This document shows, one piece after another, positions 1 to 64,000 of a DNA stretch of 64,000 bases. How positions within the stretch are numbered: position 1 is the first letter of the stretch; every line of letters starts with the position of its first letter. The position numbers were made by a program, and so were the translations under genes. This DNA is from Marivivens donghaensis (GTDB lineage Bacteria; Pseudomonadota; Alphaproteobacteria; Rhodobacterales; Rhodobacteraceae), in assembly GCF_023541015.1 (NCBI RefSeq), contig NZ_JALNPR010000002.1, positions 558,001 to 622,000 on the forward strand. The letters run 5' to 3'. Below the pieces are notes generated by a model that searched no databases, had not been told where the DNA came from, and was given only the letters and a program-made list of their open reading frames with translations.

Positions 1-500
1 TTCTGGACGGCGGCCTTCCGAAATGGAAAGCAGAGGGCCGCCCTCTGACTGATGCCCCTGCCACGATCCGCGATCGTCATATGATGGTCGACGTTCAGCA
101 CCACATGATCAAAGACGTGACCCAAGTGGCCCGCGCATCGAAACTTCGCGATCACGAAATCATTGATGCCCGCGCCGCGCCTCGTTTCCGTGGTGAAGCC
201 GTCGAGCCGCGCGCTGGACTTCGTTCGGGCCATATCCCCGGTGCAAAGAACGTCCCGTTCAACACGCTATTAAACGCTGACGGCACGATGAAGCCCGTCG
301 CAGAACTACGCCACGTGTTCGAAGCCGCTGGCGTCGACCTATCCAAACCCGCCATTACGTCGTGTGGTTCGGGCGTCACAGCCGCTGTGCTGTGCCTCGC
401 TCTCGAACGCACAGGCAAAACCGACCATTCTCTTTACGATGGCTCATGGTCCGAATGGGGCATGTACGCCGACCTTCCTCTCGCAACCGGAGACGCATGA
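1..500 (+). CDS. sseA: 3-mercaptopyruvate sulfurtransferase, 3' part (5' end outside window)
   Basis: The reading frame is open from base 3 at the window edge, so this is the C-terminal part (about 165 residues) of a longer protein. It carries the linker typical of the second rhodanese domain (LDGGLPKWKAEGRPL) and the active-site loop CGSGVTA, with the catalytic Cys codon at 363-365. That loop is characteristic of SseA-type mercaptopyruvate sulfurtransferases rather than thiosulfate sulfurtransferases, which usually have CRKGVT. The enzyme moves sulfur from 3-mercaptopyruvate to a thiol acceptor or cyanide in the cytoplasm. Its TGA overlaps the ATG of the next aminotransferase gene (ATGA), so the two are probably translationally coupled. 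An in-frame ATG at 81 is internal to the domain and is not the true start. Confidence 0.9.
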   Translation, partial: LDGGLPKWKAEGRPLTDAPATIRDRHMMVDVQHHMIKDVTQVARASKLRDHEIIDARAAPRFRGEAVEPRAGLRSGHIPGAKNVPFNTLLNADGTMKPVAELRHVFEAAGVDLSKPAITSCGSGVTAAVLCLALERTGKTDHSLYDGSWSEWGMYADLPLATGDA

Positions 501-1684
501 TGCTGGAGCATCTCACCGAACAACCCGCCGACAAAATTCTGATGCTGATGCAAGCATTCCGCGAAGATCCGCGCGACACCAAGATCGACCTTGGCGTTGG
601 CGTGTATAAAAACGCAGAAGGCGTCACTCCGGTTATGAAGGCCGTGAAGGCCGCAGAAAAGAAAATCTGGGAAGAGCAGGAATCGAAATCCTACACCTCT
701 CTGGCTGGTGAACCGCTCTATATCGAGGGCATGATCAAACTCGTCCTCGACGGTGCTGTTGATCGTTCGCGCATTGGCGCTGTCACCACACCGGGTGGCA
801 CGGGTGCAATTCGTCAGGCGATGGAACTTATCAAAAAGACCTCGCCGCAAGCCACCGTTTGGGTGTCGAACCCAACATGGCCGAACCACGTGTCGATCCT
901 GAACTACCTCGGCATGCGCCACACGGCTTACACCTACTTCAACACCGAAACCCGTGACGTTGATTTCGACGCCATGATGGCCGATTTGGCTGGTGTGAAA
1001 TCGGGCGACCTCGTGCTGCTGCACGGCTGCTGCCACAACCCGACAGGTGCAAACCTGACACTGGATCAGTGGAAAGAGGTTGTTGCCTTGATCAACGAAA
1101 AAGGCGCCGTCCCGTTCATCGACCTCGCATACCAAGGTTTCGGTGACGGCCTCGAAGCTGATGCTCTTGCAACTCGTCTCGTTGCTGCAAACGTCGGCGA
1201 ATGCCTGATCGCCGCGTCCTGCTCCAAGAACTTCGGTATCTACCGCGAACGTACAGGCATCCTGATGGCAATCGCTAAGGACGCCGCGACCGCGAAGCTG
1301 TCGCAAGGGATGCTGCAATTCCTGAACCGTCAGAACTATTCGTTCCCGCCGGATCACGGTGCACGCGTTGTTGCAACGATCCTCGGTGATGATGCTCTTC
1401 GCCAGATGTGGATCGACGAACTCGAAGAAACCCGCCTGTCAATGCTGACTCTGCGCCAGCAACTGGCTGATGAACTGAAACGTCTGACCAACTCGGACCG
1501 CTTTGACTTTATCGCAAAGCACCGCGGCATGTTCTCTCAGATCGGCACGACACCTGAGAAGGTCGAGGTTATGCGCGCTGAATCGGGCATCTACATGGTG
1601 TCGGACAGTCGCTTGAACATCGCAGGCCTGAACGCGACAACTGTTCCGCTCTTGGCCAAAGCGATCGTAGACGCTGGCGTCTAA
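497..1684 (+). CDS. tyrB: aromatic amino acid / aspartate-type aminotransferase (class I, subgroup alpha)
   Basis: A 395-residue PLP aminotransferase, full length for the aspartate/aromatic aminotransferase Ia family. The PLP-lysine block reads SCSKNFGIYRERTG, the signature of TyrB/AspC proteins, and NPTGAN forms part of the cofactor-binding region. It would transaminate tyrosine, phenylalanine or aspartate with 2-oxoglutarate; sequence alone does not fix the substrate. The start is the ATG at 497, which overlaps the sseA stop; a second ATG at 500 is equally possible. Because members of this family can also transaminate cysteine to 3-mercaptopyruvate, coupling to sseA is suggestive. An intrinsic terminator follows. 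Confidence 0.88.
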   Translation: MMLEHLTEQPADKILMLMQAFREDPRDTKIDLGVGVYKNAEGVTPVMKAVKAAEKKIWEEQESKSYTSLAGEPLYIEGMIKLVLDGAVDRSRIGAVTTPGGTGAIRQAMELIKKTSPQATVWVSNPTWPNHVSILNYLGMRHTAYTYFNTETRDVDFDAMMADLAGVKSGDLVLLHGCCHNPTGANLTLDQWKEVVALINEKGAVPFIDLAYQGFGDGLEADALATRLVAANVGECLIAASCSKNFGIYRERTGILMAIAKDAATAKLSQGMLQFLNRQNYSFPPDHGARVVATILGDDALRQMWIDELEETRLSMLTLRQQLADELKRLTNSDRFDFIAKHRGMFSQIGTTPEKVEVMRAESGIYMVSDSRLNIAGLNATTVPLLAKAIVDAGV

Positions 1685-1705
1685 ACGCTTCTCTCAAACA
1701 AATAC

Positions 1706-1740
1706 AAACGCCCGTCGCATCTGCAGCGGGCGTTTTCGTT
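1706..1740 (+). terminator. intrinsic terminator after the aminotransferase gene
   Basis: Inverted repeat AAACGCCCG / CGGGCGTTT (arms 1706-1714 and 1727-1735) followed by TTTTCGTTT, 21 bases after the aminotransferase stop codon. Confidence 0.85.
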
Positions 1741-1751
1741 TATGCCCTCGG

Positions 1752-1785
1752 GCAAAAGAAAACCCGGGCGCGAACGCCCGGGCCT
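1752..1785 (-). terminator. intrinsic terminator of glnK-amtB
   Basis: Perfect 8-bp stem CCCGGGCG-CGAA-CGCCCGGG (1763-1782). Read on the minus strand it is followed by TTTTCTTTTG, and it lies about 30 bases after the amtB stop. Confidence 0.85.
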
Positions 1786-1812
1786 TTGTCGTCAAACTGA
1801 TCGGAAGGGAGA

Positions 1813-3147
<1,335 letters not shown>

Positions 3148-3172
3148 TTTAATTTCCCCTGATCCGATCGCG

Positions 3173-3511
3173 TCAAAGAGCGTCGTCGTTGGTTTCGCCG
3201 GTGCGCACGCGCAGTGCGCTCTCGACGTCGAGAACAAAGATTTTGCCGTCGCCGATTTTGTCGGTCTTCGCAGTCGATGCGATGGTCGAAACGATCTGGT
3301 CAGCCATGTTGTCAGGCACGACGATCTCTAGTTTGACCTTCGGAACAAAGTTCACTGCGTATTCAGCACCACGGTAGATTTCAGTGTGACCGGACTGGGA
3401 GCCAAAGCCCTTAATTTCGGTCACCATCATTCCGCGAACGCCAGCGGCGGTCACAGCTTCGCGGACCTCCTCCAGCTTGAACGGCTTGATAGTTGCGATA
3501 ATGAGTTTCAC
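3173..3511 (-). CDS. glnK: nitrogen regulatory protein P-II (GlnK)
   Basis: A 112-residue PII protein, exactly the family length when started at the GTG at 3511, which has AAGGGGAAG just upstream. The T-loop is intact and includes the uridylylated tyrosine at residue 51 (EIYRGAEY); the B-loop reads TDKIGDGKIFV. PII proteins sense ATP/ADP and 2-oxoglutarate and are modified by GlnD under nitrogen limitation. Position directly upstream of amtB argues for GlnK rather than GlnB. Expression would be expected to depend on NtrC and sigma-54, but I find only a weak -24/-12 match upstream. Confidence 0.95.
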   Translation of the reverse strand: MKLIIATIKPFKLEEVREAVTAAGVRGMMVTEIKGFGSQSGHTEIYRGAEYAVNFVPKVKLEIVVPDNMADQIVSTIASTAKTDKIGDGKIFVLDVESALRVRTGETNDDAL

Positions 3512-3771
3512 GTTCTTCCCCTTACGAGTTATCTCGAACGACCCCAATCCGGATCGCGCAGTCACACTCAGCGGGTTAGATGCCCTTTTCTCAAGCAATC
3601 TGGGACTAAACGGGATGCCACATTAATGAGTTTGTGCCCAAAAATTATACAAATTGTGCGACTTGATTAAAAAATAGGCTTAAAGAAAACGCAACATTGG
3701 CGATTCTTGTCACTCAACATTTCCCCTCAAGGCAGTTAGAATTGGCCTGAGGCATAACGAAAGAGCAGAAA
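3512..3771. other. divergent intergenic region between glnK and the PBP gene
   Basis: 260 bases with no gene, carrying promoters in both directions. The central part (3630-3720) is AT-rich. On the minus strand a TATAAT is centred near 3651. A TGGCAT near 3620 is only a partial match to a sigma-54 -24 element and lacks a good -12 GC. No hairpins of note. Confidence 0.5.
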
Positions 3772-5907
3772 ATGAGCGGATCGGGACGCAAACGCCCAAC
3801 GCTGGTTGCCGAGAATCGCTATTCGAACGCAACTGCACCCCAAAAGGCTGCGGCGCCTAAACCTGCGCCGAAGAAAAAGCCTGCAAAGCAGCCTCGCAAG
3901 AAGAAGGGGCCGCTGGGGTTCATTGGTGCATTCTTTGGGTTCGTGTTTCGCCTGATCTGGAGCATTTTCTGGCGCGGCACTGCGATCGTCAGCCTGATCA
4001 TCGCAATCGCTGTCCTTTATACCTCTTCCAAATTGCCTAGCGCCGAGTCCTTGATCGATGGCCGCGCGCGGGGCTCCGTCACCATGCTCGACGTGAACGG
4101 CCAACAGTTCGCATGGCGCGGCGATCAATTCGCAGGCGCGATCACCGCTGACTCGGTTTCCCCGAACCTTCGCAACGCCGTCGTCGCTACCGAAGACAAA
4201 CGGTTTTACAGCCACTTTGGCATCTCTCCTCGCGGTATTGCGGGCGCGATCCGCTCCAACCTTCAGGACGGCAATGGTGCACTCTCGGGGTCGGGTGGTT
4301 CTACGATCACCCAGCAGACCGCCAAACTGTTGTGCCAAGGCCAACCGTTCGATTCCGCGAAATGGGCGAATGAAGCTGCATATGAAGCCGACTGCCGTCG
4401 TTCCACCCTTTGGCGCAAAGTCACCGAAGCGATCTACGCGATGGCGATGGAAGTCCGCTATACCAAGGACGAAATCCTCACGATCTACCTCAACCGCGCA
4501 TATCTGGGCGCGGGCACTCGTGGCTTTGAGGCCGCGAGCCAACGGTATTTCAGCATTTCGTCGGCGCAAGTAAGCCCGGCCCAAGCGGCTCTCCTTGCTG
4601 GCCTGCTCAAAGCGCCATCGTCCTATGCGCCAACGTCCAATCTTCAACGGAGCTGGGATCGCGCAAGCGTCGTTGTGCGCCTCATGGCCGATCAGGGCTA
4701 CATCACCGAGGCGCAAGCCCAAGACGCACTCGCCAATCCGGCGCAGCTGGCTGAGAACGCCCATGCGCGGCAAGGTGGCTATTATGCGGACTGGGTGATG
4801 GACACAGGTCCATCCTATTTCACCGATGACACCACCGAAGACGTCATCATTAAAACGACGTTTGATCCGCGCATCCAGCGGGCCGCCGAAGGCGCGCTAG
4901 ATTGGGTATTCGAAAACAAAGTCCGCGAAGGCTCTGAGGCCCAAGCCGCAATCGTCGTGATGTCATCTGACGGTGCGGTCCGCGCAATGGTCGGCGGTCG
5001 CCAAACAACATCGGGCGGTGCGTTCAACCGTGCGACACAGGCCCTGCGTCAAACGGGGTCTCTGTTCAAACCCTTCGTCTATGCGGCCGCCCTCGAACTC
5101 GGCCACAATCCGATGGAGATCATTAACGACGATCCGCTGTGCATGAATATCGTGGGGTCTGGCGAATGGTGTCCGCAAAACTATGATCGTGAGTTCAAAG
5201 GTCCGATCACGCTGACCCAAGCGCTTTATGAAAGCCGAAACATCCCTGCGATCCTTCTTTCAGAAAGTGTTGGCCGTGATGCCGTGCAAAGCGTGGCTAC
5301 TGGGTTCGGCATTGGCTCTGACCTTGCCGACGGTCCGGCCCTCGCGCTCGGCGTGTCAGAATCAACGCTGGTCGAAATGACCGGGGCCTACGCGGGCATC
5401 TTGAACGGCGGCTCTTCGGTCGCGCCCTATGGCCTCGTCGAACTAAGCCTACGCCGCAATCCCTCTGTGCCCCTCATGGGCGCTGGCGGCGGCATTGGCG
5501 AACGCGTCATTCGCGACGAAAGCGCCGCGCAACTGACGTGGATGATGCATCAGGTTATCGAACAAGGCACTGGTCAGCGGGCGAAAATCGACGGCTGGCA
5601 GATTGCTGGTAAATCCGGCACGACCCAAGGCGCACGCGATGCGTGGTTCATTGGCTTTACGGCTGACTACGTGACTGGTGTGTGGATGGGGTATGACAAC
5701 AATACGCCACTGTCTGGCGTAACGGGTGGCGGTCTACCCGCAGAGGTTTGGCACGAAACCATGAGCCGCGTGTTGGATGGGATGATCCCGCTCCCGTTGC
5801 CAATGACCGCGCCCAGCGGCGAACCCGCTGGCCCCGTGATGTCGGACGAACAAGCCAAGTCGCTCATCGACCTGATTCTGCGCGATTTACAAAACGCTGG
5901 AAACTAA
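3772..5907 (+). CDS. bifunctional penicillin-binding protein (glycosyltransferase GT51 plus transpeptidase, class A)
   Basis: A 711-residue class A PBP that polymerises and crosslinks peptidoglycan in the periplasm. Residues 1-50 form a cytoplasmic tail rich in Lys, Pro and Ala; a transmembrane anchor follows at about 57-80. The GT51 domain shows the catalytic glutamate motif ATEDKRFYSHFG (Glu about 141) and GGSTITQQTAK. The transpeptidase has all three motifs: SLFK (Ser 430), SRN, and KSGT (Lys 614). The start is the ATG at 3772. It faces the DUF3775 gene and stops three bases short of it. Family assignment is firm; whether it matches PBP1a, 1b or 1c of E. coli is not decided by the sequence. 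Confidence 0.93.
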   Translation: MSGSGRKRPTLVAENRYSNATAPQKAAAPKPAPKKKPAKQPRKKKGPLGFIGAFFGFVFRLIWSIFWRGTAIVSLIIAIAVLYTSSKLPSAESLIDGRARGSVTMLDVNGQQFAWRGDQFAGAITADSVSPNLRNAVVATEDKRFYSHFGISPRGIAGAIRSNLQDGNGALSGSGGSTITQQTAKLLCQGQPFDSAKWANEAAYEADCRRSTLWRKVTEAIYAMAMEVRYTKDEILTIYLNRAYLGAGTRGFEAASQRYFSISSAQVSPAQAALLAGLLKAPSSYAPTSNLQRSWDRASVVVRLMADQGYITEAQAQDALANPAQLAENAHARQGGYYADWVMDTGPSYFTDDTTEDVIIKTTFDPRIQRAAEGALDWVFENKVREGSEAQAAIVVMSSDGAVRAMVGGRQTTSGGAFNRATQALRQTGSLFKPFVYAAALELGHNPMEIINDDPLCMNIVGSGEWCPQNYDREFKGPITLTQALYESRNIPAILLSESVGRDAVQSVATGFGIGSDLADGPALALGVSESTLVEMTGAYAGILNGGSSVAPYGLVELSLRRNPSVPLMGAGGGIGERVIRDESAAQLTWMMHQVIEQGTGQRAKIDGWQIAGKSGTTQGARDAWFIGFTADYVTGVWMGYDNNTPLSGVTGGGLPAEVWHETMSRVLDGMIPLPLPMTAPSGEPAGPVMSDEQAKSLIDLILRDLQNAGN

Positions 5908-5910
5908 CGA

Positions 5911-6234
5911 TCAGCCACCGCGATAGAGATCGTCTTCGGCGTCCGAACTGTCGATTCCCAATGCCTCTAGCCCACTTTCCAAGTGGTCGGCGAGGTGTGG
6001 CGACCCTTTAAGGTAATCTTCGGTTGGTGCGCTGGCCTCGGAAATGGCGGTCTTATAGGCTTCGGCATATTCTTCGGGTTCAAAGCTGCCGCGGCCGACC
6101 CAGAAGATCGCCACAAGCGCCGCTTGCTCTTCCTCGTTCAGACGACCGACAAAGCCGTCAAACTCGGCCTCGCCTCGATCAAGTTCACGCGCAAGGATGA
6201 TCACCTCGGCGACTTTGTCAGATGTAATGTGCAT
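5911..6234 (-). CDS. DUF3775 domain-containing protein
   Basis: A 107-residue acidic, soluble protein with no signal peptide or membrane segment. It resembles the DUF3775 family common in alphaproteobacteria: an N-terminal helix (HITSDKVAEVIILARELDRG), a central EEEQAALVAIFWVGRG stretch, and a C-terminal part ending in an acidic tail. The function of the family is unknown. It is a single gene transcribed toward the PBP gene, and no role follows from this context. Confidence 0.75.
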   Translation of the reverse strand: MHITSDKVAEVIILARELDRGEAEFDGFVGRLNEEEQAALVAIFWVGRGSFEPEEYAEAYKTAISEASAPTEDYLKGSPHLADHLESGLEALGIDSSDAEDDLYRGG

Positions 6235-6307
6235 TGCTGCCTCCCGTTCGCATGGATAGCAGTAACTTTGTGCCGATTAGCCGACCGTGGCTTTGATCTG
6301 TCGCAAA

Positions 6308-7036
6308 TCAGAATATTCGGAAATAAAGCCAATCAGGCATCAGCTGTGACGCTCGGAAAAACCACGAAAACAATGTCGGAAAGCTGCGTTTGAACTTCCG
6401 GCTATTCATATGGTCGAACATCACGCGCGCCGCGTCTTCGGGCGACATGATGAACGGCATGTTGAACGTGTTCTTGTCGGTCAGTCGGGTACGAATAAAG
6501 CCTGGGTTCACCACCTGAACTTCTATCCCAGTTCGCTTGAGGTCGGACTTCATAGTTTCGGCCAACGACATAATTCCAGCCTTTGAGGCCGAATAGCCAA
6601 TCGCGCCTGGCAAGCCACGAAACCCAGATAGAGATCCAGTAAGAACAATGTGGCCCGCATTACGCTGCACCATGTCGGGCACGGTCGCGCCCAAAACGCG
6701 CATCGCCCCCATGAGGTTCACGTCAACCATGGTTTCCGCATCATCCGCGTTCCATTCGGTCGCGGCCATCGGCCAGTAGACGCCCGCGAGGAACACCACG
6801 CCGTCAACTGGACCGACTGAGGCTGCAGCGGCGCGAACGTTTTCGGTGTCAGACACATCGACTGGCACTATCCGCGCAGGCCATGACAGGCCACCCGATA
6901 CGTCCTGAAGTCGCTCTTCTGAGCGCGCCGACAGGATCAATTCCGCACCGGCATCGGACATAATTTCCGCGAGTGCCCGCCCCAGTCCTTCGCTTGCGCC
7001 GATCAGCCAATAGGTTTTGCCAGCCCAGTCCCGCAT
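6308..7036 (-). CDS. short-chain dehydrogenase/reductase (SDR)
   Basis: A 242-residue classical SDR. The nucleotide-binding motif GASEGLG is at residues 13-19, and the catalytic part shows the Ser of TGSLSGFRG and the YSASK (Tyr-x-x-x-Lys) motif. The substrate is unknown. It is the last gene of the four-gene minus-strand operon FAD oxidoreductase-DUF1365-DUF3833-SDR, separated from DUF3833 by two bases. An equivalent SDR gene ends the RpoE-dependent operon of Rhodobacter sphaeroides, so a role in membrane lipid or stress metabolism is a reasonable inference. Confidence 0.87.
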   Translation of the reverse strand: MRDWAGKTYWLIGASEGLGRALAEIMSDAGAELILSARSEERLQDVSGGLSWPARIVPVDVSDTENVRAAAASVGPVDGVVFLAGVYWPMAATEWNADDAETMVDVNLMGAMRVLGATVPDMVQRNAGHIVLTGSLSGFRGLPGAIGYSASKAGIMSLAETMKSDLKRTGIEVQVVNPGFIRTRLTDKNTFNMPFIMSPEDAARVMFDHMNSRKFKRSFPTLFSWFFRASQLMPDWLYFRIF

Positions 7037-7038
7037 CT

Positions 7039-7581
7039 TTACACCCGACGCATCGTCGCGATGAGTTCTCCGACCTTGATACCGAACTTTCGAAATTGCG
7101 ACCTGTTCACCAGCTCACCTGAGGGCGATGTATACATCCAATCTGTCACAGACAGGACATGCCCCCCCGCATCCTCGGTCAGTTTGATCTTGTAGTTCAG
7201 CACGATAGCAGAGCCCCCCTGACGACCCGTCGCCGTGCCAATCACGTCGGGAGCAGTCGCAGTGATGGTGCCATCTTCCGCAACCTTCAGGTCCCAATGG
7301 CGAAGCTGCGTAGCGCCGCTATCATACTGGAATTCCTCTGTCATTTCGCCGGAATTTCCGTCCCATGATGCATTGAACTGACCAAAAAACCGTGATGCAA
7401 CACGCCCAAACGGACCATAAATCACACCACTGCACAGCATCTTTCCGTTCAAATCTGTACGTATGTCGATCGGACGGCCCGAGGGATAATCCTCAACCTT
7501 CTGCGCTGCAAACCCGAACCGCGCACTGATCAGTAGAACAACGGCAAAGGCGACGCAGATGCCTAGAAAAAACTGAACCAT
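7039..7581 (-). CDS. DUF3833 family protein
   Basis: A 180-residue protein with an N-terminal hydrophobic segment (about residues 3-22, FFLGICVAFAVVLLISARFG) that is a membrane anchor or uncleaved signal; there is no lipobox cysteine. The C-terminal half has the DUF3833 pattern, including VTDWMY and a closing FRKFGIKVGELIATM segment. The biochemical function is unknown. DUF3833 genes commonly sit in ECF sigma-controlled operons with DUF1365 and FAD oxidoreductases, as here. Start at 7581 has a strong AGGAGGTAG upstream, ten bases after the DUF1365 stop. Confidence 0.8.
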   Translation of the reverse strand: MVQFFLGICVAFAVVLLISARFGFAAQKVEDYPSGRPIDIRTDLNGKMLCSGVIYGPFGRVASRFFGQFNASWDGNSGEMTEEFQYDSGATQLRHWDLKVAEDGTITATAPDVIGTATGRQGGSAIVLNYKIKLTEDAGGHVLSVTDWMYTSPSGELVNRSQFRKFGIKVGELIATMRRV

Positions 7582-7591
7582 AATCTACCTC

Positions 7592-8350
7592 CTAACGGCT
7601 GACGTCTTGAACGGGTGGAACGGGGCGATCACGATATTTGGCACCTTTGCTTCGAAGCTTCATCGCCTGCCAAAGGATGAGCCCCATCACACGCAACGAC
7701 CCCAATGGACGACGAAGATAAGCCTTCGCGATGTCCCGATTTCGCAGCGAACGGCGAGGGCCGCTTAGGGTCGCGACAACTCCACCGTCAGCACCGTCTC
7801 CAAATTCAATGACGATATCGACGGCGCTGCGGGTGATATCGAACCGGAACCTGTAGCCGCCCGAAATCGTCTGGAACGGTGACACATGGAATATCTTCTG
7901 CGCTGTGACCCAACCATTTCGATTTAGCGGCGCAAGGTCATCGTGGTGACACAGATACGAATGCCGATCACCGAAGGTGTTGTTCACCTCGGCGATCACG
8001 ACACGCAGAACACCATCACGATCATGGCAGAGCCAAAAACTGACAGGATTAAAGACGTAGCCCAACGCGCGCGGTTGGGTCAGAAGCTGGATACGGCCCA
8101 TCTGTCCGATCCCGTGCGCATCCAGAACGCTGCGTACCCATGCAACACCCTGCCCCTGCTTGGGCGCCCCCCCATGGTCTACATCACGCACGGACCAAGG
8201 CCGCGCTGAATTTCGAGCAAAGCCCCACGGCGCACTCACCTCGACATCCATGTCCAGCAGCACATAGTCGATGGAGTAGCGAAATGCGTTTCGGATCGCG
8301 CCCCGCCGCCCATGAAAGGTCTGCCCTTCGATGTAGTCTACAGGGATCAT
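7592..8350 (-). CDS. DUF1365 domain-containing protein
   Basis: A 252-residue protein when started at the ATG at 8350 (MIPVDYIEGQTFHGRRG), which overlaps the TGA of the upstream FAD oxidoreductase gene as ATGA; a longer in-frame extension lies wholly inside that gene and is rejected. Family features include the FRYSIDYVLLDMD start, YVFNPVSFWLCHD and the NTFGDRHSYL region. DUF1365 proteins are almost always next to the FAD oxidoreductase seen here. In Rhodobacter the pair has been tied to the RpoE singlet-oxygen response and to modified (furan or methylated) membrane fatty acids; transferring that role here is inference. Confidence 0.85.
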   Translation of the reverse strand: MIPVDYIEGQTFHGRRGAIRNAFRYSIDYVLLDMDVEVSAPWGFARNSARPWSVRDVDHGGAPKQGQGVAWVRSVLDAHGIGQMGRIQLLTQPRALGYVFNPVSFWLCHDRDGVLRVVIAEVNNTFGDRHSYLCHHDDLAPLNRNGWVTAQKIFHVSPFQTISGGYRFRFDITRSAVDIVIEFGDGADGGVVATLSGPRRSLRNRDIAKAYLRRPLGSLRVMGLILWQAMKLRSKGAKYRDRPVPPVQDVSR

Positions 8351-9648
8351 TCCGCCGCCACTCGAACGTTGGTTGCTGTATTGATACCCGCGACGACGTC
8401 CAAAGCGCTGGAGAGACCATCCTCGTGGAAACCGTTTTTCATCCAAGCGCCACAGAACCATGTGTTATCGGTGCCGTTAAATGCTGCGACCTCTTTCTGG
8501 GCTTCCAGCGCGCCAAGGTCATAAACAGGGTGGCGCAGTGTCACCTCGTCCCAGATCAAATCTTCGCGGATCGTTCGGTTCGAATTGAGCGTCACAAAAT
8601 AGTCGTCGCCCGTTAACCACGATTGCAGCGAGTTCATCCAATAGGTCAAATCAATCGGCTCATCTGTGCGGCCAGTAACTTCGGTGTAGTTCCACGACGA
8701 CCAAACCGATTTATGTCGCGGCATGATGGATGCATCGGAGTGCAGAACAACGCGGTTCGGCTGATACGCCATTTTCGAAAGCGCTGCCGTTTCGTGGGCA
8801 CGCGGATCGGCCAACATGCGCAGGCTATCGTCGGAGTGGGTCGCAAAGACAACGTCGTCGAAGGCCTCCCAATCTGCGCCGAACAACTTCACCTCGACAC
8901 CACCCACCGTTCGACGCACCGCATCGACATAGGCTCCAGTACGGATCTCAACGCCACGCGCACGCATTTGCGCCTCGAGCCGAGTCACATACGACCGCGA
9001 CCCGCCCTCAACCGTGTACCATTGATGCTGACCTGTATGGCTAAGCAACGCGTGATTTTCGAAGAACTGCATCATGGCGTAGGCAGGGAATTCCATGATT
9101 TTCTCGACGGGTGTTGACCAAATGGCGCCCGACAGTGGCAGGATATACCGTTCCGCAAACCACGACCCGACGCAGAGTTTGTCGAGCATTCCGCCGACAG
9201 TCATTGTCTGGTCAGACTTCGCAATGCTCAAGGCGCGGCTGTTGAACTTGAAAATGTCACTGATCATGCGAAGGTAACGCGGGTTCAGCGCGTTTTTCTT
9301 CTGCGCAAAAATCGCCGACAGATTTTTTAGCCCGTATTCAAATCGCCCGCCGTCAATTGACGCACCAAAACTCATGTCGGACTTAACTACGGGCACGTCC
9401 AGTTCATCGAACAATGCCGTCAGATGCGGATAATTCGCGTAATTGAAAACGATAAACCCCGTATCCACGAGATCAGCGCCGTCACGACCAGCTGGACGAG
9501 TGCGTGCGTGCCCGCCGATTGATGCCTCTGCCTCGAACAATACGACGCGATGATGTTGAGCGAGGTTATAGGCTGCACCCATGCCGGAAATACCCCCGCC
9601 GATGACTGCGATAGTTCTTGGGGCGGGTGTTAGGCTTTCAAATGGCAT
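8347..9648 (-). CDS. FAD-dependent oxidoreductase (amine-oxidase fold) of the DUF1365-linked, RpoE-regulated type
   Basis: A 433-residue flavoprotein. The N-terminal dinucleotide-binding motif (VIGGGISGMGAAYNLAQ) is at about residues 15-31, followed by the E of LFEAEASIGGHA. The rest has the layout of flavin amine oxidases/desaturases, including TGFIVFNYANYPHL and YTVEGGSRSY. It is the first gene of the minus-strand operon and is coupled to DUF1365 by an ATGA overlap. Homologues in this setting act on membrane fatty acids in the singlet-oxygen response of related bacteria. No cyclopropane synthase-like methyltransferase is present in this window, so any lipid pathway would have to draw on genes elsewhere. 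Confidence 0.87.
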   Translation of the reverse strand: MPFESLTPAPRTIAVIGGGISGMGAAYNLAQHHRVVLFEAEASIGGHARTRPAGRDGADLVDTGFIVFNYANYPHLTALFDELDVPVVKSDMSFGASIDGGRFEYGLKNLSAIFAQKKNALNPRYLRMISDIFKFNSRALSIAKSDQTMTVGGMLDKLCVGSWFAERYILPLSGAIWSTPVEKIMEFPAYAMMQFFENHALLSHTGQHQWYTVEGGSRSYVTRLEAQMRARGVEIRTGAYVDAVRRTVGGVEVKLFGADWEAFDDVVFATHSDDSLRMLADPRAHETAALSKMAYQPNRVVLHSDASIMPRHKSVWSSWNYTEVTGRTDEPIDLTYWMNSLQSWLTGDDYFVTLNSNRTIREDLIWDEVTLRHPVYDLGALEAQKEVAAFNGTDNTWFCGAWMKNGFHEDGLSSALDVVAGINTATNVRVAAE

Positions 9649-9717
9649 CGATATCTCCGAACTTGGTTATTGGTGTTACGGTCCAAACAGGTTTTTGGAT
9701 GAAACTCTTTCGCGAGG

Positions 9718-9745
9718 TGATCCAGAACGCGCTTTGCGACGTAGC
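9718..9745 (+). promoter_or_regulatory. candidate RpoE (ECF11-type) promoter of rpoE-chrR
   Basis: TGATCC (9718-9723), 16-base spacer, CGTAGC (9740-9745), about 105 bases upstream of the rpoE GTG. TGATCC with a CGTA/TAAG-like -10 is the known recognition pattern of Rhodobacter RpoE, which transcribes its own gene. The -10 departs from the best consensus at its last bases. Confidence 0.6.
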
Positions 9746-9853
9746 ATCTTTATGTTCACGCAGACCCAAACACTCGATTCAGATAGACCTGTCCAGCCGT
9801 ACAGCTATGGTTGGTCCAAGACAGTTGGATCGAAACCAAAGGAAACGTCGCGC

Positions 9854-10405
9854 GTGACCGAACAGAAGACCCCCGCTCGGGCCGAATGGCTCGACGAGAT
9901 TTACGCGGTCCGCGATACGCAGGATCAGGCAGCGTTTGCGCGCTTGTTCGCGCATTTCGCGCCGCGGGTTAAAGGGTTTCTGATGCGGTCAGGCGCGTCA
10001 GCGGACGTCGCAGAGGAATGCGCCCAAGAGGTCATGGCCACCATCTGGCGCAAAGCCGCGTTGTTCGACCCAGCACGGGCGAGTGTTGCGACATGGATTT
10101 TTACCATCGCGCGGAACCGCCAGATCGACATGATCCGGCGCGCCCGACGCCCCGAACCAGAAGATCTCCCTTGGGGACCAGACGCCGAACCCGATCAGGA
10201 AGAGGTGCTCGTCCTTCAGGAAGAAACCAACAAACTAGGTGAGGCGATAGCAGCCCTGCCTGAGAAGCAACGAGAGTTGATCCAAAAGGCCTATTTCGGC
10301 GATCTCAGCCATTCTGAGATAGCGGAACAGACCGGACTGCCGCTTGGCACGATCAAATCCCGTATCCGATTGGCGCTGGACCGCTTGCGCCACACGATGA
10401 GGTAA
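9854..10405 (+). CDS. rpoE: ECF sigma factor RpoE (ChrR-controlled, ECF11-type)
   Basis: A 183-residue sigma-70 family protein if started at the GTG at 9854, which has AAAGGAAA eight bases upstream; longer in-frame starts reach back into the divergent gene's promoter and lack homology. Region 2 is visible as FARLFAHFAPRVKGFLMRSG through WIFTIARNRQIDMIRR. Region 4 carries the helix-turn-helix HSEIAEQTGLPLGTIKSRI. With chrR three bases downstream, this is the sigma/anti-sigma pair that in Rhodobacter answers singlet oxygen. A matching promoter upstream suggests autoregulation. Confidence 0.93.
   Translation: MTEQKTPARAEWLDEIYAVRDTQDQAAFARLFAHFAPRVKGFLMRSGASADVAEECAQEVMATIWRKAALFDPARASVATWIFTIARNRQIDMIRRARRPEPEDLPWGPDAEPDQEEVLVLQEETNKLGEAIAALPEKQRELIQKAYFGDLSHSEIAEQTGLPLGTIKSRIRLALDRLRHTMR
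9900..9927 (-). promoter_or_regulatory. candidate RpoE promoter for the divergent FAD oxidoreductase operon, inside rpoE
   Basis: Read on the minus strand: TGATCC (9927-9922), 16-base spacer, CGTAAA (9905-9900). The spacing is identical to the plus-strand site at 9718, and the -10 is a better match. It lies within the first codons of rpoE and would give the divergent operon a 5' leader of about 240 bases. Confidence 0.55.
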
Positions 10406-10408
10406 GAC

Positions 10409-11050
10409 ATGGCTGAAATTAAGCATCACCTAACCGACCAGCTTCTGATGGGCTACGCCGCTGGCACCCTTCCCGAAGCCTTCAGCCTCGTGGTCGCAAC
10501 CCATGTGTCGCTCTGTGATGAGTGCCGTTCTCGGCTCGGTGAATTCGAAGCCGTGGGTGGCGAGGTCATGATGTCCGCTGGTGCGGTATCAATGTCGAAC
10601 GACTCCTTCGCCGCGACGATGGCGCTGATCGCAAACACGCCCGAAGCCCCGCAGAAACGCTACGCCAAGGGTATCTTCCCTGCCCCGCTCCAAGACTACG
10701 TTGGCGGTGACAAAGACGACGTGCGCTGGCGGCCCGTTGGCGGCGGCGTCCGTCAAATGATCCTAGCGTCTGACGGTGGTGCGACTGTGCGCCTGCTGCA
10801 TATTCCAGGCGGTGTCGCCGTGCCCGATCATGGGCATCGCGGCCTAGAACTGACGCTGGTCCTGCAGGGCGCGTTTAAAGATGAGTCTGATCGTTTTGGC
10901 GTAGGTGATGTTGAAGTCGCCAACGAGGACTTGAACCACACGCCAATCGCAGAAGAAGGCGAAGCGTGCATTTGCCTCGCCGCGACCGATGCACCGCTAA
11001 AGTTCAATTCGTTCCTGCCGCGGATCGCGCAGCGGTTCGTTAGGATTTAG
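10409..11050 (+). CDS. chrR: anti-sigma factor ChrR (zinc anti-sigma domain plus cupin)
   Basis: A 213-residue cytoplasmic anti-sigma factor. The N-terminal ZAS domain has the zinc ligands expected for ChrR: His6 (or His7), His32, Cys36 and Cys39 (HVSLCDEC). The C-terminal cupin (about 110-205) shows the metal-binding pattern HIPGGVAVPDHGHRGLELTL. In Rhodobacter, ChrR holds RpoE inactive until singlet oxygen triggers its destruction, and the cupin is needed for that response. The gene starts three bases after the rpoE stop. Its 3' end overlaps the convergent rmuC by 11 bases. Confidence 0.93.
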   Translation: MAEIKHHLTDQLLMGYAAGTLPEAFSLVVATHVSLCDECRSRLGEFEAVGGEVMMSAGAVSMSNDSFAATMALIANTPEAPQKRYAKGIFPAPLQDYVGGDKDDVRWRPVGGGVRQMILASDGGATVRLLHIPGGVAVPDHGHRGLELTLVLQGAFKDESDRFGVGDVEVANEDLNHTPIAEEGEACICLAATDAPLKFNSFLPRIAQRFVRI

Positions 11051-12194
11051 GCACGGACAGCGGCACCACGGCGGGATCAGCGTCGGGTGCCAATTCTTCG
11101 AAATCAAAGTTATCGAGACGTTGCGCACGGCGCCCCGCCTTATCCGCACTGATTTTGATCTCTGCGATATCCTTAGCCGCCATCCCGAAATGTCGGTCGA
11201 GGTTTTCAACTCGCGTGCCCAGACGATCAACGTCCGTATACAACAGGGCCAATTCCTTGCGAATGGCCCCAGCCTGTTCACGCATCCGCGCATCCTTCAA
11301 AATCGCGCGCATCGTGTTGAGGGTCGCCATGCAGGTCGTCGGGGAGACGATCCAAACCCGCGCATTGAACCCCTCGCGCACCAACTCACTAAAGTTGGCG
11401 TGGAGTTCGGCATAAACGGCCTCGGACGGCAGGAACATTAACGCGCCGTCCGCCGTTTCACCCTCAATGATATACTTCTCACTGATCGCCTTAATGTGCG
11501 TCCGCACCGCCGTCCGCATCAAACGCGCAGCGTCGTTCAGCTCATAATCCGACTTCGCACGACGAAGAGCCTCATAGGCCTCCAATGGGAACTTACTGTC
11601 GATCACAATCGGCCCCGGAGGGTTCGGGAGGTGAATCAAACAGTCGGCGCGTTTGCCGTTGGATAGAGTGTGCTGGAGGCTGTAGCTATCCGACGGCAAA
11701 GCCTTTGAGACGATGTCATGCAACTGGATTTCTCCGAACGCGCCACGGGTCTGTTTGTTCGACAGAATGTCCTGAAGGCTCAGTACATCGCCCGACAGTT
11801 TGGTGATGTTCTCTTGGGCCTTGTCGATGGTCTTTAACCGCTGCTGTAGTTCACCAAGCGAGGCCGCTGTGGTTTTGGCACTGGTCGTCAAATTGCGGTT
11901 CATCATCTCGGTCACGTTCTGCAACCGCTGCTCCATCAGCTTGAGCATATTAGCCTGCGACTGCGCTTGCGCCTCGGTCACCGATGTCAGGCCGCCAAAC
12001 AACTGCTGCTGACCGTCCGACAACATCTGTACGCGCTGCGTCACGCCACCCATCTGGCTCGCCACGATCTGCGCCATCTGCGTCGATTGCCCCGCACGCT
12101 TCACAACCATGATCAACAAGATCACAAGGACCAGCGCAAACGCGCCCCCCACAATTGCGATCAAGGTCAGAGGATCATTCAGGTCAATCGTCAT
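11040..12194 (-). CDS. rmuC: DNA recombination protein RmuC
   Basis: A 384-residue protein with an N-terminal membrane segment (about residues 10-31), a long helical, Gln-rich coiled-coil region (about 35-135), and the RmuC nuclease-like domain (QTRGAFGEIQLHDIVS, IVIDSKFPLEAYEAL, EGETADGALMFLPSEAVYAEL). RmuC limits recombination at inverted repeats; its biochemical activity is not settled. The ATG shares its first base with the mutL stop codon, so the two genes are coupled. It is the last gene of the nine-gene minus-strand block. Confidence 0.92.
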   Translation of the reverse strand: MTIDLNDPLTLIAIVGGAFALVLVILLIMVVKRAGQSTQMAQIVASQMGGVTQRVQMLSDGQQQLFGGLTSVTEAQAQSQANMLKLMEQRLQNVTEMMNRNLTTSAKTTAASLGELQQRLKTIDKAQENITKLSGDVLSLQDILSNKQTRGAFGEIQLHDIVSKALPSDSYSLQHTLSNGKRADCLIHLPNPPGPIVIDSKFPLEAYEALRRAKSDYELNDAARLMRTAVRTHIKAISEKYIIEGETADGALMFLPSEAVYAELHANFSELVREGFNARVWIVSPTTCMATLNTMRAILKDARMREQAGAIRKELALLYTDVDRLGTRVENLDRHFGMAAKDIAEIKISADKAGRRAQRLDNFDFEELAPDADPAVVPLSVPKS

Positions 12195-14038
12195 TAGGTC
12201 CGTCCAAACAAACGTTCAATATCGGTCAGTCGCAATTCCACATAGGTCGGGCGACCGTGGTTGCACTGACCAGAATGAGGCGTCGCCTCCATCTCACGCA
12301 AAAGCGCATTCATCTCTTCCGCCCGCATACGGCGACCAGATCGGATCGACCCATGGCAGGCGACACGCGATAGAATGGCCTCGATCTTGGCTTGAACCGC
12401 TTGGCTATCGCCCAAATCGGCAAGCTCATCCAAGATATCCATCAACATGGCTTTCGCGTTCACCTCGCCCAAAATCGCAGGCGTTTCGCGCACACAAATC
12501 GCACCACCACCAAATGGTTCCAGCGTGAGGCCAAGCCGAGCCAAGTCGTCAGCAATCTCCAGCAATCGCGCTGCATCGCCCGACGACATCTCTACGATCT
12601 CTGGGATCAGGAGCGCCTGCGCCGCAACACCGTTTTCCGCCATCTGTCGTTTCAGCTTTTCATAGACAAGCCGTTCGTGGGCTGCGTGCTGGTCCACGAT
12701 AACCATGCCCGTTTCGGTCTGCGCGATGATGTAGTTCTCATGAACCTGCGCCCGCGCCGCACCCAGAGGCAATGACTCGAGCGGTTTCACCTCGTCCTCA
12801 GTCACCTCTTCGAACCGAGCCGAGGGTGCCGCCATTTCGGCGAATCCCATCGTCTGCGGTGCAGGGGCTTGCATCTGATAGGTCATCGCACGCGCCCCGT
12901 AGGACGGTCGGTCCATCTGATACATCGGCCTCTGCGGCGCTTCGGGACGCATCGCACCTAGCGTATCCGCAGCCACAGTCGTCGATGCCCTATGCCCTGC
13001 ATTTGCAAGTGCGTGGCGCAGCCCAGACACGATCAATCCCCGAACAATGCCGGGTTCACGAAAACGCACCTCGGACTTTGCGGGATGGACGTTCACATCG
13101 ACCAGCGTCGGATCACAATCGACGAACAGTGCCGCCGCAGGATGTCGATCACGGCTCAAGAAATCCATGTAGGCACCACGCAGAGCGCCCACCAAAAGCT
13201 TGTCCCGAACAGGGCGACCATTCACAAACAGAAACTGCGCGACGGCAGAGCCACGAGAATAGGTCGGCAACGCCGCATAGCCCGTCAGGTGAAACCCATC
13301 CCGCTCTGCATCAATCGGCAATGCGTTGTCGGCAAATTCACGGCCCAGCACCGCTGCAAGACGACCGTTCAGCGCATCGAACATCTCGCCTTGTTCAGAA
13401 TCCGCACGGAACACTTCGCGACGATCCCCATTCGACGCATCAATCAGCGAAAAGCTCACATAGGGTTCAGCCATCGCCAGACGTTTCACTACATCCGTGA
13501 TCGCCTGCATTTCTGCCCGATCGGTCCGCAGGAATTTCAGTCGCGCAGGGGTCGCATAGAACAAATCCCGCAGCTCGACGACGGTGCCCGCCGACAGCGC
13601 GGCGGGTTTGACCGCCTCAATCCGCCCACCCGCGACCGTAATCGTCGCGGCCTCGGCCCCCGCAACGCGAGAGGTGATCGACAAACGACCAACCGCACCC
13701 AACGACGGCAGCGCCTCGCCGCGAAACCCAAAAGAGTTGATGTTCAGCAGATCCGAGCCGTCTATTTTCGAGGTCGCATGACGCGACAGGGCCAAAGGCA
13801 ATTCATCCGATGGAATACCCCAGCCATCGTCCGTCACACGGATCAGCGTCTTGCCACCATCAGCAATCACGACCTCGATCCGACGCGATCCCGCATCGAT
13901 AGAGTTCTCGACCAGTTCTTTGACGGCAGAGGCTGGGCGTTCGACCACCTCACCCGCCGCGATCCTATTAATCGCGGCATCGTCCAATTGTCGAATATGC
14001 GGACGGGTTTCGGTTATATTGGGGTCAGGTAAGGCCAT
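12194..14038 (-). CDS. mutL: DNA mismatch repair protein MutL
   Basis: A 614-residue MutL. The N-terminal GHKL ATPase motifs are present: ELVENSIDAGS, DDGWGI, RHATSKI and GFRGEALPSLGAVG. The C-terminal dimerisation/endonuclease domain has the metal-binding motif DQHA(x2)E(x4)E as DQHAAHERLVYE, plus a late QCNHGRPT segment. This means the protein is a nicking MutL, as in bacteria that lack MutH, and unlike E. coli MutL. A variable proline/glutamine-rich linker (about residues 335-425) joins the two halves. Start at 14038 lies 54 bases after the M16 gene. Confidence 0.96.
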   Translation of the reverse strand: MALPDPNITETRPHIRQLDDAAINRIAAGEVVERPASAVKELVENSIDAGSRRIEVVIADGGKTLIRVTDDGWGIPSDELPLALSRHATSKIDGSDLLNINSFGFRGEALPSLGAVGRLSITSRVAGAEAATITVAGGRIEAVKPAALSAGTVVELRDLFYATPARLKFLRTDRAEMQAITDVVKRLAMAEPYVSFSLIDASNGDRREVFRADSEQGEMFDALNGRLAAVLGREFADNALPIDAERDGFHLTGYAALPTYSRGSAVAQFLFVNGRPVRDKLLVGALRGAYMDFLSRDRHPAAALFVDCDPTLVDVNVHPAKSEVRFREPGIVRGLIVSGLRHALANAGHRASTTVAADTLGAMRPEAPQRPMYQMDRPSYGARAMTYQMQAPAPQTMGFAEMAAPSARFEEVTEDEVKPLESLPLGAARAQVHENYIIAQTETGMVIVDQHAAHERLVYEKLKRQMAENGVAAQALLIPEIVEMSSGDAARLLEIADDLARLGLTLEPFGGGAICVRETPAILGEVNAKAMLMDILDELADLGDSQAVQAKIEAILSRVACHGSIRSGRRMRAEEMNALLREMEATPHSGQCNHGRPTYVELRLTDIERLFGRT

Positions 14039-14092
14039 GCCACAAGGTTTAGCACGGCCTCACACGATTCTAACAGGGGTATTTCGTGAACA

Positions 14093-15403
14093 TTACTCTG
14101 TCGTTTCCAACCCGACAGGCTGACCGACGACCACGAAATGCAGGGCTTCGGGGTCGAGAATTTCACGCGCCACGCGGTTCACATCCTCCAAGGTCACCGC
14201 GTTAATATAGTCATTCCGATGGATCACATAATCGACCGGAAGCCCCTCAACCTGCATCCCAACCATAATTCCCGCGATCGCTTGATTGCTGTCAAAACGA
14301 AGCGGATACTCCCCCGTCAGGTAGGTCTTTGCGGCATCGAGCTCTTCTTGAGAGACACCCACGGTCGCAACGCGCGCCCACTGATCCATGACGACATCTA
14401 ACGTTTCGGCCATCCGATCATTCGCTGACGCAACTGAGCCTAACCACATTTCGGCGTGATCTTTGGGAACCAAATAGGAATAAATCCCGTAGGTCAGCCC
14501 GCGCTTTTCGCGCACCTCTTCCATCAGGATCGACTGGGGGCCGTTCCCACCTAGAATGGTGTTCAGGATATAGGCGGCAAAGAAATCCTCATCATCGCGC
14601 TTTAGACCCGCCTGACCAAATAGAGCAACAGATTGCGGGATATCAAACGGCACCACCGTCACCCCACCCTTGAGGCCAAAGTCGACGTGATCTGGCAACG
14701 CAGGGCCATCTTCTGGCAACCCAGCCAAAAGCTGATCAACTATTGGACCAACGGCCTCTGCATCAATATCGCCAACGACAGACACATAAGCACGCGACCG
14801 TACCAACGCATTCCGGTGGGCTGTGAACATGTCGTCTTGGGTCAACGCATTGACCGTCTCAACAGTTCCGCTGTCGTCCGAGCCATAAGGATGATCGCCA
14901 AACGCAGCGCTGTAGAATGCCTCTCCAGCGATCCGATTTGGGTTCTTAGCACTGGACGCGATATTGGCCAAAACCTGTCCCCGCACACGATCTATGGCGT
15001 CTTGATCGAACCGCGGCTGATTGATCGCCTGAGCCAAAAGTGCGACCGCCTGATCACGATTTTCAGTTAGGAACTTAGCCGAAATCGTCACGCCGTCGTC
15101 GTAAGAATCAAATTCGTAGGTTGCGGCCAATGCCTCCCGCGCCGCTTGAAACTGCTGGGCAGTCATGTCGCCCGAACCTTCTTCGATCAGGGCCATCATC
15201 AGGTTTGTCGCGCCACGCTTTCCAGCCTCATCCAAGGCCGTGCCGCCGACAAAGTTCACCTCAAGCGCCACAAAGGGAATAGAATGCTCTTCTACGAGCC
15301 AAACATTGATACCCGATGGCGTTGTGAGTTCCTGAATGGCAACGTCAGCACGGGCGGCAATAGCAATGAAACCGACTACAAAAGCAGCGATAAAGCGGAT
15401 CAT
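14093..15403 (-). CDS. M16 family peptidase-like protein lacking the zinc motif (partner subunit)
   Basis: A 436-residue secreted or periplasmic protein with a signal peptide (MIRFIAAFVVGFIAIAARA). It has both M16 repeats, but the position of the HxxEH zinc motif reads GATNLMMALIEEG, so it cannot bind zinc in the usual way. It keeps the REKRGLTYGIYSY segment, whose Arg/Tyr pair contributes to substrate binding in the non-zinc half of M16 heterodimers. The ATG overlaps the stop of the upstream catalytic M16 gene (ATGA). The natural reading is that the two proteins form one heterodimeric peptidase. Confidence 0.9.
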   Translation of the reverse strand: MIRFIAAFVVGFIAIAARADVAIQELTTPSGINVWLVEEHSIPFVALEVNFVGGTALDEAGKRGATNLMMALIEEGSGDMTAQQFQAAREALAATYEFDSYDDGVTISAKFLTENRDQAVALLAQAINQPRFDQDAIDRVRGQVLANIASSAKNPNRIAGEAFYSAAFGDHPYGSDDSGTVETVNALTQDDMFTAHRNALVRSRAYVSVVGDIDAEAVGPIVDQLLAGLPEDGPALPDHVDFGLKGGVTVVPFDIPQSVALFGQAGLKRDDEDFFAAYILNTILGGNGPQSILMEEVREKRGLTYGIYSYLVPKDHAEMWLGSVASANDRMAETLDVVMDQWARVATVGVSQEELDAAKTYLTGEYPLRFDSNQAIAGIMVGMQVEGLPVDYVIHRNDYINAVTLEDVNRVAREILDPEALHFVVVGQPVGLETTE

Positions 15404-16728
15404 TTCAGGTCTCCTTCGCTAGCCGCAACCCACATTGTGACGGACCTCTTGGTGTCCAATACCTCTGCTGCGACCGCTTTGATGTCATCGGCGGTTACGG
15501 CCTCTAGTACGGCTGGCCAATCCTGAACGTCTTGAACGGTTAACCCTTGGGACAGTGCGGCGCCGTATCGATTAGCCAGTCCTTCAACGTTATCACGTGC
15601 GTAAATCTGCCCCGCGCGAAGTTGGGTGCGTATGCTTTCAAGCCGAGCCGCGTCAATCGCCGAGGCAAAAAACTCTGCGATCGCAGCATCCATTGCAGCC
15701 TCTACTTCGGATAGAGCGACGCCCTCAGCTGGAGCCACGCTCAGCGAAAATGTGGTATCATCCAATTTATCGGCATCGTATCCAGCACCAGTATAAACAG
15801 CGAGCTGCGTATCAAATTGGAGCGCCACTCCAAGAGCAGACGAAAACGGTGAACCACCCAGCATTTCTGCCAAATAGACGAGCGCTGCGGCTTTCTGTTG
15901 ATCACCACTATCCCGTTCAGGGGCCAGATAACTGCGTGCCAAATAGGGTTGCGACACACGCGGATCGACAAAGGTTAATCGACGGGTAGCGGTCTGCGGT
16001 GGTTCTTCGGCACGTAGCCGTTCGGGCAGGTTTTCCTCGGGCGGGATGACACCGTAATATTGATCGGCAAGCGATCGCACCTCGGCAGGATCAACATCAC
16101 CAGCGACGACTAGTACGGCGTTATTGGGGCTGTAGTAGAGGTCGTAAAACGAAAGCGCGTCCTCTAGCTCGAGGCTCTCCATCTCGTGCTTCCAACCGAT
16201 CACAGGAACACCGTATCGATGGTTCAAATACTGCGCTGCCATCATCTGTTCACGTGCCAAGGCGGACGGGTTGTTCTCGACCCGCATATTTCGTTCTTCG
16301 AGGATCACGTCGCGTTCAGTGGCAATGTCCGCTGGCGTCAGCCGTAGATTAACCATCCTGTCGGCTTCCATCTGCATCATCAACGGCAATCGATCCGCCG
16401 CAACCCGTTGATAATATGCGGTATAATCATAACTCGTGAACGCGTTGTCCGACCCACCATTCGCCGCGACGACCTCGGACAATTCACCCGACGCCATGTT
16501 GTCGGTCGCCTTAAACAGCAGGTGTTCCAAGAAATGCGCGACGCCCGATTGCCCCAACGGTTCGTCCGCAGAGCCCCGCCGATACCAAACCATATGCACA
16601 ACAACAGGGGCACGATGGTCTTCGATGACCACCACATCCATCCCGTTATCGAGGGTAAAGGTCGTCACCTCTTCGGCGATGGCAGGCATAGCCAAAAGGG
16701 ACAGGGCAGCAAACAAAGTTCGGAACAT
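15400..16728 (-). CDS. M16 family zinc metallopeptidase (catalytic)
   Basis: A 442-residue exported peptidase. The start at 16728 is chosen because GGAGG lies six bases upstream and a signal peptide follows (MFRTLFAALSLLAMPAIAEE); another ATG six bases earlier abuts the GGAGG too closely. The zinc motif HFLEH is intact (GVAHFLEHLLFKATDN), with the downstream ERDVILEERNMR segment supplying the third ligand. It probably degrades peptides in the periplasm together with the following non-zinc M16 protein. The substrate is unknown. Confidence 0.92.
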   Translation of the reverse strand: MFRTLFAALSLLAMPAIAEEVTTFTLDNGMDVVVIEDHRAPVVVHMVWYRRGSADEPLGQSGVAHFLEHLLFKATDNMASGELSEVVAANGGSDNAFTSYDYTAYYQRVAADRLPLMMQMEADRMVNLRLTPADIATERDVILEERNMRVENNPSALAREQMMAAQYLNHRYGVPVIGWKHEMESLELEDALSFYDLYYSPNNAVLVVAGDVDPAEVRSLADQYYGVIPPEENLPERLRAEEPPQTATRRLTFVDPRVSQPYLARSYLAPERDSGDQQKAAALVYLAEMLGGSPFSSALGVALQFDTQLAVYTGAGYDADKLDDTTFSLSVAPAEGVALSEVEAAMDAAIAEFFASAIDAARLESIRTQLRAGQIYARDNVEGLANRYGAALSQGLTVQDVQDWPAVLEAVTADDIKAVAAEVLDTKRSVTMWVAASEGDLK

Positions 16729-16806
16729 ACGCATCCTCCAACAGGGTCGCATAGAACCTACCCCACAGGGCGGCCACCGCAAGACATGGAAACGCAGTTG
16801 TTACCG

Positions 16807-17304
16807 TCAGTTAGCTGGAGGTGCAGACGGCACCGCAGCGCCCAAAGAGCGGAACCGTTCTAGCTGTGCATAGGCATCCAGAGATTGACCACGATACGCT
16901 TGGAAATAGCGATCGCGATTGAAGATGCGGAACAGCGACAAATTGGTGCGACGCTTGCGGAACGCAGCATCCTCAGCCGCCAAAACAGAACGGATCGACG
17001 GATCAACACCGAAACGGGACACTTGCGCCATAAGTGCTGCATCACCGCCGACACCACCTGTCACAGAGCCACCCAGAACCGCGATGGCATCCGCTTGAGG
17101 GTTTGCATCCGCAAGGTTCACGCCGCCAGGAGTCGGGGTGGGCAACAGGTTCATCGACTGTGGAAGTTCCAAGGTGCGCGTGGGTTGAACGCCGAATTCA
17201 TCAGGCGATCCATCCGTCAGACTGGTCCGGTGCAGGGTGCGTTCACCGCCGCCACAGGCCGACAACGTCAGCGCCGCACATAGGGCCAGTAGTAATCCAC
17301 GCAT
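16807..17304 (-). CDS. DUF3035 family lipoprotein
   Basis: A 165-residue predicted lipoprotein. The start at 17304 gives a signal peptide ending in the lipobox LSAC (MRGLLLALCAALTLSACGGG); the longer in-frame start adds a charged stretch that would spoil the signal. The mature part contains a Pro-rich region (TRTLELPQSMNLLPTPTPGG) and ends in a basic/aromatic helix. DUF3035 proteins are typical of Rhodobacterales and their function is unknown. The gene lies directly downstream of lspA, whose product would process it. Confidence 0.82.
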   Translation of the reverse strand: MRGLLLALCAALTLSACGGGERTLHRTSLTDGSPDEFGVQPTRTLELPQSMNLLPTPTPGGVNLADANPQADAIAVLGGSVTGGVGGDAALMAQVSRFGVDPSIRSVLAAEDAAFRKRRTNLSLFRIFNRDRYFQAYRGQSLDAYAQLERFRSLGAAVPSAPPAN

Positions 17305-17363
17305 TTGATACCCTCCGGATTTCGCCTTGTGTTTAGCGCAGGATGAGGCGCTCGTCACGGGGT

Positions 17364-17867
17364 CTATTTCTGCGATTTGGCGGGCTTCCGCTCTCCAGTA
17401 AAGATCACAAGCCCAAACGCACCTACAAAAATCGCGATATCTGCAACGTTAAACGCATAGGGATTTTCAAAGCCACAGCAGGACATATTCAAGAAATCTG
17501 CCACCGCACCGTAGAGAACCCGATCGACGACGTTGCCAATCGCACCGCCGATCAACAGTCCCGCCGATAGATACGTCCAGCGATTGCCGCCTTCACGCTT
17601 TAGCCACCAAAGGACAAAGCCCGAGATACCAATCGCCAGCGCAATCAACGCCCAGCGCATATCCAACCCTGCAAAAAGTCCGAAATTCACGCCAGGATTC
17701 CACGCCATCCGGAATTCGATGAACGGCGGCAAAACCTCGATCCGTTCGAGCACACGCAGGCCCAGAACGTGAACCACCAAAAACTTGGTGATCTGATCCA
17801 AAAGGAAGGTCCAGAATCCGGCCCAAAAAACGAGCCGGAATCCATTACGTTTTGCGCGCCCAGTCAT
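17364..17867 (-). CDS. lspA: lipoprotein signal peptidase (signal peptidase II)
   Basis: A 167-residue inner-membrane aspartyl protease with four hydrophobic segments. Conserved motifs are NPGVNFGLF and GGAIGNVVDRVLYGAVADF, which contain the two catalytic aspartates (in VVDR and VADF). It removes the signal peptide from lipid-modified prolipoproteins. Its ATG overlaps the purH stop by one base (TGATG), indicating coupling. Confidence 0.95.
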   Translation of the reverse strand: MTGRAKRNGFRLVFWAGFWTFLLDQITKFLVVHVLGLRVLERIEVLPPFIEFRMAWNPGVNFGLFAGLDMRWALIALAIGISGFVLWWLKREGGNRWTYLSAGLLIGGAIGNVVDRVLYGAVADFLNMSCCGFENPYAFNVADIAIFVGAFGLVIFTGERKPAKSQK

Positions 17868-19456
17868 CAGTGACGGAAGTGTCGCATGCCGGTGAAGACC
17901 ATCGCGAGGCCCGCCTCGTCTGCGGCTGCGATCACTTCATCATCGCGCATCGAACCACCTGGCTGGATCACGCAGGTCGCGCCAGCAGCAGCGGCTTCCA
18001 TCAGACCGTCAGGGAACGGGAAGAACGCGTCAGAGGCAACAGCAGAACCGATGGTCAGTGGCGCAGGAAGGCCCAGAACATCCGCCATACGTTCAGCTTT
18101 CTTGGCCGCGATCAGGGCAGAGTCGACGCGGCTCATCTGGCCCGCACCAACGCCAACCGTTGCGCCATCTTTGACGTAAACAATTGCGTTGGACTTAACG
18201 TGCTTGCCGACTTTCCACGCGAACAAAAGGTCCGCCATTTGTTCGTCAGTCGGTGCCTTTTTCGTGACAACCTTCAGGTCGTCCATACCGATAAAGCCCG
18301 CGTCTTTGTCCTGCACCAGCATACCTCCAGCGACCTGACGCACGGTGAACGATGCGTCGAGGACATTGGGCAAACCTTCGGTGGTCAGGAGGCGCAGGTT
18401 TTTCTTAGCCGCAAAGATCGCTTTCGCTTCGTCCGATGCACCTGGCGCAATGACGACTTCGGTAAAGATTTCGGTGATCGCTTGCGCGGTTTCAGCGTCG
18501 AGCGGTTGGTTCAGCGCAACAATGCCACCAAACGCCGAGGTGCGGTCGCAATCGAATGCTTTTTGATAAGCTTCGATCAGGGTCGCGCCTTGGGCAACGC
18601 CACAAGGGTTTGCGTGCTTGATGATCGCAACGGCAGCAGCCTTGGCCGGATCGAACTCAGCAACAAGTTCATAGGCCGCGTCGGTGTCGTTGATGTTGTT
18701 ATAGGACAGCTCTTTGCCCTGATGCTGAACTGCAGTCGCAACACCGTGGCGTGCCGTACCGTCGACGTAGAATGCAGCGTTCTGGTGCGGGTTTTCGCCG
18801 TAGCGCAGAGTTTGTTTGATTTCGCCAGCAACAACGCGACGGCGCGGCGCGTCCTCGCCGATTGCTTTGGCCATCCAGTTCGATACGGCAGCGTCATAGG
18901 CGCCAGTCCGCGCATAAGCGATCTGCGCCAACCGCTGGCGGAACGCATAAGAGGTTTGACCGTCGTTTGCGTCCAGTTCAGCCAACAGGGCAGCGTAATC
19001 CTCAACGTCCACAACCGTCGCAACAAAACCGTGGTTCTTCGCAGAGGCACGGATCATCGCAGGGCCACCGATATCGATGTTCTCGATCATCTCTTCGTAG
19101 TCCGCGCCACGGGCCAGAGCAGCTTCGAAAGGGTAGAGGTTCACGACCAACAGATCGATACCGCCAATGTTGTGCTCTTCCATCGCTTTGACGTGATCCG
19201 CATTGTCGCGCAGGGCGAGAAGGCCGCCATGCACATTCGGGTGCAGGGTCTTTACACGACCATCCATCATCTCGGGGAAACCTGTGATGTCGGCGACGTC
19301 TTTGACCGTCAGACCAGCATCACGCAGGGTTTTCGCCGACCCACCAGTCGACAACAACTCGACACCACGAGCAGCAAGCGCCTGCCCCAGTTCGATCAAT
19401 CCGGTTTTATCGGATACAGAAAGCAGCGCACGGCGCACGGGGTAAAGGTCGGTCAT
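17867..19456 (-). CDS. purH: bifunctional purine biosynthesis protein PurH (AICAR transformylase / IMP cyclohydrolase)
   Basis: A 529-residue enzyme, normal length for PurH, carrying out the last two steps of IMP synthesis. Start ATG at 19456 has GGAG upstream and gives the canonical [20 protein letters not shown] beginning; upstream in-frame codons belong to the previous gene. The N-terminal MGS-like cyclohydrolase domain (about 1-150) includes [13 protein letters not shown], and the transformylase domain carries [14 protein letters not shown] and KHANPCGVA. It is the central gene of the minus-strand block, 13 bases after the heparinase-like gene. Confidence 0.97.
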
Positions 19457-19469
19457 CGTTTTCTCCGGT

Positions 19470-21179
19470 TCAGTCGTTTTCCAGCCCTGCCGGATCGTCC
19501 ATGGCATAATCACGCACCGCATTTGGTGTCTCGTGCGCCTTTGCCAGAGTCCAGCGAACGCGCGTCGCATAGGACATCGCGCGCCCAGATAAAACCACTT
19601 GTTGTGTCGCACGGGGCTTTAGTCGGCCATTTTCTAGGAAAACTGACGGTTCAAGCCGCATTTCAGCCGATCCATCGTGCCGAAACACCCAAATCTCGCC
19701 ACTCTTGAGCGTCAGCGACACAGCCGTGCCCCCCATATCCAAGGAGGCCTCGACCTCGGGATGCAGGTGGAACCGCAGGCCAAAGGGAATCCCCCCCGCA
19801 TCACGCTCCATCGCGCGGTCAAACCGCAGTTTGTCGGCGTCACTCAGCGTGGTCAGCAGGTCTTCGCCCGATAGATCCCGCCCTTCGACCGACAAATCCA
19901 GCGTCCGCGCATGGGTCAAACCATGGGTCATCTGGTAGCCGTTGTGAGCGACTTCGTAGCGTGTGCCGAACTGCGTCGTCGAATATTCGGCAGGAACAAG
20001 GTCGGGTGTATCCACCAACAGCTCATGACGGATGCCGTTCAATCGGCTTGGCGCACCCAGACGGGACGAGGAATACCCAGCCAGCGACAAAGTCGAATGG
20101 CTGGCCGTTGCACGACCAAACCGCCGCCAATCCATGCCAAAATTTCGGCCAGACCCACAGGACACCACAACAGGGCGACGCCCAGAGGTCAGCTCAAACG
20201 CGCAGGTCGACGCATGTGCATCATAACTCGCCTGACCTGTAGGAGGCGGGGCCGCATCAATCACAACCGTTGTGCGCCCAGCCGCCAGTCGGCCATACCC
20301 CATATGTCGGCTGTGATCGGGCAGGTCCTTATTCCCCGACGCGCCCAGCGCATAGTCGAGCCGCCCATCGATGCCTCGTCCCCCACCATGGAACCGTGCC
20401 AACCCACCGTCCGCATGACGCATCGCACGTAGGGTTGGTGCAATCCGATTAATCGCGGCGGTGATGGTTTCAGGAACGGGACGTTCACTTTCCTCAAGAG
20501 CCTGAACGACCCAACACAAAAGCGTCAGAACATCCAAAAGCTCCTCGGGATTGCGTGTCGGAACACCGCCCTCAACGTCGATCTGATCCCGACAGTCCCG
20601 CGACAACGCTGCCAAGGCGGGGGCAACATGCGACGACATTCCTTCGAGAGAAAGACCCGCGTATATCATGCCAGACAGCGCTTCGAACCGAGGCAAACCA
20701 GGCAGCGTGGATTTCCAACGCCGCGAAAGGAACAACGTCTGCCGTGCAAGGCTCGTCAGGTATTTGTCGATATCGACCTTTTCCCGCGACCGCATGATGA
20801 AAAAGCCGTGGTTGATCCACCGGATCAGACGCCGCCCGGTGAGGTCAGGCGTCCAACCTGGCCCGCGACCTCGCCCGTAACGGTCGATCCATTCAAACAC
20901 CCAATCTTGCGCTTTTGTGCGGGCCTTGTGATCCCCAACCGCAGCAAGATCATCTAACCACGCACAGCCATGCAACAACGGCGCAATCGGCGACTCTTCG
21001 GTGGCGATATCCCAAATAGACGTATCGGGTGCTTCGACCAACTGACCCGCAAACAAGAAGTTCCCAGCGCAAAGCTGGCGGCCTTTGGCGAATAAACCAA
21101 TCGACTGCGGTTCTGGCTGCGACACGAAACCCGTTGGCAACCGCTTACGGCCAGCCAACCGCGCCTGAAAGCGGTTCAT
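19470..21179 (-). CDS. heparinase II/III family protein
   Basis: About 569 residues. The N-terminal part is an alpha-helical toroid-like domain ([38 protein letters not shown]), and the C-terminal part is the beta-rich heparinase II/III-like domain ([19 protein letters not shown]). The family contains polysaccharide lyases, but in Rhodobacterales this gene sits constantly next to rsmB and purH and no substrate is known. No other carbohydrate genes are nearby and no clear signal peptide is visible. The ATG at 21179 is preferred; an in-frame TTG at 21221 is the alternative, and neither has a strong ribosome binding site. Confidence 0.82.
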
Positions 21180-21294
21180 GAAATGGGTATATTTCCCACG
21201 CCGTGTCGTTGGTTGGGCCAAATCAGGTCTGCCTCGGTCTGCGGTGTCCGCGTCATTGTTTTGTCGCGGATGTTAGCTGCCAAAGCAACGTGTG

Positions 21295-22566
21295 TCACGC
21301 AGGCTTTCGCACAACTGCAAGGTAAAATCCGTCCATACCGCCCTTGTCCGCCCAGTAGTCTGGACGCAGACGCAGACCGCCTTCTTCGGTGATCCATTCG
21401 GGGTCCACACCCTCGATCAACAGCGCATCACGGTCGATGGTCAGGTCAGGATGACGCTCGAGCAGCTCTTCGATCTGAACTTCGCCCTCGTCTGGCAAAA
21501 GGCTGCAGGTGCAGTAAACCAATCGTCCACCCGGTTTCACCAGCGACAACGCGTGATCGATCAGACCAACCTGTTGGTCGATCAGAGCCCCAAACTCGCT
21601 CCCGTTTTTCGCATAAGGCAGGTCAGGGTGCCGACGAATTGTGCCCGTCGCAGAACACGGCGCGTCAAGCAGCACCGCATCAAACCCGCCTTCATCAAAC
21701 GCAAAGGCATCCGCGACAACAATCTTGGCCGTCAGACCTGTGCGAGTCAGGTTTTCCTGCACCCGTGCCATCCGCGCTTCCGATACGTCCAGCGCCGTGA
21801 CCTCAGCGCCAGCTGCAGCCAATTGCATCGTCTTACCACCGGGGGCCGCGCAAAGGTCGAGGATGGTTTCCCCCGCCTTCGGGGCCAACACCTTGACAGG
21901 GATCGCCGCTGCTGCGTCCTGAACCCACCAGTCGCCAGCATCAAAACCAGCTAGGGCAGAGACCTGCCCGCCATCAGACAGACGCACGGACCCTGTTGGC
22001 AGCACTTCGCCACCCAATGCAGCCGCAACAGCCTCTGGATCGGTTTTAACAGTGATGTCGAGTGGCGCGCCACGCATCTGCACGTGCTCCATCGCCATCA
22101 CAGCCTTATTGCCCCATGCCTCGATCAAAGGAACGCGCAGCCATTTCGGCAACTGCGGAACGGGCAGTTTGCCCCAGTTATCCGACCCTTCGGCAGCGAC
22201 CTTGCGCAGCACGGCGTTTACCAGACCCTTAAGGCCAACCGTCTTGCGATCCTTACCAACGATTTCGACATATGCGTTCACAACGCCATGACCAGCAGCA
22301 CCTGTCAGCAATTCAAAGGACGCCAACCGCAGCGCGTTTTGCACCGACAAAGGCGGCATTTTCCGCAAATGGGGTTTCAAAACACGATCCACACGCCCCA
22401 ATCCGCGCAGCGTATCGACAACCAACCGCTGGGCGCGGGCGCGATCTTCGGGTTCGAGCTTGGCCAAGTGGTGTGCTGTCACTTCGGACAATAGACGACC
22501 ATCTTCGGTCACGGCGTTTAGCAGTCTATGCGCGGCTAGGCGCGGGGCAATGCCGGTCTGTGTCAT
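21295..22566 (-). CDS. rsmB: 16S rRNA (cytosine-5)-methyltransferase RsmB family
   Basis: A 423-residue RNA m5C methyltransferase. It has an N-terminal NusB-like RNA-binding domain (about 1-140) followed by the Rossmann methyltransferase domain. Motif I is DLCAAPGGKTMQLA, the first catalytic cysteine is in DAPCSATGTIRRHPD, and the second is in VYCTCSLLPDEGE. E. coli RsmB methylates C967 of 16S rRNA; orthology is likely but not provable here. It is the first gene of the minus-strand block, divergent from the small DUF1674 gene. Confidence 0.92.
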   Translation of the reverse strand: MTQTGIAPRLAAHRLLNAVTEDGRLLSEVTAHHLAKLEPEDRARAQRLVVDTLRGLGRVDRVLKPHLRKMPPLSVQNALRLASFELLTGAAGHGVVNAYVEIVGKDRKTVGLKGLVNAVLRKVAAEGSDNWGKLPVPQLPKWLRVPLIEAWGNKAVMAMEHVQMRGAPLDITVKTDPEAVAAALGGEVLPTGSVRLSDGGQVSALAGFDAGDWWVQDAAAAIPVKVLAPKAGETILDLCAAPGGKTMQLAAAGAEVTALDVSEARMARVQENLTRTGLTAKIVVADAFAFDEGGFDAVLLDAPCSATGTIRRHPDLPYAKNGSEFGALIDQQVGLIDHALSLVKPGGRLVYCTCSLLPDEGEVQIEELLERHPDLTIDRDALLIEGVDPEWITEEGGLRLRPDYWADKGGMDGFYLAVVRKPA

Positions 22567-22632
22567 GGCGTCCTCTTGGCCGAAAAGATAACCCCGACTA
22601 TATCAGAGGAACCACAGGGACAAGGAAAGCAC

Positions 22633-22806
22633 ATGACTGATCAAAAAGACCTACCGCCCGCAGCACTCCGCGCTTTGGCCGAAGCAGAAGAACGCCGCAA
22701 AGCTGCAAAGCCGTTGGACCTGCCCACCGAACTCGGCGGACGCGACGGCCCAGAGGCCGTGCGCTTTGGTGATTGGGAGAAAAAGGGAATCGCGATCGAC
22801 TTCTGA
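22633..22806 (+). CDS. DUF1674 / SDHAF4-like small protein (succinate dehydrogenase assembly family)
   Basis: A 57-residue protein. The C-terminal motif GPEAVRFGDWEKKGIAIDF matches the DUF1674 signature shared with eukaryotic SDHAF4, which helps flavinated SdhA join the succinate dehydrogenase complex. Start ATG at 22633 has AAGGAAAG upstream; an in-frame ATG at 22576 would overlap the divergent rsmB promoter region. It is a lone gene converging on dapB. The function in bacteria is by analogy only. Confidence 0.8.
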   Translation: MTDQKDLPPAALRALAEAEERRKAAKPLDLPTELGGRDGPEAVRFGDWEKKGIAIDF

Positions 22807-22816
22807 TCGGCCTGTA

Positions 22817-23626
22817 TTAAAGGCCCAGAACGTCAATCATCGAATATTCGCCAGCGGGTTTGCCCTGCCCCCAAAGCGCAGCCTTGAGAGCACCGCGAGC
22901 AAAAACAGCGCGATCCGTTGCGATGTGGCGCAGCACGATCCGTTCTCCGGCAGCGGCGAACATCACGTCGTGTTCACCAACGATATCGCCGCCACGAACG
23001 ACCGCAAAACCGATGTCGCCTTTGTTGCGCGCACCCGTAATCCCGTCACGCCCCGAATCGCGCACGTCCTTGAGCGACACCCCGCGCCCTTCGGCAGCAG
23101 CTTCACCCAGCATCAGTGCAGTCCCTGACGGAGCGTCGACTTTCTTGTTGTGATGCGCCTCGATGATCTCGATGTCGAAATCGTCATCCAAGGCAGCAGC
23201 GACTTTCTTAGCGAGGACGGTCAGAAGGTTCACACCCAACGACATATTCCCCGCACGAATGATCGGCGTCTTAGAGGCCGCAGCCGCAACCTCGGCCAAA
23301 TGTTCATCCTCGAAACCTGTGGTGCCGATCACATGCACAACGCCTGCTTTCGCAGCTTCTTGGGCAAAGGAAATCGTCGCAACGGGCGCGGTAAAATCAA
23401 TGACAGCATCAGCATTTGCAAACGCGGCAGCCGTATCATCCGTGACAATCACGCCCAGCGCAGCGCCACCCATTGCAGTGCCAACATCCTGACCAACCCA
23501 TGCATGGCCTGCCCGCTCAATCGCACCTACCAGGCGCGCTTTGTCCGATTCGACCACGGTTTTGATCAGCATCTGACCCATCCGGCCCGAAGCTCCGGTG
23601 ATCACAATACCTGGTAAATCTGTCAT
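22817..23626 (-). CDS. dapB: 4-hydroxy-tetrahydrodipicolinate reductase
   Basis: A 269-residue enzyme of lysine and meso-diaminopimelate synthesis that reduces the DapA product with NAD(P)H. It has the nucleotide-binding motif [11 protein letters not shown] at the N-terminus and the catalytic/substrate block [16 protein letters not shown] (two His and a Lys). Length and motif order match DapB throughout. It is divergent from rbfA, with 88 bases between the starts. Confidence 0.96.
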
Positions 23627-23714
23627 ATCGGCGTCCTTCGCGTGCGTTTATTCCTGCGTGCACCCCTGCTTGCCCCTCAAAGCCCTGCTTGGCAAGGGCC
23701 GACAACAGGCTTAC

Positions 23715-24134
23715 ATGAGCAATATGGCAAAGAACCGTTCACATGAAGGTGCCGGACCCTCCCAACGCCAGTTGCGCGTTGGCGAAGTTGTTCGTCGCTC
23801 CCTATCCGAAGTGCTCGCTCGTGGTGACGTGCATGATCCCGAACTCGGGCGCATGTCGATCACCGTTGGCGAAGTGCGTGTTTCCAACGATCTGAAAACA
23901 GCGACAGCTTACGTCCTTCCGCTTGGCGGCAAGGATAAAGAACTGTGTCTGCAGGCGCTCCGCCGTAATACGGCAGAGATCCGCCATCTGGTCACACGCG
24001 GCATCACGCTCAAGTTCGCGCCTCAGATCAAGTTCGAACTCGACGAGACGTTCGACCGTATGGATGACACGCGCCGCATGTTCGCTGATGAACACGTGCG
24101 TCGCGATCTGGACCGCTCCGACGAAGAAGAATGA
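23715..24134 (+). CDS. rbfA: 30S ribosome-binding factor RbfA
   Basis: A 139-residue KH-fold ribosome maturation factor that assists 16S rRNA processing and cold adaptation. Features include SQRQLRVGEVVRRSLSEVL, the DPELGRMSITVGEVRVSNDLK strand-helix segment (in parts), and the ending FELDETFDRMDDTRRMF. Starts at 23715 (AGG five bases upstream) and 23724 are both possible. Its TGA overlaps the next gene's ATG. truB follows one gene later, consistent with the widespread rbfA-truB linkage. Confidence 0.93.
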   Translation: MSNMAKNRSHEGAGPSQRQLRVGEVVRRSLSEVLARGDVHDPELGRMSITVGEVRVSNDLKTATAYVLPLGGKDKELCLQALRRNTAEIRHLVTRGITLKFAPQIKFELDETFDRMDDTRRMFADEHVRRDLDRSDEEE

Positions 24135-24838
24135 CCCTGATGCGTGGGCTAATCGCCTTGCTCTGCATCCTGTGCGGACCTGCAAAGGCGGTCATTTGCA
24201 CCGACGATGGTGATTTCACCGTCTGCGCGGTCGATCCCGCGACAGAAGACCTGCGGCTGTTTCACAGCGATGACAACGGCGCAGTCTACGGCAGCTTTTC
24301 CGCAGTCGAAGCGGACATAGGCCCACTGTCCTTTGCGATGAACGCGGGCATGTATCACGAAGACCGCAGCCCCGTCGGCCTCTACATAGAGGACAGCATC
24401 CAAACCATGCGGCTGGTAACGAACGCAGGTCCGGGGAACTTCGGCATGCTGCCCAATGGCGTGCTCTGCATCACCGAAAACAGCGCCCGGGTCATCGAAA
24501 CGCTAAGCTTTGAAACCGAGGCGCCCGACTGCACCTACGCCACCCAATCTGGCCCCATGTTGGTCATCGATGGCGCTCTTCACCCGCGTTTTCTTCGTGA
24601 AAGCACATCCCGCAACTTTCGGAACGGTGTTGGCGTCGGAGCCGACGGAACCGCTTATTTTGCAATTTCTAACCGACCAGTAACTTTTTGGGAGATGGGC
24701 GAATTCTTCCGTGACGTACTGCAGACAAAGAACGCGCTTTACCTCGATGGACGAGTGTCACGTCTCTACGCACCACAGCTTGGTCGGACCGCAAATGGCG
24801 TACGCATGGGACCAATAGTTGGCGTAGTCGCCCCCTAG
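24131..24838 (+). CDS. phosphodiester glycosidase (NAGPA-like) domain protein, exported
   Basis: A 235-residue protein with an N-terminal signal peptide (MTLMRGLIALLCILCGPAKA). The mature part resembles the NAGPA domain: SFAMNAGMYHEDRSPVGLYI, NFGMLPNGVLCI, TQSGPMLVIDG, and the RNGVGVGADGTAYFAIS segment. In the family these regions form the active site of enzymes that uncap phosphodiester-linked sugars, but bacterial members are poorly characterised. It is coupled to rbfA by an ATGA overlap and lies between rbfA and truB, where no functional link is obvious. Confidence 0.83.
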   Translation: MTLMRGLIALLCILCGPAKAVICTDDGDFTVCAVDPATEDLRLFHSDDNGAVYGSFSAVEADIGPLSFAMNAGMYHEDRSPVGLYIEDSIQTMRLVTNAGPGNFGMLPNGVLCITENSARVIETLSFETEAPDCTYATQSGPMLVIDGALHPRFLRESTSRNFRNGVGVGADGTAYFAISNRPVTFWEMGEFFRDVLQTKNALYLDGRVSRLYAPQLGRTANGVRMGPIVGVVAP

Positions 24839-24901
24839 CCTATGGTTGACCCCTAGGCCTATGAGCGATAGTGGGCGCAACCCGACACGACGGAGGTAAA
24901 C

Positions 24902-25804
24902 ATGGGCAAACGCAAAGGTCGCGATATTTCCGGCTGGCTGGTGATTGATAAACCCGCTGGGATCACCTCGACTGCCGTCGTGAATAAGGTCCGTTGGGCC
25001 TTTGGTGCGAAAAAGGCTGGGCACGCTGGGACGCTCGATCCCGAAGCGACTGGCGTCTTGGCTGTTGCGCTGGGAGAGGCGACAAAAACGATCCCCTACA
25101 TCACGGACGCGCTCAAAGCGTATGAGTTCACCGTGACCCTCGGCGCTGCGACGAATACCGATGATGCAGAGGGTGAGATCATCAAAACTTCGGATCAACG
25201 TCCCACCGATGACGAGATCAAAGGTGCCTTGGGTGGTTTCCTCGGTGAAATCATGCAGGTGCCACCGAAATTCTCTGCTGTGAAAATCGACGGTCAGCGT
25301 GCGTACAAACTGGCCCGCGATGACGAAGAGTTCGAAATCGCAGCCCGTCCCCTCTGGGTCGAAGAGCTGCTGATGGTTGACCGCCCCGATGCTGACCACG
25401 TCGTCCTAGAAATGACCTGCGGCAAGGGCGGTTATGTGCGGTCCATCGCGCGTGATCTGGGTGAGGCACTCGGATGCTTCGGCCACGTCCATCACCTGCG
25501 CCGCATCTGGTCAGGCCCCTTCACCGCCGAAGAGGGTATGTCTCTGGAAAAACTCGAAGAATTGGCAAAACAGCCAGAGCTAGACAGCTATCTTCGCCCG
25601 CTCGAACAAGGTCTTGCCGACATCGCCGAAGTCCGCTGCCCGCCCGAAAGCCTCGCAAAACTGCGCAATGGCAACCCTGCCGTCGTGATCGCGCACGACG
25701 TCGAATACGGCGAAGAATGTTGGGCAAGTTTTGATGGCGAAGCGGTCGCTGTCGGCGTCTTCAAAGCAGGTGAAATACATCCCGCCCGCGTCTTTGTTCG
25801 TTAA
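24902..25804 (+). CDS. truB: tRNA pseudouridine(55) synthase TruB
   Basis: A 300-residue pseudouridine synthase acting on U55 in the T-arm of tRNAs. The catalytic motif [13 protein letters not shown] contains the nucleophilic Asp, and the N-terminus ([13 protein letters not shown]) and [14 protein letters not shown] are family hallmarks. The start has a good GGAGG (in cgacggaggtaaac). Its stop overlaps the convergent acidic protein gene by four bases. Confidence 0.96.
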
Positions 25805-26112
25805 GCCGCAAGTCCTAGCGTAAAGTCGCTATCGTCGAAATCACCATCCACCTCGGGATCGCCCCAAGGCAAAATCGCCGTCTGCGGATCAATCGTCGGA
25901 TAGAAATCCGCTACGGCGTAATAACCGTCATCTTCGTCTGCCGCGTCATCAAACAATGGGTCCAGCGAAGCTGTCGCCACATCGTCAAAACCGTCCTCTT
26001 CATGAAGATGGTCATCCTCTGCCGACACATCGGCATCTTTACCGCCTGACGTGAAATCAACGGCGGCGCCCACGCCTAGCGTGGCAAAGGTCAATAAGCT
26101 TCCCCAGTCCAT
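25801..26112 (-). CDS. acidic hypothetical protein
   Basis: A 103-residue protein with a short hydrophobic N-terminus (about residues 1-20, [20 protein letters not shown]) and a strongly acidic Asp/Glu-rich body. I do not recognise a family. Support for a real gene: GAGAGG seven bases upstream of the ATG, and no competing gene on the other strand beyond the truB stop. The N-terminal hydrophobic/acidic style loosely resembles the RTX-repeat protein 700 bases downstream, but no RTX repeats are present. Confidence 0.55.
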
Positions 26113-26204
26113 CGGTCTGCCTCTCGATTCGTTTCCTATCTCGCTTCCAATCCGGCGAGTTCCTCATCATAGTAGCGAAAATTTGGGTCAATTTATGTCG
26201 GAAC

Positions 26205-26726
26205 ATGATCGAAAAAAGGCATCTCAAAGGCGATGCAGCGTCAGTTGCAACCTATTCGGATTGTGAAAAATACCGATATCACCTTACGCGCGAGTGGAAT
26301 CCATCAGGTCGGCGTGCCCTTTTTGTAATGCTGAACCCATCGACCGCGACCGAAGTTCAGAACGATCCCACCGTCGAACGCTGCGAACGTCGTGCCCGTG
26401 CGCTCGGCTTTGGCGCGTTTAGGGTCACGAATATCTTTGCGTGGCGCGACACAGACCCGAAAAAGATGCGCGCCGCGGCCGATCCCGTCGGCCCTTTGAA
26501 TGACGAGGCCATCGAAAATTCTGCCCGCGACTGGATCCGCGACGGCGATCAGATCATCTGCGCTTGGGGTGCCCACGGTGATCATCTGGATAGAGGCAAG
26601 CAAGTTGAAACATTACTGCGTGCTGTAGGAAAACCCCTTTATTCATTAGGTGTCACCAAATCAGGCCACCCCAAACACCCGCTTTATATCGGCTACGATA
26701 GCCAACCCGAACTCTGGGTCGGTTAA
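26205..26726 (+). CDS. DUF1643 domain-containing protein
   Basis: A 173-residue soluble protein of the DUF1643 family. Recognisable segments are RYHLTREWNPSGRRALFVML, NPSTATEVQNDPTVERC, and the later CAWGAHGDHLDRGKQ and GHPKHPLYIGY. The family is widespread and uncharacterised; its fold has been suggested to resemble uracil-DNA glycosylases, which the NPS and late GHP motifs would fit, but no activity is proven. It is a single gene, and the ribosome binding site is weak. Confidence 0.82.
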   Translation: MIEKRHLKGDAASVATYSDCEKYRYHLTREWNPSGRRALFVMLNPSTATEVQNDPTVERCERRARALGFGAFRVTNIFAWRDTDPKKMRAAADPVGPLNDEAIENSARDWIRDGDQIICAWGAHGDHLDRGKQVETLLRAVGKPLYSLGVTKSGHPKHPLYIGYDSQPELWVG

Positions 26727-26806
26727 CCAGTTAACCCGAGAATCCTCTCAGCCCAGGCCGAACTGTTTTATGGTCGCGGCATGTTCTGTTGTGGATGAGG
26801 ATTCAA

Positions 26807-27568
26807 ATGTTCTGGCTACTCGGTTTGATGAGCATTGCCGCCATGGGCGCAGCCCTTATCCCCGTCACATCTGATGCGGACGACATCCTGCTGGGCGGCG
26901 AAGATATCGACGAAATATCGGGGGGAAATGGCGCAGATTTCATCGACGGGCGCGGTGGCGACGATCTCCTGTCAGGTGGCAATGACGATGACGAGGTGAT
27001 CGGAGGCGCAGGTGACGACACCGTTTTTGGCGATGCTGGGAATGATAGTCTTTTCGGCAGCATCGGCACCGACACAATTCTCGGCGGAACCGGCGACGAT
27101 CAGATCATTGGTGGCGATGGTGATGACCTAATGTCGGGTGGCGAAGGAAACGATTCGCTCCTTGGCTCGCTTGGAAATGATGTGATGGACGGCGGATCTG
27201 GTTCAGATGTGCTCCACGGTGGTTCAGGCGACGATATCCTGAACGGCCGAGAGACGGACTTCCAAACCCGCGACTACCTAAATGGCGGTGCAGGCAACGA
27301 TGTCCTCTTGGGCGGTGACGGCGATAATCTGAACGGCGGTACAGGTGCGGACATCTTTGCCCTCCTGTCGCGCTCCACGACCGAAGTCGACATTGATGAC
27401 ATGACCGAGGAGGACGTTATCGTGATCGGTTACGAGGGAACTTTGCCCGAACTATCGACAATGACCGACGATGGCGGGCTCCATCTTTTAGCGGACGGAA
27501 CATCAATCGCCTACCTACACGGGGTCGCCAATTTGGACATGTCATTGGTCCAGCTTGTCGCCCTCTGA
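26807..27568 (+). CDS. RTX-type calcium-binding repeat protein
   Basis: A 253-residue protein. The start at 26807 has GAGGA six bases upstream. After a hydrophobic N-terminus (MFWLLGLMSIAAMGAALIPV) come about 16 nonapeptide repeats of the GGxGxDxUx type, for example GGAGDDTVF, GGTGDDQII and GGSGDDILN, spanning roughly residues 25-200. These form a calcium-binding beta roll. The C-terminal 50 residues lack repeats (EEDVIVIGYEGTLPEL). RTX proteins are usually exported by type I secretion through a C-terminal signal, but no ABC or membrane-fusion genes are present here, and the N-terminal hydrophobic segment is unusual for a type I substrate. Confidence 0.85.
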   Translation: MFWLLGLMSIAAMGAALIPVTSDADDILLGGEDIDEISGGNGADFIDGRGGDDLLSGGNDDDEVIGGAGDDTVFGDAGNDSLFGSIGTDTILGGTGDDQIIGGDGDDLMSGGEGNDSLLGSLGNDVMDGGSGSDVLHGGSGDDILNGRETDFQTRDYLNGGAGNDVLLGGDGDNLNGGTGADIFALLSRSTTEVDIDDMTEEDVIVIGYEGTLPELSTMTDDGGLHLLADGTSIAYLHGVANLDMSLVQLVAL

Positions 27569-27704
27569 CGATTTCCCTTTATTTTATGCAAGGAATCGAC
27601 TATCCGCCCCCAATCTTCGGTCGTTGGACCGCTTGATACTCCACGGGCCTTGCTGGACGACATCCCGGCACGCGCCATAACCCTTAATCCTAAAGGAGAC
27701 CCCG

Positions 27705-27974
27705 ATGTCGATTACGCCAGAAGAAAAAGCACGTCTGATCAAAGAATTCGGCACCAAAGAAGGTGACACAGGTTCGCCCGAAGTTCAGGTTGCAATCCTG
27801 ACCTCGCGCATCGCGACGCTGACAGAACACTTCAAAACCCACAAAAAAGATAACCACGGTCGTCGTGGCCTTTTGATGATGGTTGCTCAGCGCCGTAAGC
27901 TGCTCGACTACACCAAAGCTAAAGACGAAGCTCGTTATCAGTCCCTGATCCAGCGCCTCGGCATCCGCCGCTAA
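27705..27974 (+). CDS. rpsO: 30S ribosomal protein S15
   Basis: An 89-residue S15, exact family length, starting [16 protein letters not shown] and containing [17 protein letters not shown]. It binds the 16S rRNA central domain early in assembly. AAAGGAGA precedes the ATG. It is followed by an intrinsic terminator and then pnp, the usual rpsO-pnp order. Confidence 0.98.
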
Positions 27975-27997
27975 TCGCGCCAGGTTTTGTGATTTTG

Positions 27998-28034
27998 ATC
28001 GCCCGTTCGGTTCCCGAGCGGGCGATTTTCGTTT
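27998..28034 (+). terminator. intrinsic terminator after rpsO
   Basis: Stem ATCGCCCG / CGGGCGAT (27998-28005 and 28019-28026) followed by TTTTCGTTT, 24 bases after the rpsO stop. Some transcripts may read through into pnp. Confidence 0.85.
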
Positions 28035-28154
28035 CAGCAGACCGTCCAGACGCCTACAAACACAAGACTTCCCAAAACCCTATTTTTCCTGTATCCGCCC
28101 GCTATCTGAGACGCTGCGCTTAGACCCCGGCGCTCGAGTTAGGATAGAGGGGTC

Positions 28155-28209
28155 GGTGGCAATGGGGCCACCATGCAAACGGGAGACCCGCAGGGGCGGG
28201 AGTGCTCCC
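28155..28209 (+). promoter_or_regulatory. structured 5' leader of pnp
   Basis: Two stem-loops just upstream of pnp: GGTGGC / GCCACC (28155-28172), and a nested hairpin with outer arms GGGAG (28181-28185) and CTCCC (28205-28209) and inner arms CCCGC / GCGGG. They end nine bases before the pnp ATG region's AGGA. In E. coli the pnp leader hairpin is cut by RNase III and controlled by PNPase itself, so these stems are candidates for the same autoregulation. Confidence 0.55.
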
Positions 28210-28224
28210 AATTAGGATACGCTG

Positions 28225-30363
28225 ATGTTCAATGAAGTGAAAAAATCCATCCAGTGGGGCGAAGAAACGCTCACTCTGGAAACCGGCAAGATTGCCCGTC
28301 AGGCTGACGGCACTGTGATTGCCACCCTTGGCGAAACTTCGGTCATGGCAAACGTGACCTTCGCTAAGGAACAGAAACCGGGTCAGGACTTCTTCCCCCT
28401 GACGGTTCACTACCAAGAGAAATACTATGCCGCCGGTAAAGTTCCGGGCGGTTTCTTTAAGCGCGAGGCGCGCCCGACCGAAAAAGAAACGCTGACCGCG
28501 CGTCTGATCGACCGCCCGATCCGCCCGCTGTTCGCACCTGGCTTCAAAAACGAAGTTCTTCTGATGTGCACCGTGCTGAGCCACGACCTCGTTAACGATC
28601 CGGATATCGTTGCGATGATCGCTGCTTCGGCTGCACTGACCATCTCTGGCGCACCGTTCATGGGCCCAATCGCTGGTTGCCGCGTTGGTTTCGTTGATGG
28701 CGAATACGTCCTCAACCCTGAAGTTGACGATATGCAGAACCTGCGCACCAACCCCGAGCAGCGCCTCGACTTGGTTGTTGCAGGCACCAAAGACGCTGTG
28801 ATGATGGTTGAATCCGAAGCTTACGAGCTGACCGAAGCAGAAATGCTCGGCGCTGTGAACTTTGCCCACCAGCAAATCCAGCCGGTTATCGACCTGATCA
28901 TTGATCTGGCAGAAGAATCCGCAAAAGAGCCGTTCGAGTTCACTCCGCCGAACTACTCTGACCTCTACGAAGTTGTGAAAGCCGCTGGCGAAGAGCAAAT
29001 GCGCGCTGCCTACGCGATCACCGACAAACAGGAACGCGTTGCTGCTGTTGCTGCTGCAAAAGAAGCAATCAAAGCGACCCTGACCGAAGAACAACTCGAA
29101 GACGGCAATCTCGGTTCCGCACTGAAAAAGCTCGAATCCTCGGTTCTTCGTGGTTCGGTTGTTAAAGAAGGTAAGCGCATCGACGGTCGCGCACTGGATC
29201 AGGTTCGCCCGATCGTATGTGAAACTGGCCTGCTGCCGCGTACTCACGGTTCGGCTCTGTTCACTCGCGGCGAAACCCAAGGTCTGGTTGTTACCACCCT
29301 CGGCACCGGCGACGACGAACAGATCATCGACGCTCTGCACGGCAACTTCCGTTCGAACTTCCTGCTGCACTATAACTTCCCTCCGTACTCGGTTGGTGAA
29401 GTTGGCCGCGTTGGTTCGCCGGGTCGTCGTGAAATCGGTCACGGTAAACTGGCATGGCGTGCGCTTCAGGCAGTTCTGCCAGCAGCGACCGACTTCCCGT
29501 ATACCATCCGCGTTGTGTCCGAGATCACTGAATCGAACGGTTCGTCCTCCATGGCTTCGGTCTGTGGTGGCTCCCTTTCGATGATGGACGCTGGCGTTCC
29601 GCTCAAAGCACCTGTTGCTGGCGTTGCAATGGGCCTCGTTCTCGAAGACGACGGTTCCTACGCTGTTCTGACCGACATCCTCGGCGACGAAGACCACCTC
29701 GGCGACATGGACTTCAAAGTAGCAGGCACCGAAGCTGGTATCACCTCGCTACAGATGGACATCAAAGTTCAGGGCATCACTCCGGCCATCATGGAAAAAG
29801 CACTCGAGCAAGCCCGTCAGGGTCGTCTGCACATCCTCGGTGAAATGAGCAAAGCTCTGACCTCGGCTAACGAGTTCTCGGTTCACGCTCCGCGAATCGA
29901 AACCATGCAGATCCCGACCGACAAGATCCGTGAAGTGATCGGTTCGGGCGGTAAGGTCATCCGTGAAATTGTTGAAGTGTCGGGCGCAAAAGTCGACATC
30001 AACGACGAAGGCATCATCAAAATCGCATCCGCCAACGGCGAAGCGATCCAGAAGGCCTACGACATGATCTACTCGATCGTTGCAGAGCCAGAAGAAGGCA
30101 AGGTCTACAAAGGCAAAGTTGTCAAACTCGTCGACTTCGGTGCTTTCGTGAACTTCTTCGGCAAACGTGACGGTCTGGTGCACGTTTCGCAGATCGAAAA
30201 CCGTCGCCTGAACCACCCGTCTGACGTTCTCAAGGAAGGTCAAGAAGTTTGGGTGAAACTCCTCGGCTTCGACGATCGCGGCAAGGTTCGCCTGTCGATG
30301 AAGGTTGTCGATCAGGAAACTGGCGAAGAAGCAAAAGTAGAAGAAGCAGCTGCCGAAGAATAA
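28225..30363 (+). CDS. pnp: polyribonucleotide nucleotidyltransferase (PNPase)
   Basis: A 712-residue 3'-to-5' phosphorolytic exoribonuclease. Domains in order: first RNase PH fold (about 1-230), alpha-helical linker, second RNase PH fold (about 310-550; [30 protein letters not shown]), KH domain (about 555-615; [15 protein letters not shown]), and S1 domain (about 622-690; [15 protein letters not shown]). The C-terminal tail is acidic. Codon use is strongly biased, as expected for a highly expressed gene. Terminator follows. Confidence 0.98.
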
Positions 30364-30388
30364 GGCGTTCTTCCTTCGAAATCTTGGG

Positions 30389-30420
30389 AACCCCGGCGCT
30401 CGCGTCGGGGTTTTCTTTTT
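30389..30420 (+). terminator. intrinsic terminator after pnp
   Basis: Stem AACCCCG / CGGGGTT (30389-30395 and 30406-30412) followed by TTCTTTTT, 25 bases after the pnp stop. Confidence 0.88.
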
Positions 30421-30525
30421 GCCCTACCCTATGAATCGAGGCTTGCCAGTTCACAGCATCGTGTATGACCTATGCGAAAACACGCTTAAACTGTATTGTA
30501 GGGTATCCGTTCCATGAGGTTTGCC

Positions 30526-31137
30526 ATGATCAATCGCCGCACTTTCCTGACAACATCCGCTGCCAGCCTTTTTGCAACCAGCGCATTTGCCCGGTCAGCT
30601 CCGCAATCGACATGGCTCAGCGAATTAAGCGCGACCTTACCGGGCAAGACCGAAGGCAATTACTCGATCCCCGAAAAATACTGGGCAACCGTGGTATCGG
30701 TGAACCCGAACCTACCTGTCGGGGAAATTCACATCCTCCCGCAGAGCAAACACCTCTATTTCACCGTTGCTGAGGGCTATGCCATCCGCTACGGCTGCGC
30801 CATCGGTCAGGAAGGTCTAGCCTATTTCGGCACTGGCGTGATCGGTCGCAAGGTCGAATGGCCGAGCTGGACACCAACGCCAGAGATGATCCAGCGGAAC
30901 CCCGATGCCTATGCACAATACGCTGACGGCATGCCCGGTGGTCCGCAAAATCCGCTCGGCGCGCGCGCGATGTATGTCTATGAAAACGGCCGCGACACGG
31001 CGATCCGCGTGCATGGCACGACGAGCCCCCGCAGCATCGGCAGCGCGTCCTCAAACGGCTGCTTCCGCATGTATAATAGCCACGTGATTGACCTCTATAA
31101 TCGTGTTCCAATCGGAACGGTCATCCACGCCTATTAA
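30526..31137 (+). CDS. L,D-transpeptidase (YkuD domain), Tat-type signal
   Basis: A 203-residue exported protein that would form 3-3 crosslinks in peptidoglycan or attach proteins to it. The catalytic motif is IRVHGTTSPRSIG...SSNGCFRMYN, with the His and the nucleophilic Cys of the YkuD fold. The ATG at 30526 is chosen because GAGG lies six bases upstream; an in-frame ATG at 30514 is less well placed. The N-terminus NRRTFLTTSAASLFATSAFA has a twin arginine followed by TFL, suggesting Tat export. The stop overlaps the convergent aspartoacylase-like gene by four bases. Confidence 0.92.
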   Translation: MINRRTFLTTSAASLFATSAFARSAPQSTWLSELSATLPGKTEGNYSIPEKYWATVVSVNPNLPVGEIHILPQSKHLYFTVAEGYAIRYGCAIGQEGLAYFGTGVIGRKVEWPSWTPTPEMIQRNPDAYAQYADGMPGGPQNPLGARAMYVYENGRDTAIRVHGTTSPRSIGSASSNGCFRMYNSHVIDLYNRVPIGTVIHAY

Positions 31138-32183
31138 ATGATTTCATCCTCATCAAAGAGCGGCTGAGCTTCGACCAACTGCTCTGCGAGGGTCTCTACG
31201 GTCTCGGTCGCCGCCTTCGGTCGTGGCAATACCGCGATATGGAACAGCGCGTCGCCTTCGTTGATCACGGGTAAGTTCGACCGACCAATGATGATCCCCG
31301 CCTGATCCGCGACGATCTCTGTTTCATTCTCGCCGAACGGGTCGGACACGATGCCCAGAACCTCTCCTTCACGCACCGCATCGCCCGTCTGACGAAACAT
31401 CCGCAGCAATCCGCCCGCAGGGGACCGCAGCCAGAACGATGTCGTGGCCCGAACGGGCCGGACCTTGGGTTTGGTCACGCCACGAGACGAAATCATACCC
31501 AGTTCGCGCATCACCCGCAGAATGCCCATCACGCCCGTGCGTGCAGCATATTCGTCGAACCGAAGCCCCTCGCCCGCCTCATAAAGAAGCATATCGCAGT
31601 TCACTTCAGCAGCCGTTTTGCGAAGGCTACCATCACGCTGTTTTGATGGAATGATCACAGGAGCGCCAAAAACATCTGCCATTTTGATCAGACGTTCATT
31701 TCCAGGGTTAATTCGCACCTGCGGCAAGTTCGTCCGCTGGATCGCAGCAGAGTGAAGGTCGATGCCAAAATCCGACCGCTCAACGATCTCTGTCAAAAAC
31801 AGATACGCCAACCGTGCAGCCAGCGAGCCAGAAGGCGAGCCAGGAAAACAACGGTTCAAATCACGACGGTCAGGCAGATATCGCGATTGGTTCAAAAACC
31901 CAAAGGTGTTCACAATTGGAACCGCAATCAACGTCCCTGCCAAACGATCCAAATTCGGCGTCCGAAGAAGACGACGAACGATCTCAACCCCGATGACCTC
32001 ATCGCCGTGGATTGCCGCCGAAACGAACATCACGGGACCTGGTTTTTTACCATGAATGACATGCGCCGACATGGTGACAGGGGTGTGATCAGACAGCGTA
32101 CTAACGGGCAAATCGACAGTGCTGCGCTGGCCGGGCGCGATACGACGCCCCGCCATTTCAAAGGGCTTACGAGGCGTCGTCAT
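31134..32183 (-). CDS. succinylglutamate desuccinylase / aspartoacylase family zinc hydrolase
   Basis: A 349-residue member of the AstE/AspA (M14-like) family. Zinc-binding motifs are visible as [13 protein letters not shown] and the later GIDLHSAA, with [12 protein letters not shown] between them. A C-terminal beta-rich domain (about 250-330; [19 protein letters not shown], then GIVSDPFGE) is common in this subfamily. It would hydrolyse an N-acyl amino acid or a peptide-like amide; the substrate is unknown. The ATG overlaps the rimK stop (ATGA), and rimK overlaps rimB the same way, so the three are one translational unit. Confidence 0.87.
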
Positions 32184-33085
32184 CCTTTGCCCTTCGTCTT
32201 TGTCTTTCCGATTTTTGCGTTTTTCTCAATGAATTCAATGATCTTAGTCGCGATATCGATACCCGTCGCAGCCTCAACACCCTCGAGACCCGGCGACGAG
32301 TTCACTTCCATCACCACAGGACCGTGGTTCGCCCGCAGCATATCGACGCCACAGACATTCAAGCCCATCGCCTTTGCCGCACGGATCGCGGTCGAGCGTT
32401 CTTCGGGGGACAAACGGACAACCTCAGCCGATCCCCCACGATGCAGGTTAGAACGGAATTCGCCCTCAGCGCCCGTGCGTTTCATCGCGGCAACAACGCG
32501 GCCACCGATCACAAAGGCGCGGATGTCCGTGCCACCAGCCTCTTTGATGAACTCCTGCACCATGATGTTCACGTCAGCACCGCGGAACGCTTCGATCACC
32601 GACTTTGCCGAACGGTCAGTATCGGCGAGAACCACACCGATCCCCTGCGTCCCTTCGAGCAACTTCACCACCACAGGCGCACCACCAGCGAGCTTGATCA
32701 CCTCGTCGGTAATCTTTGGGTCATGCGCGAATGTCGTGACAGGTAGACCGATGCCATCACGCGCCATCAACTGCATTGACCGAAGCTTATCGCGGCTGCG
32801 CCCAATCGCGACGGATTCGTTCAAAGGATAGACACCCATCATCTCGAACTGACGCAACACTGCGAGGCCATAGAACGTCACGCTGGCCCCGATACGCGGG
32901 ATAACAGCGTCATAATGCGGCAGCTTTTCACCGTTGTAATAGACCTCGGGCCGACGGCTCGCGATGTTCATGTAACAACGCAAAGTCTTAATGATATCAA
33001 AATCATGACCCCGCGCTTCAGCCGCTTCTTTCATACGCTGATGGGAATACAAATCGGCGTTTTGCGCCAGCATCGCGATTTTCAT
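32180..33085 (-). CDS. rimK: RimK-type ATP-grasp glutamate ligase
   Basis: A 301-residue ATP-grasp enzyme, the same length as E. coli RimK, which adds glutamates to the C-terminus of ribosomal protein S6 and can make poly-glutamate. Family features: [18 protein letters not shown] start, [38 protein letters not shown], and the metal-binding end [15 protein letters not shown]. It is in an overlapping operon with the RimB-like protease gene upstream and the aspartoacylase-like gene downstream. Confidence 0.93.
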
Positions 33086-33543
33086 TTGTGGTCCTTTCGG
33101 GTGCCATCCGCCAGATGCGACCGGCCGGGATGAACAAGAATATTACGACGGCGAATCGCAGTTCGCCCGAGGATGAGAGGCAGGTTCATATTGGCACGGT
33201 TCGCCAATGACACCTCCACTTTCCAAGTATGTGGCCCCAGCACCAATTGGGTTTCGATCACCAAACGCTCTTGGGGAATACCAGAGGTATTCTTGATCTC
33301 GCGACGATCAACCAGACGGGCTTCGCAGGTGACTGCGCTCTCAAGCCCAGCATGCGGCACGTGGAACCGCACCCAGTCCTGCCCGTCTTTTTCAAACACT
33401 TTGATCCGCGTGGCATGGATCGCAGAGGTCCGCGCACCTGTATCAATCTTGGCAATGGCTTCTTGGATGCCCAGCTCAGGCAGGGCAACGGATTCACGCC
33501 ATCCAATAATGATAGGGGGTTTGGTAGCCATACGCAGACTCAT
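33082..33543 (-). CDS. rimB: RimB-like retropepsin-fold protein (ATP-dependent zinc protease family, COG4067)
   Basis: A 153-residue protein of the family that accompanies rimK. The motif [14 protein letters not shown] contains the D-T-G-A signature of retropepsin-like aspartic proteases, and [10 protein letters not shown] the conserved late glycine loop. In Pseudomonas the RimB product works against RimK by processing the glutamate tail. The start may be 33543 or the second ATG at 33531. First gene of the rimB-rimK-aspartoacylase operon. Confidence 0.83.
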
Positions 33544-33584
33544 AGGTTCGTGACGCTCCGCTATCGTAACCTGATGTGCCTGTC

Positions 33585-33622
33585 TACGAAAAGAAAAAGC
33601 CCCGCAACACAGGCGGGGCTTT
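33585..33622 (-). terminator. intrinsic terminator of the peroxiredoxin gene
   Basis: Perfect 10-bp stem AAAGCCCCGC / GCGGGGCTTT (33596-33605 and 33613-33622). On the minus strand it is followed by TTTTCTTTTCG, about 20 bases after the peroxiredoxin stop. Confidence 0.9.
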
Positions 33623-33640
33623 GACCTGATCCAAAGAGGA

Positions 33641-34294
33641 TTAGGCGTTGTGTTTTGCAGTGCGCAGATATGGCAGCTTTACGTCGATTTCGCCGAATTT
33701 TTCGCGTGCTTGATCGTCGTTTAGCGACAGAGCAACGATAACATCCTGACCAACGGTCCAGTTCGCGGGCGTCGCGATCGGGTTGCCAAAGGTTGCCTGC
33801 AGACCATCCAGCGCGCGCAGAACTTCGGCAAAGTTACGGCCAACGGACATCGGGTAAGTCATTGTCAGCTGTAGCTTTTTGTCTGGGGAAACGATGAACA
33901 CCGAACGTACAGTCGCGGTGTCAGCAGGTGTGCGGCCATCGGGCAGATAGGCTTCGGCAGGCAGCATGTCGAATGCTTTCGCAACAGCGAGGTCGGTGTC
34001 AGCAATGATCGGGAAACCGGCTTTTGCGCCTGCAAATGCTTCGATGTCGCCTTTCCATTTCTTGTGCTCTTCAACACCATCAACGGAGATACCCATCACT
34101 TTGGTGCCGCGTTTTGCCCATTCGTCAGCGAGCTGAGCAACAGCGCCGAATTCGGTGGTGCAAACAGGCGTAAAATCTTTGGGGTGCGAGAAAAGAATGG
34201 CCCACTGATCGCCAATCCAATCGTGCAACGCAAAGGCGCCCTGATCGGTTTCGACAGTCAGATTCGGGATAATATCATTAATACGAAGACCCAT
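33641..34294 (-). CDS. peroxiredoxin (1-Cys Prx6-type)
   Basis: A 217-residue peroxiredoxin. The peroxidatic cysteine lies in HPKDFTPVCTTEFG, and the C-terminal extension with a PYLRTAKH-like end and a single conserved Cys place it in the Prx6 (1-Cys) group rather than typical AhpC. It reduces H2O2 and organic peroxides in the cytoplasm. A strong AGGAGGTAG precedes the ATG. It stands alone between two terminator/promoter regions, divergent from the aldehyde dehydrogenase. Confidence 0.92.
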   Translation of the reverse strand: MGLRINDIIPNLTVETDQGAFALHDWIGDQWAILFSHPKDFTPVCTTEFGAVAQLADEWAKRGTKVMGISVDGVEEHKKWKGDIEAFAGAKAGFPIIADTDLAVAKAFDMLPAEAYLPDGRTPADTATVRSVFIVSPDKKLQLTMTYPMSVGRNFAEVLRALDGLQATFGNPIATPANWTVGQDVIVALSLNDDQAREKFGEIDVKLPYLRTAKHNA

Positions 34295-34426
34295 AACTAC
34301 CTCCTATGGATGTCATTGGCCCGAGATATATGGAGTCAGTAACGTTATCGCTACCCACTCTTGCGCTTTTGTCGCACGTTGATAGGGTCCGCTCAGATAT
34401 GATCAAATTATCGGAGAGAGGGTGAG

Positions 34427-35863
34427 ATGATCGAGAAACGCGAATTCTATATTAATGCTGAATGGGTTGCTCCGGCGACGCCAAACGATTGTGCGGTAAT
34501 CAATCCCTCGACAGAGGAACCCTGCGCCGTGATTTCGCTTGGTGGTCAGGCCGATACGGACAAAGCTGTTGCCGCGGCAAAGGCTGCGTTCCCCGCATGG
34601 GCTGCAACTGCGCCCGCAGAACGCAAGGCGCTCGTCGCTAAGATCCTAGACCAGTATTACCTCCGCAAAGAGGAAATGGCCCAAGCGATCAGCATGGAAA
34701 TGGGCGCGCCTATCGACATGTCCCGCGACGATCAGGCAGAATGCATTCCGTGGCACCTCGGTAACTTCCTAAAGGCCTTTGACGAAGTCGAATGGATCCG
34801 TCCGCTACGTGACAGCGTCACCGACACCCAAATCGCGCTAGAACCGATTGGCGTCGTCGGTCTGATCACACCTTGGAACTGGCCGATGAACCAGGTCACG
34901 CTCAAGGTCATCCCCGCGCTGCTCGCTGGCTGCACTATCGTCCTGAAACCGTCAGAAGAGTCGCCACTGTCGTCGATGCTCTTTGCGGAATTCATCCACG
35001 ATGCAGGCATCCCCGCTGGCGTGTTCAACCTCGTGAATGGCGACGGCATGGGTGTTGGCACCCAATTGTCCGCACACGAAGACGTGGAAATGATCAGCTT
35101 CACGGGTTCGACCCGCGCTGGCCGTGCGATCTCCAAGACAGCCGCCGAAACGATGAAGCGCGTGACGCTCGAACTCGGTGGCAAAGGCGCGAACCTGATC
35201 TTTGCAGACGCCGATGAAAAGGCCGTCGTGCGTGGCGTTCGTCACTGCTTTAACAACTCTGGTCAGTCCTGTAACGCCCCAACTCGTATGCTAGTCGAAC
35301 GCAGCATTTACGATCAGGCCGTTGAAATCGCGAAAGAAACCGCCGAAAAGACCAAAGTCGCCCCAGCCGATCAGAGCGGTCATCACATCGGCCCCGTGGT
35401 GAACAAACGCCAGTGGGACCAGATCCAAGGCTATATCCAAAAGGGCATCGACGAAGGTGCGCGTTTGGTTGCAGGCGGACTTGGCCTGCCTGAAGGCATG
35501 AACAAGGGCTTCTACGTGCGTCCGACCGTTTTCGCGGATGTGAAGCCGGGCATGACCATCGAAAAAGAGGAAATCTTTGGTCCCGTGCTGTCGATCATCC
35601 CCTTCGACACCGAAGAAGAAGCCATCGCGATCGCCAACAACACCCCCTACGGTCTGACGAACTACGTTCAGTCCACCAGCACCGAACGTCGCCGTCGCCT
35701 GTCTCGCGTCCTGCGTTCTGGCATGGTGGAAATGAACGGTCGTAGCCGTGCAGCAGGCGCTCCGTTCGGCGGCGTTAAGGCCTCTGGCCGCGCACGTGAA
35801 GGCGGCGTTTGGGGGATCGAAGAGTTCCTCGAATCCAAAACCATCGCTGGCTGGGACGAATAA
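34427..35863 (+). CDS. aldehyde dehydrogenase family protein
   Basis: A 478-residue NAD(P)+-dependent aldehyde dehydrogenase of normal length. The catalytic glutamate is in LELGGKGANLIF and the nucleophilic cysteine in NNSGQSCNAPTRM; the oxyanion asparagine region is TPWNWPMNQV. The substrate cannot be told from sequence. RBS GGAGAGAGG lies just before the ATG. Single gene with its own terminator. Confidence 0.93.
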   Translation: MIEKREFYINAEWVAPATPNDCAVINPSTEEPCAVISLGGQADTDKAVAAAKAAFPAWAATAPAERKALVAKILDQYYLRKEEMAQAISMEMGAPIDMSRDDQAECIPWHLGNFLKAFDEVEWIRPLRDSVTDTQIALEPIGVVGLITPWNWPMNQVTLKVIPALLAGCTIVLKPSEESPLSSMLFAEFIHDAGIPAGVFNLVNGDGMGVGTQLSAHEDVEMISFTGSTRAGRAISKTAAETMKRVTLELGGKGANLIFADADEKAVVRGVRHCFNNSGQSCNAPTRMLVERSIYDQAVEIAKETAEKTKVAPADQSGHHIGPVVNKRQWDQIQGYIQKGIDEGARLVAGGLGLPEGMNKGFYVRPTVFADVKPGMTIEKEEIFGPVLSIIPFDTEEEAIAIANNTPYGLTNYVQSTSTERRRRLSRVLRSGMVEMNGRSRAAGAPFGGVKASGRAREGGVWGIEEFLESKTIAGWDE

Positions 35864-35888
35864 GTTCCAAACATATCAAACGATTAAG

Positions 35889-35911
35889 GGAGGGGCTCGC
35901 CCCTCCTTTTT
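35889..35911 (+). terminator. intrinsic terminator after the aldehyde dehydrogenase gene
   Basis: Stem GGAGGGGC-TC-GCCCCTCC (35889-35906) followed by TTTTT, 25 bases after the stop. Confidence 0.9.
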
Positions 35912-35916
35912 CATGT

Positions 35917-36564
35917 CTAGAACGGCGCTTTAGCCGTGACCCGCATCCCCTGCCCACCATCAGGGTGTAAGAACTGCAGCGTCTCTGAATGCAGCATCAA
36001 ACGCGGAAAATCGCGTGCTGCACCCGTCGAATAGAACGGGTCGCCCAAAATCGGATGCCCGATCTCTTTCATATGCACACGCAACTGATGGGACCGCCCC
36101 GTTTTTGGGTAGAGCCTCACGCGCGACTCCCCTTTTCCAACGCGCATCACTCGATAATCCGTGACCGCAGACCGCCCATTTTCATGATCGACCATCTGCA
36201 ACGGACGGTTCGGCCAATCCACGATCAACGGCAAATCAATCGTGCCCGTCTTTGCGGCGACTTCGCCCCAAACTCTTGCCACATATGTCTTTTTCGTGCG
36301 CCGATCCTCGAACTGTTTGCCCAAATGCCGCTGCGCATGTGGCGTCAGGCCAAAGATCATCACGCCCGACGTGTCCCGATCCAAACGATGTACCAAAAGC
36401 GCGGAGGGAAAAGCCGCCTGAACCCGAGCGATCAGACAATCGGCAAGATGTTCACCCTTCCCCGGTACGGACAATAGCCCAGAGGGTTTGTCGACGACCA
36501 AAATCTCATGGTCTTGATCCAGAACCACGAGCGGATCTTGGGGCGGATTATAGTCGTCGCTCAT
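35917..36564 (-). CDS. RluA family RNA pseudouridine synthase
   Basis: A 215-residue enzyme lacking the N-terminal S4 domain, so closest in layout to RluA/TruC-type synthases. The catalytic motif LVHRLDRDTSGVMIFG contains the essential Asp, and KTGRSHQLRVHMKEIGHPILG is the late conserved block. It modifies uridines in 23S rRNA or tRNA; the exact site is unknown. Its ATG overlaps the stop of the upstream methionine sulfoxide reductase gene. Confidence 0.9.
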   Translation of the reverse strand: MSDDYNPPQDPLVVLDQDHEILVVDKPSGLLSVPGKGEHLADCLIARVQAAFPSALLVHRLDRDTSGVMIFGLTPHAQRHLGKQFEDRRTKKTYVARVWGEVAAKTGTIDLPLIVDWPNRPLQMVDHENGRSAVTDYRVMRVGKGESRVRLYPKTGRSHQLRVHMKEIGHPILGDPFYSTGAARDFPRLMLHSETLQFLHPDGGQGMRVTAKAPF

Positions 36565-37022
36565 GTCAGGGAACTCCCGAACACAGTCGCTAGAATGGCG
36601 CTCAACTCCACAGCATCTTCTTCGGTAAAGGCGTCAGGCAGATTGCTATCAATGTCGAACACGCCAATCAGATCACCCGCACCGTTAAACACAGGCAAAA
36701 CGATTTCAGACCGCGTCGAGGACGAACAGGCGATGTGACCCTCGAACGCTTCGACATCAGGCACCAGCTGGATCTCTTGGGTCCGCGCAGCTGCGCCACA
36801 CACGCCACGCGCAAACGGGATCACCAGACACCCGTGCCCACCCTGATACGGCCCGATCTTTAGCACCTCGGGCTCAACCACACGGTAAAAGCCGGTCCAA
36901 TCGAACCGATCATCGGCGTGATGCACTTCACACGCAACGGTTGCCATCAGCGCGACCTCGTCGGTTTCGCCCGCCGTCAGCGCATCGATGGTTTTTGCCA
37001 AATCGGAATAGGTCACTCGCAT
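36561..37022 (-). CDS. free methionine-(R)-sulfoxide reductase (GAF domain, fRMsr)
   Basis: A 153-residue single GAF-domain protein. It has the fRMsr signature: FDWTGFYRV, GVCGAAARTQEIQLVPDV with a catalytic Cys, and GHIACSSSTRSEIVLPV with a second Cys. These enzymes reduce free methionine-R-sulfoxide in the cytoplasm. It is coupled by ATGA overlap to the RluA-type gene. Confidence 0.9.
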   Translation of the reverse strand: MRVTYSDLAKTIDALTAGETDEVALMATVACEVHHADDRFDWTGFYRVVEPEVLKIGPYQGGHGCLVIPFARGVCGAAARTQEIQLVPDVEAFEGHIACSSSTRSEIVLPVFNGAGDLIGVFDIDSNLPDAFTEEDAVELSAILATVFGSSLT

Positions 37023-37294
37023 GGTTTGAATGCCTTTCTCTCAAGTCTATCCAAACCTTGGGATAGTCCGACTAAACCGCAAAAACCAGTGCAGAGCGAC
37101 CTTTAAGGTCGAAACAGTCTACAAGCATAGTGCAACTGCTCTGCGGTATATCCGATCGCGCCACCAGACTGCCCTTATTCGAACATGCGATTGCCCGCAT
37201 AAGGAGAGATAATACAATCGTAGCTGCAATATGCTTCCCTCGGCGCTATGCACTAATGCCCCCACCCAGTTGTGTGGCGTCGAGGTTCAGCTAC
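37023..37294. other. 272-base intergenic region with a branched inverted-repeat structure
   Basis: No gene seen. GCAGAGC (37091-37097) can pair with GCTCTGC (37138-37144), with ACC/GGT extending the stem after a three-base bulge. Just inside is a perfect 7-bp palindrome CGACCTT-T-AAGGTCG (37097-37111), which competes for one base. Another small stem is CTATCC / GGGATAG near 37048-37067. An AAGGAGAG at about 37200 has no ORF at proper spacing. It may hold promoters for the minus-strand gene pair, or a small RNA. Confidence 0.35.
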
Positions 37295-37621
37295 TCAGTT
37301 AAATTGGACGTACATTTCGTATTGGCCGTCCTGAAAGCCCCCGAAAAATTCTTCTAGGTCAGGATGACGAACGGGTTCGCCCGAGTAGTCAGCAACGAGG
37401 TTCTGCTCGGACACATAGGCGACGTAGTAGCTTTCGTCGTTCTCAGCCAAAAGGTGATAGAACGGCTGGTCCTTACGGGGGCGGCTGTCTTCCGGGATTG
37501 CCTCATACCAGTCGTTGGTATTCGAAAACTCTGGGTCCACGTCAAAGACAACACCACGGAAGGGATGCTTCCGATGCCGAACAACTTGACCCAATTGATA
37601 GCGCGCGCGCGTTTTAAGCAT
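37295..37621 (-). CDS. hspQ: heat shock protein HspQ
   Basis: A 108-residue protein starting at the ATG at 37621 (MLKTRARYQLGQVVRHRKH), preceded by GGGGGT; a longer in-frame extension upstream has no homology. It matches HspQ/YccV through HPFRGVVFDVDPEF, the QPFYHLLAENDESYYVAYVS region and NLVADYSGEPVRHPDL. HspQ is a hemimethylated-DNA-binding/Lon specificity factor in E. coli. It is a single gene. Confidence 0.93.
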   Translation of the reverse strand: MLKTRARYQLGQVVRHRKHPFRGVVFDVDPEFSNTNDWYEAIPEDSRPRKDQPFYHLLAENDESYYVAYVSEQNLVADYSGEPVRHPDLEEFFGGFQDGQYEMYVQFN

Positions 37622-37810
37622 AGCAGTACCCCCGTTAACTACTATCCGTGCCTCACCCCGAATGTCTACGCCAGTGACACGAAACGTTGGAAACAGTCTG
37701 TAAACCAAATCAACCCGCGACCAGTAAACTTTATGACGCAAACAGGGATTCACGTTTCATTGACCGCTGAAATCGGCTAAACTTCTTTAAAAATAGAGAG
37801 CGAGAGGCAG

Positions 37811-38401
37811 ATGAGCAGAATCTTTCGCGCATTGTTGGTTGTGCTGGTGCTTGGCAGTTGTGGCGAGCGCGAAGGGACCGCTCCGCGGAACCTCGATAAC
37901 GCCTGCGCAATTCTGACAGAGCGCCCGCAATACGTTAGCGCTTTCCGCGCTGCAAAGCGCAATTGGGGCGTCGAACCCCATGTTCTGATGGCGATGATCT
38001 ATCAGGAAAGCAAATTCATCTCGAACAACCGCACGCCGCATCAATATGCTTTGGGCGTCATCCCGATGGGCCGTCAGTCTTCCGCGTTCGGCTATAGCCA
38101 AGCCTTGGACGGGACATGGCGCGAATATCAGCGGGCCGAAGGCGGAATGGGCGCGCGTCGTGATGACATCCGAGACTCGGCCGATTTTATGGGTTGGTAT
38201 ATGACCCAAACGACCGAAGACACGGGTATCCCACTCAACGACACCCGCAACCAATACCTCGCCTACCACGAGGGTCGGACGGGTTACCTGCGCGGCACTT
38301 ACCGCGCGAAATCATGGCTCGTGCGGATCGCGGGCGAAGTCGCGGATCGTTCGACCATGTATCAACAGCAGCTAACACGCTGCCGCGCTGCACGGTTCTA
38401 A
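37811..38401 (+). CDS. lytic transglycosylase-like (SLT) lipoprotein
   Basis: A 196-residue predicted lipoprotein with lipobox LGSC (MSRIFRALLVVLVLGSCG). The SLT lysozyme-like domain contains the catalytic glutamate in MAMIYQESKF and the following FGYSQALDGTWREYQ. Length is short, so it is a single-domain enzyme. Start has GAGAGGCAG upstream. It is convergent with lolA across a shared terminator. Confidence 0.87.
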   Translation: MSRIFRALLVVLVLGSCGEREGTAPRNLDNACAILTERPQYVSAFRAAKRNWGVEPHVLMAMIYQESKFISNNRTPHQYALGVIPMGRQSSAFGYSQALDGTWREYQRAEGGMGARRDDIRDSADFMGWYMTQTTEDTGIPLNDTRNQYLAYHEGRTGYLRGTYRAKSWLVRIAGEVADRSTMYQQQLTRCRAARF

Positions 38402-38406
38402 TGGAA

Positions 38407-38430
38407 AAGGCGGCCTAGGCCGCCTTTCTT
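38407..38430. terminator. bidirectional terminator between the SLT lipoprotein gene and lolA
   Basis: Perfect 9-bp stem AAGGCGGCC-TA-GGCCGCCTT (38407-38426) with TCTT after it on the plus strand and TTTTCC on the minus strand. Confidence 0.8.
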
Positions 38431-39037
38431 ATTTCTGCCAATCGCGTTCTTCCGCGATGATATTGAACAACCGCTCTGGCACCCGTCCGCCAATCCGAAG
38501 CGTATTCAGCACCATCGTCGTCTGCCCACCTGCGTTATCCGTGACAATCCACTGGTTGAGCATCGGCGGGTCGGTGAACACCAGTTTGATGTTCCCGTAT
38601 TCAGGGTGATCTGGGTCTTGCAGCGTGATCTGAGTGGTCGCCCCGTCTGAACGATGATCAACCACCATCCTTTCATCGGTCAGATCAACGTCCCGACGCA
38701 GAATAATGCTCAGTGGCGTTTCGCTCAGCGGATAGCGATCAGGGCCAGTGTTCGACCGCGGGTCAAAAATCGCGAGCGACCCGCCGCCCGCAATCACCAT
38801 CGCCTCTTCGGGTGGATCATATTCAAAGCGGATACGACCTGGGCGCTTAATATACAGCGTTCCCGTCGACATCGTTCCGTCAGACGCGATCTGGGTAAAC
38901 GTGCCCTCGGCCGTCTGGAGACCATTCCAGAAATCCGAAATCTGCCCGAGCGACAAAGGCTCAGCCCGTAGTGCGTGCCCACCCAGTGCAGCCAGCAAAA
39001 GCGGGGCGGCCAATAATGTACGGCGAAGTTTATTCAT
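38429..39037 (-). CDS. lolA: outer membrane lipoprotein carrier protein LolA
   Basis: A 202-residue periplasmic chaperone that carries lipoproteins to the outer membrane. Start ATG at 39037 has AAAGGTAAG upstream and gives a signal peptide (MNKLRRTLLAAPLLLAALGGHALRAEP region). The mature protein shows GTLYIKRPGRIRFEYDPPEE and VIAGGGSLAIFDPRS, the LolA hallmarks. It is downstream of ftsK, with a terminator lying between the two. Confidence 0.93.
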   Translation of the reverse strand: MNKLRRTLLAAPLLLAALGGHALRAEPLSLGQISDFWNGLQTAEGTFTQIASDGTMSTGTLYIKRPGRIRFEYDPPEEAMVIAGGGSLAIFDPRSNTGPDRYPLSETPLSIILRRDVDLTDERMVVDHRSDGATTQITLQDPDHPEYGNIKLVFTDPPMLNQWIVTDNAGGQTTMVLNTLRIGGRVPERLFNIIAEERDWQK

Positions 39038-39139
39038 CAACTTACCTTTATCAAACGAGGCGTTCTTGCCCCAAAACATGGGGACAATCGACCTGTTTTC
39101 CAACGGCTAAGCGATAACAAGCCAGTGTTATTCGGTAAA

Positions 39140-39178
39140 AAGATAAAAGGCGCGGAAGGTCCTCATCCTCCGCGCCTC
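39140..39178 (-). terminator. intrinsic terminator after ftsK
   Basis: Stem AGGCGCGGA / TCCGCGCCT (39148-39156 and 39169-39177). On the minus strand it is followed by TTTTATCTTTTT, a few bases after the ftsK stop. Confidence 0.88.
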
Positions 39179-39184
39179 TCGCTC

Positions 39185-42100
39185 TTAGTGCTGTTCAGGC
39201 ACCAATATTTCGCGCTTTCCGACGTGGTTCGCAGACGAAACCACACCTTCGTCCTCCATTTGCTCAACCAGACGCGCAGCTTTGTTGTAGCCGATGCCCA
39301 GTTTCCGCTGGATGTAGGAGGTGGAACATTTACGGTCCTTGATCACGATAGCAACGGCTTGGTCGTATAGGGCGTCTTCCCCATTCGTGTTGCCACCTAG
39401 GCCAAGGACTGCATCGATGTTAGCCTCTTTGTCCTCATCTGGACCTTCGACTACACCACCGACGTAGGTCGGCGGGCCATAGGACTTCAAATAGGTCACG
39501 ATCTCTTCGACTTCTTCATCGCTGACAAACGGGCCGTGAATACGTGTGATGCGACCACCGCCAGCCATATAGAGCATGTCACCCATACCGAGCAGCTGTT
39601 CAGCACCCTGTTCACCCAGAATGGTGCGGCTGTCGATTTTCGAGGTCACTTGGAACGAAATACGCGTCGGGAAGTTCGCCTTAATCGTGCCGGTGATCAC
39701 GTCCACGGACGGACGCTGCGTTGCCATGATCAGGTGGATACCCGAAGCACGCGCCATCTGCGCCAAACGCTGAATACAGGCTTCGATTTCTTTGCCCGCA
39801 ACCATCATAAGGTCTGCCATTTCGTCGACGATAACGACGATGTAGGGCATTGCTTCTGGTGCGAATTCTTCGGTTTCAAAGATCGGATCGCCCGTCTCTT
39901 CGTCAAATCCAGTTTGAACGGTACGCTCGAACATCTCGTTGCGCGCCAACGCATCACGAACGCGACCGTTGTAACCCTCGATGTTACGAACGCCCATCTT
40001 GGACATCTTGCGATAGCGTTCTTCCATCTCACCGACGACCCACTTCAGGGCAACGACCGCCTTTTTCGGGTCCGTCACAACAGGCGACAGAAGGTGCGGA
40101 ATGCCGTCATAGACCGACAGTTCGAGCATCTTCGGGTCGATCATGATCAGACGGCATTCATCAGGCGTCAGCTTGTAAAGCAGCGACAGGATCATCGTGT
40201 TGATCGCAACCGATTTACCCGAACCCGTCGTACCCGCGATCAGCAAGTGAGGCATCTTCGCGAGGTTCGCCACGATCGGCTCACCACCAATGTCCTTACC
40301 CAGCGCCAGCGGCAGACGATGATTGCCATCGCCATAATCGCGGCTCGACAGGATTTCGCGGAAGCTCACCATCTCGCGCTTATCGTTGGGAAGTTCGATA
40401 CCGATGACCGAACGACCGGGAACCGTCGATACACGTGCGGACAGGGCTGACATCGAACGCGCGATGTCATCGGACAGACCGATAACACGGCTCGCCTTCA
40501 GACCCGGCGCAGGTTCAAGCTCGTACATCGTGACAACAGGACCGGGACGAACCGATACGATTTCGCCTTTGATACCGTAGTCATCCAGAACCGCCTCGAG
40601 CATCCGTGCATTTTCTTCGAGCGCTTCGTTGGACAGAACGTGACGTTCAACATCCGCTGGGTCCATCAACAGGTTCAGCGGTGGCGTCTCATAATCCATC
40701 CCTTTGTCTTCGAACGATAGCGAAGGCTGGGCTTCAGCACGCGCCTGCTTCGACGGAACAACAGACCGCTTCAACGAGTTCTGAACCAGACGACGCGGCT
40801 CTGCTGTCGGAATCGGCGCAGCACGCATTTGCGGCATCGGCGCAGGTTCATAGTCTGGCTCGTAATCATCACGATCAATGTCAGCAAAGATGTTGGAATC
40901 GTCGCCATCGACCAGAATTTCGGTCTCATCGGCCCACTGCGGCATCTCCATGCCCATCTCTGGCATCGGCTGACGCATCACTGGCGGCTCAACAGAATGA
41001 GGCGCCGCAATCGTAGGCTGCGCGACGAGCGGACGAGGACCACGCCCCGCAACCAATGTCGGTTCAATCCGCACGCCGTCTGCCGTGCGAACGATCGGCG
41101 GCTGCTTTTGCTCAACAACAGGCTGGACGTTACGGTTACGGATCACATCAGAAATACGGGCGCGAATACGATCATCATCAGGCGCCTGTGCACCAGCCAT
41201 CATCGGCGGCTCAGATTCGATCAGTTCTGGCTCTAGCTCCACCTCAGGCGCACGACCGAACATTTTCGGCATCAGGCTACGCAGACCAGAGGCCTCGGCT
41301 GGGACGGGACGCGCAGGTGCCGCCATCGCGGCCGCAGCAACGATTTTCGGCATCTTCGGCATCGTGTCGGCGGTGACAGGATTGCTACGCACAACATGTG
41401 CCACGCGCTGACGCTCTTCTGGATCAGGCACAGCGTAGAACGCGTCAATCTCGTCTTGGGAATATTTGCGGTCGCTGCGAGCCTGATCACGACGGCTCTG
41501 TACGTTGGCATATCCAACCTGCGCCGCACGAACGGACATATCCGCACCGCGCCCAACAAGGCGCAAAATCAGATCGTAGAGGACAACGAGGCCATAGAGG
41601 AAGAAACGCCAGCCCGTGCGAATTTCTGGCATCGTAAAGCCCAGAACAAACGCACCCAGCGCCAGCATCGCGATACCCGAAATCAGGGCCGCGACCTTCA
41701 CCCACAGCAAGGACCCCGCTACGAGCGGCGTCAGGATCATCCCCAGAACCGTATCACCGAGCATCCCGCCGTAGCCAAATGAATGGGTCCAGCTTGGATC
41801 GGCAGAGTAGGTCGCAAAATAGATCGCCGCGACGACAATCGGGATCGGGAAAAACACCAAACGGCCAAAGGCACGCTCAGCACCGTAGTGCAGCGTCAAC
41901 CGCAGACCCCAGACCATTGGGATCAGCGCCAGCCACCACGATGCCTTACCAACGACCAGCATCAACGGCGCAGCAATCGACGCACCCATACGGCCCATCC
42001 AGTTTTGAACAGGCGCATCGGTGGCGAGCATCCAGCTTGGATCTTCGGGCGAATAGGACCCGACCATCAGCCCCACGATGACCCCCAGTGCAATCAGGCC

Positions 42101-42193
42101 GAGGCCCAAAAGCTCTTTGCCACGTTTTTCCAGAATAGCCTGCGTGGTGCTATCCAAGAGCGGGTCGCGCTGACGTGTCGAATAAGAGGCCAT
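39185..42193 (-). CDS. ftsK: DNA translocase FtsK
   Basis: A 1002-residue divisome ATPase that pumps chromosomal DNA toward dif at septation. The N-terminal membrane domain (about 30-210) has four or five hydrophobic segments; a Pro/Glu-rich linker follows (about 215-480). The motor domain has Walker [13 protein letters not shown] and Walker [14 protein letters not shown]. The C-terminal gamma winged-helix domain ([21 protein letters not shown]) recognises KOPS. It starts 12 bases after the aminotransferase stop. Confidence 0.97.
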
Positions 42194-42205
42194 ACCAAAA
42201 TCCCT

Positions 42206-43384
42206 TTAATCGTAGAGGCATTCGCGGATCAAAGTCAGACCGCGTCGCATCTCTTCCATCGGAGCCACCATGGCGACCCTAATGAACCCCTTACCGGGGT
42301 TTTTGTCGTTAACATCACGGCTCAGATACCCGCCGGGCAGCACACGCACTCCGGTTTCTCGCCATAGCTTCAGTGCAGCCGCCTCGTCATCTTCGACAGG
42401 CAACCACAGGAAAAATCCGCCCTCGGGCGTGTGATAGCCAGGCAGGTTCCCCAGAACCTCTTCGGCCATCTTGTATTTCGCGTTGTAGAGCGCGCGGTTC
42501 TCAATCACGTGCTCTTCATCGCTCCAAACACGTGTAGATACACATTGTATAGGCAGCGGCAGAGGCGCACCCGAATAAGCCCGCAACTGACGGATCAGCC
42601 GTATAGACTCTGTCCCGCCCGCAACGAAACCAGACCGCAAGCCCGGCAGGTTCGACCGTTTGGACAGCGAATGGAAAATCGTGATCCGCTCTGGGTCCGC
42701 ACCCATTTCCGCAGCCACTTCGAGAGCACCCACAGGCGCTTCATCGCGGTAAATCTCGGAATAGCACTCGTCTGCGAAAATGCGGAAATCGTGTTTCTCG
42801 GCCAGCGCAATCAACTCGCGCCAGTAGTCCCGCGACGCCACAGCACCCTGTGGGTTCGACGGGGAACAGATGTAAGCAATCGCCGTGCGATCCAACACAT
42901 CCGCAGGCATCGACGCATAGTCAGGCAGGAACCCATTGTCTGCGGTCGCAGGAACGAAAACAGTCTCCGCACCAACCGAAATCGAAGCGATCATATAGAC
43001 TTGATAGAACGGGTTCGGCGTCAGGATGACAGGCCGTTTGCCGTTCTTCGTTTCAGGGCAAAGCGCCATGGCAGCATTATAAAGCCCCTCACGCGTCCCG
43101 TTCAGCGCCATGATCCGATCAGGCCCAACGACGACGCCATAGCGACGGTCAATCCATGCAGAAATTGCAGCCAGAAGATCAGGCTCGCCATCATTGGGCG
43201 GGTATTTCGCAAAACCAGCGATGTTGTCGGCCAAGACAGCCCCAACCCACGACGGGAACGCGTGTTGTGGCTCTCCAATGGTCAACGCCAGAGGCTCTCC
43301 GCCCGGTTCATGGACGTCGAGTAGAGCCCGCAAACGCGGGAATGCGTAGTCCGCAAGGTTCGAGAACCGCTCCGGATAGATCAT
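42206..43384 (-). CDS. dapC: class I/II aminotransferase, succinyldiaminopimelate transaminase (DapC)-like
   Basis: A 392-residue fold-type I PLP enzyme. The PLP lysine is in FHSLSKRSNLPGLRSGFVAG, a segment closely resembling DapC-type aminotransferases; CSPSNPQGAV and ADECYSEIYRDEAP are other cofactor-site motifs. DapC acts in the lysine/meso-diaminopimelate pathway. Assignment to DapC rather than another alanine/aspartate-type aminotransferase is by resemblance. It lies between an amidase gene and ftsK on the same strand. Confidence 0.78.
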   Translation of the reverse strand: MIYPERFSNLADYAFPRLRALLDVHEPGGEPLALTIGEPQHAFPSWVGAVLADNIAGFAKYPPNDGEPDLLAAISAWIDRRYGVVVGPDRIMALNGTREGLYNAAMALCPETKNGKRPVILTPNPFYQVYMIASISVGAETVFVPATADNGFLPDYASMPADVLDRTAIAYICSPSNPQGAVASRDYWRELIALAEKHDFRIFADECYSEIYRDEAPVGALEVAAEMGADPERITIFHSLSKRSNLPGLRSGFVAGGTESIRLIRQLRAYSGAPLPLPIQCVSTRVWSDEEHVIENRALYNAKYKMAEEVLGNLPGYHTPEGGFFLWLPVEDDEAAALKLWRETGVRVLPGGYLSRDVNDKNPGKGFIRVAMVAPMEEMRRGLTLIRECLYD

Positions 43385-43504
43385 TTCTGCCTCAATGTTG
43401 CGAGATCATTTTCGTCCCGCTTTGTACCTTGATAACCCCCGACCGCCTGCGCTGTCCAGAAAAACGGAACGAATCCAGAGCGTCCCGCATCAGAAATGTG
43501 GCAT

Positions 43505-44830
43505 TTAGGCCAAGGCACGCTCTGCCGCTGCACCGATCCGCAGCAATCGTGCTTCGCTCATTGGCGCCGCGTTCAGCATGATGCCACAGGACGGAACGCC
43601 CGTAGGGAGCGTCAGAGAACACTCGCCCATCAGGTTGCCGACACGCGTATTGCGGAGCGTCATCAGGTTTTCTTGGACGAAATACTCCCCGTCCTCCTCC
43701 AACCGTTTCGCATTCGGAGGCAAAATCGGAGAGGTCGGCATGATAACCGCATCAAAACCAGCCAGTGCAGCGTGATATTCCGCACGAATTTCGTCGAGTT
43801 CCGCCCAACCCGCGACGAAATCCACCGCGCTAAAGGCATCGCCCGCGCGAATACGCGTCAGGATTTGGTGATACATCTTCGACGGATCAGCTTCGATAAT
43901 GTCGCGCCAATAGGCATAGGCATCAACGGTGTAGAGGATACCCGCCAGTTCAAAGGCACGGCGAAGCGGTTCAAACCGGACATGTTCGATCTCTGCGCCA
44001 GCCTCCTCCAATCGAGCGATAGCCGCCATAAACGCCGTCTTCGGGGCATCGCGCACATCTTCCATTGCAATCGTATCGAGGATAGCCAACCGCACGCCGT
44101 TCAGGTCGCTCCCCGTCAAATCGGCCGCGTGACCACCCAATGCACCCAGCATCAGCGCCGCGTCTTCAACCGACCGACACAGCGGCCCGACGGTATCAAA
44201 GGTCTTGCACAGGGGCACAACGCCCTTCAGCGACAAAAGCCCATGCGTTGTCTTTAGACCGACCAGATCGTTCCAAACGCTCGGCACGCGCACCGATCCA
44301 CCTGTATCCGACCCAACCGCCGCAGCAGCTAGACCAAAGGCGACCGAGGCTGCAGCCCCCGACGACGATCCACCTGGAACAACATCAGGATCATTCACAC
44401 AAGGCGGCGTTGCCGTGATCGGGTTTAACCCCAAACCGCTAAAGGCGATCTCGGTCATATGGGTTTTACCCAAGCACACCAAACCCATAGCCGTTGCGTT
44501 CCGCAGAACCTCTGCATCCCGCGAAGGAATACGATCCTTTAGATAGAGCGTCCCCGCCTCTGTCGCCGTCCCCGCCGTGTCGAACAAATCCTTCCAGCTG
44601 ATCGGCACCCCGTCGAGCGCCGACCGACGCAAACCCGCTTTAGCACGATCAGACGCGGCTTGTGCTTCTGCCAAGGCGCGTTTGGGGGTCACCCGCGCAT
44701 AAATGCGGTCGCGATGTTCGTGTTCATCAATTGCGGTCAGGAACACCTTTGTCAGGTCAACGGGGTCAATTTCCCCCGAACCGATCCCACGGCCCAAGTC
44801 TGCCGCTGTCATACACCGCCAATACTGCAT
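43505..44830 (-). CDS. amidase signature family protein
   Basis: A 441-residue amidase. The Ser-cisSer-Lys triad is visible: Lys in PISWKDLFD, cis-Ser in GGSSSGAAAS, and nucleophile Ser in GSDTGGSVRVPS. It hydrolyses an amide bond in the cytoplasm; it could be mistaken for GatA, but lacks that subunit's context (no gatB/gatC nearby). RBS GGGAG precedes the ATG. First gene of the amidase-dapC-ftsK run. Confidence 0.9.
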   Translation of the reverse strand: MQYWRCMTAADLGRGIGSGEIDPVDLTKVFLTAIDEHEHRDRIYARVTPKRALAEAQAASDRAKAGLRRSALDGVPISWKDLFDTAGTATEAGTLYLKDRIPSRDAEVLRNATAMGLVCLGKTHMTEIAFSGLGLNPITATPPCVNDPDVVPGGSSSGAAASVAFGLAAAAVGSDTGGSVRVPSVWNDLVGLKTTHGLLSLKGVVPLCKTFDTVGPLCRSVEDAALMLGALGGHAADLTGSDLNGVRLAILDTIAMEDVRDAPKTAFMAAIARLEEAGAEIEHVRFEPLRRAFELAGILYTVDAYAYWRDIIEADPSKMYHQILTRIRAGDAFSAVDFVAGWAELDEIRAEYHAALAGFDAVIMPTSPILPPNAKRLEEDGEYFVQENLMTLRNTRVGNLMGECSLTLPTGVPSCGIMLNAAPMSEARLLRIGAAAERALA

Positions 44831-44913
44831 GGCAATCTCCCTCGTGCAATTGACTCAACGCTAGCGGGACGATGTCGCATGGACAATCCCGCGATTTGGC
44901 CCATATTCACGCC

Positions 44914-46131
44914 ATGACCTACGACCACGATCTCCTCATCGTCGGCGGCGCCCTAAATGGCCCCGCGCTTGCTCTGGCTGCCGCTCACTTCGGCCTCTCG
45001 GTCGGGGTTATTGATACCGTGCCGCTCGACACCTACAAGGACCCATCCTTTGACGGTCGCGCCTATGCGCTGGCCCTCGCGTCTCAACGCCTGCTCAAAG
45101 GGATCGGCATCTGGTCCAAAGTCGCGGGCGTCGCCGAACCAATGCTCGAGATCAAAGTCACCGACGGTATCGCAGGCCAAGGCCCTGCCCCGTGGATGCT
45201 CCATTTCGACCACGCCGAAATCGAAGAAGGCCCGATGGGCTACATGGTCGAAGACCGCCACCTCCGCCCCGCTTTTATGGAGGCGATGGAGGAAAGTGAC
45301 CGTATTACCCTTTACGCACCCGAAACCGTGACCGCCCAATCGTTGACCGAAAACGGGATCAGCGTCACGCTCGCGTCCGGCAAAACACTCACCGCGGCCC
45401 TGCTGGTTGGCTGTGACGGACGCAAATCAGGCACTGCAGAGCGTGCTGGCATCAAACGCACAGGCTGGACCTACGGACAAACGGGTATTGTCTGCGCCGT
45501 TGCACATGAAAAACCCCACGGCGGCGTCGCCCATCAGTTCTTTATGCCGCACGGCCCGCTGGCCATCCTGCCGCTCAAAAGCAACCGTTCCTCTATCGTG
45601 TGGAGCGAAACTGACGCCCGCGCCGCCGAATGTGCCGCGATGGATGACGCGACCTTCCTCGAGGTCCTCAAACCCGCCTTTGGCAGTTTCCTTGGCGACA
45701 TCAGCCTCGAAGGAAAGCGGTTCACCTATCCGCTGAACCTCACCCTCGCGAACAGCTTTATCGCTGATCGTATCGCTCTGGTTGGTGATGCGGCCCACGG
45801 GATGCACCCCATTGCAGGTCAAGGCCTCAACGCGGGTCTACGGGATATCGCCGCGCTCGCCGACGTGCTGCGTGATGCACGCCACACAGGTCAGGACATC
45901 GGAAGCCCAATCGTCTTGAGCAAATACCAACAGTGGCGCCGCTTTGACACGGCAACGCTCGCGGTCGCGACGGACACGTTCAACAAACTCTTCTCGAACG
46001 ACAACCCGCTGCTGCGGGCGGTGCGCGATGTGGGCATGGGCGTGGTAAACTCCATCCCCGCCTTACGACGCAATTTCGTCCGCGAAGCCGCCGGCCTCAC
46101 TGGTGATCTGCCCAGCTTGATGCGCAGCTAA
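44914..46131 (+). CDS. ubiH: UbiH/UbiF/COQ6 family FAD-dependent hydroxylase
   Basis: A 405-residue flavin monooxygenase of ubiquinone synthesis. The N-terminal FAD motif is LLIVGGALNGPALALAAAH, the middle motif appears as LLVGCDGRKSGTAE, and the second FAD motif is LVGDAAHGMHPIAGQGLNAG. The start is the ATG at 44914; an in-frame ATG at 44872 would overlap the divergent promoter region. Which ring position it hydroxylates cannot be told from sequence. Confidence 0.88.
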   Translation: MTYDHDLLIVGGALNGPALALAAAHFGLSVGVIDTVPLDTYKDPSFDGRAYALALASQRLLKGIGIWSKVAGVAEPMLEIKVTDGIAGQGPAPWMLHFDHAEIEEGPMGYMVEDRHLRPAFMEAMEESDRITLYAPETVTAQSLTENGISVTLASGKTLTAALLVGCDGRKSGTAERAGIKRTGWTYGQTGIVCAVAHEKPHGGVAHQFFMPHGPLAILPLKSNRSSIVWSETDARAAECAAMDDATFLEVLKPAFGSFLGDISLEGKRFTYPLNLTLANSFIADRIALVGDAAHGMHPIAGQGLNAGLRDIAALADVLRDARHTGQDIGSPIVLSKYQQWRRFDTATLAVATDTFNKLFSNDNPLLRAVRDVGMGVVNSIPALRRNFVREAAGLTGDLPSLMRS

Positions 46132-46134
46132 GTC

Positions 46135-46422
46135 TTAGTAGAACATCGCGATGTTGTTGATCAGGATGATCCGGATTGCCTCTAGGCCCAAAAGCGCGAC
46201 AACCGGCGACAAATCCAACCCGCCCATGCGCGGCAGGAAATTCCGCAGCGGGCGATAAATCGGGTCGAGCAACCGCTCAAGACCATACCAAACCTGCGCA
46301 ACCAGAGGCTGACGCACGTTGAGCACTTGGAAGCTGATCAGCCAGCTCATGATAAAGTGAGCGAAGATCATAAAACGGGCCACGCCGATAATCATCAGCA
46401 GGATTTGGAAGATAGAGGTCAT
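46135..46422 (-). CDS. YggT family membrane protein
   Basis: A 95-residue inner-membrane protein with two hydrophobic segments and the conserved loop ERLLDPIYRPLRNFLPRMGGLDLSPVVAL. Start at 46422 has AAAGGA upstream. YggT proteins are linked to osmotic tolerance or cell division in some bacteria, with no known mechanism. It is convergent with ubiH and divergent from the thioesterase-like gene. Confidence 0.9.
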   Translation of the reverse strand: MTSIFQILLMIIGVARFMIFAHFIMSWLISFQVLNVRQPLVAQVWYGLERLLDPIYRPLRNFLPRMGGLDLSPVVALLGLEAIRIILINNIAMFY

Positions 46423-46548
46423 ATCGCGTCCTTTCAGTTGCTCATCAGGTAATGTGCGCAGGGCCATTCGGCAATCCCTGCCCCAACGTTCCAGTTGACC
46501 TTGGGTGCGGCTGACGTTTCTTTGCATCTGCAGAATGAAAGGTCACAC

Positions 46549-47082
46549 ATGTATCCGTTCCTCCGATTGATTTGGCAGATGTTCGTTCATCGCAACGACC
46601 CAAAGGTGAAGTTTGGTGAAACCTATGTGACCCATCATATCTGCTGGCCGTGGGACCTCGACCTCTGGTGGGAACTGAACAATGGACGGACGCTGACCCT
46701 GTTTGACATGGGGCGTTTGCCGCTCGGTCAGGCGTCTGGCCTCCTCAAGGCGCTCAAACAGAACGGCTGGGGCCTAACGGTTGCTGGTTCGACCCCGCGT
46801 TATCGCCGTCGTATCCGCATGTTCGATAAAATCACGATGAAGTCCGTGCCCATCGGCTGGGACGATAAGTTCATCTACATTGAGCAGAGCATGTGGCTCT
46901 CGAACGGGGAATGCGCGAACCACGTTCTGATCCGTTCGGCTGTGACCAGTAAATCAGGCATCATTGCCCCTGAAAAAGTCGCTGCCTGTATGGGCCACAC
47001 AGGCCCCTCGCCAGACTTGGGCGAATGGGTCAAAGCGTGGATAGACGCAGAGACCAAACGTCCTTGGCCGCCGAAACACTGA
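46549..47082 (+). CDS. hotdog-fold acyl-CoA thioesterase-like protein
   Basis: A 177-residue protein starting at the ATG at 46549, with AAAGG about nine bases upstream. The layout, FGETYVTHHICWPWDLDLWW followed by NNGRTLTLFDMGR, is that of 4HBT-type thioesterases, in which an Asn/Asp near the start of the central helix is catalytic. Substrate unknown. A longer in-frame start overlaps the yggT promoter and is not favoured. Confidence 0.8.
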   Translation: MYPFLRLIWQMFVHRNDPKVKFGETYVTHHICWPWDLDLWWELNNGRTLTLFDMGRLPLGQASGLLKALKQNGWGLTVAGSTPRYRRRIRMFDKITMKSVPIGWDDKFIYIEQSMWLSNGECANHVLIRSAVTSKSGIIAPEKVAACMGHTGPSPDLGEWVKAWIDAETKRPWPPKH

Positions 47083-47162
47083 TAACACCCTGTTACTAAA
47101 GGTTTGCTTGCCAGACCGACGGTTTCTCTGATCTATATCGATCAAACGGTTGGGGAAACATC

Positions 47163-48536
47163 ATGTCAGTATCAGCGAAAAAGCGCATCTGGGGCTGGAT
47201 GGCCTTTGATTGGGCGCAACAGCCTTATTACACGCTCGGCCTGACCTTTATCTTTGGCCCCTATTTCGCTGCCGTCGCAGCCGACTGGTTCACTGCAAGC
47301 GGCTCCGCCACCCCCGAAGCCGACGCGCAATCGCTCTGGTCCCTCGGCTCTGCCATCGCGGGCGTGATCATCGCAATTTCAGCGCCATTCATGGGCGCTT
47401 GGGCCGACCTCAGCGGACGCAAAATCCCGTGGATCGCCTTCTTTTCAGTGATTTACGTGGTGTCTTCTGCCTTCCTCTGGGGCCTGACACCAGACGGTGC
47501 CACCCTCACCATCTCGCTGATCATCTTCTACATCGGCTTCATCGCCGCTGAATCTGGTCTGAATTTCGTCAACGCGATCCTGCCCTCGCTCGGCACGGAC
47601 AAAGAGGTCGGCAAAATCTCTGGCTCGGCCTCTGCCTTTGGCTACTGGGGCGGCGTGGTATCGCTGTTCATCATGCTCTTGCTGTTTGCCGAAGGTGACA
47701 GCGGCAAAACGCTTTTGGGCATCGACCCCATCTTTGGCCTCGACGCATCGACCCGCGAAGGTACCCGTTCGGTCGGTCCCTTCATCGCGATCTGGTATCT
47801 CGTGTTCATGATCCCGTTCTTCCTCTGGGTCCGCGATGACACCTCAACGCCTCGCCGCAAAACCAGCTTTGGCGAAGTCGTCCCCGAACTGATCCGCGCG
47901 GTGAAATCCATCGGTCAAAGCCGCAGCCTGACCTCGTTCCTCGTAGGCTCCATGCTCTACCGCGACGCGCTGAACTCGCTCTATGCCTTCGGCGGCGTCT
48001 ACGCGAAATTGGTGCTGGGTTGGGCAACGATGCAGATCGGCGTCTTTGGTATCATCGGCGCAATCACCGCAGCGATCGTTACATGGATCGGCGGCATAGC
48101 TGACAAACGCTACGGCCCTAAAGCGGTGATCACAGCGGCCATCGTCGTCCTTATGGTGGTCTGCACCATCATCGTCAGCATGTCGCGCACTCACATTGGC
48201 CCGATGGCCTTGCCCGAAGGATCGAGCCTGCCCGATATCATCTTCTACATCTGTGGGGCCGCAATTGGCGGCGCAGGCGGCGCGCTGTATTCTGCATCGC
48301 GCTCTTTGATGGTGCGCCACACGAACCCCGAACGCCCCGCAGAAGCCTTTGGCCTCTTTGCTCTCACAGGCAAGGCGACTGCGTTCCTCGCGCCCATGAT
48401 GATCGGCATCACGACCTACGCCACGGGCAGCAACCAGTTGGGCTTTATCCCTGTAATCGTCCTTTTCCTGATCGGTCTTCTGATGCTACGCTGGGTCAAC
48501 AGCGAAGGAGATCGCGCAGCATGGTCCGCACACTAG
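47163..48536 (+). CDS. UMF1 family MFS transporter (Atg22-like)
   Basis: A 457-residue integral membrane protein with about 12 hydrophobic segments. The N-terminus WGWMAFDWAQQPYYTLG and GAWADLSGRK loop match the UMF1 family, which is related to the yeast vacuolar Atg22 amino-acid effluxer. A bacterial substrate has not been established. It overlaps the following mepA gene by 16 bases. Confidence 0.87.
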   Translation: MSVSAKKRIWGWMAFDWAQQPYYTLGLTFIFGPYFAAVAADWFTASGSATPEADAQSLWSLGSAIAGVIIAISAPFMGAWADLSGRKIPWIAFFSVIYVVSSAFLWGLTPDGATLTISLIIFYIGFIAAESGLNFVNAILPSLGTDKEVGKISGSASAFGYWGGVVSLFIMLLLFAEGDSGKTLLGIDPIFGLDASTREGTRSVGPFIAIWYLVFMIPFFLWVRDDTSTPRRKTSFGEVVPELIRAVKSIGQSRSLTSFLVGSMLYRDALNSLYAFGGVYAKLVLGWATMQIGVFGIIGAITAAIVTWIGGIADKRYGPKAVITAAIVVLMVVCTIIVSMSRTHIGPMALPEGSSLPDIIFYICGAAIGGAGGALYSASRSLMVRHTNPERPAEAFGLFALTGKATAFLAPMMIGITTYATGSNQLGFIPVIVLFLIGLLMLRWVNSEGDRAAWSAH

Positions 48537-49432
48537 GGGCATTGTGTGTATTGCTGGCCCTCACGGCTTGCAAGGCAAACGACACCGCACAGACGACGAC
48601 ATCATCATCGGTGATGTCGTCACAATCTTCGAACGACACACGCGTCGCCAAAGAGGTGTTCGGCCACATCCCGACACCCAGCAACGGCGCGTCAGAGGCC
48701 ATCGGTTCCTACGCCCGTGGGTGCCAATCCGGCGCGATGGAGCTGCCTGAAAACGGTCAAACGTGGCAAGCGATGCGCCTCAGCCGAAACCGCAACTGGG
48801 GTCAGCCGCAGCTTGTGTCCTTTGTCGAGGACCTCAGCGCCTTTGCCGCGACCCAACCCGGGTGGGACGGCCTCTATATTGGCGACATGAGCCAACCGCG
48901 TGGCGGCCCGATGCTGACAGGACACGCGAGCCACCAAATCGGCCTCGACGTCGATATCTGGATGCTTCCCCCCAGCCGCCTCGACCTGACCGAGGCTGAA
49001 CGCGAAAGCCTCTCCTCCATCACCATGCAACGTGCGAACGGTGCCTACACCAACAGCGATTGGTCGCCACAACACGAGGCCATCCTTCGTCGCGCTGCAG
49101 AAGACCCCCGCGTCGCCCGTATCTTTGTATTCGCAGGCGCCAAGGTCGAAATGTGCAAGAACGCGACAGGCGACCGTGATTGGCTCCGCAAAATCCGTCC
49201 GTGGTGGGGACACCATTACCATTTCCATGTGCGTTTGAACTGTCCCGCTGGCGATGACGCCTGTCAGGATCAGGCCCCTATTCCTGCAGGCGATGGCTGC
49301 GAAGATGCGGAAAAATGGGTGAATGACATCCTCAATCCGCCGCCGCCCTCAGGCCAACCGCCTGCTCCGCCACGTGGTCCGCTGCGGATGAATGACCTTC
49401 CCGATCAATGCGCTGTGGTCGCTGGACGCTGA
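48521..49432 (+). CDS. mepA: penicillin-insensitive murein endopeptidase MepA, lipoprotein form
   Basis: A 303-residue LAS-family zinc endopeptidase that cuts D-Ala-mDAP crosslinks. Zinc-site motifs are GHASHQIGLDVDIW (H-x6-D) and HHYHFHVRL. Unlike E. coli MepA, the signal peptide ends in a lipobox (LALTAC), so it is probably anchored to a membrane. The C-terminal tail is proline-rich (about 275-290). Start overlaps the transporter gene by 16 bases. Confidence 0.9.
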   Translation: MVRTLGALCVLLALTACKANDTAQTTTSSSVMSSQSSNDTRVAKEVFGHIPTPSNGASEAIGSYARGCQSGAMELPENGQTWQAMRLSRNRNWGQPQLVSFVEDLSAFAATQPGWDGLYIGDMSQPRGGPMLTGHASHQIGLDVDIWMLPPSRLDLTEAERESLSSITMQRANGAYTNSDWSPQHEAILRRAAEDPRVARIFVFAGAKVEMCKNATGDRDWLRKIRPWWGHHYHFHVRLNCPAGDDACQDQAPIPAGDGCEDAEKWVNDILNPPPPSGQPPAPPRGPLRMNDLPDQCAVVAGR

Positions 49433-50280
49433 CATTGAAACACTGGATTACTGTTGCATTCGCCCTGCTCGGGGCCACCCCTGCGCTGTCCGAAGCCCAA
49501 CTTGTCGCCAAGTTCGCCTTCAACATCCCAGGGGCCGAGGAGCTGTCCGCCATTGAGCTTAACCCAACGGGCACGGCCTTCACCATGGTCACGGACCGCG
49601 GCTATCTCTTGCGGGGCGAATTGACCCGAAACGACCAGGTTCTGACGGGCTTGTCCGTCAGGCAAATGATCCCTCTAAACGGAGAGGATGGTCGGCCTCT
49701 GCGCGACGGACAAACCGACTCCGAAGGGATCGCCTTTGGTCCCAACGGCCAGATTTATATCAGTTTCGAAGCCCGTTCCCGCATCATGGCCTACGATCAG
49801 CCCGACGGCCCTGCCCTGCCATTTGCACGCTCCGCCGACTTTGACAGCTTTCAATCGAACGCTGGGCTAGAAGCACTCGCCACTGGGCCAGATGGCACGA
49901 TCTACACCGTCCCCGAACGCTCTGGCCGCTTTGACCTACCGTTTCCCGTCTACCGCTACCGCAATGATTGGGACGTCGCTTTTACCATCCCTCGCAGCGA
50001 CTCTTTCCTCGTAACGGGCGCGGACATCGGACCCGATGGCAAATTCTACCTGCTTGAGCGCGACTTCCTCGGCGTCGGGTTTAGGTCCCGTGTTCGCCGT
50101 TTCGACATGGACGGCACGAATGAGGAAACCCTCCTCCAGACCGAACTGCGCACCCACAGCAACCTCGAAGGCATCGCCGTCTGGCGCGATGAAACAGACC
50201 ATATCCGCCTCACCATGGTGTCCGACAACGGCCAGACCTTTGGCCCGAGCACTCTGGTCGAGTATCAACTGACCGATTGA
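49408..50280 (+). CDS. esterase-like activity of phytase family protein, exported
   Basis: A 290-residue beta-propeller-like protein with an N-terminal signal (hydrophobic segment ITVAFALLGATPALSEA). The pattern of repeated GPDGxxY and DSEGIAF-type motifs (SEGIAFGPNGQIYIS, GLEALATGPDGTIYT, SNLEGIAVW) is that of the phytase-like esterase family. The activity is unknown. The ATG at 49408 overlaps mepA by 25 bases; a TTG at 49435, three bases after the mepA stop, is an alternative start. Confidence 0.8.
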   Translation: MRCGRWTLTLKHWITVAFALLGATPALSEAQLVAKFAFNIPGAEELSAIELNPTGTAFTMVTDRGYLLRGELTRNDQVLTGLSVRQMIPLNGEDGRPLRDGQTDSEGIAFGPNGQIYISFEARSRIMAYDQPDGPALPFARSADFDSFQSNAGLEALATGPDGTIYTVPERSGRFDLPFPVYRYRNDWDVAFTIPRSDSFLVTGADIGPDGKFYLLERDFLGVGFRSRVRRFDMDGTNEETLLQTELRTHSNLEGIAVWRDETDHIRLTMVSDNGQTFGPSTLVEYQLTD

Positions 50281-50282
50281 CA

Positions 50283-50344
50283 GAAGGTCGCAGCGGCTCT
50301 AATCAACCGCGTCCCCGAAAGGGGCCAAGTCGCCGCTACCTTGT
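50283..50344 (+). promoter_or_regulatory. structured RNA leader of the queuosine precursor transporter gene
   Basis: The 81-base gap folds compactly: AAGGT / ACCTT (50284-50288 and 50338-50342), a three-base bulge CGC, AGCGGC / GCCGCT (50292-50297 and 50332-50337), and an inner hairpin CCCC-GAAA-GGGG (50313-50324). An A-rich tail (GTAAAAACGGAA) precedes the start. It does not match the preQ1-I riboswitch core that I know. A regulatory role is inferred from position and folding. Confidence 0.4.
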
Positions 50345-50361
50345 AAAAACGGAATATAGAC

Positions 50362-50994
50362 ATGACCCGTATCCTCTTTGGCGTTCTCGCCATGGCCATC
50401 GTTGTAGTGGCCTCGAACATCCTCGTTCAGTTCCTCATCCTTGATGGGATCCTAACTTGGGGTGCCTTCACCTATCCGATCGCGTTCCTCGTGACCGACA
50501 TCATGAACCGCGTCTATGGCGCGCAGGCTGCTCGCAAGGTGATCCTTGCTGGCTTTGTCGTCGGTATCGTCTGCTCGTTGATCGGCAACCAGATCCAACT
50601 CGAGTTCGGCCCAGCCGTTCCGCTGCGTATCGCGATCGCGTCTGCAACGGCGTTCCTCGTCGCGCAACTCCTTGATGTTGCTATCTTTAACCGCCTGCGC
50701 AACGGCAGCTGGTGGAAAGCTCCGATCATCTCGACTGTCATCTCATCGACCGTTGATGCTGTGCTTTTCTTCACCATCGCTTTTGCTGCTTTCATCAATT
50801 TCGGGGAAACGGCGAATGCTGAGATTTCTTGGGCTTGGGACGCGATGCCGGTGATGACGGTGGGCGCTGAGATGCCGTTTTGGGTGACTTTGGGCGTTGC
50901 GGACTATGCCGTGAAACTGGCGATTGCGCTTCTCGCGCTTGTGCCTTTCCGCGTCATTGTCGGCCAAATGTTGGCCAAAAAATCGGCAGCGTAA
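50362..50994 (+). CDS. yhhQ: queuosine precursor transporter (YhhQ/VUT family, DUF165)
   Basis: A 210-residue inner-membrane protein with about six hydrophobic segments. Family motifs include FTYPIAFLVTDIMNRVYG near the N-terminus and STVDAVLFFTIAF later. In E. coli YhhQ takes up preQ0/preQ1 for queuosine tRNA modification. No queuosine synthesis genes are in the window. The upstream leader is highly structured. Confidence 0.9.
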   Translation: MTRILFGVLAMAIVVVASNILVQFLILDGILTWGAFTYPIAFLVTDIMNRVYGAQAARKVILAGFVVGIVCSLIGNQIQLEFGPAVPLRIAIASATAFLVAQLLDVAIFNRLRNGSWWKAPIISTVISSTVDAVLFFTIAFAAFINFGETANAEISWAWDAMPVMTVGAEMPFWVTLGVADYAVKLAIALLALVPFRVIVGQMLAKKSAA

Positions 50995-51092
50995 CAAAAG
51001 TTTCACTAAATCTGGCTCAAAAAGTTTTGACATACACGACATATGTGTCACCCTGAGTTTACAGGCGAAACTCATTGAAAGGAGGTGATCCA

Positions 51093-51149
51093 GTGTCAAG
51101 AAAGGTATTGGAGAATGGTGTCGGGACAGCTTGGGGGGATCGCAGCTAA
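51093..51149 (+). CDS. candidate 18-residue leader peptide with an extreme Shine-Dalgarno sequence
   Basis: GTG start at 51093, TAA stop at 51147-51149, encoding (M)SRKVLENGVGTAWGDRS. The upstream GAAAGGAGGTGATCCAG (51077-51093) is identical to the reverse complement of the canonical 16S rRNA 3' tail over 17 bases, and GGAGG sits seven bases from the GTG, the ideal spacing. The peptide has no recognised family. Its stop codon is inside a hairpin stem, and a terminator follows 67 bases later, an arrangement typical of leader peptides in attenuators. A stand-alone small protein gene is the alternative. Confidence 0.5.
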   Translation: MSRKVLENGVGTAWGDRS

Positions 51150-51215
51150 GGCAGCCCTTGGCTGACGACGAACTCAGGTGGGACGACCTAACCGCACCCA
51201 CCTCCTGGACTTTCG

Positions 51216-51250
51216 AAGGGTCGCCTCATCGCCGGGGCGGCCCTTTTCCT
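51216..51250 (+). terminator. intrinsic terminator between the leader ORF and arfB
   Basis: 10-bp stem with one G-T wobble, AAGGGTCGCC / GGCGGCCCTT (51216-51225 and 51236-51245), followed by TTCCTT. It lies 120 bases before arfB. Confidence 0.78.
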
Positions 51251-51370
51251 TGCAATCGCACCTGTTTCGGGCAGATTCAGGACGTATTTGGGGAGCCACG
51301 AACGGTATCCAAATACCGCAAAACCCGCAATCGCACCCTTTTCGCCGCAAAACAGGTTTTATTTACGCTT

Positions 51371-51784
51371 ATGCTACGGATTTCTAACGAAATCACCCTG
51401 CAAGACTGGGAACTGACCGAGCAATTTGTCCGCGCCTCCGGCCCCGGCGGTCAGAACGTGAACAAAGTGTCAACGGCGGTCGAGCTGCGGTTCGAGGCCG
51501 AACGCAGCCCCTCTCTGACCGATGCGGTGAAACGACGGCTGCGGCACATCGCGGGGTCCAAATGGACGACCGACGGCGCCATCGTGATCTTTGTACAGGA
51601 CACCCGTTCGCAGGCCACCAACCGAGAGATCGCCCGCGACCGCCTCGCCCAGATGATCCTCAAAGCCACCCACGTCCCCAAACGCCGCATCCCCACAAAG
51701 CCCACGAAGGGGTCGGTCAGGAGACGGCTTGAGGCGAAGAAGATCAGGGGGGAGGTTAAGGCTTTACGCGGTAAGGTTGAGTAA
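51371..51784 (+). CDS. arfB: alternative ribosome-rescue factor ArfB (peptidyl-tRNA hydrolase, YaeJ family)
   Basis: A 137-residue protein. The GGQ motif that triggers peptidyl-tRNA hydrolysis is at residues 26-28 (SGPGGQNVNKVS), and the basic C-terminal tail (KRRIPTKPTKGSVRRRLEAKK) that enters the empty mRNA channel of stalled ribosomes is complete. It lacks the codon-recognition domains of RF1/RF2. The ATG at 51371 has no visible Shine-Dalgarno. Its reading frame stays open back to 51131, but that stretch shows no homology and overlaps the hairpins. Regulation by the upstream leader is inferred. Confidence 0.93.
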   Translation: MLRISNEITLQDWELTEQFVRASGPGGQNVNKVSTAVELRFEAERSPSLTDAVKRRLRHIAGSKWTTDGAIVIFVQDTRSQATNREIARDRLAQMILKATHVPKRRIPTKPTKGSVRRRLEAKKIRGEVKALRGKVE

Positions 51785-51825
51785 CTAGATAGTTAACACT
51801 CACTCTTTGTAGGGCCGCTCAAACA

Positions 51826-52536
51826 ATGCACTTAGTTTACTATGACGAAGTCAAATACGAATTTGGTAAACAAGAAGCACATTGGTTCGGAGGTGTTGTC
51901 ATATCCTCCAAAGATATCGCAAGCGTTGAGGAAAAGTTAAATCAACTTGCGAAAGATGTATTTGGGACTGCGCTTCTAAGTGTCGACACAGAATTTCATG
52001 CAAAAGATATTTTCCACGGGAAAAAGAACTTTAAAGGAAAACCGATTGATGAGCGGTTGGAGATCTTAGAGAAACTCATCGCTATCAGCGCGGAACCAGA
52101 GGTAAACTCGATCTATGCTAGGGTCCGACCCGAGCCAGTAACATTCATAAATACATCGCAAGATTGCGAAGAGTTTACATTTATGTGTTTTGTGGAAAGG
52201 GTAGATAGCTTTTTAAAATCAGAAAAAAGTGTGGGTATGCTAATCGGCGATTATGATGAGCCAAACATTGGTCCATCAGTCGCAAACTTGTCGAAATTTA
52301 GGGAAGAGGGAACAAGCCGTCTTTTAGGGCGCGAAATTAAACAACTAGTCGACACGGTCCATTTCGCGAAAAGTCATCATAGTAGGTTAATCCAATTAGC
52401 GGACGTCGATTTATATTGTCGTCAATTTTTACATGGCGACAATACTTCCACTCACCGATCAAAACTCGAAAAAATAATCAAAGGTTTCAGCGCAAAGCGC
52501 TTCCCCAAGAGATACAAAGATTACCCGAGTAAGTGA
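51826..52536 (+). CDS. DUF3800 domain-containing protein (RNase H-like fold), AT-rich
   Basis: A 236-residue protein with the DUF3800 pattern: N-terminal HLVYYDEV with an acidic residue, central MLIGDYDEPN, and C-terminal SRLIQLADVDLYCRQ. These acidic residues suggest a metal-dependent nuclease-like fold, but no activity is known. Two sampled 60-base lines of the gene have 38-40% GC against about 67% in arfB, and codon use is unlike the neighbours, so recent acquisition is likely. DUF3800 genes are frequent in accessory regions, sometimes near defence genes; none is recognisable here. The ribosome binding site is weak. Confidence 0.85.
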   Translation: MHLVYYDEVKYEFGKQEAHWFGGVVISSKDIASVEEKLNQLAKDVFGTALLSVDTEFHAKDIFHGKKNFKGKPIDERLEILEKLIAISAEPEVNSIYARVRPEPVTFINTSQDCEEFTFMCFVERVDSFLKSEKSVGMLIGDYDEPNIGPSVANLSKFREEGTSRLLGREIKQLVDTVHFAKSHHSRLIQLADVDLYCRQFLHGDNTSTHRSKLEKIIKGFSAKRFPKRYKDYPSK

Positions 52537-52537
52537 T

Positions 52538-52616
52538 GACCGGCGCCATAAGGCTGTCAAGACGAGTGTCACTGAACTGCCGGTCTTCATGTTCTGTTAT
52601 AATGCAAAATGCATTA
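52538..52616. repeat. two inverted repeats directly after the DUF3800 gene
   Basis: First: GACCGGC / GCCGGTC (52538-52544 and 52579-52585), starting two bases after the stop codon, enclosing a loop with AGTGTCACT. Second: TAATGCA-AAA-TGCATTA (52600-52616). They could be a terminator for DUF3800 and pncB, or a boundary of an acquired segment. Neither has a proper T-run on the plus strand. Confidence 0.45.
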
Positions 52617-52643
52617 ACAACAAGTAAATGTTTTGCTGAAAAA

Positions 52644-53936
52644 TCAAACCCTAACCTCCCGCGCCTCCTGCTCACCGACTCCGAACACGCGCTTATAGCG
52701 GGCGACTTCATCGGTGGGGCCCATGGCTTTGTTGGGGTTGTCGGAGAGTTTGACGGTGGGGGCGCCGTTGGCTTCGACCGCTTTACAGACGAGCGAGAAG
52801 GGGGCGAGGGCGTCTCCGTCAGTGAGGCCGATAAAGTCGTTGGTGAGCATGGTGCCCCAGCCAAAGGAGGCCTTCACGCGCCCACGGAACTGGTCTGACA
52901 GTTCGTGGATTTTGTGCACGTCCAGCCCGTCCGAGAAGATGATGAGCTTTTTCGTGGGGTCTTCGCCACGGGCCTTCCACCATTGGATCGCGGTCTCGGC
53001 CCCTTCGGCGGGATCGCCAGAGTCGATGCGGATGCCCGTCCACTGGGCGAGCCAATCGGGGGCGTTGTCGAGAAAGCCCTTGGTCCCGTAGGTGTCGGGC
53101 AGGATGATGCGGAGGTTGCCGTCGTGTTCCTCGTGCCAATCGGCGAGCACGTCATAGGGCGCGCGGCGGAGGTCCTCGTCGGTTTTGGCGAGGGCGGCGT
53201 AGACCATGGGAAGCTCGTGGGCGTTGGTGCCGATGGCTTCGATGTCGCGCTTCATGGCGATTTTGCAGTTCGAGGTGCCGATGAATTTATCGCCGAGGCC
53301 TTCGATGAGGGCCTGAACGCACCAGTCCTGCCAGAGGAAGCCATGGCGGCGGCGGGTGCCGAAGTCCGCGAGTTTCAGGTCGGGGATCGTGCGGAGGGAT
53401 TCCACCTTTTCCCAGAGTTTCGTCATGCCGCGGGCGTAGAGCACTTTGAGTTCGAATTTACCCATGGTGTTGAGGACCGCGCGGGAGCGGAGTTCCATCA
53501 GGATGGCGAGCGCGGGGATTTCCCAGAGCATGACCTCGGGCCAGGAGCCTTCGAAGGTGAGTTCGTATTGGCCGTCGTGTTTTTCGAGGTGGTAGGCGGG
53601 CAGGCGGAGGTTCTCGAACCACTCCATAAAGTCGGGGCGGAACATCTGGCGTTTGCCGTAGAAGGTGTTGCCGCGCAGCCAAGTGGATTCCCCGCGGGTG
53701 AGCGACAAGGACCGCACGTGGTCGAGTTGTTCGCGCAGTTCGCCTTCGTCGATCATGTCAGCAAGGCGGATGTGTTTGGCGCGGTTGATCAGGCTAAAGG
53801 TCACGCGGGTGTCGCGTTTGTTGCGGAACACCGACTGACACATCAGCAGCTTGTAGAAGTCCGTATCGATGAGCGACCGCACGATAGGGTCGATCTTCCA
53901 TTTGTGGTTATAGACGCGAGTTGCGAGATCGACCAT
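52644..53936 (-). CDS. pncB: nicotinate phosphoribosyltransferase
   Basis: A 430-residue enzyme that converts nicotinate and PRPP to nicotinate mononucleotide in the NAD salvage pathway. Motifs include the N-terminal LIDTDFYKLLMCQSVF, DFGTRRRHGF, GTSNCKIAMK with the later WTGIRIDSGDP, and IIFSDGLD. Same strand and downstream of the SulP and pncA genes with gaps of 65 and 56 bases, so the three probably form one operon. Confidence 0.95.
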   Translation of the reverse strand: MVDLATRVYNHKWKIDPIVRSLIDTDFYKLLMCQSVFRNKRDTRVTFSLINRAKHIRLADMIDEGELREQLDHVRSLSLTRGESTWLRGNTFYGKRQMFRPDFMEWFENLRLPAYHLEKHDGQYELTFEGSWPEVMLWEIPALAILMELRSRAVLNTMGKFELKVLYARGMTKLWEKVESLRTIPDLKLADFGTRRRHGFLWQDWCVQALIEGLGDKFIGTSNCKIAMKRDIEAIGTNAHELPMVYAALAKTDEDLRRAPYDVLADWHEEHDGNLRIILPDTYGTKGFLDNAPDWLAQWTGIRIDSGDPAEGAETAIQWWKARGEDPTKKLIIFSDGLDVHKIHELSDQFRGRVKASFGWGTMLTNDFIGLTDGDALAPFSLVCKAVEANGAPTVKLSDNPNKAMGPTDEVARYKRVFGVGEQEAREVRV

Positions 53937-54001
53937 GACACGGGGCCTTTCGGATTACGTTAGGGCCGCTTAGATCAAAGATCAGGGGGCAGGTGCAAGG
54001 T

Positions 54002-55261
54002 TCACTTGTCCCGAGGGGTCCAATCTAGTGGTTTGGCGTTGCTACGAAGGCGCAGGGCGAGGCCCAGCGTGACGCCCGTGCCGATGGCGATGGTGAGGTC
54101 GGTGAGGACCGTCAGGCCGAGCGTGATCAGGAGGAGCGCGACATTTGCGCGGTCATCGCGCATCCATTCGCCCCATTTGTGCGGCTCTGCCATGTTCCAT
54201 GCGGTGAGGATCAGGAGACCAGCCAGCGCGGGCATTGCTAGACCAGAGGCGAGCGGGGCAGCGACCCACATCACGACGAGGATCACCAGCGCGTGGATCA
54301 TGCCAGCGAGCGGTGTCCGCCCCCCTGCCCGCACGTTGGTCGCGGTGCGTGCGATGGCGCCTGTCGCGGGCAGTCCCCCAAAGAGCGGCGAGGCGAGGTT
54401 GGCGATGCCTTGGGCCAAAAGCTCTGCGTTGGGTTTGTGGCGGTCCGAAATCATGCGGTCGGCGACGATGGCCGAGAGGAGCGATTCAATGCCCGCGAGG
54501 AAGGCGATGATCATGGCCGAGGGGAAGAGTTCCCTTAGGCGGGCGAAATCCATGTCGGGGAGCTGCGGCGCAGGCAGAGATGCGGAGAGCGTGCCGAAAC
54601 GGTCGGCAATCGTATCAACGGGTAGGTTAAACAGCGGCACAGCGACCGAGGTCGCGGCGACAGCGACGATCAAACCCGGCCAACGCGGGGCGGCGCGGCG
54701 CAGTGTATAGATCAATACCATCGTCACCAGAGTGACCCCAACAGCGGCGAGAGAAAGGGTGTCTCGGGCTTCCCACAGGGCGGGGATTTTCTCGATCATA
54801 TCGGCGGGAAGGTGGTCCATCGTCAGACCCAGACCGTCCTTGATCTGGCTGGATGCGATGATAACGGCGATGCCGATGGTAAAGCCGTTGATGACGGCTT
54901 CGGGGATGTGGCGGATGAGGGTGCCAGCGCGCAAGGTGGCGGCGATGATCAGGATGATCCCCGCCAAAAAGGTCGCGAGCAGAAGGCCATCGAACCCGTG
55001 GCGGGCAATCACGTCATAGACGACAACGATAAACGCACCTGTCGGGCCGCCGATCTGCACGCGGCTGCCGCCAAAGGCCGAGATCAAGAAGCCCGCGACA
55101 ATCGCAGTGACCAGCCCCGTCGACGGATCAGCACCCGAAGCAATCGCAATCGCGAGGCTCAGCGGCAGAGCCACCATCGCCACGGTGATGCCCGCAAACA
55201 CATCGGCACGCAGACTGGCCAGCGTGGTCGCTGGCAGGGTCGATAGCAATTTGGGGGTCAT
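54002..55261 (-). CDS. SulP family anion transporter without STAS domain
   Basis: A 419-residue inner-membrane protein with about 11-14 hydrophobic segments. The conserved N-terminus (LRADVFAGITVAMVALPLSL) and IGGPTGAFIVVVYDVIARHG identify SulP. It ends soon after the last membrane segment (LALRLRSNAKPLDWTPRDK), so the usual cytoplasmic STAS domain is missing and the chain is about 100 residues shorter than typical. SulP proteins move sulfate, bicarbonate, or dicarboxylates. Its position between pncA and pncB suggests a role in uptake of an NAD precursor, which is inference. Confidence 0.88.
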   Translation of the reverse strand: MTPKLLSTLPATTLASLRADVFAGITVAMVALPLSLAIAIASGADPSTGLVTAIVAGFLISAFGGSRVQIGGPTGAFIVVVYDVIARHGFDGLLLATFLAGIILIIAATLRAGTLIRHIPEAVINGFTIGIAVIIASSQIKDGLGLTMDHLPADMIEKIPALWEARDTLSLAAVGVTLVTMVLIYTLRRAAPRWPGLIVAVAATSVAVPLFNLPVDTIADRFGTLSASLPAPQLPDMDFARLRELFPSAMIIAFLAGIESLLSAIVADRMISDRHKPNAELLAQGIANLASPLFGGLPATGAIARTATNVRAGGRTPLAGMIHALVILVVMWVAAPLASGLAMPALAGLLILTAWNMAEPHKWGEWMRDDRANVALLLITLGLTVLTDLTIAIGTGVTLGLALRLRSNAKPLDWTPRDK

Positions 55262-55317
55262 GATGTCCGTCCTCTCGGGCGGATGCTGCTCCTCAACTGC
55301 TTCTATTGCAAGGAAAT

Positions 55318-55920
55318 TTAGAGGACCGATACGCCTGCGCTTTTCATCCCCTCAATCGCGGCGGCAAGCGATCCGTCAAAGTTGATCCCACGGCAGAGGT
55401 CGGTTCGAACGGTCACTTTGAACCCGAGGTTCGCCGCATCAACGGCCGAGTAGTTCACGCAGAAATCAGTTGCGAGGCCGACGAGGGTGACGTCGGTGAT
55501 GCCGCGCGTTCGAAGGTAACCTTCGAGGCCCGTTGGGGTGGTATGGTCGTTCTCAAAGAACGCAGAGTAGCTGTCGATGGCGGGGTTCATGCCCTTGCGG
55601 ATGATCAGATCAGCATCGGTGCGGAGATCGGCGTGGAAATCGGCGCCCGTGGTGCCTTGGATACAGTGATCGGGCCAGAGGACCTGTGGGCCATAGGGCA
55701 TGTCGATCAGTTCGAGCGGGGATTTTCCTGCGTGAGACGAGGCAAAGGAGGAATGGCCCGCGGGGTGCCAGTCTTGGGTCAGCACAACGACCCCGAAGTC
55801 ATCCATCAGCGCGTTGATCCCGCTGACGATGTCGTCCCCACCCGCAACGGCGAGCGCACCACCGGGGCAGAAGTCGTTTTGAACATCGATGACGATCAGT
55901 GCGTGGGTTTTGGGGTGCAT
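55318..55920 (-). CDS. pncA: nicotinamidase
   Basis: A 200-residue isochorismatase-fold amidase that turns nicotinamide into nicotinate, the substrate of PncB. Catalytic residues are visible: Asp in LIVIDVQNDFCPGG, Lys in LIIRKGMNP, and Cys in GLATDFCVNYSAVDA; the metal site is in LTQDWHPAGHSSFA. Start ATG at 55920 has GGAGAG upstream. First gene of the pncA-SulP-pncB operon. Confidence 0.95.
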   Translation of the reverse strand: MHPKTHALIVIDVQNDFCPGGALAVAGGDDIVSGINALMDDFGVVVLTQDWHPAGHSSFASSHAGKSPLELIDMPYGPQVLWPDHCIQGTTGADFHADLRTDADLIIRKGMNPAIDSYSAFFENDHTTPTGLEGYLRTRGITDVTLVGLATDFCVNYSAVDAANLGFKVTVRTDLCRGINFDGSLAAAIEGMKSAGVSVL

Positions 55921-56034
55921 GGGACTCTCCGTTTTCGGCGTGGCCATACCCTAGCGGTTGCAGGACCACCGTCAATGCGCCTACCTCGTTTGGCCAGACT
56001 TGCCCGCACGCTGCGACAGGCGTATGGAAACCCC

Positions 56035-56937
56035 ATGTATACTGTCTGCGCGCTCTATCATTTCACCCCATTCCCCGACCCCGCTGCAATCCGTGGGCCG
56101 CTCCTTGAGCTGTGCCAACGCGAAGGGATCACAGGGTCGCTCCTTCTTGCGAAAGAGGGGATCAACGGCACCGTTGCTGGTTCTGAAGCTGCGATCAATA
56201 CCATGCTGGCGCACATCCGTGCGCTACCTGGCTGTGCCGATCTGGTTTGGAAGAACTCGACCGCGAAGGATCAGCCCTTTGGCAAAATGAAGGTGCGCCT
56301 GAAGAAAGAGATCGTGACCATGGGCCAGCCGGACATTGATCCGCGTGCTGCTGTGGGCCACTACGTCGAGCCGAAGGATTGGAACGATCTCATCACTGCG
56401 CCCGACGTTGTGGTGATCGATACGCGCAACGACTACGAATATTCGATCGGCACCTTTGAGGGCGCGATTGATCCGCAGACCAAATCGTTCCGCGAGTTCC
56501 CGCAGTGGTGGGAAGAGAATAAAGATCGGTTCCACAACAAACGGATCGCGATGTTCTGCACCGGCGGTATTCGCTGCGAGAAATCGACGAATTTCGTCAA
56601 ACAACAAGGCATTGACGAAGTTTACCACCTCAAGGGCGGCATCCTGAAATACCTCGAAGAGGTGCCTCAGGAAGACAGCAAATGGCAGGGTGATTGCTAC
56701 GTGTTCGACGGACGTGTGTCAGTTGGGCATGGATTGGTTGAGGGTCCGCACGAGCTCTGCCATGCATGCCGTCGTCCTGTGATGCCAGAGGACAAATCGC
56801 GCCCCGAATGGGAAAACGGCGTGTCCTGCCACCAGTGCGTTGACGAGACCTCGGACGAGGATAAGGCGCGGTTCCGTATGCGCCAGAAACAGATCGAGCT
56901 TGCCCGTGAACGGGGCGAAAAGCACTTGGGTCGTTAA
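56035..56937 (+). CDS. trhO: tRNA uridine(34) hydroxylase TrhO (rhodanese domain)
   Basis: A 300-residue protein of the YceA/TrhO family, which hydroxylates U34 in several tRNAs with oxygen. The N-terminal part (GITGSLLLAKEGINGTVAG) is family specific. The rhodanese-like domain (about 120-220) carries the catalytic Cys in FCTGGIRCEKST. The C-terminal part has Cys pairs (CHACRRP, SCHQCVD) typical of the family. The ATG at 56035 gives the MYTVCALYHF start; an open frame extends far upstream but is only the antisense of pncA. The stop overlaps the convergent gene by four bases. Confidence 0.93.
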   Translation: MYTVCALYHFTPFPDPAAIRGPLLELCQREGITGSLLLAKEGINGTVAGSEAAINTMLAHIRALPGCADLVWKNSTAKDQPFGKMKVRLKKEIVTMGQPDIDPRAAVGHYVEPKDWNDLITAPDVVVIDTRNDYEYSIGTFEGAIDPQTKSFREFPQWWEENKDRFHNKRIAMFCTGGIRCEKSTNFVKQQGIDEVYHLKGGILKYLEEVPQEDSKWQGDCYVFDGRVSVGHGLVEGPHELCHACRRPVMPEDKSRPEWENGVSCHQCVDETSDEDKARFRMRQKQIELARERGEKHLGR

Positions 56938-57407
56938 CCCGCGCGTAGGCCCGTTTCGACCAACAGGCCAAGGCGTTTGGCCTCGTAATAGTAGCCGCGT
57001 GCATACCACATGATCGCTTCGTCCTCGTCTCCGCCAGAGACGAGCCACGCGCCGCGCAAGTAACGTCCCGCGTACTGCAGGTTAGTTTCTGCGTCCAACA
57101 GCCCGCTGTCGGGGCCTTCATACCCCATCGTTCTGGCCGTCTGCGGAAGGATCTGCATGAGGCCGTAATAGGGGCCATTGCGGGCACCCGCGCGGTAGTC
57201 GCTTTCGCGCTGGATCACGCGGTGGAGCAATGTTCTAGGAATTTCATGCCTATCCGCCCATTTGTTGACCAAGACCCGCATTTCAGGCGTCTCACCCGGG
57301 AAAAACGGCGGGTTATAGCCGTGGTCGAAAGTGGTCAAATCCCCGCCTTTGCCGCAAGCAGCGAGCGCGGAGAGGGTAACAAACAAGGCGTGGCGACGTG
57401 TGATCAT
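56934..57407 (-). CDS. lytic transglycosylase-like (SLT) lipoprotein
   Basis: A 157-residue predicted lipoprotein with lipobox LAAC (MITRRHALFVTLSALAACG). The SLT fold is indicated by the catalytic glutamate in HRVIQRESDYRAGARN and GPYYGLMQILPQTARTMGY. It is a second small SLT lipoprotein in the window, distinct in sequence from the one at 37811. Confidence 0.88.
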   Translation of the reverse strand: MITRRHALFVTLSALAACGKGGDLTTFDHGYNPPFFPGETPEMRVLVNKWADRHEIPRTLLHRVIQRESDYRAGARNGPYYGLMQILPQTARTMGYEGPDSGLLDAETNLQYAGRYLRGAWLVSGGDEDEAIMWYARGYYYEAKRLGLLVETGLRAG

Positions 57408-57522
57408 GGCCTGTCTTAGCGTGGGGCGATACCGTCGGATAGTGGGTGCGAAAAGATCGGCGAACTTGCGCCAAGCGGTTTGGCCCTTTACCCCTTAATC
57501 ATACGACAGCGGGAGGCACGAG

Positions 57523-57864
57523 ATGCTGGGCTATCTAACACTGATTTTCAGTTGCCAATTGATCGGCGAAGTCATCGTGGGCACGCTCGCCCTACCCGTC
57601 CCCGGCCCCGTGGTCGGCATGGTTCTGCTGTTCATCTACTTGATAATACGTGGTTTTGTTCCAACGGATTTAGGCGAGGTCGCCGGCGGATTGCAGAAAT
57701 ACATGTCGCTGTTGTTCGTCCCAGCGGGCGCGGGCGTCATGATGCATTTCGGCCTGATCGGTGAGGCGGCGTTGCCCATCGCGGCAGCACTGTTCGTCAG
57801 CACGCTGGCCACAATTGCGGTGACGGCCCTCATTATGAGCCGCCTGATGAAGCGAGGCAACTGA
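57523..57864 (+). CDS. CidA/LrgA family membrane protein
   Basis: A 113-residue membrane protein with four hydrophobic segments. It contains the LrgA/CidA pattern LALPVPGPVVGMVLLFIYL and LLFVPAGAGVMMHF. The family is described as holin-like and linked to murein hydrolase control or to pyruvate and small-acid transport. TGATG overlap with the following gene shows coupling. Confidence 0.9.
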   Translation: MLGYLTLIFSCQLIGEVIVGTLALPVPGPVVGMVLLFIYLIIRGFVPTDLGEVAGGLQKYMSLLFVPAGAGVMMHFGLIGEAALPIAAALFVSTLATIAVTALIMSRLMKRGN

Positions 57865-58580
57865 TGGAAAACCTTCGCGATACATGGGTTTATCTGAGCG
57901 CCTCACCGCTGTTTCACCTGACGTTGACGCTGGTCGCGTTTCAGGGGGCGTTTTGGCTGTTCGAAAGGGCGGGGCGTAACCCGATTTTGAATCCCGTTCT
58001 AATTTCGGTGATCGTGATCGTCGGCGTGTTGATTTCGACGGGGACAAGTTACCCGCAATACTTTGAAGGGGCGCAGTTCGTGCACTTCCTCCTTGGTCCT
58101 GCGACGGTATCACTGGCGGTTCCGCTCTATCGGCAATTGGCGAAGGTCAGACAGTCGGCCTTGGCGATTGGAGTGAGCCTGCTCTGCGGGTCGTTAACCG
58201 CGATTTTCACCGCTGTGGGCATCGCGTGGCTGCTGGGCGGAGGGCCAGATATCCTCGCCACCCTCGCGCCGAAATCAATCACCGCGCCCGTCGCAATGGC
58301 TGTCGCGGAAAAGATCGGCGGGCTGCCGTCGCTCACGGCGGTCGTCGTAATTATCACGGGCATTTTCGGCGCGATGTTCGGGACGTTCGTCCTGAATGCG
58401 GTCGGGGTCAAAGACTGGGCTGCGCGTGGGTTCGCGATGGGCACGGCGAGCCATGGGATCGGGACGGCGCGGGCGCTTCAGGTCAACGAAGTCGCGGGGG
58501 CGTTTGCGGGATTAGCGATGGGCCTCAATGCCTTAGCGACCGCGATCTTGCTGCCTGTGCTCTGGGCAATCGTGTTCTGA
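57864..58580 (+). CDS. CidB/LrgB family membrane protein
   Basis: A 238-residue membrane protein with about seven hydrophobic segments. Conserved LrgB segments are FVHFLLGPATVSLAVPLYRQ, LAPKSITAPVAMAVAEKIGG and GMGTASHGIGTARA-like MGTASHGIGTARALQ. It forms a functional pair with the preceding LrgA-type protein. The stop abuts the stop of the convergent channel gene. Confidence 0.92.
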   Translation: MENLRDTWVYLSASPLFHLTLTLVAFQGAFWLFERAGRNPILNPVLISVIVIVGVLISTGTSYPQYFEGAQFVHFLLGPATVSLAVPLYRQLAKVRQSALAIGVSLLCGSLTAIFTAVGIAWLLGGGPDILATLAPKSITAPVAMAVAEKIGGLPSLTAVVVIITGIFGAMFGTFVLNAVGVKDWAARGFAMGTASHGIGTARALQVNEVAGAFAGLAMGLNALATAILLPVLWAIVF

Positions 58581-59339
58581 TCACACGTCGCCTTCGGTTC
58601 GAATGTAGATCGTTTCGCCGCAGTGTTTGCAGTGAACGGCGTCCGCATCGTGGAGGATGAGGCCGCAGGTCTTGCATTCCTGTCGGACCTTGGATGGGCG
58701 AAAGAGGACTTGGAGGAGGCGCAAGAAGAGCGTCACACCAAAGATCATGACGCCGACTGACAGCATGCGGCCCCACGGACCCGTCAGGGTAATGTCGCCG
58801 AAGCCCGTCGTGGTCAGCGTCGTCACAGTGAAATAGAGCGCGTCAGCGTAGTTGCGGATCTCTGGGTTCACGTTGACTTGGGTCGCGTAGATGAGGCCCG
58901 TCATGACAAAGAGGAACACGCCGAGATTCAGGGAGGCGAGGACGATATCTTCGTTCTTGCGGAAGAAGCTGAAGTCCTGACGAAGTCTGCTAAGCAATTG
59001 ATATGTATGCAGTAAGCGGAGCGTACGCAGGATGCGGAGAAAGCCGACGCCTTCGCCTGTGATCGGTGCGAGGAAGGATAGTACCGCTGCAACATCAGCC
59101 CATGTCGCGAGGCGGAATGCCATGAGGCGTTTTTCTTTTTCGATCCAGAAGCGGATGAAGAAGTCCGTCAGGATCAAAACGCCGAATACCGCATCGATGA
59201 TTTCGATGGTGACGGTATGGTCATAGAATGATGTTCCAATCACAAAGAGGATTGTCGCGATGTCGAACACGAGGACGCCGTAGCGAAACCGATGTGCGGC
59301 GACGGTGTCGTCTTCGTAGAGGGAACGGATTTTTTCCAT
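58581..59339 (-). CDS. voltage-gated-like potassium channel with C-terminal zinc ribbon
   Basis: A 252-residue six-helix ion channel. The S4-like segment FLRILRTLRLLHTYQLLSRL has regularly spaced arginines; the pore helix and filter read YFTVTTLTTTGFGDITLTG, where TTGFGD is a K+ selectivity filter variant. After the last helix a short cytoplasmic zinc ribbon follows, with two CxxC pairs (CKTCG and CKHCG). The zinc ribbon is unusual for this class. Gene is alone on its strand, upstream of the gyrB terminator only. Confidence 0.88.
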   Translation of the reverse strand: MEKIRSLYEDDTVAAHRFRYGVLVFDIATILFVIGTSFYDHTVTIEIIDAVFGVLILTDFFIRFWIEKEKRLMAFRLATWADVAAVLSFLAPITGEGVGFLRILRTLRLLHTYQLLSRLRQDFSFFRKNEDIVLASLNLGVFLFVMTGLIYATQVNVNPEIRNYADALYFTVTTLTTTGFGDITLTGPWGRMLSVGVMIFGVTLFLRLLQVLFRPSKVRQECKTCGLILHDADAVHCKHCGETIYIRTEGDV

Positions 59340-59350
59340 GTCGTCGGGCC

Positions 59351-59383
59351 GAAAGCAAAAGACCCGCCCAGTTGGGGCGGGTC
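59351..59383 (-). terminator. intrinsic terminator after gyrB
   Basis: Perfect 9-bp stem GACCCGCCC / GGGCGGGTC (59361-59369 and 59375-59383), followed on the minus strand by TTTTGCTTTC, eight bases after the gyrB stop. Confidence 0.88.
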
Positions 59384-59390
59384 AGATTGA

Positions 59391-61844
<2,454 letters not shown>

Positions 61845-61907
61845 TCAGTTGCCAAAATATAGAAAATTGGCAGGGGAATGTCACGCAGTTCGCACCATAT
61901 TTTGTGT

Positions 61908-62528
61908 TTATAAAAAGGGGATAACGACCCCGACAGCTACCAGTAGCCACCCTGCCGTCAGGTTCATCCGTTTGAGCGCGCGTGGAGAGGTCAGAAGCGC
62001 CCGCACCTTGCCGATAAATGCGCCCATGATGAGGTTGCCGATCAGTGGCACGATGGCCGAGAGTGCACCTATGGCCACGATGTCTGCGACGGTGAGTTGG
62101 GACAGGTCAAAGAAGCCCGGCAGCATGCCCATGTAGAACAAGATCGCCTTGGGGTTCCCGATGATCACGGCGAGGCCCGCGACAAAGCCTGCGATGACGC
62201 CCGGACGGGTTAGGCGGCTGTCAGAGGCGATGGATTTGTCGGCGTTGCGGATGACCATGTAGCCCATGAACAGGAACGTCACCGAGGCCACGTAGCGCAT
62301 CAGGTCCAAGAAGCCCGCGTATTGACTCACGATCCACGACACGCCGAGGATGGCGAGGACGGACCACATCACATCGCCGACCACCACGCCAAGGGCGAGT
62401 GGCCATGCAGCGCGAAACCCGCCTGACATCGCACGCGCCATGAGCGCAACCCAGACAGGGCCGGGAGTCATGAACAGAATGAAAAGCGCGCCTGCGTAAA
62501 GCGCAAGCTGTTGAATCGTCAGGGTCAT
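61908..62528 (-). CDS. LysE family amino-acid exporter-like protein
   Basis: A 206-residue membrane protein with six hydrophobic segments and the LysE/RhtB start QQLALYAGALFILFMTPGPV and the GNPKAILFYMGMLP loop. These proteins export amino acids; substrate unknown. Start at 62528 overlaps the VOC gene stop (ATGA), favouring it over a longer in-frame ORF. Confidence 0.9.
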   Translation of the reverse strand: MTLTIQQLALYAGALFILFMTPGPVWVALMARAMSGGFRAAWPLALGVVVGDVMWSVLAILGVSWIVSQYAGFLDLMRYVASVTFLFMGYMVIRNADKSIASDSRLTRPGVIAGFVAGLAVIIGNPKAILFYMGMLPGFFDLSQLTVADIVAIGALSAIVPLIGNLIMGAFIGKVRALLTSPRALKRMNLTAGWLLVAVGVVIPFL

Positions 62529-62956
62529 TCGGACCTCGGTAAAGTTAAGCTGCCGTCGTCGGAGAGCGGCCAAAATGGATTGTGAGCGAGTTCCCAAACG
62601 TGACCGTCGAGGTCTGCGTAGTAGCCAGAGTAACCGCCCCAGAACACTTTTTCGGGCCGTTTCAGGCAGGTCGCACCAGCGGACAGGGCAAGTTCAAAAG
62701 CGGCGTCGACGTCTTCGACGGTGTTGAAATTCTGAGCCAATGTGACTGCCCCCGTCCCGAGCTGCGCGTCTGGGCGACCTTGGTCTTTCGCCAGTTCGTC
62801 GAGCGGGAACAGGCCCAGGAGTTGTCCATGGAGTTGGTAGAACGTCACTCCAGGTTGCTCTTCGGCGGGTGACCAGCCGAGGGCCGCGTAGAAGGCCTTG
62901 GATTGTTCGAGGTCTGCCACGCCGAGGGTGATCAAGGTGACGCGCTGAGGGGTCAT
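62525..62956 (-). CDS. VOC family (glyoxalase/bleomycin-resistance fold) protein
   Basis: A 143-residue protein with paired beta-alpha-beta-beta-beta modules: VTLITLGVADLEQSKAFYAA at the start and YSGYYADLDGHVWELAHNPFW at the end, the latter with the metal-ligand glutamate. The substrate is unknown. It overlaps recF (ATGA) and lysE, so it is part of the recF transcript. Confidence 0.88.
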   Translation of the reverse strand: MTPQRVTLITLGVADLEQSKAFYAALGWSPAEEQPGVTFYQLHGQLLGLFPLDELAKDQGRPDAQLGTGAVTLAQNFNTVEDVDAAFELALSAGATCLKRPEKVFWGGYSGYYADLDGHVWELAHNPFWPLSDDGSLTLPRSE

Positions 62957-64000
62957 GGAAGATCCTTTTGGGTGGTAATGGACGTGTCATTATCTTCTGT
63001 AATTTCAATGTATTGCGCGCGCGATTGCAGTTCTTCGAACAGTTCTGGACCGGTGCCAGTCATGAACGCCTGTGCCCCCAACGCGCATATTTCATCATAG
63101 AGCGCGGCGCGGCGGCCTGCGTCAAGGTGGGCTGCAACTTCGTCCAGCAAAAGGATCGGCGGGGCACCGAAATCACGAGCCAAAGCGCGACCATTGGCGA
63201 GGATCAGCGAGATAAGAAGCGCTTTTTGTTCACCCGTCGAGCAATCAGAGGCGGGAACGCCTTTGGCGCGGAATGTGGCGTCCAGATCGCTACGATGCGG
63301 GCCGATCAGGGTGCGGCCAGCGGACATATCGCGCTGACGGTTGGCTGCGAATTGGTCGCGCAGGGACGTTTCGTCCTCGGCCAAGTCCTCTGCGTGGGTC
63401 AGCGCCAAATCCGCGATGGGAAAGGCGGTTTCGGCGGCGTCTTGGGCATCCTGAAGCTCTGCTATGGCGCGGTTGCGATTGGCGGTGATCGCAATGCCAG
63501 CCTGCGCCATCTGCGTCTCTAGAGCGGCATACCAATGAGCATCGCGCACCATGTCTTTGAGCAGGCGATTGCGTTCGCGCATGGCTTTTTCATAGGTCAG
63601 AACGGCCTCGGCATGAGAGGGTTCAAAGCTCATCGTCATTCGATCAAGGAACCGACGGCGCCCGTCTGCCCCCTCGATCCAAAGGCGATCCATAGATGGC
63701 ACGAGCCAGAGGACGCGAGCAATGCGGCCTAGTGCTACTTGCGGCGCGGCTTTACCATCAATGCGAAGTTGGCGGCCCTTGTCGGGCTCCATCCACGTCT
63801 CGACCTCGTGAAACTGATGGAGAGACGTAATTTCCGCGCTGATTTTCCAGCCGAGCGCCTCTTGCTTGCGGATCATATCCTCGGCTGCGGCGCGACGAAG
63901 GCCACGACCAGGGGAGAGGAGCGAGACGGCCTCTAGAATGTTGGTCTTGCCCGCGCCGTTAGGTCCGTAGATCGCAACGGGGCGGCCATCAAACTCTGCC
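62953..64000 (-). CDS. recF: DNA replication and repair protein RecF (5' end outside window)
   Basis: About 348 residues lie inside the window; the frame stays open to base 64000, so only the first few residues are missing. Walker A reads YGPNGAGKTNILEAVSLL near 63960, the ABC-type signature STGEQKALLISLILA, and Walker B ILLLDEVAAHLD. RecF loads RecA at single-strand gaps with RecO and RecR. An ATG at 63876 is internal and downstream of the Walker A. dnaN and dnaA would be expected just beyond the edge. Confidence 0.95.
   Translation of the reverse strand, partial: AEFDGRPVAIYGPNGAGKTNILEAVSLLSPGRGLRRAAAEDMIRKQEALGWKISAEITSLHQFHEVETWMEPDKGRQLRIDGKAAPQVALGRIARVLWLVPSMDRLWIEGADGRRRFLDRMTMSFEPSHAEAVLTYEKAMRERNRLLKDMVRDAHWYAALETQMAQAGIAITANRNRAIAELQDAQDAAETAFPIADLALTHAEDLAEDETSLRDQFAANRQRDMSAGRTLIGPHRSDLDATFRAKGVPASDCSTGEQKALLISLILANGRALARDFGAPPILLLDEVAAHLDAGRRAALYDEICALGAQAFMTGTGPELFEELQSRAQYIEITEDNDTSITTQKDLP

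Follow-up and report, generated by a model that had tools for sequence, protein, structure and literature searches.

The stretch of DNA analysed here (hereafter the window) comprises 64,000 nucleotides of Marivivens donghaensis (contig NZ_JALNPR010000002.1, positions 558,001 to 622,000 of the forward strand). Between a gene of the queuosine precursor transporter type (vut) and arfB, which encodes a ribosome-rescue peptidyl-tRNA hydrolase, it carries a compact element with an extended Shine-Dalgarno (SD) sequence, a short leader open reading frame (ORF), several potential helices and a terminator hairpin (Table 1). A preliminary description of this DNA had read these parts as a possible attenuator of arfB. 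The features that it listed are all present, and their conservation goes beyond chance.

The terminator hairpin (51216-51245) is followed directly by TTTTCC in the window, where 124 nt separate the terminator stem from arfB. As the preliminary description had remarked, no Shine-Dalgarno sequence is seen in the window before the arfB start codon at 51371. The upstream neighbour is also well kept, vut lying 5' of the element in 148 of the 162 loci that have at least 800 nt of upstream sequence. A long ORF that runs into arfB (51131-51784) was discarded as only mechanical. The gene 3' of arfB encodes a DUF3800 protein (window 51826-52536); among loci L001-L027, whose sequences extend about 1.5 kb past the element, tblastn with this protein matched only its own locus, and the gene may therefore have been inserted locally. 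In another locus (L010, about 1-952), three more places beyond arfB match the C-terminal 30-40 residues of ArfB, as if the tail segment had been copied.

Table 1. Features of the element and its neighbours in the window
Feature	Position	Strand	Evidence or remark
vut (queuosine precursor transporter type), gene upstream of the element	50362-50994	+	Pfam Vut_1 4.5e-28, TIGR00697
Element as a whole	51027-51250	+	Between vut and arfB
TTGACA, -35-like hexamer, probably the element's own promoter	51027-51032	+	Position kept across loci
Extended Shine-Dalgarno (SD) AAAGGAGGTGATCCAG	51078-51093	+	Complementary to 16S 3' end over 16 nt
Leader ORF, 18 codons, GTG start, TAA stop, peptide VSRKVLENGVGTAWGDRS	51093-51149	+	Stop-codon conservation
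Long-range helix, 5' strand, GAAAG, ORF codons 3-5	51100-51104	+	Covariation
P1, hairpin over the stop codon	51143-51151 with 51156-51164	+	Own versus swapped partners; changes on both sides
P2, 5' arm, AGGTGGG	51176-51182	+	Own versus swapped partners
P2, 3' arm, CCCACCT	51197-51203	+	Own versus swapped partners
Anti-Shine-Dalgarno (anti-SD) CACCTCC, like the 16S tail core; can pair with 51081-51087	51199-51205	+	
Long-range helix, 3' strand, CTTTC, directly 5' of the terminator stem	51210-51214	+	Covariation
Intrinsic terminator, hairpin 51216-51225 with 51236-51245, short T tract	51216-51247	+	-22.0 kcal/mol
arfB, ribosome-rescue peptidyl-tRNA hydrolase, ATG at 51371	51371-51784	+	NF006718 2.6e-54; GGQ motif in translation

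By BLASTN, the element is found in 27 of 61 genomes, its own included, all belonging to one family, the Rhodobacteraceae; the weakest match (L027) covers 27 bases. A pattern built from the SD and the ORF, with up to three mismatches, matches 304 of 394 genomes of this family, with no control match among the matches listed. An exact scan of named genomes with the pattern yields at least 119 stretches, including representatives of Ruegeria, Paracoccus, Roseovarius, Loktanella and Thioclava. A search of plasmids returned one Methylobacterium match (39 bases, 85%, E 0.3), which was taken as chance. Judged by this comparison of genomes, the element is a gene that is conserved family-wide.

Comparative counts are based on 175 of 176 loci, which were brought into one orientation. 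L027 was left out as it has no 18-codon ORF, despite which it scores 42.4 bits with one of the models (R1). The exact pattern retrieved loci L028-L146, and allowing it up to three mismatches added L147-L176. The 175 loci do not amount to 175 species, since several come twice from one genome (e.g. L013/L047/L158 and L023/L059). Terminator and spacing counts use 164 loci, the other 11 having no anchor or being too short. The alignment holds 156 distinct elements (the 164 minus L095, L137 and six duplicates), the comparison of own with swapped partners uses 155 loci (L031 left out), and folding was predicted for 149 (six more left out). The search pattern fixes the SD, GTG, TGGAG and GG.ACA, so conservation of those letters in the loci it retrieves is not evidence. 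The stop codon, the hairpins, the long-range helix, the anti-SD and the terminator all lie outside the pattern.

The 3' end of 16S rRNA was not found in the organism's own draft assembly, nor as an 18-mer in six relatives, and was read as CTGGATCACCTCCTTT in a relative from the same family (G106), where a 15-mer search of eight genomes located it and where the 16S gene ends GGCTGGATCACCTCCTTTCT. The leader pairs with this end over 16 nt. The calculated energy is -31.3 kcal/mol for pairing with the 16S tail, against -16.2 kcal/mol for pairing with the leader's own anti-SD stretch. The sequence AAAGGAGGTGATCC occurs once in the organism's own genome when up to one mismatch is allowed.

Of 173 loci, 168 have a stop at codon 19 of the leader ORF (TAG in 73, TGA in 61, TAA in 34), and TGG never occurs there; the remaining five loci stop at codon 18, 21 or 23. 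Of 174 loci, 92 have a stop within 18 codons in one alternative frame and 84 in the other. Because the stop at codon 19 is kept through all three stop codons and never becomes TGG, and because the other frames are often stopped, the leader ORF is, on comparative grounds, under coding constraint. The leader ORF proposed earlier to precede arfB is therefore borne out.

Both ends of the putative transcription unit were assessed by comparison, as scans of the window (50980-51420) were negative: a sigma-70 scan found nothing and no -10 was recognised, and an automated terminator scan, which needs five T in eight, likewise found nothing. An exact TTGACA stands 48-52 nt 5' of AAAGG in 105 of 173 loci, and in none after one shuffle of each upstream stretch. 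This hexamer probably belongs to the element's own promoter. A GC-rich hairpin occurs at the place of the terminator in 163 of 164 loci (at least 20 on a hairpin score devised here), the exception being L137. Of the strong terminator described earlier, the stable and conserved hairpin thus stands, while automated recognition failed. The bases that follow TTGACA (51027-51055, and in relatives too) often read CAC..(A)AT.TGTG, which is partly palindromic and could be a site for a regulator.

The helix that covaries best is absent from the preliminary description. On alignment evidence it is the long-range pairing between codons 3-5 of the ORF and the bases at 51210-51214, which abuts the terminator stem. 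In a sequence-only alignment of the 156 distinct elements, 51102:51212 ranks first among 13,695 column pairs. It is G-C in 106 elements and A-T in 45 and is complementary in 98%. On a tree built without these columns, there are 11 double changes, each with both sides altered on the same branch, versus 4 single changes. In other species the helix reads GAGAA:TTCTC, GAATG:CATTC, TGAA:TTCA, TAAAG:CTTTA or TTGAG:CTCAA. Across its five pairs, 79% of cells are standard, versus 25-54% when the strands are slid; the inner three pairs are standard in 90-98% and the outer two in 61% and 49%. Seventeen column pairs have E < 1, of which only 7 are at least 79% complementary, and the other 10 reflect relatedness or alignment.

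In an alignment of 26 rows, the long-range helix is 83% paired and four of its five pairs change on both sides, as do six of the nine pairs of P1. Every slid version scores below the three-helix structure, and in four of five measures so do all 500 shuffles; in the fifth, 87 of 500 reach it.

Pairing strength was also calculated for each locus with its own partner and with permuted partners, in permutations that ignore relatedness. Across 155 loci, own partners pair better for P1 (z -8.1), which bears out the hairpin reported over the leader stop codon, and for P2 (z -8.1). The pairing of SD and anti-SD gives z -6.8, which rests on few changes because few SD positions were free to vary. Within the family, the gain for the long-range helix is modest (-4.27 vs -3.89 kcal/mol, z -3.8), and its own partner is stronger than cross-class partners in 59% of the 155 loci. 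Four control pairings gave z -1.8, -0.7, +3.3 and +1.1. A co-adapted pairing of TTGGAG with the anti-SD was rejected (z 0.1). Covarying pairs, whose absence the preliminary description had named as a ground for abandoning its proposal, are therefore present.

For the folding predictions, a ribosome on the leader was mimicked by blocking codons 4-14, and a terminator not yet made by omitting its 3' arm. Under these conditions, the window shows the P2 pairing 51176/51197 at a probability of 0.78 and SD pairing at 0.00, and the finished free RNA shows 0.00 and 1.00, respectively. The two alternative pairings of the preliminary description do alternate in this prediction. Averaged over 149 loci, SD:anti-SD pairing has a predicted probability of 0.95 in the finished free RNA. 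For the long-range helix, free RNA that still lacks the terminator's 3' arm gives 0.91 in the window and a mean of 0.30 over the 149 loci. The finished free RNA gives only 0.01 for this helix, since it and SD:anti-SD together make a pseudoknot, which the folding program cannot model. Its value of 0.00 under an initiating ribosome is built in, as those bases are blocked. The terminator is predicted at 0.97 in every ribosome state of the finished RNA, so folding alone shows no change in termination.

The association with arfB is frequent and incomplete. Of the 175 loci, 123 have arfB no more than 450 nt downstream of the element, 43 do not, and 9 are undecided. Among the 43, arfB is farther down in 16 and is not seen in at least 1.5 kb in 27; some of the 43 (L023 and L126) have a long ORF on the opposite strand behind the element. 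In all 18 genomes checked (16 from the unlinked class, and those of L078 and L093 from the undecided class), arfB is present, either farther down or at another place. Linked (110) and unlinked (38) loci do not differ in helix length, SD:anti-SD energy or terminator energy, and only the T tract is somewhat poorer in the unlinked ones (4.4 vs 5.3 T in 8). Three loci (L028, L040 and L073) have same-strand ORFs between the element and arfB, which by eye resemble transporter and oxidoreductase genes.

The distance from the terminator stem to the arfB start is 13-33 nt in 45 of 164 loci (L095 and L137, both with odd hairpin calls, are among them). Such spacing leaves little room for a separate promoter, and read-through is then the simplest source of arfB mRNA. 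Diverged elements adjoin arfB as well. Twelve genomes were taken from the 90 family genomes negative for the pattern, and 11 of the 12 have arfB. With model R1, a diverged element was detected within 100 nt 5' of arfB in 6 of these 11 (L197, L200, L203, L204, L205 and L207), and a more distant one in L201.

Relatives of the element occur beyond the family. CC2171 is a Caulobacter sRNA, reportedly described by Landt et al. in 2008, and corresponds to the Rfam family RF01867. No Rfam family reaches its gathering score in the window. RF01867 aligns with 51069-51244 (model positions 1-159) at 42.0 bits and E 1.3e-7, below its cut-off of 75 bits. All 11 family loci tested with it score 30.4-44.7 bits. 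The alignments owe most of their score to the 5' block and to the terminator, and in them the middle part and the long-range helix are largely unaligned or non-standard. Across the class, RF01867 matches 61 of 289 genomes at E ≤0.001, nine of them above the cut-off. The SD pattern alone matches 49 of 337 class genomes, with no control match among the matches listed. Detection is mutual: a model from 26 family elements matches 45 of 240 class genomes and recovers 28 of 28 loci found by RF01867 at 27.7-48.1 bits, the weakest of which say little, as unrelated-looking pattern matches still reach 19-26 bits.

The likeness extends to the 5' block GAAAGGAGGUGAUCCAGUGUC, the terminator, and a long-range helix that RF01867 draws just 5' of the terminator. 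The covarying helix of the family is at the equivalent place, as judged by position; the RF01867 alignments of family loci do not align a helix there. In loci found by RF01867 (n=27), this helix is stronger with its own partners (-9.9 vs -6.8 kcal/mol, z -6.8; neighbouring control z 0.04), in a set that is biased toward the helix because the model draws it. In loci found by the SD pattern (29 of 30), the values are -7.8 vs -5.75 kcal/mol (z -5.0, 0 of 5000 permutations as good), with seven loci that look unrelated or without a convincing helix (L246-L250, L254 and L257). The two sets overlap in genomes. The long-range helix thus recurs, with other letters, in other alphaproteobacterial families.

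The two groups also differ. RF01867 is filed as an sRNA without an ORF, whereas the family element has an ORF that is kept through stop-codon turnover. All the same, 29 loci found by RF01867 outside the organism's own genome carry ORFs of 18-26 codons. In Caulobacter-type members, the SD-complementary stretch is inside the ORF (around CTGGATC and GCCTC in L209, L212 and L216), whereas in the family it lies behind it. Unlike many family loci, the relatives have no neighbouring arfB: tblastn within flanks of up to 1.5 kb detected arfB and vut in 0 of 29 loci found by RF01867 and 0 of 30 found by the SD pattern. In 14 of 26 loci outside the family, the closest long ORF downstream runs on the opposite strand, these ORFs being longest-ORF picks rather than annotated genes. 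Together, these observations suggest that small ORFs are a feature of an orphan Caulobacter sRNA family whose members extend across many alphaproteobacterial families. Passages of Schrader et al. (PMC4117421) report that two Caulobacter RNAs once predicted to be noncoding are translated. CC2171 is named in part of the Rfam 15 paper among families improved by covariation, with one pair (PMC11701678), and has an entry in a Mesorhizobium huakuii list (PMC5596092).

The reading that we favour, with slightly better than even confidence, is that the element is an autonomous, ribosome-gated small mRNA or sRNA for which arfB is a frequent read-through passenger. We infer a transcript of about 190 nt, expressed from its own promoter, with a 16-nt SD match, an 18-codon ORF and its own terminator. 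Where no ribosome is present, the RNA would close over its own initiation site, the SD pairing with the downstream anti-SD copy and codons 3-5 with the bases just 5' of the terminator, in a helix that would abut the terminator stem. Both pairings would stay open while a ribosome initiates on the leader. The RNA would be a ribosome-gated switch that signals whether ribosomes are loading on the leader. In Rhodobacteraceae, arfB usually follows directly behind the element. In tightly spaced genomes, arfB mRNA would arise most simply by read-through or from inside the element, and the state of the leader could then set arfB. Where arfB does not adjoin, as well as outside the family, this RNA would work in trans or via its peptide.

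The best-surviving alternative, which we consider rather doubtful, is a stand-alone sRNA or small-protein gene next to which arfB is a mere neighbour with its own promoter, untouched by the state of the leader. The own promoter hexamer and terminator hairpin fit such a gene, as do the 43 equally structured loci without nearby arfB, the 18 checked genomes with arfB farther down or elsewhere, the opposite-strand ORFs outside the family and the 124-nt gap in the window. It accounts poorly for the 45 loci with arfB 13-33 nt behind the stem, where a separate promoter hardly fits, and for the diverged elements that too adjoin arfB.

A dedicated feedback attenuator, in which stalled or scarce ribosomes on the leader would settle whether transcription ends or arfB is expressed, is the proposal of the preliminary description. 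Its parts are real: the leader ORF, the covarying stop hairpin and P2, the alternative pairings, the terminator hairpin and the short distance to arfB in many loci. Its purpose is not supported, as the element is intact in the 43 loci without neighbouring arfB and no arfB was detected in the flanks of up to 1.5 kb of class relatives. Leader-peptide attenuators combine an ORF before an intrinsic terminator with an antiterminator that excludes the terminator and is backed by covariation. The element has the former, with a predicted ORF and a terminator that the scan of the window missed; its candidate for the latter does not covary (z 0.0), and the terminator is predicted in every ribosome state. 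We therefore regard control of arfB as a dedicated purpose as improbable. Antitermination by the post-stop bases GGCAGCCCTT, which resemble the 3' arm of the terminator and could hold its 5' arm, is largely refuted and very improbable, since their strong calculated pairing (mean -12.8 kcal/mol over 155 loci) is the same with swapped partners (z 0.0; 1018 of 2000 permutations as good), has a mean predicted probability of 0.00-0.04, and looks like an effect of GC content.

Known systems share parts of this anatomy. One group is the trp-type leader attenuators with a leader RNA or peptide that reportedly acts in trans (rnTrpL/peTrpL, PMC7298713). Like the element, these have a leader ORF, alternative hairpins and a terminator, and a leader product may act in trans. 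Unlike them, the element has no run of codons for one amino acid, no co-varying antiterminator was found in it, and its leader persists without the downstream gene. A precedent for a feedback attenuator is the upstream ORF (uORF) of Sinorhizobium meliloti duf1127_1, which passages of PMC12218461 propose to sense ribosome availability. There, the ribosome-binding site can pair within the leader, termination is presumably Rho-dependent in the absence of an intrinsic terminator, and the masked part consists of C-rich codons. Both systems have a short uORF and a ribosome-binding site able to pair inside the leader, whereas the element has a conserved terminator hairpin, a helix that joins codons 3-5 to the bases before the terminator, and another target gene.

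The earlier remark that no system of this kind is described needs qualification, as the anatomy overlaps both RF01867 and the S. meliloti duf1127 attenuator. The literature surveyed by title and abstract opening contains no description of the element itself and no leader mechanism for arfB. Likewise, the main-text passages seen of sRNA papers on R. pomeroyi and P. denitrificans (PMC4809877, PMC5107571) do not name the locus.

A broader version of the favoured, ribosome-gated reading is tentative and falls well short of probable. It holds that a class-wide alphaproteobacterial switch senses free 30S subunits, that Rhodobacteraceae wired this sensor to ArfB, and that other lineages use it in trans. 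The SD would match the 16S tail over much more than the usual core, and the anti-SD would copy that tail, so that ribosomes and the 3' part of the RNA would compete for the same bases, with the helix at the terminator reading out the winner. With its 16-nt match to the 16S tail, its internal copy of that tail and a covarying helix next to the terminator, the conserved RNA makes ribosome-supply sensing directly testable, and the matter bears on how cells measure ribosome supply and raise rescue factors.

Five genomes from other families (G048, G516, G720, G746 and G753) have two or three RF01867 matches each, some of the second ones weak, and the RNA may be duplicated in them.
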